Made by a program: the position numbers and the translations under genes. A stretch of DNA of 64,000 nt from Rhizodiscina lignyota. Its lineage: Eukaryota; Ascomycota; Dothideomycetes; Aulographales; Rhizodiscinaceae. Shown here piece after piece: positions 1 through 64,000 of this stretch (the first letter of the stretch is position 1; every line of letters begins with the position of its first letter). The stretch is taken from contig ML978123.1 of assembly GCA_010015805.1 (NCBI GenBank), forward strand, positions 806,001-870,000. Reading direction: 5' to 3'. The notes beneath the pieces are model-generated. The model searched no databases. It was not told the origin of the DNA and worked only from the letters and a program-made list of their open reading frames with translations.

Positions 1-858
1 ACTCCCTTACCGTCCGCGACCAAGAAGACGATGACGATGAAGGTGGAATCGACCCAGCTATTTGGGAGATTGTGCTTCATCGTGTTGTCGCTGTGACTGT
101 TGGTACGATGTGGGGTATGATTGTGACCAGGCTCATCTGGCCTATCAGCGCGCGGAAGAAGTTCCAAAATGGACTGTCGGTATTATGGCTACGCATGGGG
201 CTAATCTGGAAACGGGACCCGCTCTCTATATTGATGGAAGGCGAACCCGGGTCAAGTTACATGGACATTCGAGAATCGATTGAGCTTCAGAGATTCCTTT
301 CAAAGCTGGATGGACTAAGAGACTCAGCAGCTTATGAGTTCGATCTGCGCGGCCCGTTCCCGAAGGAGACCTTTGGGAGAATACTGAAAGCGACAGGCCG
401 TATATTAGACGCATTCTATGCGATGAATGTTGTCATTGTCAAGGACCTCAAGGCCACCCCCGGTGAGGCAGAAATCTTGAAATATACCAGGAATGAGCGG
501 ATGCAGCTCTCGTCACGCATCTCTCATCTCTTCTCAGTTCTGGCGTCTTCGATGAAACTGGAATATCCGCTCAATGACGCATTACCGAATATTGAGCATA
601 CGAGGGACCGATTGTTAGCAAAATTGTTTCAGTTTCGGACGCATATGACAGGACAGCCAAATGCACCTACAGATGAGGACTATGAGCTCTTCTATGCGTA
701 CTGTAAGTTTTGTTATTCACTTTCTTCGACAGAAACATGCTGATGATCTGCTTCTAGCTTTGGTTACTGGTCAGCTTGCGCAAGATATTGGTGACATTGG
801 TAGGGACATAGAGCAGTTATATGGTGTGCTCAATGAGGACAGCTTGAAGCTTCAATAG
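1..858 (+). CDS. FUSC/aromatic-acid-exporter-like membrane protein, 3' part
   Basis: The frame is already open at the left edge, so the 5' part is missing. Coding runs to 702, an intron spans 703-757 (GTAAGT...CTTCTAG), and the last exon is 758-858. The visible part has an acidic loop (QEDDDDEGG), then a hydrophobic segment with a VGTMWG core followed by WPISARKK, then a long cytosolic-looking helical tail. That order (membrane bundle, WP.SAR motif, helical tail) is typical of fungal members of the fusaric-acid-resistance/ArAE superfamily (Bre4-like, DUF2421/2422). Such proteins are thought to export aromatic or amphipathic compounds; the substrate cannot be read from this fragment. It ends 63 bp from the stop of the convergent DPH5 gene. 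The family call is fairly safe, the transport role is inferred. Confidence 0.75.
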
Positions 859-921
859 TCATTACGTCTAGTTTGATACCCACTACCAAAATGCATTTTC
901 TTCGGCGTTCAATATCGTGTC

Positions 922-1898
922 CTAGCCTTTTCCAGCATAGTCATTCTCCCAGACCTCATCAAATGTCTTCTGATTGACTGCAAAGTCTCGAAGGTACTCC
1001 CTCTCGAGGTCATGCGTCCTTCTTCCCAGCAACACCACACTGTGAAGCGGCTTGCCCACGTCAACGTCGCATAGCTCTTCCAATGTCCCAACCACAAACG
1101 TCTGGTCTTTTGCGCCTACTCTCGCTGCTCCAACAGCCAAACTGCGAGGTCCGTAGACAGCTTCCTTCCTCTCCTCTTCAACCTCCAACATCTGACTCGC
1201 GCATGTCGCCACGCTCATGTATCTCGGTTGCTCATACACGATCTTGCCACGGGCCAGCATGTCCAGATTAGGCTCCTTGACCTTGATGTCCAGCAATATC
1301 AACGTATGCAAGCCGATTTGTACATTCTCTTTCACGCGGTCGTAGAACGACGACGGTTTCCACGTCTCAGTAAAGAACACCATTGAGACGGTCTGTCCGA
1401 AGTTGTAGAGTTGTAGGCCACAGGCTCCAATGGCCGAGAGAATAGAGGCATTGGGAATCGAGGTGTAGGCGATATTCAGTGCGCGAGCGCGGAGGAGGAG
1501 GTCTGTGTGGGTTGTTGCGCTACAATCGACTCTATAAGCGTGATTTCAGATACAAGAAGGGTGTAGAATTACCCAAATGGGTCGCCAACGACGAGGAATG
1601 CTACATCGACTTTGTCTGCGTCGGCGAGGATAGTGTCGCTGGACGACTCGACCATTTCGCGGTCGGCTATGATTACAGACCTCCCATAGAAAGCTTCCTA
1701 CTGATGGCGACCATATCTATTAGCCTACGTATTCCGCAGCAGTTAAATGGCATGATCATTCACCAATTGCTCCTTGTCGACCAAAAGGACTGCAGTGTAT
1801 GCTTCCAGATACACCCTCTCGGCCTTTTTTACGACGTCGAGGCCTTTGACAGTGATGTCAGTCTCATCGGCCAGACCGAGGCCTACGAGGTAGAGCAT
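922..1898 (-). CDS. DPH5: Diphthine methyl ester synthase
   Basis: Three exons on the minus strand: 1764-1898, 1573-1697 and 922-1519, giving 285 aa, the usual fungal length. The protein opens [16 protein letters not shown], the S-adenosylmethionine-binding start of the tetrapyrrole-methylase fold, and continues with EAFYGR, VVGDPFGATTHTDL, the [15 protein letters not shown] segment and [14 protein letters not shown], all hallmarks of Dph5. Dph5 transfers four methyl groups to the modified histidine of elongation factor 2 during diphthamide synthesis in the cytosol. An in-frame ATG lies 10 codons upstream (1928), but family members start at MLYLVGLGL, so 1898 is chosen. Introns are 66 and 53 nt. 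The gene is divergent from SPT3. Confidence 0.93.
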
Positions 1899-2150
1899 TT
1901 TTGTCGTATCTCTCTGGATCGTCGACAATGTTGCAGCGACGTGGGTATCTGCACAGTCTGATCAGAATTAGATGTGGCTTGAGAGCACTGGCCATGGACA
2001 TGGGGCTCTGCCGCCTCGTAAGGCTGAAGGCGGTAAGCGATCTGCGACCGGGGTACGTACTTCTGCCGCTGCAACTTGTTAAACCCAGCCTCAGTTTCCT
2101 CTCTTCATCAACTCCACCCCTCTTTTCATGTGAGAACCACAACCTTCAAG
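1899..2150. promoter_or_regulatory. Shared divergent promoter DPH5/SPT3
   Basis: This 252-bp gap separates the start codons of two divergently read genes and must hold both promoters and both 5' UTRs. The SPT3 side carries a pyrimidine-rich run (ctcttcatcaactccacccc) just before its ATG, common in fungal leaders. No specific factor site was identified. Confidence 0.5.
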
Positions 2151-3645
2151 ATGTCTTCAGATGGCTTCACCCCAAAGTACCGGACAGAGATCCAGCAGGT
2201 ATGTGGTCCATTTCTTTTCGCTTTTACCGCAAGCCCTTCTGTTTGGGTTAAGCAAGTCGCGTGTTTTTCGCTTGATCGGAGTCGTGAACGCTCTAACACA
2301 CCACACGTTGTTTTGTTATTGTTTACTCTCTATCTCTATATATGCAATACTGTTATGGCTACCCCAGAACCTCATCCAATACATCAACTTGCGGGAACAC
2401 ATGAATTCCTCCTCGGATTACGATATGCCCGATGACTTCGTTGTCCCGGATGGCATCAACATCCACAAGGCGTGCTGGCTGCAGTGTCTTGGAGAAACGA
2501 AGCATGGCTCAAAACTTGCTCCGTCCTTTCCTTTCGATGACGACGCTGTCTTGAATAATGAGTCTACGTCTGGGTTCAAAATTCGGCTGATTCATTTGAT
2601 CGAGCAGATGATGTTCGTGTCTGGCGAAACGGGTGAAGCCGCGGTAGAAACGACTACGCTCATCGAAGAAATCGTTCGAAACCAGGTCCACCACATGGTA
2701 CGTTGCTTTCCTTCCCCATCTTGTGCTTTGAATAAATTGCTGACGAACAACACAGCTGAAGGAGAGCACCGATCTCGCGAACCGCCGTGGCAACCGTGCT
2801 ATCGCCACGACCGACTTGATGTATCTGATCCGCCATGACCGCGCAAAGCTCTCAAGACTTCGTCATTTCTTGCAGTGGAAAGACGTGCGCAAGAATGTCA
2901 AGGACAGCTCCGACGACAAGGGCGCTGGCGATGCAGGCGTTGATCTAGCAGGTGGTGACGAGGCCCTCGGCGCAGGTCTAGGTGCAGGTCCTGATGCGAC
3001 TGTCGACATGAAGAAGAACAAGAAGAACCGCGTCGAGCTGCCATGGGATGTCGCGAGCTACTTCTCAGAGCAAGTGCCTCCACGTGACGATGAAGAAGAC
3101 GAAGAGGAGGAGGAGATGAACTTCGCTACCCTTCAACGCCTCAAGTTGGCCGATGAGCGCACCAAGAACATGAGCAAGGAGGACTACATGCACTGGTCTG
3201 AATGCCGTCAGGCCTCCTTCACGTTCCGCAAGGGCAAGCGCTTCCGCGAGTGGGCTGGCTTTGGCGTGATCACCGACTCGAAGCCGAACGACGACATCAT
3301 CGACATACTGGGCTTCCTCACGTTCGAGATTGTGCAGACTCTGACAGAAGAGGCCCTCAAGGTCAAGGTGGAGGAAGATATGGCGAAGAAGCAGAGCGGT
3401 ATTGGCAAGGAGCAGCCCGGACACAAGAGGAAGAGGGAGCCAGGCTTGTTCGACTTGCCAGAGGAGGAGAGAGAACCTGTCAGCAAGGCGCATGTTCAAG
3501 AGGCGTTCAGGAGGACTCAGCAACTTAGCCTGAGGAGCAAGGCACTTGGACTGAGAATGCATATCATCAAACAGCCGCTGAAGCTGGTGAGTTTAAGACA
3601 AGACCGTGCTACATTGCTACATGTTCTAACATGAAACAGATTTGA
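2151..3645 (+). CDS. SPT3: SAGA complex histone-fold subunit Spt3
   Basis: Four exons: 2151-2198, 2608-2697, 2756-3586 and 3640-3645, giving 324 aa. The N-terminus reads KYRTEIQQ joined across intron 1 to [16 protein letters not shown], then a second histone-fold stretch ([20 protein letters not shown]) and [20 protein letters not shown]. This is the TAF13-like histone fold of Spt3, which helps SAGA deliver TATA-binding protein in the nucleus. An acidic loop ([10 protein letters not shown]) precedes the second, TAF11-like half (about residues 175-320). The last coding exon holds one codon plus the stop (ATT TGA). Intron 1 is 409 nt, far longer than any other intron resolved here. Length matches the family (310-340 aa). 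Confidence 0.93.
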
Positions 3646-3971
3646 TCTTTCACCAGGAGGTGAATCAGACAGTCTCGGGAAACCTGAGATATTGAATGGC
3701 TGTGCATAGCCAAAAACTAAGGCGTTCTGGGAGTCGGGTGGTCACAAGGAATACCCCAAATGATTGTGAACGGTTATGATGGATGGATGATATCAACTTC
3801 ATCTGCGCATTTTCGAGGCGCAATCTTTGTTCGGCTACAAAGCCGTTGGTTTCACGATCAGAAACCCTTCTGATACCTGATGATGTACTTTACACCTTTT
3901 AATGATGACTCGACCCCGTTGATGGAGTTGCTTTTCATGTCATCCTGTGCTGCGGCCATTTGCAATATGCT
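3646..3971. other. Convergent 3' intergenic region
   Basis: This 326-bp stretch lies between the stops of SPT3 (plus) and the BLI-3-like gene (minus). It should hold both 3' UTRs. No other gene or structure is visible. Confidence 0.6.
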
Positions 3972-4698
3972 CTACTTGGATCGCCATTGCTGAAGCTCCG
4001 CCTCGCTCAATTGCCTCAACTTATTCACGCTCGGCGCCTCGCCAGTCGCAACTCCCTTCACCACTTCGACGAACCCACCAATAGCAGTGCCCCTGCTCAC
4101 TGCATATTGTGCCGTGTGCGTCTGCACCTTGATCAGGACGATTCGCGGATCCTCTGGGCCGCCGTCGTGCTTGCCGTCGCCGAGGTCGCCAATCCAAGCC
4201 TTGAGAGCTGGAGAGTAGTACTGCTTCACCAAGTCGCGGTTGGTCTCGATGGTCGCCTTGCCAGACACGGATGCCCACTCTCCTGAATTGTTGAGGAAGC
4301 CTAGGTTGATTTCAGATCCACCTTCCTTGATGTCGTCTGTCTTGCCGGACTCGGAATTGGAATGGAAGATGAAGTCGACGCCGTTACTCTCCTGGTTTAA
4401 TGTCAGCTCAATGGCCCGTTCTTGCTTATGGAGTTGGAGGGAGGTGGTGTCGCACCTTCGCAGCGAGCGCCATGCATCTCGAAGCAAGAAGTCCGTCGCT
4501 TGTTTGGGTCGTCATCATGCAGAACTGCTCTCGGTTAGCTGCACTGCTAAGTCCTGGGGCAATCAATCCTACCTTGCACTTGTCGACGAAGCTTGTGAGG
4601 GCCTCCACCTTCTCCTTCAACGATGGCTCCTCAAGGTTCTTCTCCTTGTATGGATCAGCTGGCTTGCTACCAGTATCCGTATTGCTGAATGACGACAT
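3972..4698 (-). CDS. BLI-3-like pyridoxamine-phosphate-oxidase-fold protein
   Basis: Three exons, 4573-4698, 4456-4524 and 3972-4391, give 204 aa from MSSFSNTDTG. Key segments are KPADPYKEKNL, FCMMTT, LLASRCMALA, FIFHSNSESGKTDDI, SGEWASVSGKA, YYSPALKAWIGDLGDGKHDG and EDPRIVLIKV. Together they match the BLI-3 / general-stress-protein-26 branch of the FMN-binding split-barrel family. Neurospora bli-3 is blue-light-inducible; its enzymatic role is unsettled, so only flavin binding is proposed. Introns are 48 nt (no in-frame stop) and 64 nt. The frame stays open upstream to an ATG at 4866 that would add 56 Arg-rich residues; the internal start at 4698 is chosen because it matches the family N-terminus. 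Confidence 0.85.
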
Positions 4699-5270
4699 GG
4701 TTGAGACGTTGATTCTTTCGACGAGCTTATATGTTTTATGCGTCCGTTGTGCTTGAATTGAAGATTTTGGTCGCTGTGGGAGCGTTAGTATGCCGCGAGA
4801 AGCCATGATAGGAGACCTCTTTCGAAGAACTCTTCGACAATTGAGACGACGCAGAGAAACAGACATAATATTGAATATTCGATATAATTATTGAAAAGAC
4901 TCACCTGATGGTAATGGGGTTGAAAATTAAATTAAAGCGCGAAGGAAGTTGAGCTTAAGAAAGTTCGTGACCGTCGTGACTTCATAAAGACGCGCTAGAC
5001 GCGCACGCGACGTCATCGAAATGGTGAGATTTCGATCTCTATGCCATGGGGAAATAGGCCGAGAATCACGAGTTTTCCGACCAGCCTTACACAGCATGCA
5101 TACTAAAAATGTGCTTATTCTGATTTTAGTACACTTTGCATCTTGCAGATCCGCGAATGACGATCCATCCGCTCAACATCCATAACCATTTTCACTAAGC
5201 GACATTTGACTTTTCCATTTGAAATCCCGTTCCTAATTTCACTATGCTGAGAAACTTTTGAGCTTTCCGA
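4699..5270. other. Intergenic: 5' region of BLI-3-like gene, 3' of AYG1-like gene
   Basis: Contains an upstream in-frame open stretch of the BLI-3-like gene (to 4866) and, read on the minus strand, a near-perfect donor CAG|GTGAGT at 4899-4907, suggesting an intron in its 5' UTR. Also an AT-rich segment (about 4865-4940) and a run of CG-rich short palindromes near 4985-5015. No further gene is seen. Confidence 0.45.
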
Positions 5271-6855
5271 TCACTGCTTTTTCGGGGGAGCGGTTGCCAT
5301 GACCTGCTCCAGCCAGGGCCACACTGAAGCATTAGCTTCGGGATAGCCCATATGCGCTCGCTTAGAGATGAACCTGCATTAAAACGTTAGCATCCTTCGT
5401 TACTTTGGCTCTAGCAATTGATCTCACCTTGCTTCTTTCGGGCTTCCGTATTCGAACAAGAGCATGCTATCTTCAATTGGCATGCATCCGTCATCAACTC
5501 CATTCATGAGCAACAATCTTGTGCTCGGCATATTGACAATTCCGGTTTCGACTAAGCTGAAAGTCTTTTGGCAGTTCTCCAACAACTCGTCCCACGTCTT
5601 GTAGCCATACTGTTGGAATTCGTCAGAGTCGCTATTGGGATGGACAGAAATACCATCACGTACCTTCATCAAATATGCTTCCTTCAAGCTGAATGGATAC
5701 TCATGATGGTCGACCTCTGCCAGCCACTCCTTCCCGATGTAATGATGCTAGACATTGTTAGTACAAATCCCACACACTCAATCCTGATCAACCTACCGTG
5801 CCTGCACCATGTCCAACGCATCCAGCAAGTTGCGAGGCATGAGTGTGGGCAGCGCGAATGGCGTAGTAGCCACCCGCCGACAAACCCCAACCGATCACCT
5901 TTGATTCATCCAGCTCCGGGTTCTCTGCGATCCACTCAAGGATCGCAGAGAAATATCGATCTGGGGAAAGCGGGTCGGTCTTGAGAGCTGGACAATCAGC
6001 AACGCCTGGGATATCACAGATCACTGTCGCCCAGCCGCGCTCTATTGCGCCTTCTGTTCGCTGTCCTCGTGTGTCAGCCAACAATCCGGAAGCATTTCCC
6101 AGAACATCTCACCTCGTAGTTGTCTGGTCTGTGCCCATCAAGTCCTGTAATGAGGAACATGACAGGAACTGGCTTGTCTACCGTCGACCCTCGCGGCATC
6201 CTGACATACAGAGGAATCTCCTTCCCATCACCCTCCTTTGCATATTTGTGCGGGATGATGACCTCTGTCATGACAGGATCCCATAGCCTCATGCCCTTCT
6301 CGTACACCTTCTTCTGCTTCTCAAACGCTTCCCGCTTCAACGGCGTGCCAATGTATGGAAAGCGGCTGAGGCGGTAGACGGTGGAGGCGCGCTTGTAGAG
6401 CGCAATGGCAAGTGCCTTGTCCGTAGACTCGGCGTCCTCCCCTCTCTTCGCAAGGTCCTCGGCGATGGAGAAGAAGGCGGAGGTGTAGGCATCGTTGTAG
6501 GGGTCGTTGATGTTATCTGTACCTCTGGGTAAGCATTGGGCTTTGTAAGAAAGCTGTCTCGAGCTCCATACTGCGGATGAGGAAGTCAAAGATGGGTTCG
6601 AAGTCCTCGAGCTTGCCGTCATGGAATCTAGCACCATCCGTGAGCCATTGCGAACTCTGCATGAAACGACACGCAGTATACGCACGGGTAGACGCCTAAG
6701 GTGCACTGTAAAGTCTCGTCAGCTTCGTTCAATGGCCATCAAAGAGGGGCACATACAGGAAATTTCCATCTCGTCTCCCACAGCGTTTTTATGCTGCCCT
6801 GATGGCCGAAATCCGTCTTGAACAAGCCATGCTGTTCCAAAATCCAGTTTACCAT
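5271..6855 (-). CDS. AYG1: Ayg1/WdYG1-like polyketide-shortening hydrolase
   Basis: Eight exons (6757-6855, 6686-6705, 6572-6627, 6113-6516, 5797-6060, 5664-5747, 5428-5609, 5271-5373) give 403 aa, close to Aspergillus fumigatus Ayg1. Matching landmarks include [92 protein letters not shown] and [12 protein letters not shown]. The nucleophile is Ser254; Asp349 and His377 (AHMGYP) complete an alpha/beta-hydrolase triad. In melanised fungi this enzyme shortens a heptaketide naphthopyrone to 1,3,6,8-tetrahydroxynaphthalene for DHN melanin. No polyketide synthase or reductase is in the window, so the pathway role is inferred. Exon 2 has only 20 nt, and the 54-nt intron between exons 6 and 7 has no in-frame stop. 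Confidence 0.9.
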
Positions 6856-7584
6856 TTTTACCAGCTTTCAGACACCGTGAAGGAGCCTCGACTTTTAGTT
6901 TCTATGTCTTCAATAATCGCGCTGCGGAGCCCAGCTATGGCTATATTCGGGCGCCGCCTCGGACTTGTGGGGGTCCGGAGACTGCCCTGAGGCCGGTAAG
7001 GTATATTGATTGGCTGCTGACATTGTTTGAGAAATATTAAAGATCTGTATTCTTAAATGCTGAAGCAAAATTGTAAATAGGAAGCCTCTCTGCTATGACC
7101 TTGATGGTTGTTTGTTGGAGAGAAGGAGGGTCGGAATGCTGGTGTCCCAAAATTAGGATGGCTACTAGATCTGCTTTTCAATGGTTCTTGATTCGCCAGA
7201 ATATTGATTGTGATTATTCGAGAGATTTAGGGAATCAGGAACTAGGAAGAGATTTGTACATTGATAGACTGCACATAAGAGTTGTCGCTCGATTCCACAA
7301 GCAATGTGACACTGGTTCATTTTGCAAATGGGTTTCAATTAGTCTTACTTCCTACATCCCAGCTAATGTACAATCCAAGAACCTCGAATGCAGTTGCCCA
7401 TACTGATACAACAAAGCAAATGCTAGCCTCCAATGAATTGACCACCCTGCTGAATCGACGAATGGATCAGAACTCCGCCTATGGCCCCAAGACTCCCTTA
7501 AATGAGACTCAACGAAAGGACAAAGGAAACCATAAGCACGACATGGAATCAAGGAAAGTCCGAGAGAGCGACATCATATCCTTC
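6856..7584. other. Intergenic between AYG1-like and flotillin genes
   Basis: This 729-bp stretch holds the promoter of the AYG1-like gene and the 3' UTR of the flotillin gene, both on the minus strand. It is somewhat AT-rich around 7000-7400. Only short open frames without family features are seen. Confidence 0.5.
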
Positions 7585-9138
7585 TTAGTGCGTCCCATTA
7601 ACCTGAGCCTTCTTTCCCACCAATTGCTGCCCATTCGTCGGCTGGGCCTGCTCTTGCTGTGGCATTCTCGCCAGCCATTGAGGCGGCTGAATGCCAGTCT
7701 GGTCGTTGATCGTCTCAAGCAGCGGCGGCAGGCTCTGGAACAGGTTGCGAATCGGCGCCGTAGCATCCGCCTCGCCCTGCGCGCCAGTGTTCCATACGCT
7801 GATCTTAGGCTGCATGCCCTTGACGGCCGTGGCGTTCGCCTCCGCGAGTTTCGTGTACGTGCCGTCCTTCAGCATCAAGTACTGCATGAGACCCTGTGGT
7901 CCACCCAGCGCTTGAGCGAGGTGGCCGTATGCCTTCGCCATCTCACCCAGACCCTCTGCCTCCTTCTGGCGCGCGTAGAACGCAGCATCTGCCTCGCGCT
8001 GCTCCGCATAGAAGCGCGCATCCGACTCGGCCTTGCGCTCGTACTGCACACCCTCCGCGCGCTTCTGCGCAGAGTACAGGTCCGCATCGGCCTGCTGCTG
8101 CGCCGACTCGCGCGCAATCTTCGCCTGCGTGACGGTCGTGGCACGCAGACGCTCTAGCTCCATCTCCGCGCGCTTCTGCTCGACGACGGTCTGCAGCTCG
8201 GTGTCGCGCTCCTCGGCAGCGCGCTGCGCGATGATGCGCGCGAGCTTGAGTTCCTTCCCGATCTGGATCTCCTTGTCCGTGAGCTTCGCGTCGGCGGTGG
8301 CCTTCTCGCCCTTGCGCTCGGTTTCGAGGACGGCGGTCGCGGCGTTGATCTTGGCGATCTCCTGCTTCGTGCGGCCGAGCTTCTCGGCTTCTCCGATTTC
8401 ACCGCGCATGCGGGCGTCTGCGACGTCGACCTTGGCCTGGTTGAGGGCGCCTTCGTGGGCCTTGCGGGAGAGAAAGGCGAAGTATTCACTGCCTGGGGTG
8501 TCTTGCAGCTCCTTGACGTTGGCATTGTAGCTGTATTAGTTATTAGTAAAATTAATTCAGTGCGGCAGCGAGAAGAAAGGGTTGGGGGTGACTCACATCC
8601 TCAAGCCAAACTGGTCCAATTCGCTCTGGACGTTGTGAATCACCTTATCTTTGAACACCTTCCTCTCCTTGAACAGCTCCTCCATCGTCATCGTCGACAC
8701 AATGCTCCTCGTCTCCCCTTCAATGATGCCCTTGACGATATCTTGCACATGACTGCGACCACTTCCGACAGCGACAGCGCCACTCGCCGTCGTCACCGCC
8801 TTGGTACCATCGGCTTCACCAGTAAGCAGGATTGCATATTTTTGCAGCGAATCCAGAGAGTCGTCAGGGCCGATAGTGAAGACAGCAGGGAGCGAAAACT
8901 TCAGTTTCTCAATGGTCATCGCCTGCAGGTTCATGGAGAAGTCGAAAGGCGTGATAGAGATTTTGGTGACTTTCTGGAAAGGATAGACAAGGGCCTTCTT
9001 CTTAATGAGGACCTTCTCAATCCCCGCACCTGTGATGACCAGGTACGAGTTTGGCTCGGCAACATGATACCTGACAATGGAATGTTAGCAGTGCTATCGA
9101 CCATTGCGATTTGTATACTGGTGTACGTACCACATCAT
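7585..9138 (-). CDS. Flotillin (SPFH/band 7) membrane-scaffold protein
   Basis: Three exons, 9131-9138, 8597-9070 and 7585-8530, give 475 aa. The start MMWYHVAEPNSYLVITGAGI and the following SPFH domain (KKKALVYPFQKV, SMNLQAMTIEKLKFSLP, DIVKGIIEGETRSIVSTMT, FGLRIYNANVKEL) mark a flotillin. Residues about 190-340 form a long Ala/Glu/Arg-rich coiled coil with repeated QKRAE/AEQREA-type heptads, and the tail is Pro/Gln-rich. Fungal flotillins such as Aspergillus FloA organise sterol-rich plasma-membrane domains. Only eight coding bases (ATGATGTG) sit in exon 1; the Trp codon is split by the intron. The 59-nt intron after FGLR splits an Ile codon. The neighbour on the right is divergent. Confidence 0.92.
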
Positions 9139-10040
9139 CTTGACGGTATTGCTAGATTGGATGAGATTTGAAGAAAGTTTGCTGGCTTGAACAGATTCAA
9201 GCTAACGAATGAAGATGGACTGATCAATGAAATGGAGAGGTACTTGGAAAGTGAGGAGATGTTTTATACTTCGACTTGTACCTCCGTAGAGTCTGCCTTG
9301 TGTGCAACCAAAACCCCGCGGCAGTTTCGGCATAGCCACTACTCGTTCAATTACTATCACGAGGCAACAGTGATTGATGGTGTTGCAACTTGCGGCTCCT
9401 TCAAGTTCAAATGGGCGAGTGTTGACTCGTGACCGCAGCCGGGGGCCGGCTCAGCCTCGCCAAATTGCCTCTAACCGTAAAGGGACGGACGATCCTGAGG
9501 TTTTAAGGGGCAAATCGCGCATACAACAGAGAGAGAGAGAGAAAGAAGGAAAAAGTGCCGCTTTCCATCCTGGTTATGGATTTGCTCCTGCGCTGGCAGA
9601 GGCATTTGTTTCGTATTCATGTTTTCCCTGCTGGATGGTGACAGTTGCCACGCATGCTTCCAGAGTGTGCTGCCAAGGAGTCAGGACACGGCGACTTCCA
9701 TTCCATTAGCAACGCCAACGCGAGTTTCTTGGTACTCTTGCGAATCAATAATTCTGCCACTGCCTCAGCGCTAGTAACGGTGAACGGTCAAGAATCAGGA
9801 GTCGTGCTTTCGGTGTATTTTGCTGCTCCTTGCTCTTCCGAAGCCCGCGGTCAGTGTGGTCAGTGTGAATCACGAAACTCAGCCTTGCTGGAGGCTTCCG
9901 CCCAACAAAGAAATCAGCCCGCTCCCTTTCACAATCACCCCACGCACGAGCCACAGTACAGACCAAGGCAGTAACGAAGAGGCCGAAGAATTAAAACACT
10001 TGTCATATTCCATGCAAATTACAAGTCATCAAACTCTGCA
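9139..10040. other. Divergent intergenic region, flotillin / PPxY protein
   Basis: This 902-bp region holds both promoters. A (GA)n run lies at 9529-9542. Short open frames on the plus strand lack family features and overlap one another. No other gene was recognised. Confidence 0.5.
9529..9542. repeat. (GA)n microsatellite
   Basis: Fourteen bases of perfect GA dinucleotide repeat followed by a purine-rich tail (aaagaaggaaaaag) in the divergent promoter region. Confidence 0.8.
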
Positions 10041-10793
10041 ATGACTTCCAGCTCGAAAGCCGACGAATGCCCGCCAAGCTATGAGGAGAGCGAGGAGGAC
10101 ACCTTTACCTCCACTGCACACATGCTATCAGGCCCAGGCATCGTGAGCGAAGTCGAATACAGTCGCCAGGAAGTCGTGCGCTCGGCCATAGAAAATCACA
10201 TCCTGCCGGTGCTGAGAAGACAAGCGAACTACGGGCTCGCTAAGAGCACGACTGTCTTGGAGGCTTATGAGCCTTCGAGCGTGGAATTTGGCTCGCAGAA
10301 GTCCAATGATGGTAGGCTGGCCTTGAGAGAATTTACGCAAGCAGAGAACTTAGTGTTATCAGATTCATCGAACCAGCAGAAAGGCCCGATCGTAAGCCAT
10401 GAGGGAGAGAACCTCACCATGATTCAACTGCAAGGGCAGGAGAACTCTGCAGAATTCTGGAGCCAGCCTTCTGCCATCAAGGAGTTGCAACGGCAACTGC
10501 ATGATATCCTCTGTGCTTCGACTGTATTTGAGGGAGTAGAGTTCCAAGCCCCAAAGGAGGCGGACTCTGCAGCAGAACCATCGAAAGGGACCAAAGGCTG
10601 GGGCAAGAAGCTGATGAAAGAGTTTGCCAAGCCGAGAGATGAGATTGCGTTGGCTCATCCACCGAAGAATAGTCAGGGCGTCCAGTTATCAGTTGAGCGC
10701 GAAGATGTTGTCTGGAGGACCCAGAATGACTTTGGCCTCTATGAGAATGTGACGAAGCCAGGGATCATCGTGCGAGTAGAGGTGCTTTGTTGA
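10041..10793 (+). CDS. Unknown fungal protein with N-terminal PPxY motif
   Basis: A single exon encodes 250 aa. I do not recognise the family. Residues 11-14 are PPSY in an acidic context (ECPPSYEESEED), the kind of motif bound by WW domains of Rsp5/Nedd4 ubiquitin ligases. A predicted helix follows (about residues 40-65, RQEVVRSAIENHILPVLRRQ), then a Ser/Glu/Gln-rich middle, a basic patch (GTKGWGKKLMKEFAKPRDE) near residue 185 and a short conserved-looking C-terminal block ending VRVEVLC. There is no signal peptide or membrane segment. The first ATG of the frame is used; codon use looks typical. It runs convergent to the MYST gene with only 108 bp between the stops. Function is unknown; an adaptor for a ubiquitin ligase is possible. 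Confidence 0.65.
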   Translation: MTSSSKADECPPSYEESEEDTFTSTAHMLSGPGIVSEVEYSRQEVVRSAIENHILPVLRRQANYGLAKSTTVLEAYEPSSVEFGSQKSNDGRLALREFTQAENLVLSDSSNQQKGPIVSHEGENLTMIQLQGQENSAEFWSQPSAIKELQRQLHDILCASTVFEGVEFQAPKEADSAAEPSKGTKGWGKKLMKEFAKPRDEIALAHPPKNSQGVQLSVEREDVVWRTQNDFGLYENVTKPGIIVRVEVLC

Positions 10794-10901
10794 TGTCATG
10801 CTGTCTATAGGCGTTTCCTCTTTCAAATATAGAATAGCGAGGCGTAAATGCGATCATGGTGGCATGTCCTTGGATGGCGTAGTCAGTTAAATGGGATATG
10901 T

Positions 10902-11905
10902 TCAATCCTCTTCTTCTTCTTCCTCAACCTCAATCTCGTCCAAACTGAACGCATCCAAATCCACGGGCGGCTTCAGGCTGACACCGTTCGCCTCCATCCA
11001 TCGTTTCACCAGCACCTTGTTCACAACAGCCTCAGCGCTGCCCCTCTTCTTCCGCTCGAGCACGCCCATGTCCTTCAGTGTGGCAATAACGTCCTCCGGC
11101 ACGATATACGTTTCATCGCTGATATCCTTGACCGTCACTGGCTTCTTGCAGGGCCTGCTGACCAAATATCTCGCAATCGTGGCAGACCAGAATCGCTCAT
11201 ATCCCTTCCGTCCCGGCTCGCTGAGAGGTTTCTCAGGTCCGCCGAGCCTGCCTTCTCGCTTCGACAAGACGTAGGAAGCACCCATGAGTACTTGGCCGAA
11301 GCCTTTGCGCTGCCATGGTGGGAAAACGAGAATACAGGCCAGGTTGTTGTTATCCCAAGAGAGCTTCTCTTTGCTGAAGAAGCCGACGACTTGCGTGGTA
11401 GGCGGAGAACTAGTAGGATCGGTGTAAACGAGGAGATAGTAGAGGAAGGTGGTGACGTCGTAGAAGACGGATTTGGTGTCGAGGAAGAGTTTCGCGAGGA
11501 GCGACAGATTTTGAGTATAGAGCTGTAAGGCCTCCATGAGCAACTTCCCATAGAACAGAAAGGTCATCAAACCTTATAGTCCTCCCCATCAACCTCGTGT
11601 ATCCTCACCGGCCCATCTTCATAGATGCTCGTCCCCGGCGGCCCATCCTTATTAAGCGCGCAGACATCGCGGTGCGCGATAAACGGCAGCAGGTCCTTGC
11701 TGTACTTGAAGCAGTACTCGCACACGAACAGCTTCTCCGTCTTGCGGCCGATCAGGTCCTCGGGGTAGAACGATGGGTACCACGGCTTGATCCACAGATT
11801 GCCGAGCACGACGTCTTGCACGTTGAGCTGCGGCGACGGCCTGGGCTTCGCGGGGGTGCCGTTGATTGTTGGCGGGAGGGTTTGCAATGGCGAGGTAGGC
11901 GCCAT
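10902..11905 (-). CDS. SAS2: MYST-family histone acetyltransferase, Sas2-like
   Basis: Two exons, 11573-11905 and 10902-11522, give 317 aa. A C2HC zinc finger (Cys62, Cys65, His78, Cys82; CEYCFKYSKD...) opens the MYST domain. It continues with YTQNLSLLAKLFLD, the acetyl-CoA loop QRKGFGQVL, LSKREGRLGGPEKPLSE and a winged-helix end. The catalytic-type Cys174 (LACILVFPP) and Glu208 (GPEKPL) are present. The lack of a chromodomain or PHD finger and the short length fit Sas2 better than Esa1 or Sas3. Sas2 acetylates H4 Lys16 and bounds silent chromatin in yeast. The C-terminus is a Glu run. The 50-nt intron has an off-consensus donor GTTTGA, forced by the conserved junction DYK|LYTQN. Paralogue assignment is less certain than the family. 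Confidence 0.85.
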
Positions 11906-12766
11906 TGCTGAGGTAGTGCGTTATGGCGGGCTTTGCATTGCACAATTGACGTCGAACTGCCGAAGGCTGAGGTGTGCGGAGGCGCGAAGTCGCGACGTGA
12001 GGTTGGCGACGTGAGTGGTAAGCTACTGCAGATCCGCGTAAACTTTCCAACCAAACTTTCCATCCACAGTAAGCGGAATGAACCTTAAAAACAGGAGACC
12101 GGAAACATCCATCTGAGCTTATGAATCATTGTGAATCATTAGGGAATTTCTATCATAAACCCTAATTTTTTATGCTTAAGTCCGAGAAGGAGAGGAGGTA
12201 GTCCCAGATCGATCTGGGCATTCAGGGGCACATATCAGTACGCAAGTTGTTTTTCATCTTCAGATTTCATGAACGTAACTACTTGTGTACATCAACACCT
12301 GGTTGTTCTTTCCTCCCAGGCTGTAATCATAATCGTATTCCCGCCGGATTTACCTGCGGCTCAATGCTCCCGAAGGGGTGGTAGAGTCGCGGAACCGTTC
12401 TATGCCACCAACTGAATCGGTCCCAATAACTGCTGCAACCAGATCACTCGCATTAGATGCTCGCTCCACCGACGATGAGGCTTGCTAACTAATGCAGAGT
12501 GAGACCCTGGAGTACCATAGAATGAGAACATGAATAGAACTTTTCCCCTATCGGCAATTGCTCTCATGACGCAGGATGCCACCAAAAAAGGTCCAAACGC
12601 CTCGCTCTGATGTATGCTAATGGAACATGAAACTACACCGGCAAAAGCCTCTTGTGATGACACGAACAAGAGTTTCGAAGACCAGATATAGAGGAACCAA
12701 TGAAGAAGGGTGATCGAAAGTGTAAAGTCTCAGCTCTTGCAGCTTGGAAAGGAACCAAACGTATCA
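11906..12766. other. Intergenic, 5' of MYST gene and 3' of unknown gene
   Basis: 861 bp holding the promoter of the MYST gene and the 3' UTR of the next minus-strand gene. One 89-codon frame on the minus strand (12400-12669) has no recognisable features. Nothing else is visible. Confidence 0.5.
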
Positions 12767-14326
12767 TCATCTTCTAATGCCGTAACCCAGGCGCACCCTC
12801 TCATTTCCAACCTCCTCTTCGTATGCAAGCCTCTCGCGCCTCATGGCGTCCTTGTCGTACGGCGCGTTCTTCCTTCCGAACCTACTGCTCACAGTTGCGG
12901 TGCTGGCGTTGCTGTGCTTTAGCTCACTTAGTGCACCGAAACTCTTCATCTTCTTGAGCCCCTTGGCTTTGGGTTCCTTCTCCGTCTTGCCAGGAGTCTT
13001 GAAGATCTCCTCGACTTCGGGCTTGCCTTTGCGTAGACGAATTAGGTCGCGCGCAATGCGCTCGAGCGCGGAGCCAACCTTGCGCGGCGTCATTGGGCTC
13101 TTGGGTGCTTCGAAGACTGATGTTGATGCTATGGAAGGCCTGCGAGAGGTGGTGTGTGCACTGCTTGAGCGCGATGATGGTCGGATAGAGGAGTTGAAGC
13201 TAACGCCAGAGTCCGTCTTGCGTGGAGTTTTGTGCGCATCTTGCTTCTCGTCGTTCTTTCCCGGAGCATTGTGGCCGGGAACCTGAGGTAGGGGGCCGTT
13301 CGGTGGGGTTGGCTGGAAATATGATACGTTCGTGATGTCTTTGCACTCAGCAATGGTACTGTTGCAGAGACGAAGATACTTTTCGAGGTTGCGATGGACA
13401 TCTGGCCAGCCATTGGATTCACCCTCGGCGGCGCCTTGCCTCTGCAAGGTCATGAGGACTCCGGTTCCACGAGTCTCAACAGCCTTGATGTATTTGAAGA
13501 AGCCATCACGCTGCTTGGAGAGGATAGTGGGGGTGAGCTTGGTAGTTGGATTGGATACGGTGACAGGCGGGTAGAGAGTGTTGAGCATAGCGATACAGTT
13601 GTGTTTGTTGAATGGCAGCAGAGACATTTCGTTAATGAGGACCTGTTGTTGTGTCAGACGTAGGGGTAGTTGTTTGAGAGTTAGACTACATACCCAGCGT
13701 CGAAGCGCAATAAACAATTGAGTGTACAGAGAATCCGCACGCTTGTCCTTGGTCTCGAGTTCGCGAATCCACTCGGCGGCTCCCGGGTATTGAATACTCA
13801 TTGCGTTGGCATCAGCAGCTAATGTTTCGCGATTGATGCCGAGTCGAGAGAGAGAAGAGGCAACCTCCTTACGACGACGACTCTCAAGGTCCTTCAGATA
13901 GTCCAATGCGGTGAGCGCTTGTGGGAAGTCGACCCAGTGAACCTCCTGAGTAAAGCATCGCTTGAGGAACATGGTAATGAAGGTTGGGGGGAGCGAGCAT
14001 GGCTGTTGGGGGAGCTGCGAGATTTGAGCCATTAGAGACGTCGCGAATTGCGTATTGGCATCATGCATTTCTGTGGGTGGGAATCGGGAAGTCGTTGGAG
14101 AGGTCGATGGTGTCGCTGCAGCGCTTGCGGAACGACTGTTGGAAGGGGTAGGTTGTCCTCGCCCGGCGCAATTGAGCGTGTACATGGTCCTGAGGGGTAT
14201 TTCGTACGTGCCTGGATACTGGAGGATATGCTCGAGAATCAATTGGTAAGAAGCACCGGAATTGACAGAATTTGTTGTTTCTTGAGAGCTATTCCTCGTA
14301 TGGAAAGAAGAATCCGAGCCCGTCAT
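12767..14326 (-). CDS. Conserved-looking fungal protein of unknown function
   Basis: Two exons, 13694-14326 and 12767-13642, give 502 aa. The 51-nt intron (GTATGT...CAACAG) has no in-frame stop, so retention would add 17 residues; it is called because of good splice sites and low-complexity content. The N-terminal third is helical (SYQLILEHILQYPGTYEIPL, SLMAQISQLPQQPCSLPPTF, VHWVDFPQALTALDYLKDLE). The middle continues as helices (LYTQLFIALRRW, INEMSLLPFNKHNCIAMLNT), and the C-terminal 180 residues are Ser/Thr/Lys-rich and probably disordered, ending in a charged helix (MRRERLAYEEEVGNERVRLG). No signal peptide, membrane segment or catalytic motif is seen. I cannot assign a function. The helical half followed by a basic, phosphorylatable tail could suit a scaffold protein. 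Confidence 0.75.
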   Translation of the reverse strand: MTGSDSSFHTRNSSQETTNSVNSGASYQLILEHILQYPGTYEIPLRTMYTLNCAGRGQPTPSNSRSASAAATPSTSPTTSRFPPTEMHDANTQFATSLMAQISQLPQQPCSLPPTFITMFLKRCFTQEVHWVDFPQALTALDYLKDLESRRRKEVASSLSRLGINRETLAADANAMSIQYPGAAEWIRELETKDKRADSLYTQLFIALRRWVCSLTLKQLPLRLTQQQVLINEMSLLPFNKHNCIAMLNTLYPPVTVSNPTTKLTPTILSKQRDGFFKYIKAVETRGTGVLMTLQRQGAAEGESNGWPDVHRNLEKYLRLCNSTIAECKDITNVSYFQPTPPNGPLPQVPGHNAPGKNDEKQDAHKTPRKTDSGVSFNSSIRPSSRSSSAHTTSRRPSIASTSVFEAPKSPMTPRKVGSALERIARDLIRLRKGKPEVEEIFKTPGKTEKEPKAKGLKKMKSFGALSELKHSNASTATVSSRFGRKNAPYDKDAMRRERLAYEEEVGNERVRLGYGIRR

Positions 14327-17300
14327 CGTGGGCGAGAAATTTATTCCTGCCTACGACAATGGTTTTGGTTGACAATAGCAGCGTGGTGGGGATAGCCGTT
14401 GGCGGGGTGGGTTTGTTGTTCTATTGTCGTCTGTTTGTTATTGTATCTCCTCGTGCCCGTGTCTTAGACTACCCGCGTAGCGCTACTCTACTGACCACAA
14501 CAATGTTTGTACAGATGCGGGGAAGAGCAAACACGACGGCAAATACGAGCCGTCAAAGTCGAGAAGGGATTGAAGAAGATTATTTTGAAAAGAAATGCAA
14601 GCGCTCCTGTCGTGGGTCGTAAAGATCGTATCTCTCGCGAGAATGGTCTGTCTAAAGTCGAGAATTCGTCTAGTCGTTACAGCATTGGCTGGGCTCCAAC
14701 TGGCTGGATTGCAATTGCACTGCCTAATAGCAGCGTCGAGGCCGAGTCCGTGCCTGGGGATGGTTCGATGTTCACGTTGTTTGTTAAACGGTCGTCGGGC
14801 GCAGCATCTTTACGCGATGTCGAAAGCAAACGGTGACGGGGAACGTGGTTTCCACGCGAGACTGGGCCGAAGGGAAGGAACGCGTGACGGCAGCAGGGCG
14901 CGGTGCGAGGAGGGAAGGTGCAAACGCCGCTCTCGGCCGCGGCAAACACGCTTCAAATGCTTCGGCTGCTTCGAACACGTCGACAGTGAAAGGCCAAGAT
15001 GAATTCTGTCCTCCGGTGCGTTTGGATGTTGGAATGCGTGGAAAGGGCGAGGTTACGAGGCACGGCAGTCTGATGTATGTCCTTCTGCTGCATGTGCGGC
15101 CCCTACCTCACGCTCTGCACCGAATATCTCTCCCTCTCCTGGCTTCCCTGTCCTTCGCAGCTGCTGCAGCGCCGGAAACACCATCACCTGCCGCTATCTT
15201 GGGACTGGCCGTCCCGCCATCGTCGCTTACGCTTTCGTTATCCTCGTCCTGCCCACGCCGGCCCGGATCACATCGCGGCCCAAGGGTGAGCTGAGGATCC
15301 CCCGCAAAAGTGACAAACGTGGGCCTGAGAGACGGCACTGCCCATTGGGTGAGACCCTTATCCGGAAGCCAGGCCTGCGGACGATAAAGCAGTTCATTCC
15401 GAGGGGCAATATATCGTTTCTATTCTCTACTCCGATCAGACTGCTCTCACACGTGCTCTCTCTCCAGCACATTTCAATGGCATCATGTCACGCTGTTTCC
15501 TCATCATCGCTGCGAACCAAGATGCATACAGGGGTTCAGAAAATCTTTGAGATGCCCTGTAGCATCGGCCTGTTTCGTTTTCTTCTGCAGCGCCGGCCTC
15601 CGGTGCACTCGTCCCGCTCTCGTTTGGCGCGCAGCCGCATCCATCACAATGGCGGCGCCCTGCCCCGTTCCTGAAGAGCGATCGTGCAGAATCGTCAGCT
15701 CAAGCATTCATCCGACATGAAGGCGGCTTCTATTCTCGTGACATATCACTTGCTCCGGAGAATTATGCTAGTTGTGGCACGCGTAAGGCTGTCACGGCTC
15801 GTTGAGCGAGTCCCCTCAACTCTCATGGTGGAGACTATTCTCTTGAAGGCTTGATTCCTTTTTCTTTGTGCGACTCAATGAATCGAAGGCCTTTTCTTCG
15901 GACCACTCTCCCGAGTACGCGGTCATTCCATTAGGAGTGCACCAAAGGGCACTGGGGACATGTTGCTCAAAGCCGGCTAGGCCAATTGCGATGCCGTCTG
16001 CGAGGCGTCCTGCCTCGGGGTTTTTTCGAAGCCCTGCCTTCTTATGCGCCTAGTGAGGCTGGCGTACGCCACGATTGTTCCCTCTGGACCCGACAGGATG
16101 GTTCGCTCAAGGGTGGCAGGGTATCTCCCCTCGCGGAAGCGGATGTGTATCGATAGCCTTAACAGGGCGGAAGAATTGAGCCTTCTTGGACCTCGATATG
16201 ACGTTCGAGGTTTCATTCGCTCTTAACACAATTGCCGTCAGAATTTTTCAGCGATTTTACCTCTGTTGCACCGATCGCGATGTCTCTTGTGACGTCGCTC
16301 AGCAGAAAACGTGCTTCTCACGTCCTCGACGCCATTCGCTGAATCTGCCATTTTCATCCATGCAGCAATCGCTTACCGGCACGCTGGATGAAATGGGACG
16401 GTCAGGGCCAAAAGTGGGCTTCCAGGCGTTCGACTGCAGTGTGCGCACACCGATACGATGCAAAAGCAACGCTCCCTTCTCAGACCGTTGCTATCACAAG
16501 TTTCCACTAATGGCTTGGGTTTCACCCTCCCATATATCTTTCATCACTTTCACGTGCAGAAAAGCATCTGGCTGAAGAATTTTCAGTTGGTGGTCGTCGT
16601 GTGCTCAGGTCGATTGGATAGAGCCTGAATTTTGCAGTCGGCAATCCTGCCGCTCCTTTTCTGCGAACCCCACCTCCAATCCTTCGCGCATTCTAATTCA
16701 TGACTGCAGCGACTTTGCATGTATCGAGGTTCTTCCTGCCCTAAGTGGTACGAGACAAGTGTACCTGGCAGTAGTGCGATCCCGCCTGTGCCAAAGCTCA
16801 GAAAAAGTAGGTACGTACCTTTCATTTGCACCAGCCACGGATGGCAAGTATTTCCATCCTCTCATCTCCTTCTCACCATCGCGTCCCTACAGAGAAAGTA
16901 TTAGAGCGCCATGCGTGCTGCACAGTCTTTTTAATATCATTTCTTAGACGAAGGATCTGCGAACTCTTGCCGGCGTGGGTGAGCTTCTGTCCTTTTGTCA
17001 CTGAACGATTTTAAAAGCAAAATGCCGCTGCGCAGCGCACGTTTCCATCTCAATGGGAGAGATGATAGAGAAACCGCAGCAAGACCTAATCACCTAATCA
17101 TCTAATACAAGAGTTTCACTTCATCTATCGAACTGAATGTCTGATCCGAAGTCTGGCCTAAAGTTGTGTATCGTGCGCCCTTTGACTCAAGCTCTACATT
17201 TGCGATTAGTCACAGCTGCTCTCCACCTGTGCCCCAGCTCCCAATACAAATTTCATCGTTGTCGCTTACATGCATCTGTTCGCGATATCAAAATATATTG

Positions 17301-17348
17301 CACTGACATAACCAAAAAGCACTTTCAATTTGACCCTCACCTGTCATC
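14327..17348. other. 3.0-kb region without a convincing gene
   Basis: Both strands carry only short overlapping frames (up to about 150 codons) with no domain, signal peptide or credible splice structure. The left part is the promoter of the minus-strand gene ending at 14326, the right part that of the PhzF gene. No tRNA, 5S rRNA or transposon signature was recognised by eye. Confidence 0.5.
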
Positions 17349-18293
17349 ATGTCTGGTTCCGCAACCCTCGACTTCACTACCCTTGACGTGTTCACGCACA
17401 CTAGATATGCAGGCAATCCATTGGGCGTCGTTCATGTGCCGTCCTCTGCCACGCTGAGTAAAGAGCAGCGACAGATTATTGCTGGAGAATTCAATCTCTC
17501 CGAGACAGTCTTCATCCATGAACGACAAGTTGGCCCCGACGGTCCAGAATGGCCTGTCAATATCCATACGACTGCGAGAGAATTGCCTTTTGCGGGCCAC
17601 CCAACGATTGGAGTTGCATGCCTCTTAGCATCTAGCCTAGAGCCGGATCAAAATGGCGATGACCATTCCGTCAGTGCGACGCTCATTGTGCCTGCCGGAC
17701 GCATCAAGTTCGTGTATAACGCTTTGGAGCGAGTGGCACGGTTAGGCATTCCGCACAACTATCATCAGCATGGGGCCACATTATCCGCGGCAGAACTCCA
17801 AAAGCTCACGCCGAAGATTGCGCAGCTGCCGCAGCAGTCGCCGATTGTGTCAATAGTGAAAGGCATGACATTCGCCCTCGTCGAGCTGCAATCGCTCGAC
17901 GACCTGACCTTCGTCAACATGCTCACCGCGCGGTGGCCGCAGCTGCAGCTCGACACGGAATGGGACTCTGAGCCGGTGGGTATGCTGTTCTACGTGCACC
18001 AGGGCGAAGGCGCCGACGGCGCGACCAAGCTGCGCACGCGCATGATGGAGCTGGAGAAGCCGTCGGAGGATCCGGCGACTGGAAGCGCATCGTGCTGTCT
18101 CGCGGCGTACTTGGCTCTGAAGGAGGGGAAGAAGGGCGAGAAGGTGAAGATTGAGATGACGCAGGGTGTGGAGATGGGGAGGAAGAGTGACATTGGGATC
18201 GAGATCGGGGTAGGGCAGGACGGCAAGCTGGAGAGCGTTACTCTGAGCGGTGGGGCGGTGCAGGTGATGAAAGGCACCGTTATCGTTCCGTGA
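17349..18293 (+). CDS. PhzF-family isomerase/epimerase-like protein
   Basis: A single exon encodes 314 aa, near the family's usual length. Landmarks are DFTTLDVFTHTRYAGNPLGV at the start, the NLSETVFI block with catalytic-type Glu52, FAGHPTIGVA, and EDPATGSASCCLAAYLAL near the C-terminus, all diagnostic of the two-lobed PhzF/diaminopimelate-epimerase fold. PhzF isomerises trans-2,3-dihydro-3-hydroxyanthranilate in bacterial phenazine synthesis, but fungal members (yeast YHI9-like) have no established substrate, so only the fold and probable isomerase chemistry are claimed. It stands alone, with 3 kb of gene-free DNA before it and 1.1 kb after it; no phenazine genes accompany it. No targeting signal is evident. 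Confidence 0.9.
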   Translation: MSGSATLDFTTLDVFTHTRYAGNPLGVVHVPSSATLSKEQRQIIAGEFNLSETVFIHERQVGPDGPEWPVNIHTTARELPFAGHPTIGVACLLASSLEPDQNGDDHSVSATLIVPAGRIKFVYNALERVARLGIPHNYHQHGATLSAAELQKLTPKIAQLPQQSPIVSIVKGMTFALVELQSLDDLTFVNMLTARWPQLQLDTEWDSEPVGMLFYVHQGEGADGATKLRTRMMELEKPSEDPATGSASCCLAAYLALKEGKKGEKVKIEMTQGVEMGRKSDIGIEIGVGQDGKLESVTLSGGAVQVMKGTVIVP

Positions 18294-19392
18294 GCTAGTA
18301 TGGAGGAAATGCAAATGAACAGCCTTCCGAACGTCTACGGTGCGTTCTCGTGGAGTAGTATGACTATCAAGTCGCCATGAAGCGGCGCCAATCTGTAAAG
18401 CCCGTCAATAATTCTTGGATTAATTGTGTGGCTCTGCTCTGTCGGTGCGGAGACTTGCAAGAAAGACGTCGGTCTCTTTCTATCCATTGAATCAAGAGTT
18501 CTGTAGACCCCGAGCGGTTACTGATACTCTCTGGCCCCACTGGCGAGTGCTTTGCCAACCTTCATCTTTTTCTCCGTTTAGGGAAAAAGTTGCTTTGCTG
18601 TCCTTCGTTCTCGAACATAAATGTCCCCCACACTTGATTACGGTAATCAATATATCGATTAGGCAGTATGTCGGTGAGATCGCGATCCACGTCAAGGAAG
18701 TGCTGATGGCCCCCCTTCGGTGAGATTATTCGTTCGTCTCGTTGGGGCGAAAACTCAATATCAACCTCACATCTATCCCGTCCATGGAAAAAACCCAGAT
18801 ATTAGCCACAAGGCCGGCAAGACAAACGAATGGCGTGCATTTGAAACTGGTTATATGTTTATCTGATCGATTAAGTGGCTGTCAACTGTGCATTGTGGTC
18901 GGCGGCTGCCGAAGATAACCTGCTACCATATTCGTCTCAGCACGTCGACGGCGAAGAAAATCCAAGCATCCTGTCCATCTTTGCCATCTACACACTCTCC
19001 AAGGATACTCGAAGATGGTGTACAAGCTTCGAGTCGTTATGGATGCCATTATTTGTCGTGGACATGATCGCTCTTGTGTCCGGTTGCTGAGACGGAGTGG
19101 ATGTTTTAATGGTCTCTGACGGCCGACCTTATGGCAGCCATTAACTTGAGCTTCGTGATTCTTGGACTATCTGAGGCCAAGTACAATCTTATATACTAGA
19201 TCAAGACTCCTTTCTCGGCGAGAAGTATGCCTGTTTATTCTGCTGTTGACCCTCTTTTCATTCGTTTCCTCCCTTTACGATTCAAGAGTACGCTGGGCGA
19301 CTCTTTCTGTTCCCAGTCCGCTGTGCATACGGCCATAGTCTGCTAGTCGGCATTTCCATTTCTCTAGTCTTTCAATCAGTCCGTCGTACGCG
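18294..19392. other. Intergenic, 3' of PhzF gene and promoter of secreted-protein gene
   Basis: 1.1 kb between two plus-strand genes. A TATA-like run lies at 19189-19195. A pyrimidine-rich leader (cctccctttacgattc, about 19268) precedes the next ATG. No other gene was recognised. Confidence 0.5.
19189..19195 (+). promoter_or_regulatory. TATA-like element upstream of the secreted-protein gene
   Basis: TTATATA lies about 200 bp before the start codon at 19393, a plausible spacing for a highly expressed, regulated secreted-protein gene. A match of this length can occur by chance. Confidence 0.3.
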
Positions 19393-20606
19393 ATGTACTT
19401 TAGATCTCTCTTCATAACTGTCCTTGCAGCAGGATTCCTGGGCCCAGTTGATGCGCAACGGAACGGTGGCAACATCCAAAATGGCCAGGAAAGTAATAAT
19501 GGAGGCAATAACAACCCCAATCTATGTCTCTCACCGAACGTGATTTCAACTGGGAGTCAATCCAATGGCCAAGAAGATGGTGGCGAATTAGGACAGGCTC
19601 CATCTGCGATGTAAGTAATCTGATAGTTTTGCTGCGCCCCTGACTGATAGGAATCACTCAGATCCGCGAATAATTTCATTGAATTCTGTAAAGGCGAGAC
19701 AATCACCAACGGGCTGCAGAACAAAGGCGGGTCCTGCAATCCAATTCGTGTGTGGCCTCTATCCCTCTCATAAGCACAAATCATCTGACACCTTCAGCGA
19801 TGGGAAAAATGCCCGCCTTCAGCAAGATGACCTCGACCATAATCATCAGCCCACAAGCTGGAGAGGACATGCCAGCCAACCAAGCCTTCGACATATCCGT
19901 CAGGGTTGCCAATCTGCAACCCGGCACCTTCACCAACCCGAGTAACACCTACTATTCGGCACCCCAGGACCTTAATGGCCAGGGCATTGTCATCGGTCAC
20001 ACCCACATCACAGTTCAAGACATGGGCGGTAGCATGAATCCCGCCCAGCCTCTCGATGCAGGGACTTTCGCCTTCTTCAAGGGCATCAATAACGCCGGCG
20101 ACGGACAGGGGACGTTGAGTGCCACGGTGACGGGGGGGTTGGGGCCTGGCTTTTACCGCGTGTGCACAATCACAGCGGCTGGGAACCATCAGCCGGTGCT
20201 CATGCCTGTTGCGAATCGGGGCGGCCAAGACGACTGTCAGAAGTTCACAGTGGGACAGGGACGTAATGCGGATGGTGGCGGCGCTGGAAACAATAACAAT
20301 GGAGAAGGGAGCACGGATGAGAATGAGGGAGGAGTTGTGAATGGCGGAGGAAGCAACAATAATGGCGACGATGCAAATCAAAACGAAAATGCTGGTACAA
20401 GAAGCAGCGGTAATAACAACGGTGCTCAGAATGAAGGGGGCGTTCATGGAGGCAGAGGTCATCACCGGGGTCAAGGGCAGCAGCAGAACGGGCAAAGTGA
20501 TGGAGCTGGAGACGACAGCTCAACTCTCCAGCAACAAAGCCAAAGCAAAGGGCTGCGTAAGCGGTCGAAACGACTATCGTTTCTGAAGCGAACATTCGTG
20601 GCCTGA
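19393..20606 (+). CDS. Secreted protein with globular core and Asn/Gly-rich tail
   Basis: Three exons, 19393-19610, 19662-19747 and 19798-20606, give 370 aa. Residues 1-21 form a signal peptide (MYFRSLFITVLAAGFLGPVDA|Q). The core, about residues 45-235, matches a fungal secreted family I remember only by pattern: LCLSPNVISTGS, NFIEFCKG, GSCNPI, IISPQAGEDMPANQAFDISV, SNTYYSAPQ, VIGHTHITVQDM, FFKGINNAGDGQGTLSATV, YRVCTITAAGNHQPVLMP and GGQDDCQKF. Four or more Cys suggest disulfides. The tail (about 240-350) is Asn/Gly/Glu/Gln-rich low complexity, ending in a strongly basic stretch with dibasic sites (LRKRSKRLSFLKR). Such proteins are wall- or surface-associated in other fungi; function here is unknown. 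Both junctions keep the conserved core continuous. Confidence 0.82.
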
Positions 20607-21469
20607 AAGCGAGCTAGCCAACGATAGAATGGACTCGGTTCTGCTGTACTTGCGTAACGAGGGAGCTAGTTTCCAGCGAGCGAACAGTCCACAAAGCCAC
20701 TCTATTACAGTTCCATTAAGCATGTACAAGATGCTTCCCCGTATTGGTGAAGTTGTATTCGAGGTTGTCAGGGAGTAGCTTACTAAGGCTACCTTAGAAT
20801 ATTTGCTTCTCATTATCGTAGAAAGAGTTCCATTGCAGGTCTCGTTCGCTCAGGAGGAACGAGCTTCTTCGTAATCACTTTGCGTGATGCTGGTTTCCGT
20901 AGCCCCCCTGTCGTAATTCGATAGATGTGACGTGTGGAATCTTAAGTATTGGCACGATTGTTGGCGTAGGTGGACCTTGAGTGAGTCTCCATGACCATAG
21001 GCAGGCACAACTTTGGCACGAGTATTTAGCACGAAGCACAAGATGATCACTGAAACTCTTAGCGGCCCCACAATTTGATTCGGTGTAATAAAAGTCTTGC
21101 TCATGTCCTTAGCGCAGAAAGCAAAGCAGAAAGCAAAGTGATTGGACAAAGCGAGTGAATGTGATCTGTCGCAAAGTCCGGAATGATAACCTCATCTCGA
21201 AATCATTCCCTCGAAAACTCTTCTTGAAGCGACAGAAAGATGTGTGACTGCTCGGTGAATCACTGTTCCACAGGGTAATCAGTCTTGCCATCATTCACAA
21301 GCGGCGTGCTCTTTACCAGCGTTTGTGAAAGGACCGAATACAACGTGCAATAGGCCCGGATCTGAAGCGGCTGCAGTAGCTCGCTGGCTCCGAGATTGGA
21401 GGTTGGCTTGCTGTCGAATATTCATCGATGAGAAAGGTGTCTTCCGAAGAAACCACATCATGCTTTACC
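20607..21469. other. Convergent intergenic region
   Basis: 863 bp between the stops of the secreted-protein gene (plus) and PYM (minus). Holds both 3' UTRs and a perfect two-copy 12-bp tandem repeat at 21114-21137. No gene recognised. Confidence 0.5.
21114..21137. repeat. 12-bp tandem repeat, two copies
   Basis: The unit gcagaaagcaaa occurs twice, back to back and without mismatch. Its purpose is unknown; replication slippage is the simplest origin. Confidence 0.8.
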
Positions 21470-22108
21470 TCAGCCCGTATCATTGGTGGCCTTCTTCTCT
21501 CCATTCGCGTCATAGCCAAGTATCTCAAGCTGGCGAATAAGCTCGTTGATGCGAATGACCTTTTCCAACTGCTCCGGGAGCAAGGCATCGCCCTTCTCTT
21601 TCTTGTCCTTCAGCTCTCGGGCCTGGCGCAGTTTCTTCGCAAGTTTGCGAGCCTCTTTCTCTTTCTCCGCTTCAGGATCCACCTCAGCCTTCTCCGATTC
21701 GATGGTGGCTTCTTTGTTCTCCACACTCGCGGCCGGCTCCGCTGGCTTCGCTTCATTCACGCTGCCACCTTTGTCAAGGTTGTCCTTCTGCGACTCAGCC
21801 ACATTAGCAGCTGCCTTCTTGCGAGCCTCACGCTTCTTTGCGTTCTTGCTCGAGGCTGAACTCTTCTTTTCCTCTGTATCTACCTTCTCTGCGCCTGGGA
21901 CTCCAGCCGAGCCTCGATTTTTCCATGCTTCAGCAGTGCGATTCTTGTAGACTTCTACGTCCTCGGGTGGGCGGTAGCCAGGTCGCACGCGTCTCTCCTT
22001 GCGGACGGTACCATCAGCGCGCGTAGACGAGGCAATGACGCGTTCTCCGGAAGCCGATGTCGAGATTCCAGCTTTGGAGACATTGGTCGGCGCGTCGTTG
22101 GAAGACAT
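21470..22108 (-). CDS. PYM1: PYM, partner of Y14-Mago (exon junction complex disassembly)
   Basis: A single exon encodes 212 aa. The N-terminal block GERVIASSTRADGTVRKERR followed by VRPGYRPPEDVEVYKNR (residues about 21-58) is the Mago/WIBG-binding motif of PYM. The rest is Lys/Glu/Ala-rich and helical, including a coiled-coil stretch (EAEKEKEARKLAKKLRQARE) and a C-terminal helix INELIRQLEILGYD resembling the eIF2A-like end of animal PYM. PYM binds the Mago-Y14 dimer and ribosomes and strips exon junction complexes from mRNA in the cytoplasm. Its presence implies that this intron-rich fungus keeps an exon junction complex. It is divergent from QCR9 across 338 bp. Confidence 0.9.
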   Translation of the reverse strand: MSSNDAPTNVSKAGISTSASGERVIASSTRADGTVRKERRVRPGYRPPEDVEVYKNRTAEAWKNRGSAGVPGAEKVDTEEKKSSASSKNAKKREARKKAAANVAESQKDNLDKGGSVNEAKPAEPAASVENKEATIESEKAEVDPEAEKEKEARKLAKKLRQARELKDKKEKGDALLPEQLEKVIRINELIRQLEILGYDANGEKKATNDTG

Positions 22109-22446
22109 TTTGGGTTGTGTTACTAGTGCTTCCTTGTGACCGATCTTGGCACGCGCGCGTGCGTGAAACTTAGTCTGCTACCAATTAAGAGGTAAAAATA
22201 TGTTCCAAATGACCAAATTAAATCGAGGAGTCTACGTGCCAGGTTTGAAATAAGTTTCTCAGTTTGAACGCGCGCGAGTTGTAATTGCAAGGTTTGTGGT
22301 TTGGAAGAGCCTCAATTCGGGCTAGAAATATTTAGCTTGCCAGGAGGTTGAGCCTCACCCGGAGCTCTGCCGAGCCAACAACTTCATCTCTTCACCAACC
22401 CATTGCGATTCACAACACCGCTCTCAGACCGCTCAAGGCTTTCAAA
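22109..22446. promoter_or_regulatory. Shared divergent promoter PYM/QCR9
   Basis: 338 bp between start codons. It contains a short CG-rich palindrome (cacgcgcgcgtg at about 22150) near the PYM start and a second CG run (gcgcgcgag) at about 22270. The factors that use them are unknown. Confidence 0.45.
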
Positions 22447-22874
22447 ATGGGTGTAAGTGCTATCAGCTATTGATCTTAGTAACTGAATCCATACTGATGT
22501 GCCTCTAGGTCTACTCCGGCCTCTACAAGTAACTCCATACCTTCCCGAGACTCGAAATTCGAGGATACTGATACCGGACGCAGCACCTTCTTCAGGCAGA
22601 ACACTACTATGCTCGCCACTGTCTTCCTTGGCGCCTTCGGCTTACAATTGTGCGCTATCATGAGATCCTTGAGCTGGGTGTAGGTACGAAGAGCTAACTT
22701 CCGCGACCCAGAGCCTTTGATTCGGGATCGACGCTCATCTGGAACAACATCAACAAGGGCGTGAGTTCCTCTATCTGAAGCTCACATTGCATCAATACTG
22801 ATCCGACTTCGGGATAGCGACAATGGCAAGACATCAAGGCCAAATACGTGCAGAATGCAGAGGAGGAGGAATAA
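22447..22874 (+). CDS. QCR9: Cytochrome bc1 complex subunit 9
   Basis: Five tiny exons, 22447-22452, 22509-22528, 22584-22649, 22712-22760 and 22818-22874, encode 65 aa, the right size for this subunit. The spliced protein reads MGVYSGLYNTFFRQNTTMLA, then a single membrane helix (TVFLGAFGLQLAFDSG), STLIWNNINKG, and the tail RQWQDIKAKYVQNAEEEE. The FFRRN/FRQN..., helix and W.N.NKG.QW.DI pattern is characteristic of Qcr9/UQCR10, which sits next to cytochrome c1 and the Rieske protein in complex III of the inner mitochondrial membrane. All four introns (55-62 nt) have GT...AG ends, and several show CTAAC/CTGAT branch-like sites. The gene was found only by following conserved fragments across introns. 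Confidence 0.92.
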
Positions 22875-23458
22875 GCATAGTTAAGTCTCGGCGATAAACG
22901 TCATGCTGGAGTAGGATATCATCGGCAAAGCACCTTCACAGCACTGAATATTAGACGGCTGTACCAGTATTTGTATATATGGATGATGGAGATGCAAATC
23001 TGAAGTTTTGACAAGCCTGCACATTCATATTCGTGCTCTACTGTGGTGACGAGCCTTGAAGCGGGCCATGATTTCCTTTTTATTTTAGCCAAGTCCCGAG
23101 AACGTTGCACAATATAGCCCACATATCAAATTTTTAAGAACGGCGTTAGGCGTTGTCATTGAAGCCTGTACCACCTGATCCATGTGATTGGCCACGTGTG
23201 GCGCGTGTATTGCGACCCCCCGCCGATTGCGCCAAAGCCATTGCTCAAGCAGCTTGAGAGGCAATACTTTTTTCCCAAACAACGCGGTCACGTCCTTTAC
23301 AACACACAACTCTCTCATCCCACTGACCGCAAAGCACGCACGACGGATCCACCTCTCGAAATCCTATTCCGAACGCTCAAACGATTCCCAGAACTTCGCC
23401 GCGTGTCCAGACGCCCCACTCTTGCCGCGCTGGAGAGCTTCATGGCTGCCACAGCACC
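22875..23458. other. Intergenic QCR9 to UBR1
   Basis: 584 bp with the 3' UTR of QCR9 and the promoter/leader of UBR1. An out-of-frame ATG (ATGGCTGCC) lies 17 bases before the chosen UBR1 ATG and overlaps it, so a short upstream frame may affect translation. Nothing else is seen. Confidence 0.5.
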
Positions 23459-26400
23459 ATGACTCCCCTGTCGCCACTCGAGCAGCAGTTCTCCCTCGAA
23501 CTGAGGGAGTTCCCGCGCCGGTACTCCAACGTATACAGTGAAGAAGCGTGTCAGGATTTCCTCCAACTCCTCTTCCGATTCCTCTGCAATGAGAACGAGC
23601 AATATCTCGGCTTGCTCTTCCCTGATGGACCTCCACCGTCCAATGAACCCTGGGTTGCCAGTGTAGCGCAAGGTGCGGTCGAGGGAACAGAATACACAGA
23701 GGCAGCAAGAGGAAAGCCGTGTGGACATATTCTCAGAAATGGGGAATGGTCATATAACTGCAAGACCTGCAGAAACGACGACACCTGCGTTCTTTGCTCG
23801 AGGTGTTTTGAAGCATCTGATCATGAAGGTCATGATGTCTTCATAAACGTGTCCGGTCAGAATGCTGGATGTTGCGACTGTGGAGATCCTGAAGCGTGGT
23901 CGAGACCTGTGCATTGCAACATCCACTCTCCCCTTCCGGAAGGTGTCTCGAAATCAGAAGGAAAAGCCAGGGAACCGCCTTCGCTGCCCGAGGACTTGCT
24001 ATTCAGCATCAAGGCTACCATCGCTCGCGCTTTGGACTATTTCTGCGATGTTTTCTCTTGTTCCCCGGAGCAACTTCGACTCCCGAAGACAGAAGAGTCT
24101 GTCAGGGAAGATGAGCGCTTATCTAGACTGTCGTCGCATTCATATGGTTCTGCTGAACCCGAAGAGCCCGACGACGAGTTCTGTCTTCTTGTCTGGAACG
24201 ACGAGAAACACACGCACGCAGATCTTGCAGAAGCAATAGCTCGTGTTGCGAAGATGAGGAGGCCGGAAGCTGCCAAATTAACCCGAAAAATTTCAGATAA
24301 CGGCAGAGTGATCATCAAGCGAACCACTGATCTCCAGTCCCTCCTGAAGAATGCAAAGGACATAGAGCGCACGAAATATTCTACGACTATTCGCTCGTCC
24401 AGGGATACATTTCGTGAGGACATGTGCGCCACCATTATCGAATGGCTCGCAGACCTTTCCGGTTGTGCTGTTGGCCCAGATACTCATGTGCTGCGCAATG
24501 CCATCTGTGAGGAGATGCTGACACCCTGGCGCGTTGGAAGCCATGCGCATCAGAAGGAAATTGCTAAAGATGGCATGTTCGACGAGGAAGAACTACAGAC
24601 CGCAGACTTGAGAGACCTAATGGGAATACCTGGAAACCGTCGTGCTCGGGGGCAAGTTGTGGTGCGACAAGCCCAACTGGCGGATCTCTCGCGTGACGAT
24701 GATGCGGAGGACGATGGCGACGACAGTGAGGAAGATATTGAAGAGGATGACGATGAAATGGAAATCGATACGACAGAAGCAAGTGACGTTCAAGATCAGG
24801 ATATGGACGACGCGCTTGAATATTCAGAAGCAACTCTCGCCGGCTATCCTCCGCCACCTCCTCCACCTGCCCCGAATACAAATCCCGGAGCCGCCGTCGC
24901 TAGTGAAGGTGTTGAGCCGCCCATAAAGGTGCCGAGGGCGCCAAAGATACATTCCAAAGCTGCCATCGTCCGTACACCGAAGTACTGGCTTGAGAAACCC
25001 CAAGGCTATGGCCGGCAAGCTGACCTACCACCGCGAGAGAATCTGTGGGACCGTGTCCGCATTGATTTCATGATCCTTTTCGATTTGAGGTTGTGGAACA
25101 AGATGCGACGCATCATGAGAAACATGTTCATTGGTACAGTGGTGAACGTCCAGGACTTCAAACGCATCCTTAGTCTGAGGTTTGCCGGACTGTACTCTCC
25201 GCTGGCACAGCTCTACCTCATAGCAGATCGCGAACCGGACTGTTCCATCATCTCTCTATCTCTCCAAATGCTTTCTACTCCATCAATCACTGGAGAAGTC
25301 ATTGAGCGCGGCAATTTTCTGGCCGTGCTCATGGCTATCATCTACACTTTCGCTTCTACTCGCCAAGTTGGTTATCCATCAGAGGTCAATCTTAATGCGA
25401 CTCTCGCATTGGAGGCTGGAATCCATTACAACCGACGTCTCCATCACTTCTTCGCGGACATGAGATTGCTTCTGGGGGGTCCACCTGCACTCGAGCGCAT
25501 TCGACAGGAAGAACGATATCTGCAGCAGTTCCTCGACTTGATCAAATTGTACCAGGGTATCGTGCCGAACGTGCGTGCCTTGGGAGACCACGTAGAATAC
25601 GAAACGGAGACCTGGTTCAATTTTTCGATCATGACCAAAGAGATCAGCAAATTATGCCGCCAGCTCTCTGAAGCTTTCGCCTGGAGACGAGGAGACGATG
25701 ACAGGGATATCTGTCGCGCTATCCGTCAGAGTGCCAAGTCTGCCATTGTGAATTCTCTCGGTTCCGAACGTCTGCGTTTTGATCAATGCGAATTGAAAGA
25801 GGACGTGCGTTTCAAGGCCCTTCCACCTTTCGAGTTCGATTGGAGTTCGTCTCCAGACACCAAAAAACTTTCCGGTTACCAAATCGTCGACTTTACGGTC
25901 GCGAAACAACCTATGAGCTTCCATCATCCTCTACACTACATGCTCTCCTGGCTGATCGAGCATGGAAGAGCGTTGACCTGTGAAAAGTTTTCTGGTCTGT
26001 TGCTCTTCTCAACGCAAGAGTTGAGATCAGCACCAACACCGCCGCGAGCGAAGATCCCAGAATATCAACCTGGCGAGCACTTACTGGCCCTTTTCGATAT
26101 GCCCTTGCGCGAATGTGCTTGGTTAGCACAGATCAAGGCAGGATGGTGGGTTAGAAACGGCAACACGCTTATCCATCAAGCCAACCAATACAAGAATGTG
26201 GGTATCCGGGATTACACGTTCCGACGAGATATCTTCATGCTCCAGACTGCTCTCTGTGTGTGTCCACCCGCCACGTTCCTTGCGTCGATAGTGGATCGAT
26301 ACTGCCTCTTAGGCTGGGTTCAAGGGGATTATAGGATTGACTCGACCATTGATGAGCCTAAAGCTCTCGCGATGGCTGAGAATTTCATCCAATTCCTCAT

Positions 26401-29400
26401 CGTGCTCCTATGCGATCGCCTTCCGTTGATACCCCAGGAGGATGAGCCAAATACGCATATCATGATGATGAGGAGGAGTATCGCTCAAGCTCTTTGCTTC
26501 AAGCCTTTGGCGCACTCTACATTGACTAGCCAACTCACCGAGAAGGTTCGCGATTCGCCGGAGCTTGAAGGCCTTTTGAAACAGATGACAAATTATCGAG
26601 CACCGGATGGGATTGACGACTCGGGAAAGTTTGAACTCAAAGCTGAGTTTATCGAGGAGATTGATCCATACGCTGCGCACTTGGATCGCAATCAGCGTGA
26701 AGAGGCTGAGAATATTTACCGAAAACATATTGCAAAGAAAACTGGCAAAGCTGCAGAGGACGTTGTCTTTGAACCAAAGCTGCCAAAGATTAGGTCAGGT
26801 GTGTTTAAGGACCTTGCCAAGTTTACGTCAACACCTCTTTTCGCTCAGATCATCTTCTACCTCCTCAATTACCTCCTTACAGCTCACAACAGGTTGAAGG
26901 AAATTTCGTCCACTCAGCTTGATGAATTCCTTCAATCTGTCCTTCACCTCACTTTAATCGCCATTCTCGAAGATGATACTCATGAGGACGTTGGCCCCGC
27001 ACAATCTTCGTTTGTTGCAAACGCAATTTCCTTGAAAGGTGGCCATGGTGCATTTAGAGGAGACCATGAAGCATTCAGACCGTTTGCTGGAGAGATGCCT
27101 CCGACAATTCTCTGCGAGCTAAATGCACTCAAACAGATGCCAGAGTTCAAGTCATCCGGGCCCAAGATAAGTCTCGTTCTGCGTCGCATGAATGAGCGGA
27201 GACCTCGTGCATTTGCGAGTTGCGTTGTTCAATACCACCTTGCCATAGACCGAATCGACACAGCCTCACCAGCGCCATCAGCCCAGCTGGATAAAGATAT
27301 CAAGAAGAAGCAGGCTATGGACAGGCAGGCGAAATTGATGGCCGAGATGAGAGCAAACCAGAACAGCTTCATGCAAAATCAACAGTTCGACATGGACGAA
27401 GCCGACGACAGTGGTGATGAGGACTTCGCCACTCCGATTGAGGACGAGCAGACAATATGGAGATACCCTACTGGCAAGTGCTTACATTGCAGAGGAGATT
27501 GCAATGATACGCGCCTCTACGGAACGTTCTCCTTCTTAGAGCAAAGCAATATCCTGCGTCAAACGCCACAGGATGATCCCGACTGGGTGGCAGAGGCTTT
27601 GAACGTTCCCGCGGCTTTGGATTGCTCTGCGGATCACATTCGACCATATGGAGTGGCTGGTCAGAACAAACGTCTCGTCCAGAAGGTATTAGCCGACGGT
27701 CAGATTGCCATGGTTGAACAACAAGTTCTTGGAAAGGGTTTCCCCCGAGATTCGGTGCTGCGAGGATGCGTTGCGGTTGGCTGCGGTCATCTTATGCACT
27801 ACACATGTTGGGAGAACTATCTCTCTTCTGTTCGGAAACGGCACACAACTCAAAATGCACGACAGCAACCCGAAAGTCTCGAGCGAGCGGAATACTCGTG
27901 CCCGTTGTGCAAGGCGAAGGGAAATGTCTTTCTGATGATACCTTGGAAGGGGAAACAAGTTTCGTACCCAGGCGCCTTAGCACCCAACACAACCTTTGAC
28001 GACTGGTTGTCTCATGAGCTTGGTGGTATTCTGGCACAGCGAAAAAAGGTCTCCAGTTCTGATATGGATCAATTCCTCAACCGTCAGGATCAGCTGTGGA
28101 AAGAATATGTCGACACTATGCTGTTTCCCTTCCTAGCTACTGAGGTCAGTGATCTTGCGAAGTCCCCATCCCATCCAGTTGCACAGCACCTGGCCCCCCA
28201 TAGGCCGTTTCAAAACTTCCCCGCGTTCATTCCTCCAGCTGTGGAAGCACAACTTCAGCAAATTGCGGAGAATAGGATTCGCAGCGGTGTGAATTTACCT
28301 TCATCGTTGCTCCTGTCATCCTTGATTGAGCTTCTCAAGAATTACCAAAATTTCCAGATTACGGCAAAGGAACTCGAGCCAAAAACAAACCCTATACCAC
28401 CGAACATTCCAAGAAACAATGCAATAGAGGACCTCCCCATAGACCCACGAGTCTTGGCCTTGTCGATCTGCGCAGTGGAGATTTCGCAGAGGGGAGTCCA
28501 ATCTGAGCATACCCTGCTGGACTCCATCTCCACTCAGACCTTGACACACTTACGAGTCCTGTCAGAGACGCTCACGTCGTCCCTAGCAGTTAATGGATTG
28601 TGCGGTATCAGTACCAATAGCACAAAACTCGCGTTTCAGCATACCCAATTCCAGCAAATGGTGCAGCTATTCTGTGGCCACAAAGAGATACACAGCACTT
28701 CGTCGCTGCCGTTCCACAACTTGACGCCGTTCCTGAACATCGAACCGTTCAGTTTCTTGGTCGATGCCTCCTTATTCCTCGTCCCGGCTATGGAGATTGA
28801 CATCCATCACGTTTTGCGGTTGTGCTATCTCGCAGAGATTGTACGTGTCATCATCTCCTATGCTTGGGTGCCACAGTCAGCGGCCGTCAACTTGGCCGTT
28901 TTCGATAACGTCCCGGCCAACGCTGATGCTGCGGCCAAGTGGCCGTGCAACGAAGCACAAGAAGAGAATTTTGCGCGCTTCATTACGAGGATTCTGCAGG
29001 ACTATGAGCTATTCGCCACGAATTCTCAGCACGCGACTACAGACCTCCTGAATCTTCTTGCTGCCAATGGGGCCGTCTTCCTTGAACGCATGCGGGCAGC
29101 GATCGCTGGATATGTCCTACCCTTCCTCCGAAAATCTGCAATTCTGATGCACGTCAAATACGGAGTCGAATTTTCCGAGTCAGGAATGTTCCTTGATCCC
29201 ACTCAATCCGAGCTGGGGAGGCTCTCGGATATACTACACCTGCCGTCTCTTAATGAGCTCGTTTCCACTTTCCTGGATAGCTCCGACTCCAGCTCTATGC
29301 TTCAATCGCTTACAGATGGCTGGATGCGACACTACACGTGGGCACAAGAAGGCAGACATCCGACTCAAGGATTAGGCGCCCCTGGACATTCCTTCTCCTT

Positions 29401-29953
29401 GAGTCATCCTGGAATATTCGAACTCATCGGTCTTCCAACCAAATTCGCGACATTGGCTGAGATTGCCGTCTCGAAGAAGTGTCCGACTACCGGCGGCGAG
29501 CTTACGGATCCTGCCATGTGCCTCTGGTGCGGCGAGATGTTGTGCGGCCAGGCAGTCTGCTGTGGCAACCAAGACGGCGACCGAAGTGCAAGGAAGGAGG
29601 GTGGTTGCATGAGGCACATGAAACAGTAAGTCAAGACATCTAAAAGCGCATTCCAAATTTCTCAATGCTAACACGCTGTCCACAGGTGCGGCCAAGTCAT
29701 CGGAGCATTCATCAACATCCGCAAATGCCAAATTCTCTTCCTGCACCGGCAGCTGGGATCGTGGTTCAATGCGCCGTATCTCGACAAGCACGGCGAGGTC
29801 GACCAGTCGCTGCGTCGCCAGCTGCAGCTGTTCCTGAGCCAGAAGCGGTGTGATATGTTCGTCCGCAACCTGTGGCTGAACCACGGCATCCCGAGCGTCA
29901 TCTCGCGCAAGCTGGAGCAGGAGATGAACACTGGAGGTTGGGACACTCTTTGA
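23459..29953 (+). CDS. UBR1: E3 ubiquitin ligase Ubr1 (N-recognin)
   Basis: Two exons, 23459-29625 and 29686-29953, give 2144 aa. The UBR box lies at about residues 86-157 (GKPCGHILRNGEWSYNC, CKTCRNDDTCVLCSRCF, GHDVF, GCCDCGDPEAW), binding basic N-terminal residues. An acidic run (about 420-440) is followed by a proline run. An H2-type RING spans about 1339-1495 (GKCLHCRGDC, VGCGHLMHYTCWENYL, SCPLCKAKGN), then the C-terminal autoinhibitory region with Cys pairs (CLWCGEMLCGQ) and, across the 60-nt intron, QCGQVIGAFINIRKCQILFL. Length and order match fungal Ubr1. The protein marks N-degron substrates for the proteasome with Rad6/Ubc2. The intron splits a Gln codon (CA|G). The gene is the largest in the window and has only one intron. 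Confidence 0.95.
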
Positions 29954-30399
29954 GTTCTGAATTTTAGTTTAAGCGCCTCTTTCTTTTGTGTTTTTGAGGC
30001 CTCACTTTCTGTGCACTTTTTTTTTACGCCCAAGGGTTTCTAAACCTGAAGGATCACCTGCTGACTTTTCTTGTCTTTGAGGTCAAGACATGGCGCTTGA
30101 AAACTATCTTCGGGTGCTTCAGGTGCTGGAAGACTGGGACCTGGTTGAAATGGAATGAGGGATGGGTTTTATGGATTCACGATCGAGCATGAGCTAGCAT
30201 TTTCGGCAGTGGTTATCATGGGCGTGCATGTATTAGAAGGCTGGAATAGCTCGAGCAAATTCGAAGCTGGTATTGCAACGGTATTGAAGAGTTGTGCATC
30301 AGTCGTGATAATCGTCATAGTCCATCGAGTGAAGGGTAAACGCCAATGCCCATGCTGCATATCCCGGGTATCTGAATTTTGAAATGCGTCTGCAATCGT
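29954..30399. other. Convergent intergenic UBR1/SWD3
   Basis: 446 bp between convergent stops, AT-richer than the coding flanks, with a T9 run near 30017-30025. It should contain both 3' UTRs; no gene is visible. Confidence 0.55.
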
Positions 30400-31851
30400 T
30401 CACTCTTCCATCCCATGGTCTCCATTGGCTGGGGTTTCTTCGGCGCGCTCTGCTCGTTCTGCATTGTCCTCCATATTGGCTTCAACCTCTTCTCCGTCCT
30501 CATCACAGAGCCAGATCCGGATGGTCTTATCCAAGCCCGCGCTCACCATCCTCTTCTCCGTCGGATGTGTGTCCACGCCCAGCACCGGTCCTTCATGACC
30601 CCTTAGCTGCTGGAGCACATCCTTCGTCACGACGTCCCAAAGTAGCATTGTTCCGTCCTCGCTACCGCTCACCACAAACGCCCACTTTGCCTCCTCTGCT
30701 TCCACATCGGCTTCCTCTTCCAGGCTCGTTTCCGCAGTGTTTCCAAAAGCGTGCTTCCCGTACACTCCGAACGCACCGCACATGCTGTACTTCTGGTTTA
30801 CGTGGCCCTGGTAGGTCTTGATGGGCCGACCATTCACGTAGTCCCACAGCCGCACGCAGCTGTCGAGCGTCCAGGCGAGCACATACTTGCCGTTTGGCGC
30901 GAATTGCACCGCAGTGACAGCGGCGTTGTCCTCGTGCACCAGGGTGCGGAGACATTGGCCGGATGCGGTGTCCCATACACGACTGGAGCGCAGAGTCAGC
31001 TATGTCTTCCACTGTGAGGATGTCACGAAAGTTAAGCAAAACTGGAGAACGTACATCAATCCATCACCGGCACAGCTAGCAATCAGGGTCCCATCCCTCA
31101 CAAAATCCACACCACTAACGGGATCTGAATGCGCCGGCAGACTCCTCATCACCCTCGCCGCCCGCACATCCCAAATGAACACCGCTTCGTCGTAACTCCC
31201 ACTAACCAGCATGTTCCCCTTGGGCGAAAACGCCAGACTGTAGATATAATTATGGTGCCCCAGCAACGGGATCGGATGCGGCTTCCCCGTCACCGCGTCC
31301 CACAGCCGAATACTCTTGTCATCGCTTCCCGACGCAATCATCTGGCTGTCCGGGCTCCATGCTATGGTTGAAACGCCGGCCAAGTGGCCTTCTAAAGTGT
31401 GCTGCAGTTTTCCTGAGTGAGAGTCCCATATCTTGACGGTGCCGTCGGCGGAGCAGGATGCGATCCAGCGGCCGTCGGGGGAGAATTTGACGGATGAGAC
31501 ACCGCGTTTATGACCGCGGAGGATGAGCTTGGGTTTGTACTTTAGTCTCGTAGGTCGTGATGGTTTGCGGCGCAGAGGAGCGACGGGAGAGTGGGCGTGA
31601 GAGTCTTGCGTTTGCGGAAGGGGAGAGCAGGATCTTGAGCGCGCATAGCTTCGCGAGCGTGTTCTGGACCTTGATCTCGATTCTATTGGTGATCGCGACC
31701 TGCGCGAACGTCGGTAGGTGGTGTCTTGATCATCTGGTGATGCTCTGCGTGGGCGCTCTGCGATTTCATATTGTGGTGAGGCTTGGGCTGGTTCGGGCTC
31801 CTCGGGCGAGGATGGGGCGCGAGATACCTTCTTGCGTGGTCTTTCAGACAT
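30400..31851 (-). CDS. SWD3: WD40 protein, Swd3/WDR5-like COMPASS subunit
   Basis: Two exons, 31055-31851 and 30400-30982, give 459 aa. After a 110-residue N-terminal extension rich in Arg-Ser dipeptides (SRSRSRTRSRSYARSRS), seven WD40 repeats follow: GHKRGVSSVKFSPDGRWIAS, EGHLAGVSTIAWSPDSQ, GHHNYIYSLAFSPKGN, AHSDPVSGVDFVRDG, EDNAAVTAVQFAPNGKY, an inserted loop with NQKYSMCGAFGVYG, and GHEGPVLGVDTHPTEKRMVS. NQKYSMCGAF resembles the NEKYCIFANF loop of WDR5. Swd3/WDR5 is the histone-H3-tail and Set1-binding propeller of the H3K4 methyltransferase complex. The C-terminus is acidic. The 72-nt intron splits an Ile codon within repeat 4/5. The RS-rich extension is unusual for Swd3. A different WDR5-like propeller cannot be excluded. 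Confidence 0.85.
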
Positions 31852-32427
31852 TCTGAGGTTTCCAATAAGTGGGTGTGAAAAGTCGAGTGTGAGGGATTCC
31901 AGCTGGTGGTAGTGAAGTCAAGGAATCCTTAGAAGACGCGCTGCGCGCGTCGCGAGGTTTCGCCGGTGACACTTATAATGTCAGGGCTATTTAGTGCCTT
32001 GTAGGGCAACACAGAAGGCAAAAGATATTAGCTTGTGTTAGAGTTCCAAGTAGGGAACTCCGGCTCTGAGTAGACTGGTACCTCTCGATCAGTTCAAAGT
32101 AACGGGAACGTTCCTTAACCTTTGCAAAACTAAAGACACAGCCAACTTCAACTTTGCTTCAGATACTCTCTACTTCTGCATGGAAGGTACTATTGGTCAG
32201 TTATGTACACTAGCGTGACATTATAACCACTCTCGCGGAGACTACATTTTCCTCCTTCAACGTCATGATCTAGCGCCGCTCCGGACGAGCCCGCCATTTT
32301 TCACAGCTTCATTTTCGTCGGTAGAAAATGTCACTCTGAGTTCGACTGAATTTCGTTGCCTATTCTGCATTTTCTGTCTTGCAATTGAGCGTTTTCATAC
32401 TCATCCATACTCTGTCTTACTACCATC
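31852..32427. promoter_or_regulatory. Divergent promoter region SWD3/ISC1
   Basis: 576 bp between divergent start codons, holding both promoters and leaders. A CG-rich palindromic run (gacgcgctgcgcgcgtcgcg, about 31936) lies on the SWD3 side. No other gene was found. Confidence 0.45.
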
Positions 32428-33948
32428 ATGGCTTCCTCAGCCCACCCCTCCTCTTCCTCCTCCGACCCCACGATCCACGTCCTCACCCTGAATTGCTGGG
32501 GCCTCAAATACATCTCCACCCATCGGCACGCCCGCCTCGTCGAAATTGGCAACCGCATAGCCTCCGCATCTCCCCAACCGTCACTCGTCTGCCTCCAAGA
32601 ATGCTGGACGCAACAGGACTACCAGGCCATCCGCGCCGCGACATCGCACATTCTGCCCCATGGCAAGTTCTACTTCAGCGGCATCTTCGGCGGCGGTCTC
32701 GCCATCCTGTCTGCCTGGCCCATCGTCGAGAGCAGCATGTACAGATACCCCCTGAACGGCCTGCCCGCCGCGTTCTACCGCGGCGACTGGTTCGTGGGCA
32801 AAGGCGTCGCCTGCGCGCGCATCGAGATGCCCGCTGACATATTTGGGCAAGGCAAGAGTAGGATACTGGAGGTGTTCAACACGCATCTCCATGCGCCGTA
32901 CAAGCCCGAGCCGCTCGACACATACGTGTGCCACCGCACTGCGCAGGCGTGGGAGATCGCGAAGCTGATGCGCCACGCCGTCGAGCGCGGGCACTTTGTC
33001 TTGGGATGTGGGGACTTCAACATGCGGCCGGCGAGCCTGGCGCACCAGCTCATCGAGACACACTCGGGTGTGAAGGACGTCTGGCGCGTGTTGCATCCGG
33101 ACTCGTCGTTAGGGTCGGCAAACGACCAGGTGGAGAGGGAGCGGGGGAGAAAGGTTCCTAATGCCGGGTTCAACGTTACAGAGAATGGGGCAACGTGCGA
33201 TAGCGTGCTGAATACGTGGCGATGGAATAAGGGGCAGCAGAAGAGGTTAGATAAAGGCGAGGATATTACTGTTGCGCTGGACACGGAGGATCCAGGGGCG
33301 AAACGGCTCGACTACATCTTCTTCGGTGGAGGTGGTGAACGAGACGATGAGCGCGCGTGGAGCGTCGAGGCGGCGAACGTGGGGATGATGGAACGACATC
33401 CGGAGCTCAAGTGTTCTCTGAGTGACCACTTTTCTGTAGAAGCTACGTTCCGCCTATCAACTCGGCCGGCAGATACGCCTATGGCTAGCTCGACACCTTA
33501 TGGTGCTGTTCTGCCACCAGCTACTTACACGACGATTGCGGACATGATCGCAAAATACACCTCGCGCGAAGCGAAGCAGCGCCGGATACGAGTCAGTCAC
33601 TTCTTCGCGCAGTTCGCCATCTCAATTGGCTGTCTCGTCGGCGTCTGGTGGACCCCGAATTACGCGTCTTTCATTCTGATGCTGGTTTCGACCTTAGGCC
33701 TCAGCGCTGGCGTCATAGATGGACTGATGGGCTTCCTCTTTGTAAACAGCGAAATCCGCGCGCTAAAGGAATTTAACTGGGAAATAGACGCTGCAAAGCA
33801 GAGAGCTGTGCTAGTAGAAGCAGGGAAAGGTGCGCAAGAAGAGACGCTGGAAGTTGGTAAGACGGGCGCGGGCGGTCACACGCAAGGTGCTGTGGGCGAA
33901 CCAGAGGCCATGCGCGAGGATAATGGGAAGATGGAGATGGTGGTGTAA
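32428..33948 (+). CDS. ISC1: Inositol phosphosphingolipid phospholipase C
   Basis: A single exon encodes 506 aa. The endonuclease/exonuclease/phosphatase fold is clear: LTLNCWGLKYIS, VCLQECW (metal-binding Glu), NTHLHAPY, LGCGDFNMRP, KRLDYIFF and the catalytic SDHFSVEATF. Two hydrophobic segments near the C-terminus (about 396-412 and 418-443) anchor it to membrane, as in yeast Isc1 and mammalian neutral sphingomyelinase 2-type enzymes. It hydrolyses inositol phosphosphingolipids to ceramide at ER/mitochondrial membranes. The C-terminal tail is hydrophilic and variable. Only 30 bp separate its stop from that of the convergent CMR1 gene, so the transcripts almost certainly overlap. Confidence 0.92.
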   Translation: MASSAHPSSSSSDPTIHVLTLNCWGLKYISTHRHARLVEIGNRIASASPQPSLVCLQECWTQQDYQAIRAATSHILPHGKFYFSGIFGGGLAILSAWPIVESSMYRYPLNGLPAAFYRGDWFVGKGVACARIEMPADIFGQGKSRILEVFNTHLHAPYKPEPLDTYVCHRTAQAWEIAKLMRHAVERGHFVLGCGDFNMRPASLAHQLIETHSGVKDVWRVLHPDSSLGSANDQVERERGRKVPNAGFNVTENGATCDSVLNTWRWNKGQQKRLDKGEDITVALDTEDPGAKRLDYIFFGGGGERDDERAWSVEAANVGMMERHPELKCSLSDHFSVEATFRLSTRPADTPMASSTPYGAVLPPATYTTIADMIAKYTSREAKQRRIRVSHFFAQFAISIGCLVGVWWTPNYASFILMLVSTLGLSAGVIDGLMGFLFVNSEIRALKEFNWEIDAAKQRAVLVEAGKGAQEETLEVGKTGAGGHTQGAVGEPEAMREDNGKMEMVV

Positions 33949-33978
33949 AGATAATGTGTAATGCTTTTCATGAATAGA

Positions 33979-35737
33979 CTACATCCATAGACAAAGCTTT
34001 CCGCTCGCCGTGCCTGCGGCTACCCAGTCCATTGATGGGTGAAATTGAGCGACAGCTGGTACGGCGGTGATGAACTCGCCGCCACCGAGTTGTGCTAATT
34101 GGTCACCTGTGGAAGCGTAGATGTCGACGAAGCGGTTCATGTTGCCGATCACGAAACGCTGGATGCCATCTTCGGGCTGGGCCTGCCATTGGGGCTTCAA
34201 ACTGCTCCATTGTCAGTTTACCGTACTGTGGATTTCGAATTGTAAGAACCGAGCTTACATGGTAACCCATCTGCCCGTCTGGTTGTTGTGCGGAATAATC
34301 GTCTTCGGCTCCATGTCCTCGTCACTCAGTCCACTGCCAACTTTCCACTTATCGCTTGCACATGCAGAAAAGTCGTAAACCTTGATCGTATCGTCGTAGC
34401 TACTCGTCGCCACCTGGCCCCTCTCATTCCAGTTCGCAGCGCTGACACTTAGCTTGTTCATATGCTCTCCTATCAATGCGGGTAACCTCGCAGAGCCCTT
34501 TCCGCTGATCTTCCTCAGATCCCACAGCTTCAATGTCCTGTCCAGAGACGCTGTCGCCACGAGATGCGGAGCAGTAGGGTGGAGTCCGAACCCGCCGATT
34601 TTCTTCTCTGACAATTGGAACTTCTGGGTACCATCCGTACCTTTCGTTCTGACATCGTGAATGCCAAAGACACCGTCGAGCGTGGAGAAGTAGAGCACGT
34701 TAGGGTCGTCTTTTGCAATTTGCACCCCTGCAATAGGCTCATCAACGCCGGCGTCTGATGGAGCGTAGACTTCTACGGCGACACCTTTGACCAAATCCAG
34801 CTTCCGGATAGAGGAGTCGTATGAGGCGCTGAAAAGGGCGTTGCTGTCGGTTGGCGAGAATTGGAAAGCACTGATAGTCCGCGTGTGCAATTTAAATGTC
34901 GTGATTGCGGGCTCAAAGTCTTCTTCCTCATCCTCGTCGTCTTCAACTTCTTTCTTAACTTCATTAGGAGTCGGGCCAGTTTGTGACGCGTCGAACAATC
35001 CAAGACTACCCATCTTGTCGCCGGCGAAGACAAGTGCTTTGTCACGGGTTGGGTGGAAGCCCATAGAATACTGCCATCATGAGCCTGTGGTCCATTTTTA
35101 GGTTCGAGAACGGATAAATGACTTACAATGCGCTCGGGGGTGATTTTGATTTCTAAATTAACGTATTAGCCCTATAGCGCCTCACGCACTTCATTATGAA
35201 CTCACTATTCGGCGTAGCGCCATCCCATAATTCTAAAGCATTCATCCTCTTCCTCAATGCCTTGATTTCTTTATCTCCCGTCTCTTCCACATCCTCAAGC
35301 TTAAACGTCCTCTCATATGGACGCGCCGGCCCCACGCCCGTCAAGAAATTCCCACTCTGGTCCCATTGTCCGCCAGTCACAATATCCCCCAATTGCAGGT
35401 CCCCGCTAATTCGCTGTCGCTTGGCTCTCTCTGCCTCTTTGAACGCCTCATGCTGCTCTTCAGCCTTGCGCTTCGCAACTTCGCTATCCGCGACAACGCC
35501 CCGCAGACGAGACGACTTGCGCAGCGGCTGCACCTCCTCTTTGACCTTCTTCGGCGCGGGTTTCTTCTTCTTTTTATCTGTGCTGCCGGTGCTGCTGCGC
35601 GCGGGCTTGGACGAGGGCGCGAGACCAGTGGATGCAGCTTCGAGCGCGAGGTTGCGTAATAGGGCTTGGTTTTTCGCAATGGTTTCTTGTCTTTTGCGCT
35701 CATAGTCGCTAACTTCGACTGCTCCTCCGCGCACCAT
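33979..35737 (-). CDS. CMR1: DNA-damage-binding WD40 protein Cmr1 (WDR76-like)
   Basis: Four exons, 35206-35737, 35127-35152, 34259-35070 and 33979-34201, give 530 aa. The N-terminal third is charged and disordered ([43 protein letters not shown]). The signature [15 protein letters not shown]...-type join is rebuilt across two introns ([19 protein letters not shown]), followed by [80 protein letters not shown] and [12 protein letters not shown]. Cmr1 binds chromatin, responds to replication stress and works with the DNA-replication programme. Exon 2 is only 26 nt. An MluI box (ACGCGT) lies 118 bp upstream of its ATG. Confidence 0.93.
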
Positions 35738-35941
35738 GGTGAAGAATTGTGAGTAAGATGGAGTTTGAGAGATTTCAGCAGGTCAGTTAGGCGGCAATGA
35801 GGATGAGACCGAGGGAGGGGTGGGAGTCAATTTAAGTAAGCGCGTCATGAGCTCACGCGTTTTTGGCGTCTCGCGTTGTCCCGTGCTCTGAAATTGTGAG
35901 ATCCCTGCAACCATTTCACGTCCACTTGCGACGCTCATATA
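35738..35941. promoter_or_regulatory. Short divergent promoter CMR1/MTF2 with MluI cell-cycle box
   Basis: Only 204 bp separate the two start codons. At 35855-35860 lies ACGCGT (in ctcacgcgttttt), the core bound by MBF-type G1/S factors in ascomycetes, preceded by gcgcgtcatgagc. This would fit a replication-linked gene such as CMR1. Site function is inferred. Confidence 0.45.
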
Positions 35942-37285
35942 TTGAGACTGCCGAGGAAAATGAGACGGAGCCTTGTATCTTGGTCCACTGGATTCTCACG
36001 CAGAGCGACGACATTCCCTCCGTCAACGCTTCTGCCGTTCCTATATCAGACGAAAACCATCCAATCCTCAGGGGTTACCCTCCAGAACATTAGACGACAT
36101 CGAAGCACAAGGCACACCGATGGAGAGACCAATTCTCGGGCCACGCATATTCCATTTGACAATGTCACTGAAACAACTCCGGAAGCTAGTACCGGTGGTG
36201 CTGGTGGCCCAGAAAAGACGACTCTCAGCGCAGCCGAACAAGAAGCCTTTGCAAAGTTATTCGACAAGCTAGCCTCTAACCAGATTAGGAAGCCTTCAAT
36301 TGCTCTGAAAACTCCATCACAGGAGGCTAGCAAAGGCACTCAACCTCTAATATCAAAACTGAGACAGCGTGATGCTGTGTTGGCTCGCCTCCCCTCATCT
36401 CTAAAGTCGATAGCTGAAGCCGCTGGGGCCAGGATTGAGGATGTGCAGTCAGAGCAAGAGCAAGGAATTCATTCTACCACCGGTGACGCTGCTACGACAG
36501 ACCATGATGAAAATGCATGGCCACATACACAAGAATCAGAACCGGAACTTGACCGTCAAGCTAAAGAGCACATTCGCAACATTGAAGCGCTCATAGAAGA
36601 ACAAGACACCGACATGAAAGTATGGGACATTCTTCAGACGAAAGTTTTTGAGCCACTGCACGCCTTAAATTTGGATTTGCCTTCGCACGCGAAGGAAGCC
36701 AAACCTAATGCCAAAACTCGAGGACGGCCAAAGGGGACCCAGCCTCAAATCAGCCCAGAGCTCCTGACAGCAACGCTCCCGCAGATCATAGCCTTCGCCC
36801 TGGACCACTTCCACACGAAGTATCCAGCCTCTCCACTCTCTACTACGCTTCTGCCCCACCTCAAGCAAGTTTCACGCACCGCACATCTCCTCTCGCTCAC
36901 ACCCGGGCTCTACGCATCTCTACTCCGGATCACCTGGGCCCGCACGACCTCCCCGCACCGTATCGTCTCCATCCTACAGGAGGTGGAGACTGAGGGCGTG
37001 GAGCTGGACCGCTCGGTTTTGGCCTCGCTGACGACGATTCTCGCAGAGGCGGAGGACATGCGCACGGGGAAATGGGGGAAGGTTGTGCAGATGGTTAGTG
37101 GGTTTGAGGGCTGGGCGGATCAGGTAGAGGTGCTGAAGGAGGGCTGGAGACCGCTTATCCATCAGAGGATAGTGGATGCGGCGTTTAGGGAGGTGCGTGA
37201 GCAGGAGGCTAACAGTGAGGCTAGCGGGAGTAGTGGTGAAGAGATCAGCGGGGATACTACTTCGATTAGACACAGCGGGCATTAA
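35942..37285 (+). CDS. Mtf2-like mitochondrial mRNA-processing/translation factor
   Basis: A single exon encodes 447 aa. The first 60 residues are rich in Arg, Ser and Thr with few acids (MRLPRKMRRSLVSWSTGFSRR ... NIRRHRSTRH), a good mitochondrial presequence. The middle is disordered, with a helical entry (AAEQEAFAKLFDKLASNQI). From about residue 225 the domain resembling the Mtf2 C-terminal region begins: EEQDTDMKVWDILQTKVFEP, LPQIIAFALDHFHTKYPAS, HLLSLTPGLYASLLRITWA, VETEGVELDRSVLASL, GFEGWADQVEVLKEGWRPL. Yeast Mtf2 (Nam1) is a matrix protein linking mitochondrial transcription to RNA processing and translation. The family call rests on the VWDIL...VF and W..RWN/EGW-type ends; sequence conservation is low in this family. 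Confidence 0.78.
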   Translation: MRLPRKMRRSLVSWSTGFSRRATTFPPSTLLPFLYQTKTIQSSGVTLQNIRRHRSTRHTDGETNSRATHIPFDNVTETTPEASTGGAGGPEKTTLSAAEQEAFAKLFDKLASNQIRKPSIALKTPSQEASKGTQPLISKLRQRDAVLARLPSSLKSIAEAAGARIEDVQSEQEQGIHSTTGDAATTDHDENAWPHTQESEPELDRQAKEHIRNIEALIEEQDTDMKVWDILQTKVFEPLHALNLDLPSHAKEAKPNAKTRGRPKGTQPQISPELLTATLPQIIAFALDHFHTKYPASPLSTTLLPHLKQVSRTAHLLSLTPGLYASLLRITWARTTSPHRIVSILQEVETEGVELDRSVLASLTTILAEAEDMRTGKWGKVVQMVSGFEGWADQVEVLKEGWRPLIHQRIVDAAFREVREQEANSEASGSSGEEISGDTTSIRHSGH

Positions 37286-38000
37286 TGAGAATCATAGAGT
37301 CGAAGGAAATCGGATGGATACGGTCAGTATAACAAGATGAAGAAGACTGTCCGCGGCGCTGCTGGCACTTTGCCATGTTTGAGTAGATGTACAAAAGTAC
37401 TCATTTTCTATTACCATGGATTATACTGCTTGAATGCGCCCGTGCAACGTACAAGTGTAGAGTACCTAACGCGCACCTAATTGATTAATGGGTTGCTTGC
37501 TCCAATCATTGTGGTCAAGTTGCGTGCAATATTGAATCTAAAACGTGACGCTGAGTCATTTTCAATTCCCGTCGTCAGAACACACTTCTGCACATTCTTG
37601 CTTAAATAGCACATTGCCTCTACTCTACACAACAGATTATGAAATCAACTATCTTAAATTGAGTAGCAGGGACTATACTAATCATTAACGTAAGGTATGG
37701 AGTAGTCTCCTTAAGAGAGGTAGAAAGAAAAGCCAAGGCGATGCTAACGCCACTAAACAAGAACTCTACGCAGATCGTCAGTTGAATAGAGCAGACAATG
37801 CCTATATAGAACACCGTCTTCATCAAACAACCTACTAGACACATCTCCCAGAGACAAGTACCTGCTTTTGCCTTGTGAACAAGGCATCGCGCGGCTTCTC
37901 TGCTGCTGGGCAATGGCCAGGCTTGATGACCGGTATTAATAACTGTGGCGGGTATCGTTGTCTTCTCTTTTGTCGAGAAAACTGACTCTTTGCTCTAGTT
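37286..38000. other. AT-richer intergenic region, left edge of accessory island
   Basis: 715 bp between convergent genes, visibly richer in A/T and TA steps than its neighbours from about 37370 to 37960. A 97-codon hydrophobic frame on the minus strand (37620-37913) has no family features. It may be an old decayed insertion, but nothing identifies one. Confidence 0.4.
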
Positions 38001-39238
38001 CTAGCTTTGTGGTGGATGCAAAGCTACTCGCCATTGAAGTATCGCGAATATAAGCTGCGCAATACTAACTAACAAGCCTACGTCCAAATGAGTCTCTCTT
38101 AAGGCGCTACTTCTGACGGGATGTTTTCATCGACGGACTTACCAAGGAAGCTGAAAATCACACTTAGAAATAACCCTACTATGGCAACAGTCAATGCGTT
38201 TCGCTCAGACGTATGTCTTTCGAACCAGGCTACAAGCCAATTGGCCGGAGGAGGGTTGTCGACAATATCCAACAGCTTCAGCAGCCGATCGCCCCAGAAT
38301 TCATACAGAAATTCATCCAGCGGCTCACGCACATGCCCTTCATCAGTTTTGGCATTAGGATCAAACCCCTCCTTCTGGACAAGCTTATCCAGAAACCTTT
38401 TGGATTTCGAGTCTGTCCCAATCGGGAAAAGGACGAAATGAATGGAGTCAAGCGTCTCCAGAAGGAGTTGTGGAGGTAACGTCCCACTACAGGCTAGACG
38501 TCAGTTTGAATGTGGTCGGTGGCCCATCTCATACTGTTTCATTCATTTCACTTACATCTTGAGGCTCTCCTCGAAGCTTAGGTCGATTGGTTGATTAAGC
38601 GAACGCAGAAGCTGGGCTTTTAAGAAGCCCGTGTGGTGGAAAATTTTCACGCTGCGCTCTTCTGGATCGTATAGCAAGTGCTCTCTGATGTCATCCGTTG
38701 CCCGAAAGTTGATGTTGTATCGCTTCTTCAGTTTCCATGCTTTCAGTCGTTTCTTTTGTGCGAGCGCCCCTCGTATCCTGATATTGCGAGTGGCGTCCTG
38801 CCGTGGGAAGCATCCCTGCACGAGGTCGACGAACTGTACGTCGTGTTCCCACTTCAATGGAACGAAATCGTTCAGAGTGAACCCCGCAGGATAGCTCTGT
38901 TTAGATTCGCAATCCAGCATGAAGGTTACACGAACTAAGGACCGTATCGCGGCTGCTTTATCTTTGTCCTGGCTGCCGCTGGAATTGAGACGGACCATCA
39001 TCTCATTGTGCGTCTGCGATGGGTCCGCTCTGAGATCCTTTGAGAAGGCGATAACACTGTCGTGCGATTCGAAAACCGGGTTGTCAAGTAGGATAACAGC
39101 ATCTTTGATGCTAGAGGGGCATATGACCTTTTCATAAAATTCCAGGTACGTAGCGTACTGTTCCAATTTTTTGGAGGCGCCGTCACATAAGAACGCCTCC
39201 GCGATTTTCTGCAGATCCAGCTTGCTCGGAGGTTCCAT
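38001..39238 (-). CDS. Fungal protein of unknown function with C-terminal membrane anchor
   Basis: Three exons, 38556-39238, 38143-38486 and 38001-38077, give 367 aa. I know the pattern as a many-member ascomycete family without a function. Its hallmarks are visible: FVPLKWEHDVQFVDLVQGCF, LKKRYNINFRATDDIREHLL, the join M|GTLPPQLLLETLDSI, DEFLYEFWGDRLLKLLDIVD, NPPPANWLVAWFERHTSERN and a hydrophobic end (ALTVAIVGLFLSVIFSFLG joined to LLVSIAQLIFAILQW). The last segment reads as one long or two short membrane helices, with nearly all of the protein on one side. No signal peptide or catalytic motif. The short last exon is chosen because it restores the hydrophobic ending; without splicing the frame ends after SVDENIPSEVAP. 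It lies head to head with the kinase fusion gene. Confidence 0.78.
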
Positions 39239-39984
39239 CCTGGGTTGAAGTGTACATCACTCATTCTAAGCCTTTTATTCTACAGACAGGACGGCCACAT
39301 AAATTTATCTCTTTCGACAGTGTTGTCAGGTTCGCCTATCATCTAATTCGCACGACATATGCAGCGCCCGCTTCGGGCGATGCATGATGCCCAAGGTAGC
39401 TGGGCAACTCGGCTGTGCTAAGCCACCCTTTCTGGAGTCTACGCAAACCAGCTGCGGTCATTCCAAAATCCAGGCAGCATTTAAGCAACCAATACGTTCG
39501 CCTTCAAGCTCCAGGCACCTACGATACACCGATGGGGTGTGAGAGGCGGGGAACTGCTCAAGGCGTACTTGCACCGCCACAAACTTGCCCAAGTCGTGCG
39601 TGGCCACGCATAGATTCGCTTCAGCGGTCTTGCCAACTTTCCCTTCTCTTTTACTTTCATTTCCCGCCCTGCGCAAATTCTATGTGAGGCACTACCGTCT
39701 CAAGCTCTAGACAGTTCGTTCATGACCGTTCATCTAGACTCGAAGCCGCGCGGCACAAGGCTGACAAGCTAGATCATTAAGAATTTAAGAGAACTAGTTC
39801 GATCATTTTGGGCTTCGATTGTTTATCATTCTTGACCTACAGCACGGCCTACTTCACCCGTTGTACTGCGGGTGCCGCAAATTTAAGCACGCTTATCTAG
39901 CTTCCGGATGCAATTGCCTCGATTATTTTCTGGTCTCCTCCAGCACAACAGGCGCATCCGCCATCAGAGTTCTCAGGAAACAAA
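39239..39984. promoter_or_regulatory. Divergent promoter region of the two accessory genes
   Basis: 746 bp between divergent start codons of the membrane-anchored protein and the protease-like/kinase gene. Both promoters must lie here, so the pair could share control. Only short frames without features are seen. Confidence 0.45.
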
Positions 39985-42900
39985 ATGGCTACCACCATTG
40001 TGTCTTCATATTCCACCGAACTCTCTCATTGCGTCTCCGATTCTTCAGACGACCAAGCGACTGACGGTCCATCCGGGTAATTCGTGCCCCATATAAAGTA
40101 AAGGTGTCGTCATGATGCTCATATACTCTAGGTCCTCGCTTTTGATACAACAATCAGGCCATGTACCCAATGCTCCATCTCACAATCCTTTGCTGCCTGC
40201 CGTGCCAATTCATCAACCTGTGTCCCATACTTCTGATCATGTCGATGGGGAACCAAATATCACTAGCTCCGGAGTTGCGCCACTACCTTCCTCCTTCTCC
40301 TCCTTACAAAGCCCAAGTTTGAGCGCCACAACAATAACTCCTGCTTCGCCCGACTTTAGAGGCCGTTTAGCTCTCCCAGGATACAAAGCGGATCCGATAA
40401 TCTACGTATATCCACATGCTCCAGTCCCCCGGGAACACCTCGATCGAGCACCTCGGGTTATACAAATATTCCGCGAAAATGTCTTCAATTCAAAAGAGAA
40501 GATTGTGAGTGGAAAGTATTTGAAAGATCAGATTGCGATGGTAGATTATGTGGTGAAAATGTGCGGACCTTCTCCTGCTGAGGCAAGGCCCTCGATATTG
40601 GCGATTTGCACCCCAAAGACTCTTCCAGCTCTGAAAAAGGAACTCACTCAGCCTCACGTTCGATCCCAATATTGCCAGAATGATGGCCCTGGGTATCTTT
40701 CTCGCCTTATGGGAAAGAGGGACACCATTGATGTTCCCAGACCCCAATTTGGCCTATATTTCTGGGCAGACCGTGCTGGACCCAGGACACTCTGCTGGCA
40801 CGTTCCTGGCATACGCAAATCCAAAACCAGCACAGGGCCATTGGCTAGCCTCATGTTATGTGGATCTCGCATACGTCCCAGAGACAAGAATTCGACCAAC
40901 TCTTCGACCTTCGCTACTCTTGGTTGCGTATTACATATTGACTCCGAATTTTATGGCTTGACCGTCGCCCACGTGTTTAGAACAGCCACAACTACTGGGT
41001 CCAAGGCCAGTGACCACAGACGGGCGGAAGTGAATGATAGTGGCGGCTGCAATGAACCTATCGGGAGTAGCACAACCGAAAGCGAGGACGAGAATAGCAT
41101 CGTTGATTTCGATGAGGACTACGACTTTTCAGATGAAGATGAGGACGAGTCGGAAATAGAAGAGAACAGCGAGGTATCTCCCACTTTTACGGACCCTTTA
41201 AGTGAAAGGGAGGGTGGGGGATTCTCAAGGGCAATGATTGATATGCCAGGCAATGAGTGTACGGGCAATGAGTGGGCAGACGTTGAACACGTAACAATCC
41301 CTGACGATCATGGTCTCATTCCAGACCACTCAGACTTCGATTGGGCAGGCCTCAGAATGGCTACACCGCTAAAGCGGCTCCCAAATGCTTATATTGTATG
41401 TGGCAGAGAAACCAGCGTGCAGGTCATTTCCGATATCGCAACAGGTCAGCCTCAGAGACCGAGGAACGTTCACATCATCTCATCGTACGCAACCACAAAA
41501 CATGGCGTTCTTCTTCCTGGGAGCTCATTCGTGGGAAGCCTGAGCGGGCGGGGCCCTTCTGAAGTCTGGAACGTCTCGATGTCTGATTCCAATGGTCAGT
41601 GATGAAATCTCTCTCCAAATATTTCAGTATTTATCAAACAATTGGCTCACTCAACCAGGTATTGAGCCGGGAGACTCTGGTTCTTTAGTCGTGGATGCTG
41701 TCACACACATTGCCTATGGTCATGTTGTGGCATCTAATCCCCTTGGGCAGGTCTATATTGCTCCATTGCCTGCCGCCGTGGAACAGATTAAAGCGGTCTT
41801 CAAGACCAGTGCAGTTCGCCTTGCTGATCCATTACGTCTACTGAGAGACAAGTTGATCACATACTTTCAATCAAAAACCTTTACGGACAACTTACGAAAA
41901 GAAGATATGCTTGCTTTCCATGCTTTCTCGAGGCTAGTTCAGGAGTATGCAGCAGGGAAGGCTTCTTCACAGCTCATGACCCCGCATTTTGATAGGACTG
42001 CTGTAAGTAATAACATGTTCAAACCCTACCAAACATTTCCAGCGTATCAATCATATCTGATTTTACTCAGCTCCAGTATACTTTGAAGGACTGTGACTGC
42101 AATATGACGAAAATGGCCATAACGGATGTGCTTGACTCAAGGACCAAACTGGCCGAAGGTGGCTTTGGCACTGTGTACCAAGTAAATATCTCGAAGGATA
42201 TCTGGCCCATTGTTCCTTTGAGCAGCAACGCCAATCCAGTTGTAAGTATAAAGCAACGATTATCCTGTTACGTGGCTAATTGCAGACCGACATACAGTTC
42301 GCGTGCAAACGATTACCCATGAAAACCAATCACGTCAGCCAGTGGCAAACTGAAGCTACAGTCCTTCAAAAGCTGAGGAAACACTCCAATGAACACATCA
42401 TAGAGTTGTTAGCGAATTTCTCAGCTGGAGACAGCTACTATCTTATCTTCCCGTTGGCCGAGTGCGATCTGGATTCTTACATGTCATCGGACCCTCGCTC
42501 ATCAGATGGACCTTATATAACCTGGATGTTGAGACAGTTTGAAGGCCTAGCATCAGCACTGAAACTGCTTCACAGTTCGTTGGATGGTGGACGATCAGCT
42601 GGAACTCATCACGATATCAAGCCTGCGAACATTCTTGTTTTCAATTCAAGCAATGAGTCTTCACAGGATACGCAATCAACGTATGGGACGCTGGTACTTG
42701 CAGACTTTGGGTTGTCGAGCGTTCAAACAAAACCCTTCTCAGCCACGCGTGGGTGCGCATCAGGGTCGAAGTTGTGGAATAGTCGAAGTCGAGCGGACCC
42801 ACTGTATGCAGCGCCGGAGAGCGAAATCCCTTCACTAGCGCATCCAAACATGGGGAGTGTCGACATCTGGAGCCTTGGTTGTGTTATGATAGAAGCCTGC

Positions 42901-43941
42901 GTTTGGCTGACGTATGGTGCGGAGAAGAGATTGCAGTTCTTGAAGGAGTTACAATCCGATACTACCAGTAACTCACCATCGTACTATGAGGCTCATGCAA
43001 CAGCTTCGGACGTTAGATTCTACCTCAAGCCGCAGGTGTCGACATGGATGACATCGCTTCTGGAAAATAGTAAAGGCAATAGGATGCTACACAGAACTAT
43101 AGATCTCCTGACGAATGGTCGTATCCTGGATCCCGACCCCAATTCCAGGCCAACAGCTTCAGAATTGGTCGTCAAAATCCGTGCAATCTTGCAGGCGGAA
43201 GAAGCTTCACTCCACGAGAGCGCTAAATCATCCTCGGACAATACCCCAGTGTGGACTCGTACTTGGGTATCCCTTAAAACAGAGTCGTGTGACAAAGAGG
43301 CTGTGGACAGCGATACCTATTGTCAGTCCGATGTCACCGCATCACCGTCATCTGAGAGCGAGATAAGGCAACAGCATACGGCGAGACCCGATTGCCTTCA
43401 CCCATCAGACTTGGATAGCCTCGGCCATGAGCCGGACGAGATCCCTATCGGACATGCACCATTGAAGCAACTGTGCCCCTATTGCACGGAATTCGGAAGG
43501 CCGAAGTCTCTGAAATATCACATTACAGCTAAACATCGGCTTGCACACCCTCATGAATGCCCAAAGTGTGGTCGCTTATTCAGCCAAAGCGAGCATCTGT
43601 CTACACATCGAAAAGATGGTTGCTTTCCACCTGAAGCTTCGTCTCGACTGTCTTCCGGTTACCACGCTGCTGGGAAAGGGAGCATCACTTCAAATGATGA
43701 TCCTATGCATTCTAACGCATCAGATATACGGTGCAAAATCGATGCGGAGAGCCAATCAATTTCTGCCATTGAAGAATCACCGCCAGAGCCACAATCAATT
43801 AGCACTCATAGCGCTCCCGTGTGTCACACTCATCCGTGTACGGACAGTATTGCTCACCCCCCTGGAGCAAAGGGAATGAGGAGCGGTGGTGTCAAGCGGT
43901 ACCCTCGTGGTCGTACTGGCCCAACAGTGGAGAGTTTTTGA
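39985..43941 (+). CDS. Trypsin-like fold / protein kinase / zinc-finger fusion protein
   Basis: Five exons, 39985-40076, 40132-41594, 41659-42002, 42071-42241 and 42298-43941, give 1237 aa. Order: Ser/Pro-rich N-terminus (1-110); a predicted trypsin-like barrel with His311 (LTVAHVF), Asp434 (DFDWAGL) and Ser525 (PGDSGSLVVD), with a long acidic insert between His and Asp; a linker; a protein kinase (about 655-990) with glycine loop LAEGGFGTVY, Lys694 (FACKRL), Asp796 (HHDIKPANIL) and DFG Asp826, so probably active; then two zinc fingers, C2H2 (1083-1103) and C2HC (1111-1132), and a disordered tail. All four junctions keep frame with good splice sites (introns 55, 64, 68, 56 nt). There is no signal peptide, so it is likely intracellular. 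Substrates are unknown. The barrel could be a regulated protease or an inactive binding module. Confidence 0.8.
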
Positions 43942-44815
43942 ATGATCCTCTCAAATCCAGGACGACAAAGGAAGCCGTACGGAAGGTGATATGTTTGGAA
44001 TCAGGTATCGCTTTTTGGTCATATCTTCGGTTTTTTGTAATTCCTTTCTCGCATTCCGAATAGGTTCCAGCTCAGTTTCCTAAGGAAGGAGACGGATACA
44101 GAGCATGGAAAACCAGCCGGGAGAGAGCCAGGAGAGAGAGTCTCGTATTGATTCATAGGTCGCACGTTATGAATGTTTTGATGGCATTCGGTTATGCACT
44201 TTTGGGTGAATTGATACCCTTGAGTATATCTTAGCATTCTCTTTCCTTTTGCAGCAATTTCCAAACCATACCAGCACCAAAGATATCTTTGTAGTCTCTT
44301 CGCTGCTTTACCGGAAATCTTGGTCATGTAAAATCATCACCACCACCGCCGTGCCTGTGCAAGGACATCAGGAAGTCCACTCTTTACTCGCCCCTTTCGG
44401 TCTTTTTCTTCCTTAATTTTGCAATTGCGTCTCATCTCAGCAGTTATAGTAATGAATACAATATCGTCCGTTCCTCCGCAACAATTTTGTGAACACATCC
44501 GCTTTACCTACTAAATCTGTGAAGCTTTGTTGCCGAATTCAGCGTTGGCATTAATTATCATGCATTGCCGCTCGGCAATTATTTTGGACGGCAGCTCATT
44601 GGTCAAGCGTGCGCCAAGGCAGCTGTGCCACCTCAAGAGTTAAAAGATCCACATTCACTTCCACCACCCTCACTTCTACAAATCCGCCACCCCCAGGAGC
44701 GCGCCATGCCACATCCACTTAAACACTGAAAGTCTACGCCAAATCGCTTTCCAACACCAATTCCTATATCCAACGCGACTTATCGCACGCGACTTGACGT
44801 AAACTCAACGACAAG
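43942..44815. other. Intergenic, right edge of accessory island and PRP6 promoter
   Basis: 874 bp between two plus-strand genes; it holds the 3' UTR of the kinase fusion gene and the PRP6 promoter. The PRP6 leader is C/A-rich (ccaccctcacttctac and similar, about 44664-44790). No gene or RNA was recognised. Confidence 0.5.
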
Positions 44816-47748
44816 ATGTCCGGTCGCAAAGACTTTCTGAACCAGCCCGCGCCAGAAAATTACGTCGCTGGTCTCGGTCGAGGTGCCACCGGCTTCACAA
44901 CACGATCTGATCTCGGTCCTGCGCGCGAGGGACCTAGCGAGGACCAGATTAAAGAGGCGCTTGCCAAACGTGCCGCGCAACTTGGAGCTGCTCCGCCCAC
45001 TGCGTACGGCGCGACCGAGAAGAAAGAGGAAGATGATGACGACGACCGATTCCAGGACCCTGACTCCGAGTTCGGCCTCTTCGCGAATGGCGTCTACGAC
45101 AGGGAGGATGATGAAGCGGACAGGATATACCAGGATGTGGACGAGAAGATGGAGAAGCGGAGGAGGTTGAGAAGGTTAGTCTCCCCGTTACTACACTGCC
45201 CTCATATCCGCCGCTTGTTTAAGTACTTCTTGCGCAAGTATTGGCAGCGTTTTTGTTTCAATCCAGCCGTTAAACGGTGAACAGTATACCGACTTGAGTT
45301 TCGTCCAGGGAAGCACGCGAGAAGAAAGAACGCGATGAATACGAGCGCAACAACCCGAAGATTCAACAACAATTCGCAGACTTGAAGCGCGAGCTCGGCA
45401 GCGTCACCGACGACGAGTGGGCGAATATACCAGAAGTCGGAGATCTGACGGGCAAGAACCGACGGACAAAGCAGAATCTACGCCAGCAAAACAGATTCTA
45501 CGCTGTTCCTGACAGCGTTCTTGCTGGTGCCCGAGATGCGGGCCAATTCGACACGACTCTCAACGATGATGAGCCACCGGCAAATAGGGAGAGCGACGGG
45601 ACCGTCACGAATTTTGCAGACATCGGCGCGGCAAGAGAAAGGGTGCTCCAAGTGAAGCTGGATCAAGCTGGGCAAGGCTCAGGCACAGATTCAGTGGCAG
45701 GAACGTCGACGAACATTGATCCCAAGGGCTATATAACTAATCTTGTCAAGTCGGAGCTCAAGGCCGCCGAAATTCCTGTCGGAGACATCAAGCGAGCGCG
45801 TGTGCTCCTCGAGTCCGTCATCAAGACGAATCCTAAGCATGGCCCTGGCTGGATCGCTGCTGCACGTTTGGAAGAGTTTGCTGGCAAGATTGTGGCTGCT
45901 AGGAACGTCATTGCGCGAGGATGCGAATTCTGTCCGAAGACCGAAGATCTCTGGCTGGAAAGCATTCGACTGAATGAGAAGCGCAACGCCAAAATCATCG
46001 CTGCGAATGCCATCAAGCACAACGACCGCTCTGTGCGACTGTGGATTGCAGCTATGCAATTGGAAACAGAGCCTCGAGATAAGAGGAAGGTTTTGCAGAA
46101 AGCTTTAGTTGCAGTGCCACAGTCTGTTGCCCTCTGGAAGGAAGCTGTCAATCTCGAAGAGAATCCCGCCGATGCACGTCTGATGCTTGCCAAAGCCACT
46201 GAACTCATTCCCCAGTCCGTAGAGCTTTGGCTTGCACTAGCACGTCTGGAGACTCCGGATAACGCCCGTTCCGTACTGAACAAAGCCCGCAAGGCCATAC
46301 CTACGAGCCACGAAATCTGGGTGGCTGCTTGTCGTTTGGAAGAGCAGATGGGCAATACCGGTATGGTCCTGAAGGTCATGGAACGTGGTATCAAATCACT
46401 GGCACGAGAATCAGCCATGCTGAAGCGCGAAGAGTGGATCACGGAAGCCGAGAAATGTGAGGAAGAGGGCGCGATTTTGACGTGTGGTGCAATCATTCGC
46501 GAGACACTTGGATGGGAACTTGACGAAGATGATGACCGCAAAGACATCTGGATGGACGATGCACGTAGCAGCATTGGCAGAGGCAGATATGAGACTGCAC
46601 GTGCAATTTACGCCTACACCCTGCGCGTCTTCCCAACCGGAAAGAGCGTGTGGCTCGCCGCTGCGGATCTAGAACGCAGTCATGGCAGCAAGGAGGCGTT
46701 GTGGAGTGTTCTGGAGAAGGCAGTCGAAGCATGTCCACGTAGTGAAGTGCTGTGGATGCAGCTTGCGCGTGAGAAATGGCAAGCAGGATCAATCGACGAC
46801 GCGAGACGGGTGCTGGCCCAGGCATTCAATCAAAATCCGAACAACGAGGACATCTGGCTCACTGCTGTGAAGCTCGAAGCAGACAACAAGCAGATAGACC
46901 AGGCCAGAACGCTGTTAGACGACGCAAGACGAGAAGCTGGTACAGATCGCGTCTGGATTAAGAGTGTTGCGTTCGAAAGACAACAGGGCAATCCAGATGA
47001 GGCTCTCAATTTGGTGAATGAAGGCCTACAACGCTATCCCAAGGCTGCGAAGCTCTGGATGCAAAAGGGCCAAATTTACGAAGCCCAAAACAAACTGCCC
47101 CAAGCCCGAGAAGCCTACACAACTGGCACGAGAGCCTGCCCAACGTCCGTTCCACTCTGGCTCCTGTTGTCACGCGTCGAGGAGAAGATCGGTGCCGTCG
47201 TCAAGGCGAGATCTGTTCTAGACCGGGCGAGACTGGCTGTGCCTAAGAATGCTCAGCTCTGGACCGAGAGTGTGCGTCTCGAGAGACGAGCGAACAATAA
47301 GGAAGCGGCCCAAAAGCTCATGGCCCAGGCCCTCCAAACCGTCCCTGTCGCCGAATCTGGCATGTTGTGGGTGGAGAGGATATGGTATCTCGAGCCACGC
47401 ACTCAGCGGCGACCACTGGCCGTCGAGAGCGTCCGGAAGGTTGACAACGACGCCGTGCTCTACGTCACCGTCGCGCGCATCTTCTGGGGCGAACGCAAAC
47501 TCGAGAAGGCCGCGACCTGGTTCGAGAAGGCGATCCTGCTCGACGCGGATCTCGGCGATAGCTGGGTCTGGTATTGGAAGTTTCTGAATCAGCACGGCAC
47601 GGAGGAGAAGAGGGCGGAGGTGCTAGCGAAGATTGCACTGGCGGAGCCCAAACATGGCGAGATCTGGCAGGCGGTCAACAAAGCACCTGAGAATGCTGGG
47701 AAGAGCGTTGAGGAGATCCTGAAGCTGGCCGCGGCGAAAGCTGAATGA
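44816..47748 (+). CDS. PRP6: Pre-mRNA splicing factor Prp6 (Prp1)
   Basis: Two exons, 44816-45174 and 45309-47748, give 932 aa. The N-terminal PRP1 domain is plain: MSGRKDFLNQPAPENYVAGL, GRGATGFTTRSDLGPAR, DPDSEFGLFANGVYDREDDE, ADRIYQDVDEKMEKRRRLRR, then RTKQNLRQQNRFYAVPDSVL. From about residue 260 about twenty HAT/TPR-like helical repeats follow (GPGWIAAARLEEFAGKIVAA, LWLESIRLN, VRLWIAAMQLE and so on) to the end. Prp6 bridges U4/U6 and U5 in the tri-snRNP; the length equals the human and fission-yeast proteins. The 134-nt intron is one of the longer ones here and splits an Arg codon (AG|G). Strong core-gene identity makes it a good right-hand boundary for the accessory island. Confidence 0.95.
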
Positions 47749-50700
47749 GCTTGAATTGAGGGGCCAGATGACTCGAGACAAGCGGCTTAGCATTTACTTT
47801 TTTACGTCGGCATACGAGAACGGTTTGGGCGGTCCCCTTGGAACGAGCATGGCGGCCGCGTTGCGAGCGTCAAGCGACAGATCTTCGTCGGTGTGACGTT
47901 GGCAATCAGTGGAGACCGCAGAAGATTGTTCTTAAAAGCTCGTCCTCGCTAAGGTGACAGTGAGGCTCCACCTTGCTCTCAGGGATTGCAGGAGCCACAC
48001 TTTTGGGCAGGGAGCGTTGCAAGGGACATAAGCGTTTTGATATGCAGATGCTCGTAGTAGGCTAGGATGATAGACAAATCAATCAGTAGGCAATTTGCCG
48101 CCCTGAACATGCGAAGAATTTCTCGAAAGCTCCGTCGGTCTGGTTCGCTACTGCCACTAATGCTTTATGCTTAATGCTTAGCTGTGACTATGGACGGCCG
48201 CAAACGCCGCCGCTCGCTCACAAGATGAAGGCATGGCTGGCCTGCATTCCCCTTTCGTCGGTTCTGCTCTCTGACTCTCTGAGTTCACACGTCAGCACGG
48301 GAATCTGTCCCAAATGCTTTAAACGATGCCCACCGTTGTCCCTTAGCGAGACTGCAGGAGGACTGCTGGAGCACGACCCCGATGAGTGGAGAGGAGAGCT
48401 TGACGCCTTCTCTGCCAGCAGCGCGCAACGAGCACGCTTGCGACTCGTGCGCGATTAAAAGATCCCTTTTGCCTTTTAGCACGCTCCCGAAACGGGCGGA
48501 GAAAACGTCCTTCTTGCTGCCTCACCGTAGAGACGCTTCCGCTACCGACCGACGCTATGCGAAATACTGCGGTCCCTGGGCAAAGATCACGGTGCCCGAT
48601 CCATGTCGCCGATCTGGATTGTTCGCTGCCGCGTGCCACGCAGGGAAGACGGCGTGTTCAAGCTTGCCTGCCCTTTTGCCGCGTGCGCGCAAAGACGTGA
48701 GCAGGCATGACGAGAGCAGGCGTCAGAGCCAGGGGACCCGGACGGGGGGACTCGCGAGTCGCTCGCACCATGGTGGTGTGGGTACCATCGGTACCAGAGG
48801 GTACGGAGTTACCTCCTCAGTGGGCGCCTGCTTACCCCGTGTCTCTACTTTGCTCCCCCGGTCGCGCGATGAAATGAGCGGGCGGGAAGAGGGTGAGCAC
48901 GCAACGGGGGACCCGAGCCTAGGGTTTTGGGAGACCCGTCTCCTTGGCACCTTTGCGGTTCGAAGTTCCCATGGCTCACGTTCCTGGCGCGGCGGACGAG
49001 GGAAATTGCAAAGGGATCAATGACGTCTCGCTAGCCACACGCAGGTTATTGTGGCGTGGACATGGAGGGAAAGCCACGCGCAGCCGCGCACCGGAACGGC
49101 TCGCTAGGTGAGCCGCTCTTGTTTAGTGGTGGTTGCGCTAAATCGGGAGAGCGACCAGGTCGCTCGATATCGGAATCGGATGAGGGCGAGGCTTGGCGCG
49201 TTTTGAAGCTAGTTCGCGCTGAATCGTGGGTTGGGCAGCAATGGGAAAACTGAATCTCGTAGGGCAGCGAAGACAGATTCGATAGGGCTATAAATGACAT
49301 GCTCTCGGAAGGAGCGACGATGGCATTGCCAGTTGCGGCTGGCCTGCCCTTGTCTCGCCTGACTCGAGAATGACTCTGTGAATGGGATAGTGGAACTGCG
49401 ATCGTGTCGTGCGTGTGACTGTGGCGACTGTGGATGAGATGCACGGCAGATGCTGATTGGACGAGAGTGTACGATTTACGAGTGGGTACTCAGATGCATT
49501 CTGATATGGCCAGATGTGGCGCCTGAGCGCTGGAATTCTACAGTATGTTCCCCAGCCGCCTCACCTCTCCTCTGCTCAAGCCGCTGCGGAGCCGCAATAT
49601 GCACGCATTGGCCAGAGTCCAAACCATAGATGGTTCTGTTCCTGAATCGCCCCTCACCCCCTTCGTCAAGATTCTCGTCCAAAAAAAAGTTTCTTTCGGC
49701 CGTTCACACGTCAACCCATTCCAACGTCTCATCGCTTCGAACCGAAATCTTAATGCGGAGGTACACTCCGCTTCCATCATCGAACGGACAGTAAGGCTCC
49801 GACCGTTGTCGATCGCCTTTATGACAGGGCCAAGGATGGATCATCCGCGCTCTTTTTTACTTTGGAGATCGGCGTGATTATTGAGGCCCAACCGTAAGTG
49901 CATGGAAGAGTAAAATTACAAACGGTTACCGGAACCGAACGAACATTCCATGATCCCTCCCAATGATACCATTCCCCCTCCGTGTGCCCGAGATACACCG
50001 ACATCCCAATCATTCCCGCGGGCGGGGTACTTCGCGATCGCAAAGCAGTCATACGCGTCCATTCGAGGCGTCGAGTTGGCGTTGGTGAGGCCGGGACGTG
50101 GGTGCGTCGCAAAGTACCGAGGCGAATCAGCCGCGCGCCAGCATGGAAGCGGAAGCGAAAGGCTCTTGAAACACTCTTGGCGATCCTTCCTGCACGCCCT
50201 GAATCGTGAGCAGGACAAGCCTCGATTTTAGCCGACGCAAGCCGGGAACCGGCCAAGCGGCAGTCATCAGGCGGACGCGAGATGCCCGAGACCGAGTTGC
50301 AGACCCGACACCGCCGGGATGAGAATATGTTGCGTGCATATGCGAAAATAAATGCAAAAGCGAAAGCGAAAAAGAGCAACCGAAGGGAACGGGGAGATTA
50401 GGAAAAAGGTGAGAAACGAATACGGCAGAAGATGCGCCATAGCCACCGTGAACAATAAATCGAAAAGCTGTAAACAGGTACACCGGGGTGAAAATGCCCG
50501 ACAACGCTGACCGCCCAGGGGTATTCTTGTGTTGCTCGCAGAAACAGACGATGCTGATTTGACAGACTGCCACCCTATGCGCAAATACAAAGGCGTACGA
50601 TGGTGAACGGAGACGCGCGTGCGGAGAGTAGTAGTCCTCGTCCCACGCACGGCGTTCCAGGAGGACAATAGATGTGGTGAGTACATGATAGTACGAGTGG

Positions 50701-50916
50701 TTCTAGACAAGGAATGTCAGAGTGAGTAGTAGCGCGCTAATGATGGGGTATATGCGATGCTGTGTAAATGCAACAGATAGCCTCCCGGTCGAGATGAATC
50801 TCGAGATGATGATTTGAGCTGGACAATTAGATCAAAAGAAAACGAAATGTAGCAAATTCTAAGTCGTTAGTTGACCTCGAGAGAGATCAAGCAAATGCGA
50901 TGATTGCAGGGCGTAT
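47749..50916. other. 3.2-kb gene-free region between convergent genes
   Basis: Lies between the stops of PRP6 (plus) and the Zn2Cys6 regulator (minus). Frames up to 213 codons exist (for example 48382-49023) but are Arg/Ser-rich without domain or credible splicing. A long convergent gap is unusual here, since other convergent pairs are 30-860 bp apart. A non-coding transcript is possible but not shown. Confidence 0.5.
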
Positions 50917-53900
50917 TCAAGTTGACGGTCCAAAGCTCGAGTGCGCAGACGGCAGTCCGGGTTTGTCGCTGCTCATTCCTGGCACTTCGTATTTATCGTG
51001 TGTCTCCAGCACTTTCCTCAGTGCTGCTTGAAGAATTTCGACGTTGACGGCCATGATGCGTGAAAGCGAGGCCAAATTGGTCATAAGGCTGATCGTACGC
51101 TTCAGTAATTCAATGAGTCGTTTCCCAGGTACGAGGTGGTTCCCATGGCTAGGGCCTAGCCAGGAGAGGTAGGCAGCAGAGAGGACGAGCATGTTTCCGA
51201 ATTGCCTTCAAGTTGAAAAAAGTCAGTAGCTTGCACTCTAAAGTTGAGTAGACCGAGAGATAGCACAAAATCCAAAGAATAAGCGATAGGACAATAACGT
51301 ACGCAAGAGCTGTTCCGTGGATGTTCGTCACCAAGAATCTGTTGGGCAACAGCCCATCAAACGCAATAGTGCTGGAGATGGCAGCATTAATGCACATCTT
51401 TGCAGCTCGGATGATATGAATGTCCTGATCATCCGGGTTCAACCGTTCTGTATTGTCTCGCTTGCTTCCAAGCAGCTCCCTTGGAATATGTTGGTCCTCT
51501 GTTTCCACATCTTGAGCGTTGATCGTCCTAGGCTTCATGTTCTTTATCGCGTGGAAGAGGAAAGGGCGGAGGATAATGTATCGCGCTCCGTAGTATTTTC
51601 CTCGTATCCGCGAGACGTTGATATCGGGCGAAGTTGGATTGTCGTCGCTCCAGCCTCTTAGTGACTGTGGTTTGCCACTCTTATTGATGAACGCCCTCAG
51701 GTCTTCAAGGTTCTCTAGTATCGATCCAGAGCTGCCTGGAGAGAAGACCTGTTCGTTAGTGTACTCTGGCTTCTCCTTCTTCTTCCGATACACGAGACTA
51801 TGCGTCTGGTTGAGGATCTTCCTGAGCTGGATCTGTAGGGAGTAGAAGATGTAGACATCGTGAGCATCAGTCGTATCCGCTGATGTGACATCTTCGAAGA
51901 CATTGTTGGGCAAACCTATCTCGTCTTCGAATCGTCCGATCTTGGGGTCGTCAAAATTCAATTCGGCCCGAATGTCGCTGTCGACTGTGTAAGCTAAAGT
52001 CTTAGTACAATCTCGCTCGCCCAACTAACCTCTCTAGTTGCAGGCACGTCCAAAAGGCAAGCTTCACAAGATCGATGTTCTTGTCCTTCGAGCGATAGTC
52101 GTTCAAGTCCGCCTTATTGAATCTGTCGAGCCGTCAGCTTCGAATATCTTCGATGGAAAAAAGTTTCCTCACTTTTCTTTGAGTCGGAGCCACGCTTTAC
52201 ATGCTTTATCGACCCAAAAGAAACTCTCCATCACTCTGGCCAACTGACCCATGTAGAGGCCCGCGAGAATAAATGCCCACACTTGCAGCAGTTCATCGCC
52301 CCTATTAGGCACAGAGGCAAATAGGTAGATAGTATCCTGTGCTTCTGCAAAGTATGCCAGGCCCGGAATGATGTCGATGTTCCGTGCCTCCTTCTTCACT
52401 GGCATTGGAAGCCCATCGTTCGACGGTGCTCGGCTCATCGAGTCGGAAGGTGCACCGCTCATATGTGGAGATGGTGTCATGCTCATCGTCGCCCTTGATA
52501 CTGTTGGAGAAGGTCGAATCGAGCCAGAAGGAGATGCAGCAGATCGTGGAGGAGTGTGGCTATACGCAACAGACGTACCAGCAGAAGCTGGTCCAGGGAG
52601 CTTTTGTGACTTGTACAGCGCAATTCTTCCCAACGCTAAGACGAGAAGAACAATTGCATTGTTTAAAGTCCGGGCAATTGGTCGATGCCTGGGGAAATGT
52701 CCAAAATCCTCGGCAAATGAATTCGTGTAAGGCGAGCCATATCCTTCGCCACCAAATCGAGACATTCTGGACGAGGTAGATCCACCAGATGTGTCTGTCG
52801 AGTCCATATGATGTGGTGACGAATATGGAGGACCCGGAGCCGCGTAATGCACAATGAACGACTCCAGCATCTTTTTGAACCGTGATCGATCCAGAAATGG
52901 GTGAAGAATATGGAAATTCCTGAAGTAGCTGTCCTCCAAAGTTCTGACTGTCCTTTCATCGAGTCTAAGATAGCCGTCGGTAAGCGGACCGCCACAAATC
53001 TCGTCGTTTTCGACAACATTACTGTCATCACTCGCTGGACTGGGAGCAATGGGTTCATTGATTTGAGGCTTTTCCTCTTTGCCTTTCTCGTCTCCTGTCT
53101 GGCCAATGCCATTAACTCGCAACCAACCTTGCATGTACTCATGCTTGGTGACGGTTGGCTCGTTCTGATGGTGAGATTCCCTGTAGAAGTTTTTAATGTA
53201 AGGCCATGTCCGTAGGTGGTCGACGCTCGTAGTATGGTCAGAGGGCATACCACCCAGACCTTCACTTGTGTTCGCTGGTTCCTGATGCTGGCCCTCAGCA
53301 AAAGTCGACGAGTACCCAGTTGGGACGTGGTTCGTTGGCTGTGCGAAGTTCGCTTCCATAGAAGGTATGTTTTCCGATACAGCACTGCCTGGCGGTACGT
53401 TCGTATCTTCGCTTTCCCCATACTCAAACTCTTCTGCTTTCTGCGACGATGTTGTAGGAGATTTCGCATGGCGTGGCGATTCGTCTTCCCCGGTATCTCG
53501 TATCAGAGAATGCTTTCGCTTCGTGCCACCTTGGCCCGCTTGCATCTCTTTCATCATTTGCTCGATGTTGGTGACTCTTTCCAAAATGTCCAACTGGGTA
53601 CGGTCTTGCCTGTGGTCATGTTAGCCTTGGCTATCTTCGACGTAAGATCCAGACAGACTTACTTTGGCGGTTGCGTCTCCTTGTACTCGCACGGAAGGCC
53701 TTCCTTTTCACAGAACGCGCAGGGTCTTTGCTCGTCGCATTTCTGCTTCCTGTTTCGACACTGCTGGCAAGCCTAGAGCTGTGTCAGCTTGCGGGATACC
53801 AAATCATCCTGGCTGGTCGTACCTGCTGCGCTCGATTGGCCTTCTTCCGAGGGACTGACTGCTGAGCTTGGTGGTGCGTGTATGGAGCTTGGCTGTACTG

Positions 53901-54566
53901 TGGTCCAGCGAACTGCGGCTGTGGATGTCCATATCCGTGGGCCACTTGATGTGGCGGACCGGGTTGTTGATGGTGTGGATGTTGCTGATACTGCTCACCG
54001 TGTGGCAGTATGGGCATGCCATGCGGGGTTCCATGCACCATTCCATTCGGAGGAGGATGCTCTCCATACGGTTGTCCATGAGGATTGTGATGGTCCATAG
54101 GTCCACCAGAGTCCACGGAGGACTGCAGTCCACCAGCAGACACTGGCTGTCGTCCTTCACCTCCAGGATGGACCGGCAGAGGGGCGGAGCGCTGGACACC
54201 AGAGTCGACGGAGTAGGATCTCTGTGGATAAGAAGTTGCTACACCATGGGTAGGTGGACCTGCAGAAGAGTAGCGTGGATCCGAGTGAGTGGTACCAGCG
54301 GGCGGCGAGTTGGAGTTATTAGTGTGCGGGAACGCACGTGGTGGGCCGGCGGGCTGCCGGCTCGAACCATACAATGGCGGCTGTGGACCAGAGGGACGCG
54401 CCTGTGATAGAGGCAATGGAAGCGTGAGGTGGCCTTGGTGGGACACGGCGTGGACAGAGCCAACCTGTTGATGCGGATATGGCCGATGGGGGTGGGATTC
54501 AAACTGTCTGGAGGGGGGCGTTTGTTCTAGATGTGGATGCTTCGCATCCTGATCTCCGGGATCCAT
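50917..54566 (-). CDS. Zn2Cys6 (fungal binuclear cluster) transcription factor
   Basis: Six exons, 53823-54566, 53663-53772, 52173-53609, 52030-52122, 51303-51977 and 50917-51205, give 1115 aa. A His/Pro/Gln/Gly-rich N-terminus (1-240) precedes the cluster ACQQCRNRKQKCDEQRPCAF, with Cys250, 253, 260, 266, 269 and 276, followed by a coiled-coil linker (LDILERVTNIEQMMKEMQ). The central region has the fungal-specific regulatory domain (LEDSYFRNFHILHPFLDRSR, PGLAYFAEAQDTIYLFASVP, FILAGLYMGQLARVMESFFW, LAFWTCLQLESDIRAELNF). The C-terminal part contains NIHGTALAQFGNMLVLSAAY. It is a nuclear DNA-binding regulator whose targets are not deducible. All junctions were placed by frame and family continuity; the 93-nt exon 4 is the least certain. 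Upstream lies a very long gene-free region. Confidence 0.85.
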
Positions 54567-57500
54567 CCTTATATCGGAGCATGGAGCATCAGAGGAGGCA
54601 ACCAGTAATGAAACAGACAGCCGGAGAGAGGGCTGGCAGACCCTGAAGGCGCAGACCGGAAGAGATCCGAGAAGGGAGAGGCAGCATCGAAAGTCAGCTG
54701 CCAGCTGCTGGGCCCGAGGGCAGCAGAGACGAAACTGGGAGGTGGAGGCTCAGAGTCAAGACCAGCGCGTCATTGGCGCGCAAAGCGGTGGGCCATGGAC
54801 TGACAAACGTCAAGGTCTGATCGCAATTATGACGCTGGATGCTTGCTAGATTGCCTGCCGGATTCGGAGCGCTGAAGCGGGCAGCGTAGGCTAAGTCGTA
54901 CCTAAGCTTCGAAAGACAACGCGCGCAGCAACAGCAATGGAAAGCGGGCCGGGGCTGACGGGCCTCGAGGCGAGCGCTCGATTGCCTCTGAGCAGAGCAC
55001 ACAAGAAGGGGGATGTTGGAATGATGCTAGAATCGGGCGACCGATTGAGCAAGCAGTAGTTAAGCGTGGGAGCGGCAGCGACTGACAGGACAGGAAAGTT
55101 AGCTGTCGTGGGGATTGGTGAGGGAGTGCAGTTGGGGTTAGTGGATGCTGGTGGAGGAGTTTGGCGTGCGGCGCCAGGAACAGAGGCTCGCTGGGCCGTG
55201 ATTACCATGGACCTGGGAGCGTCGAGGAGCAGGTACAGCGCGCTCGTGGGAGATTTCACGATGGCTGACAACGCCGGCGAGCTAGAAGTCTGTGTGTTTC
55301 TGGCAAAGTTTGAGGTGGCCTAGCTCCGTCAATGGCTCAGGATGGGACCGTTAGCGTTGCGATAGCCCAGTTCCAGGTGCCAGGATCACCGTGAACGCGG
55401 TGGCGCTGAGCGGGCGCATCTGTGCTCGAGTCCGTCAGCAGCCTCTGGAGCTGTCACAGCGTTGTGCGGCGCGCAGAGCAGGGCAATGGAATCCGAGGAA
55501 GGCCGGCAATTGCGGAAGAGCGGTGGGCGTGGATGCTGGATGCTGGCTGGATGTGCTGCTGGCATACCACGATTACCCAAAGCGGGCGGCAGGAGTTGCA
55601 AATGACGACGGTTAGCACGCTGTAGGAGTGTATAGCGCTTGGGCAGCAATTGAGACGTCAAATCATGTTTGCCAGCAATTTGCACCTAGTAGCTATGCTT
55701 TGGACGATCAACAGCAGCAGCAGTTCAGTCGCACTTCACGCCGGATCAATGCATACGCCGCCAGGGAGCACCACCAACAACCTGCCACCGCTCGGTGTGA
55801 GGTAGAGGTCGCACTGTATCGGCGTTTTTTTGCTTGCTTGCATGGCACCCCCGGGGATTCGACGTCTACTCCCCGTCTCCAAGGCCAATCTCGACAACAA
55901 TGCCCAATGCCCTCGCGTTGCCCCCTGCCAGGAACGTCGTACAGGCTCATGAATCGCACAAGCGACGTCGATGTCGAGACGTTCCGCGCGTCTTCGCCTT
56001 ATTCTTTGCCTCACGCTCTGCCTTACTCTGCCATTCAGGCAGTTCTCATAGCGATCTCCCGCGATGAAGCGTTGACCCCGAGAGCTGGGCACTTGGAAAC
56101 CGGGGCTACAGAGCTGGCCAGTCGCCGGCGCCCTGACTCTCTTAGCGGCCAGCCATCGGCAGCATGGCCAATCCGCCAGTGCGCCAAGGCGCCAGCGCTG
56201 GGGGCGCCAGCTGCTGGATGAGATTGAAGATTAAGCACTGAAGCAGAGTCTAGTCAGTCGGTCGACAGCAATGCCCCTCCACACGCCTCACCTTTGCTAC
56301 CTCTGCTCTGGCACCCGCGACGTGCTGCATGCCCCCCGAAGGGCGCTGCCGTTTGCCTTCTTCCTCGCTGCAGACGCAGTAACACTGCAATGGCCGATCA
56401 GGGCCCGTTTCAAGCGGCACTGTGAAGCGGCTAAAGTCAGGTACCTCCAGCGGGCCTGCACATGGTGACCCGCTGAGGCTTGTGTGCACAGCATGTGGCA
56501 CTTGTGGGTCTTCTCTCGCTGCGGTGGACGTCTGCCATGCTGCTGGCCGCTCATCAGGAGCTCTGGGGAAGGAGGTCGATCTGCTCCAGAATGTCCTGAT
56601 CTTCGCATGCGAGATTCTCCATGCTCTGAAATGGCACGTCAGACGCACGCTTCGGACAGGGGCCCGTCTTGAGTTACGAGTGTTCGCTCTATTATTTCCC
56701 TCTTGTACCCGCAGCCTTTCCGTCCCGTGCCGTGTCTCCGAAACTCGTCAAACGGCGGAGCGCGACTACACTACAGCCATGAACCCTTCTGGTGCAATAT
56801 GATGCAAGTGGTGCTGCCATGGCGAATCCGCCGCGACAATACACCGCTGCTTCGATTGCGGTGACGGCACTGGAGCAGTGTAGTGCAGTGCAGTGCAGCG
56901 GCGGCGTGCAGGCATCTCTGCTACATGCTGCCAGCATCGCGAAGAGCCATGCACCGATTCGGACGGAATGCAATAAATGAGGATGGATTCCTGCTTTGCT
57001 TAACCGGAGGTGCCACACTCCAGAATCCCACGCTGTGCACGTTGTTGGCTTGCCTCGAGTGTATCGTAAGCGCAATTGGTGCAAAACATCCTTCTCATCT
57101 CGACTCGCGTCGGTCATTGCGCATGCCTGTGCATATCCAGAAGGGTATGAGGGCGAGCGGGTCCTGGGCGAGGTATCTACGTAGTATCTAGCCAACCTGC
57201 CCACCTTGGTGTCGCAGCGCTTCTTCGTTCCATCGCTCGGACCAGCGCGCGCATCTCCGACGACGTGTGTGATTGATAAGGGCAATTTATTTATTGCGGT
57301 TATTACCAGTCAGGTCGGGCAGCATGCAAATCTTTTCTCGGATGCGGGTCTGCGATGGTGTCTTCAGGTCTGCTGAGCGCAAGAAGGTTTGGCTAGTTTC
57401 ACAGGACCGAGTCAGCTGGGGCAGGGCATGCTACAGCGCTGCCCAAGGACGTTTGCAAGCTTCCAGCAGCGTGGGACGAGTTTTTGCGTGTCATCGCCTT

Positions 57501-60500
57501 TGCCCATCGACAAGCACAATCTGTGGCTTCGCGGGCCCACTATTCCGCGTGTTTGAAGGTAGCGGGCCACCCAATGGCAGCGGACAGCGGAAAATATGGC
57601 GTTTGACTGGCTCAGAGGCGCCGTACTTTTTCGCATGGAAACTTCTCCCCACCGCAGGGGCCCGAGGGGAGTCCCGCCGTTTCCGCTCGAGGTGGAATGT
57701 TCGACAGCGCGATTAGCCGTCGATACGAAGTCGACAGACGAGCGCCTTCAGGATGTCGTCGCCCGCCGCGCTCCCAGTGGTGGTGCAGAGCAGCCTCACG
57801 GTGCGCAGCTGCACAGAGTTATTTCCGACCAGTAGCGCCTGTTGCAGGTCGGTTTGATCGCCGATGAACCCATGGGCCATGGGCGAAGCCCTCAAAGTGG
57901 GAGGAGAGCGCGCAGGCGGGCAGCACGAAAGCCTAAAAGCTCAGTTTGCGCGGGCCAATGGGCGGGCGGCAATGCAGAGCCTGGCCACGTGCGGGGAATT
58001 GGAAATCTTGCATCGCAGAATCAGTCCCGGGCCCACGTCTGCCAAAGGTGCTCGCACAGTGCGAAGGGCAGAGTCAGCGCGCACGGAGGACTGCTGGATG
58101 AGACAGGAGTGCATTGTGTTTAAGCGATGTGGTGTAAGGAAGGATGACTATTCATTCCATACAGCGTAACTCTGGTGCACAAGAGGGCATATAAATTCCC
58201 CGGTTAATTTCCCGCCTTTCCGTCGGCCTTTGCGCACATGGCAATGCCACTTCTCCGTGCAGCCCTAAACGGCAGTCGACGTCACGTGCGCGCCACATCG
58301 AGCTAGGCCGCGGCCCGAAGCGGCTAGGCACAGTCCTAGACAGGACAGGCATCAAGTAGTACAAGATCGTCGAGACTCAGATGGCTTCACAGACGGCGCC
58401 GGCACACTCGCTCGTAAATTAAATTAAACAGTGGTCCAATACAGGCCAGTATGACTGCAGCTGCGCGCTGACCATTCCACCCGTCGTTGCAACATAACAA
58501 CCACGAGGCACTCGACTCGCTTCTCACGCGCCTTCTGGGCCATGCTCCGTACCACGCCGCCGAGTGGCCTCACCGCGCACGCGGGCGTCCAGACTGCATT
58601 TCTCGCCGGTGTTTCACTTGCGCTGCATGCGCCTATCCTGCTTCGTCCGACCTTCTTCCGTTTCGTTTCCGCCGCCTCATTTCGTCGCCGGCAGTGTCAC
58701 ATTTTTAAATCTCACGGCTCACTCATCCCGTCCCGACACTCCGGCAGTTGAGATCCATCTACACATCACCACCGCAGCGCGTGTGGGAGTACACCCGTCG
58801 GGGCCCAGGTTCTTCTTCATCAGATCTCGAGGTGCTTGCAGCCGCTGCCGCGATCATGCACATCAAGAACAACCACGTTTGAAGGTCCGTACCGCGTGCA
58901 TGGGTAAGATCATCGCGTGGCCGCATAAGAGAGTGGGCATTGGCACCACGACACCTCTCACGCGGAGAATAAATTTTTCACCTTCGCCCTCTGTCCTTGT
59001 CACATAATGCTGTGCTCTCCGTTCTGTCGAGACCCAGCCAACTATTGTCGCGGCAACCGCGCTCATTCTCCCAAAACCGGCCGCCCTGTGCGCCGGGAAA
59101 AAGTAAAAGGGCTCTCGTTCAAAAAATGTTACCCGTCACATTTTCTGGAAACGCCAGAACAACCACGGTGCCCCCCACAATCTCGACCACACTTTCGGCC
59201 TGCTGCAGGCGCTCGATTTCCTTGCGTCGCAGAGAGCATAATCCAGATCTCACAGGGTCACCCATGGCCCTCCCACCCTTTCTGCTGTCTCTGCACGAGG
59301 CTCCGGACCCGAGAAAGTAACACAGCTGCTCCTCTCTCGGTCACCCGTCCCAGAGGTCTGGTATCACCAGAGACACGCGGGATGCTCCTGGGAACGCCAT
59401 AGCCGCTCTGGAGGGAGAGATCTCATTGCCTGAGGCTTCGCGGGCAACCCATCTCTATGCTCTTCCATTTCTCATTTCGCACTCCTCTCTACGCTATGCT
59501 GAAACATAACTGGATCCCAAGCGCTGCGCGATCGCTTAAAATAGCCGCTCCCCGCGCTTCGTAGCACCGTATAACCCCCGGTAGGCATCGCTCCGACGTC
59601 ATAAGTCATTTTCTCTGGACAGTGAATCGCTCTCCAATTTCTCCGTCTCAAAACTTCTGCTCCCACGTCAAATCCGTCAAGGTCTACATCAGACATCATC
59701 CCGCGCCGATGCGTCGAGAACGTTGCAAAGCAGCCTCATTCGAACATCATCTCGTATCCCTGCGGTGCAGTCACTCGCCTCATGCGCCTCACGCTCAATC
59801 CGGGCAGTTGTGAAGCCTTTTGCCCCTTCGGATGCGTCGCCACGGACGTGACTGTTTTGCTATCACTTGCAGGTACACACAGTCACTTGATATACGGAGC
59901 GTTTGGATATCCCAGCTGACGCTCGATGCGCCTGGATGACTCGGCGCCCAACAGGATGTTTGAACGCTTCAGAGGCATCCCGGAAGACGATCTCGAGGCC
60001 ATGTAATTGCGCTGCAATGAGATAACCGACACGCCGAAAGTCGAGAGCGAACGAGAGCAAATGGATCCCAAACCTTCAAGCATTCCAGCCATTCTTTTGG
60101 CGTTTTCTCAGGGTCTGCCTAGGAACCCCCTACCGGCACGTGGCAAAATTGGTCAACTTTTCCGAAAGGCCTGGTCGGATCTTCGTGTACCGCTGTCGAA
60201 TGCTACACTGTCAGGCTGCTGCCCAGCCTCCCTCACATCTCGTGCCCTTTTCCTCTCATGATTATCATTCCAGCCCAATTTTGTTCAGTCTCACAGTGAG
60301 TCCAGATGAGGCATGCCTCATTTCACGCATCATTAAAGGGAAAAACTGGGGGCGCCCAGGAAGCACCGGCCCTGGCGAAGGATTACCCGGCGTTCATTTT
60401 GGATGCGGGAAGCTTCGTGACTTTGTACATGATGAGATCATGAGACTTTCGACGTTGTCACCGCTGGACTGCACAAGCGAGCTTGCGAGACCATGCTGAG

Positions 60501-63048
60501 GGCACAGGCGGGAACGCGTGGGGCCCGGGGATCCGTTGCAGTAGATTGACAGCTCAACATGTGTCGAGGAGCCTTGTTTTCTAGGTTCTGGCCTTTGTTG
60601 GGCGTGATGTTTGAATACTAACAGCTAGGCGTAAGTTCGTGCGTGCTTCTCCGCGGTGCGAGGCGCGCAGTCGAAGAGGAGTCTTTGAATGATTTCCCTC
60701 GCTGCTCTACGCTGTGGAGTCGCCAGCGACCCGCTCATAAGTGAGGCTTTGCAGAGTGTGGTCGGAATGGCTCCTTCTAAAGGACTTGCGTCTGATCTTG
60801 CAATAAATGGGGCACTTAATTCAAAAAGTAGGTTCGCCATTGCAGTTCTATCACTCCATTCAGGAGTGGTATCTGGCCAAAGAGCTTCCTCAGAGTGAAC
60901 TCGACTGTAGGGTGTGCTCTTACCATCAAACGTAGATGACTAAGCGCGTGTCTTAACTCTTTCTCTTGAATGGCAAGAGCGTGGACAGGCAGAAATTGTT
61001 TGACAATCTTGTATATTTCTCATTTTACACGGTCTACCCCGATAGCAGCTGTTTTGCGCATTACGAGTATGACAATGTGGTGTCCAGTGGTGCCACGTCG
61101 AGCTCCAGAGTCCTCGGCACCTAGCCGCTGACCTGACTTTTCTCAAGGGGTGTGTTCACAAAAACGTCCATGGCAGAATGACTTCTGATTTTGCAGACTC
61201 TATATTCGTCAGATCCTTTACATGTTATGCGATGGCTCATCAAGCTCATTCCCTACCGCTGAATGCTCTGGCTTCGAATTCCCCTTCACGAAGAAATCAT
61301 CATTACAAAGGGTGGCGCGGAGAGATTTCGTCTCTAGACGAAATCAACACGCCGAATAGCTTGAGCAGTTCGTCTGAGTGTTCGAGATGACGATGAGAGA
61401 CTACTACAGAATGGAGGGAATGTCTTCCCAATAAACAATTCAAGAAAAGGGGTGGGCGCTGGGTCACTTCAACCTAGGAGAACATCATCAGAAGATGCTC
61501 TATCACCTCAAATGCGTCGTACCGTCGAGCTACAGTCCAGGAAGTGTGCCGTGGTGGCTTGTACCGGAGATAACACAAACTCAACTTGTGGTGGCGTCGC
61601 ATTCGCTGGCTTAGGAAGGAAGAATGAAGATCGAAGCATCGAGAATGGACCACAGAAGATCTCAAAGATTGGCAAGGCATGGCACGACAGAATCCAAACT
61701 TAGCTCGATACTGTCAGACTCCTCATGGTGGAGACTGGAGAAATTTTTCACACACATCCACTTCTAACCGTCAGCGAGGTGCTGAGCAGCACGAGCCGAT
61801 CAAGACGTTACTTGTCCTTGCGAATCAATCCTCCGCGAATTGCCCCACAATACAACATGCAGCTCCCAGCGTGAGAAAAGTTACGGAGGAAGTCCTAAAA
61901 GCATACATACACATCGACTTGACACGTCCTCTTCGTAATGAGAGAGCACGAATCAAAGTCAGACACGTCACACCAACGATCTCACCACCGACACGAACGA
62001 CCCAATATGAAGGAGATAAACGAGTGCCTCGTCATCAAGACACATCTCCCCGAGCAAAGTATGCGAATGCCACGAAGATCCACGATCTAGGCCAGACTGC
62101 TATCAGACTTGATAGCGAAGCAGGAAAGGTACACCGACATCGTCATTTACATCCTTCCTATTTCCAATGATGGCCGAAGAAAGCCAGAAGCCTACAAAAG
62201 AAGACATTACAGGAGATTTGGAGGTGATGAAGAAAGGTTCGAGACGTGGAAACTGATGGTCAGTCAACTACGAGTCTACCACCTGAGAGGCCCGAGTTAA
62301 CATCAATATGGGCCAGACTCACCATCTTGACCCCATGGCTCCTACGAAGAACTTTCAACTTGGCGGTCCGGGTCGTATTCGCCTCCAATTCACCTCGAAT
62401 GACACCACCATCTCCAGCTGCCCCAGGCTTTGGTGGGCCAATTCCCGGTGCCGCTCCAACCACTGCGAGCTACAGTGACGATTTGAAGTTGATTGAAAGG
62501 ACTACATAGTTGTCGACGCAATAGATAATTTGCATTTAATACCGCCCGCAGGAATGAAGTGGGACACCCCTTTGGAACTGTAAGTACAGCCAAAACGAGA
62601 GCAAGATAATTCAAGACTCACATTTGTTAGAAATTTAGGAACTACGCCTGCCCCTTCCGTGTATGGCATACACTAGATCAAACACGCAAAATTTCCAACG
62701 ACGTGTCCTCCCTCGGCTCCCATATGTGAACACCGACTTCGTCTTCATTTTCGAGAAGAGCCGCCAGCGCAGCACGCAGCAATGGAGCGCCCACACATAC
62801 TATATAAATACCTGCGTCGTACGCCACATTACTCTCTCTCGGTGACGGGCAAGATCAGCCGGTTTCAGAATTGATTCGACTGTATGAGGAGAATCAAGCA
62901 CGAAAAGTCAGTCAGAGTTAGAGTGAGTTGCGCATCACGATTCACGGAGCAACTGCTAAGCTTCCTTACCTACGAATCCTGTACCAACTTCCGTCTGCCT
63001 GCTAAAGTGTCTGTGGGGCTGCAGCGCATGTGCTAACGCTTCTGCGCA
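54567..63048. other. Long gene-free region upstream of the Zn2Cys6 regulator
   Basis: About 8.5 kb with only short overlapping frames on both strands. No domain, signal peptide or spliced gene could be assembled. The part up to about 60.5 kb is GC-rich with stop-poor random frames, the rest more balanced. Open stretches around 62.0-62.7 kb look slightly protein-like but do not join in frame. It probably contains the regulator's promoter and a long 5' leader. Confidence 0.5.
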
Positions 63049-63268
63049 CATTAGTATAGAAGCTAAGTAAGTCGGAGCTGTTCTATCAAAGCAGCATTTC
63101 TACTCTCCCGACAGTCACCTCGAAAGAGCGCCCGCGTACGTTCAAACATACGTCTAGCACACATAGCCGAAGGTCACTCGCTTCAGCAAGTTTCACGGAG
63201 TTCGCGGTTTCGATCGAGCTGTCACAAAGTCCACCGAGCTCCCATACTTGCTCAAACACACTCTGAGT
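63049..63268. repeat. Degenerate tandem duplication, copy A
   Basis: First copy of a unit of about 220 bp. Anchors shared with copy B at a constant offset of 219-220 bases are acattag (63049), ggagctgttct, cctcgaaagag (63118), acgttcaaac, cgagctccc and tcaaacaca (63252). Identity between anchors is low, so the duplication is old. Confidence 0.6.
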
Positions 63269-63488
63269 ACATTAGAACTGGCGTTGTCAACTTGGAGCTC
63301 TTCTGCCCTTGTGTTATCTCCAGCCTCCCTGCCGCTGCCTCGAAAGAGATCCTACGAATGTTCAAACGTGGGCTAACAGCAAAACACCAGGCCCTCTAGC
63401 TTCGATGAGTTGGAGCAAACACATCTCTTCAATCGACATGTCATGGAGGTCACGGAGCTCCCGCAGTTGTTCAAACACACAGTCCGAG
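63269..63488. repeat. Degenerate tandem duplication, copy B
   Basis: Second copy, directly adjoining copy A, with acattag (63269), ggagctcttct, cctcgaaagag (63338), atgttcaaac, ggagctccc and tcaaacaca (63471). On the minus strand this copy lies in a 66-codon open frame (63362-63562), while copy A is not open in the matching frame. Flank to 63842 is without a recognised gene. Confidence 0.6.
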
Positions 63489-63842
63489 TATGCCATCCTC
63501 AGGAGCCTCTCTATCAACATTCCTCCGCATACTGTTTCCACCCCGAAATCCAAGGCCCACAACCTCGGTCGGATCTATCTTAGATACAGCGAGAGTCGCG
63601 TTCGACGCGCCGAAGATCAAGCGTTCAGAATGAATTAGGCAGTACAATGGTGGCATACAAAGACGGGACAAGCGAAAAAGAAGTTTGCGGCGTGGTGCAC
63701 AATATGGTCCCATGGAATCGAACATTGAAGACAGAATGCAGCGATCAAATAACCCAATCGTATCTATCCAACATTACGTAGCCATACGCCAATAGAAATA
63801 CACATAACCTTCCCCAGGAATTAATACACAACGGCTTTCCCT

Positions 63843-64000
63843 CTACCATATTCCAGAAGGCTGCACACTACCCGCTCTCCTATCCTTCTTCAGTGGGCTG
63901 AACTGGAAGCCATCGGGCGCAGTGATCAACGGCTTGCCATTCTTGCCCTTCCCAAGTGCCGCAAGCCCTCTTCCAGCAAACAGTCCTCGCCCCGGAATGG
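63843..64000 (-). CDS. C-terminal end of an unidentified protein, cut by window edge
   Basis: On the minus strand a frame enters from the right edge and ends at TAG (63843-63845), giving about 52 residues. It reads GRGLFAGRGLAALGKGKNGK, then PLITAPDGFQFSPLKKDRRA and a short end (GSVQPSGIW). The composition (Gly/Lys/Arg-rich start, then a short mixed segment) and codon choice look coding, but I recognise no family. It could be the last exon of a nuclear or RNA-binding protein; the rest lies outside the window. Confidence 0.4.
   Translation of the reverse strand, partial: IPGRGLFAGRGLAALGKGKNGKPLITAPDGFQFSPLKKDRRAGSVQPSGIW

Follow-up and report, generated by a model that had tools for sequence, protein, structure and literature searches.

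A predicted trypsin-like protease-kinase gene of Rhizodiscina lignyota and its paralogues, most of them head-to-head with a putative membrane-protein gene

Protease-controlled cell death in fungi is known for S8 and CHAT proteases working with gasdermins, and two-gene clusters made of such a protease and a gasdermin are described in the available portions of three reports (PMC10197012, PMC12881547, PMC10989679). According to the accessible part of PMC12881547, some proteases of the gasdermin clusters are fused to kinase-like domains, and HELL domains occur joined to kinase or pseudokinase domains. PMC3516569 credits many fungal genomes with just one to five trypsin-like peptidase models. For bacteria, the available text of PMC8195603 presents trypsin-like domains that function as effectors or activators in immunity-like (conflict) proteins. 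The word "trypsin" is absent from the main text, in its accessible portions, of PMC9815663, PMC10197012, PMC12881547, PMC12258605 and PMC10989679, and the module reported here, with a trypsin-like protease and its membrane partner, was not found described in the open-licence literature searched, as far as its available text extends.

The window analyzed here is a stretch of 64,000 nucleotides of R. lignyota (contig ML978123.1, positions 806,001 to 870,000, forward strand). The gene under study (Table 1) encodes, in this order, an N-terminal domain, a trypsin-like domain, a kinase and two finger motifs. The reading that we favor, and which we regard as quite possible while far from assured, is that a two-gene cassette has been duplicated in the genome and that this gene is its protease member, the cassette being composed of a predicted intracellular protease, a membrane partner and variable attachments. 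This reading starts from four observations, namely how the gene is built, the existence of a paralogue family, the catalytic residues that this family retains and a divergent pairing that recurs. By analogy, the cassette appears to be a variant of the fungal protease-controlled two-gene modules, with a putative function of the same kind. It resembles the HET-Q2-like protease/gasdermin clusters in that a protease gene lies beside one whose product may act on membranes, and in having multidomain proteases, some of which carry kinase-like fusions in those clusters too (PMC12881547, available portion). A partner with a predicted membrane helix was found beside six of the seven protease members, one of these partner copies containing a stop. 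In contrast to the HET-Q2-like clusters, the window cassette displays a trypsin-type triad, a head-to-head pairing and a partner belonging to no recognized family. Pfam gave no match to an S8 or CHAT protease domain in the window protease family.

Table 1. Features of the protease-kinase locus (positions in the window) and places of its paralogues in the genome (contig and position)
Feature	Position	Strand	Remarks
Protease-kinase gene, five-exon model, 1241 aa	39985..43941	+	Introns canonical; frame open throughout
Conserved N-terminal domain, about residues 116-255	40385..40804	+	Found in front of the protease in all other members as well
Predicted trypsin-like domain, about residues 291-566	40910..41801	+	Split by intron 2; triad and profile evidence
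Intron 2	41595..41658	+	Just 5' of the GDSG exon; position common to modelled introns of L016, L017, L018 and L067
Predicted protein kinase domain, about residues 655-985	42134..43170	+	PF00069 at 691-985, PF07714 at 657-896; intron 4 at 42242-42285
Two C2H2/C2HC finger motifs	43474..43623	+	Motif pattern; PF00096 for the second finger at E 0.0031, under the cut-off
Partner gene, about 360 aa, C-terminal membrane helix	38099..39256	-	Exon frames 39238 (ATG)-~38555 and 38500-38099
Region between the start codons of partner and protease gene	39239..39984	.	Delimited by the start codons
Neighbouring gene	45298-47748		Resembles splicing factor PRP6 (judged by eye)
L016	C1, 2.376 Mb		Protease-family member
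L017	C14, 0.197 Mb		Protease-family member, Cys nucleophile
L018	C14, 0.167 Mb		Protease-family member with homeodomain
L019	C14, 0.454 Mb		Protease-family member with HET domain
L067	C6, 1.874 Mb		Protease-family member
L068/L070	C1, 1.388 Mb		Protease-family member with HeLo-like stretch and kinase-like domain

The five exons (39985-40076, 40132-41594, 41659-42002, 42071-42241 and 42286-43941) join into one open frame, in agreement with an earlier note on this DNA that had proposed a continuous gene here. The introns measure 55, 64, 68 and 44 nt and have the donors GTAATT, GTCAGT, GTAAGT and GTAAGT and the acceptors CTCTAG, AACCAG, ACTCAG and TTGCAG, respectively. Enumeration left eight splice combinations open (1234-1241 aa), which are alike except for the acceptor of intron 3 and the donor and acceptor of intron 4. 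A codon-usage score, calculated against one neighbouring frame, preferred the modelled frame in exons 2-5 and not in the short exon 1; the scores of the window gene frames were mostly below neutral.

Retention of intron 3 would end the protease part with a stop at 42086; the kinase then has its next in-frame ATG at 42104. Two adjacent genes, a protease ending near this stop and a kinase starting at this ATG, could thus have been misjoined in our model. However, we consider this highly improbable. Only 18 bases separate the stop from the ATG, leaving little room for a second gene, and intron 3 is clean (GTAAGT and CTGATTTTACTCAG), which supports the joining of the protease part to the kinase part. 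The one-gene reading is further helped by the paralogue L068, where a kinase-like domain and the protease are fused in one unbroken frame of 1218 aa.

The three catalytic residues of the predicted protease domain were located where the earlier note had placed them. Following the exon table, their codons are 40970-40972 (His311), 41339-41341 (Asp434) and 41676-41678 (Ser525), and the positions of the His and Asp rest on a multiple alignment and not on a pairwise match. The GDSG motif occupies residues 523-526, and an acidic insert lies between the His and the Asp. The N-terminal half of the protein alone had no match in Pfam or NCBIfam, and a PDB search with it returned a single chance match (E 0.28). 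PHROGs gave no match, and PADLOC reported nothing credible. When five members were submitted to Pfam one by one, Trypsin_2 (E 0.013) was detected in a single member and so was Peptidase_S32 (E 0.012), both too weak alone. Run over the genome, Pfam Trypsin_2 matched four times, at three places, and did not hit any member of the window protease family.

Evidence for the fold came from profiles of the family. The seven-member profile was prepared by removing the His-Asp insert from all members, the homeodomain region from L018 and a stretch from L068; the trimming anchors were hand-picked and the columns were then aligned with MAFFT. Against 177635 PDB sequences, all 22 matches of this profile (E up to 10, best E 0.016) were proteases, which we take from the protein names to have the chymotrypsin fold. 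They included HtrA/Deg/Do proteases (DegP/DegQ), factor Xa, Der p 3 and NARROW LEAF 1. The reversed profile, used as a control, matched one PDB entry, the non-protease PllA (5odu, E 1.2). With a five-member profile, proteases made up 18 of 22 matches (best E 0.011) and the remaining four were PurE-type entries. The matches of both profiles are individually weak and mainly cover the His-Asp half. Taken as a whole, the profile evidence indicates that the N-terminal half of the window protein is a predicted trypsin-type (clan PA) domain, and the proposal that one gene model combines such a domain with a kinase that looks active gained support from the seven-member profile.

The domain shares with HtrA/Deg and other clan PA proteases the order H-D-S, the GDSG motif and, in five of the seven members, an Asp-to-Ser spacing of 91-100 residues. 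It differs from them by the His-Asp insert, the extra N-terminal domain and the lack of a Pfam trypsin match in the window protein. NARROW LEAF 1 accounted for four of the 22 PDB matches, weak ones that extended up to the GDSG. It is a trypsin-like protease from plants that is nuclear, works inside the cell and is not known to have a kinase, fingers or a membrane partner. For the trypsin-like peptidases of bacterial conflict systems, no sequence link to the window family was found, and a scan of bacterial and archaeal genomes with one 8-residue pattern yielded 11 pattern matches and no relative.

Evidence that the pattern is not due to chance came from the Ser-strand exon of the window gene, which retrieved paralogues when the genome was searched (E 2.8e-5, 4.3e-4, 5.3e-4 and 0.072). 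The modelled introns lie about 3-7 codons 5' of GD[SC]G in five of the seven members, while L019 and L068 are without an intron there; this common position supports joining the exon with His and Asp to the exon with Ser. The nucleophile is Ser in six members and Cys in L017, and the distance from His to Asp ranges from 68 to 173 residues. These long inserts and the Ser to Cys replacement would suit a scaffold in which the protease fold was retained for binding rather than for cleavage. We regard such a scaffold as unlikely, because His and Asp are kept in all seven members despite an identity of only 20-28% between the trimmed cores of the other members and the window core, and because a Cys is able to act as nucleophile in this fold. 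The viral 3C proteases are an example of a chymotrypsin-type fold with a Cys nucleophile.

The C-terminal part of the window protein contains a predicted eukaryotic protein kinase. PF00069 was detected above the Pfam cut-off (E 6.6e-18, 65.5 bits), and the motifs EGGFG (662), CKR (697), HHD (798, at the place of HxD), DFG (830) and APE (866) were present. The Lys, HxD and DFG residues that had been noticed before were therefore found again, and the kinase looks active by its motifs. The kinase has four other matches in the genome (E up to 1e-5), none of them located at a protease-family member. One of these loci was inspected over 2.1 kb and contained a kinase frame, with the protease module absent. 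The earlier claim of two zinc fingers stood in part. Both finger motifs, with CPYC at 1087 and CPKC at 1115, display the Cys/His pattern, while Pfam matched the second only, at 18.3 bits against a cut-off of 25.2 bits, and left the first unmatched. Since this sole PF00096 match is below the cut-off, the fingers are taken as pattern-level motifs.

Paralogues of the protease were sought in the same 33.4-Mb genome and at least seven members, including the window gene, were detected. Their gene models are partial, with some 5' and 3' exons missing. In all seven members, the protease has an extra domain of about 100 aa in front of it. This domain is clear among L016, L017, L018 and L067; in the window protein and L019 it is weak and was seen by multiple alignment only. 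L017 carries a second copy of this domain after the protease, which shares 30.8% identity over 130 aa with that of L018 (E 3.9e-13).

The attachments differed among the members. L019 carries a HET domain (PF06985, E 7.3e-25), a domain that Pfam did not find in the window protein. L018 has a homeodomain inserted after the Asp strand and before the Ser strand (PF00046; a spliced piece of 61 aa gave E 1.6e-6 and the unspliced frame 0.0019). L070/L068 is arranged as a HeLo-like stretch, a kinase-like domain and then the protease module. Its HeLo-like stretch has an E of 0.0063 and is below the Pfam cut-off (16.8 vs 23.2 bits); its kinase-like domain scored 30.9 bits for PF00069 against a cut-off of 31.7 bits, passed the cut-off for DUF7580 (E 4.9e-7) and, judged by eye, has DLF at the DFG position, so that it appears pseudokinase-like. 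No attachment was recognized by Pfam in the scanned frames of L016, L017 and L067, and neither NACHT nor NB-ARC was reported in the window protein or the scanned paralogue frames. Because other members carry HET, an inserted homeodomain or the HeLo/pseudokinase combination, the kinase/finger tail counts as one attachment among several to the cassette of protease and membrane partner and not as the conserved feature. Conservation is seen in the front domain (about 100 aa), in the protease and in the divergent membrane-protein neighbour, which six of the seven members possess.

L070/L068 is comparable to the HeLo-like/HELL kinase proteins (MLKL-like) in joining a HeLo-like stretch to a kinase-like domain (PMC12881547, accessible part). 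It differs from them by the protease module that follows, and the window protein itself has no HeLo match. The fusions of protease paralogues to HET and to HeLo-like/pseudokinase-like domains provide a link to self/non-self proteins. Thus, the idea of a role in self/non-self recognition, as put forward in the earlier note, found a footing in the paralogues L019 and L070/L068, and that interpretation as a whole is supported in part. Its other elements, a sensor function and a protease gated by phosphorylation, are so far conjectural.

DNA-binding-type modules occur in two of the seven members, as finger motifs in the window protein and as the homeodomain in L018. Together with the nuclear NARROW LEAF 1 among the PDB matches, they would fit a self-processing regulator: the protease would cleave the chain to which it belongs, in the linker 585-655 for instance, and thereby free the kinase/finger part for the nucleus. 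In L018, as a variant of this idea, the protease would act in the nucleus together with its inserted homeodomain. In either version, the part left to the membrane partner would be that of a tether or regulator, not of a victim. We consider self-processing rather unlikely. The finger match of the window protein is below the cut-off, the homeodomain of L018 lies inside the protease domain so that cutting would not simply release it, and Pfam finds no DNA-binding domain in the scanned frames of the other five members.

The partner gene is transcribed divergently from the protease gene, and the region between the two start codons is presumably a shared divergent promoter. The membrane helix of the partner has a mean hydropathy of 2.41 over 19 residues and is followed by 13 residues; in three partner homologues 16-20 residues follow. 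A genome search with the window partner retrieved five loci, all of which face a protease gene of the family head-to-head (the window gene, L016, L017, L018 and L067). A sixth partner locus, at L019, was obtained by ORF comparison (E 1.6e-5); searches with three partner proteins place a partner homologue head-to-head with six of the seven protease members. The distances from start to start in the six pairs are 747, 516, 433, 506, 416 and 492 bases, with hand-chosen start codons. The partner copy of L016 has an in-frame stop before the membrane helix. In an all-against-all comparison of 726 ORFs of at least 50 aa (17 kb of the window, 4-8 kb per other locus, E up to 1e-4), no third family common to the loci was found, apart from shadow frames over the partner gene. 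L068/L070 was the sole member without a partner among the ORFs compared. This partner-less member is also the one that has a HeLo-like stretch of its own. A replacement of the partner by HET was ruled out, as the HET-fused L019 has both.

The partner family had no informative match by Pfam (four partners scanned) or by PDB profile. The same searches, with the partners as queries, gave no match to a fungal gasdermin. An mRNA capping enzyme was matched by the partner profile at E 1.0, which we put down to chance. Five partners share 23-39% identity in the compared piece of the first exon. A mirror-tree comparison of pair similarity in five pairs showed no significant correlation (r 0.48; 11 of 120 permutations were as high). 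The members of the cassette could have been duplicated as pairs, and the six pairings are therefore not six independent events. Nevertheless, a head-to-head partner in six of seven members suggests a repeated two-gene device.

With a PRP6-like neighbour, a likeness judged by eye, the locus in the window does not stand out as a defence region. This would be in accordance with an ordinary stress or developmental protease-kinase without a conflict role, whose duplicates are paired merely through a shared promoter. However, the same module is fused to HET and to a HeLo-like stretch in paralogues, and the members are strongly diverged, which leaves this explanation with a low probability.

In the cassette reading that we prefer, the protease would be intracellular and active. 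The attached domains would sense or relay a signal, in the window protein by phosphorylation, and the protease would then be switched on. It would cleave or otherwise activate the membrane partner, whereby membrane integrity could be changed or a signal released. The setting would be self/non-self recognition or antiviral cell death, and the template for this proposed mechanism is the action of S8 or CHAT proteases on fungal gasdermins, as in the HET-Q2/HET-Q1 pair. The two-gene device may accordingly serve in self/non-self defence. More specifically, the cassette might be a new module of fungal immunity or allorecognition: a protease of the trypsin fold, equipped with exchangeable sensor domains (kinase/fingers, HET, homeodomain or HeLo-pseudokinase), would activate a C-terminally anchored, non-gasdermin membrane protein. 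This proposal is doubtful but conceivable. If it were true, a third protease class, carrying HET, HeLo-like and kinase domains and provided with a different membrane partner, would constitute an added route of fungal self/non-self response, and the loci would be testable candidates for incompatibility loci, together with the partner protein family.

Two further partner-like sequences were detected in the genome. A distant partner-like gene is located at C7:1691133 (E 0.0065), with the protease module not seen in the surrounding 6.5 kb; the other, at C14:170556 on the side of L018, is a short match (E 0.011).

The protease module differed among the paralogous loci of the genome, both in its own sequence and in its attachments. 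At L018, the trypsin-like domain was split by a homeodomain insert placed between the Asp and Ser strands, with NWF present in helix 3 of the homeodomain. The L017 protease displayed GDCG as its nucleophile motif, and the domain preceding the protease was present again as a second copy after it. The IQ-type motif in the HET-fused L019 frame was below the cut-off (E 0.0013). The adjacent frames of L070 are probably joined, and L070 was the sole member at which the divergent membrane partner was not found among the ORFs compared.

Features of the protease and partner loci
Locus	Feature	Position	Strand	Remark
L018	Homeodomain	about 3713-3510	-	PF00046, E 1.6e-6 on spliced piece
L017	GDCG motif and repeated domain	3586-4344		
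L070	HeLo-like stretch, pseudokinase-like domain, trypsin-like module	2692-7396		adjacent frames
L019	Trypsin-like module, HET domain, IQ-type motif	485-4834	-	1450-aa single frame, no introns
L019	Divergent membrane partner	5287-6408	+	
L016	Partner	806-2169	-	
L075	Distant partner-like protein	2557-3882		

Contig C14 (0.8 Mb) of this genome carries three of the seven family members and is possibly an accessory or fast-evolving region. The motif DSGYSS, which resembles a phosphodegron, recurred close to protease genes (L017:2204, +; L018:4790, -; L016:4337, +).

The partner copy at L016 may be broken, because an in-frame stop lies directly ahead of its membrane helix. The C-terminal membrane segment of the L075 protein was similar to those of the partners; no member of the present protease family was seen near its gene, and the adjoining frames resembled a metal-transporting ATPase, as judged by eye.
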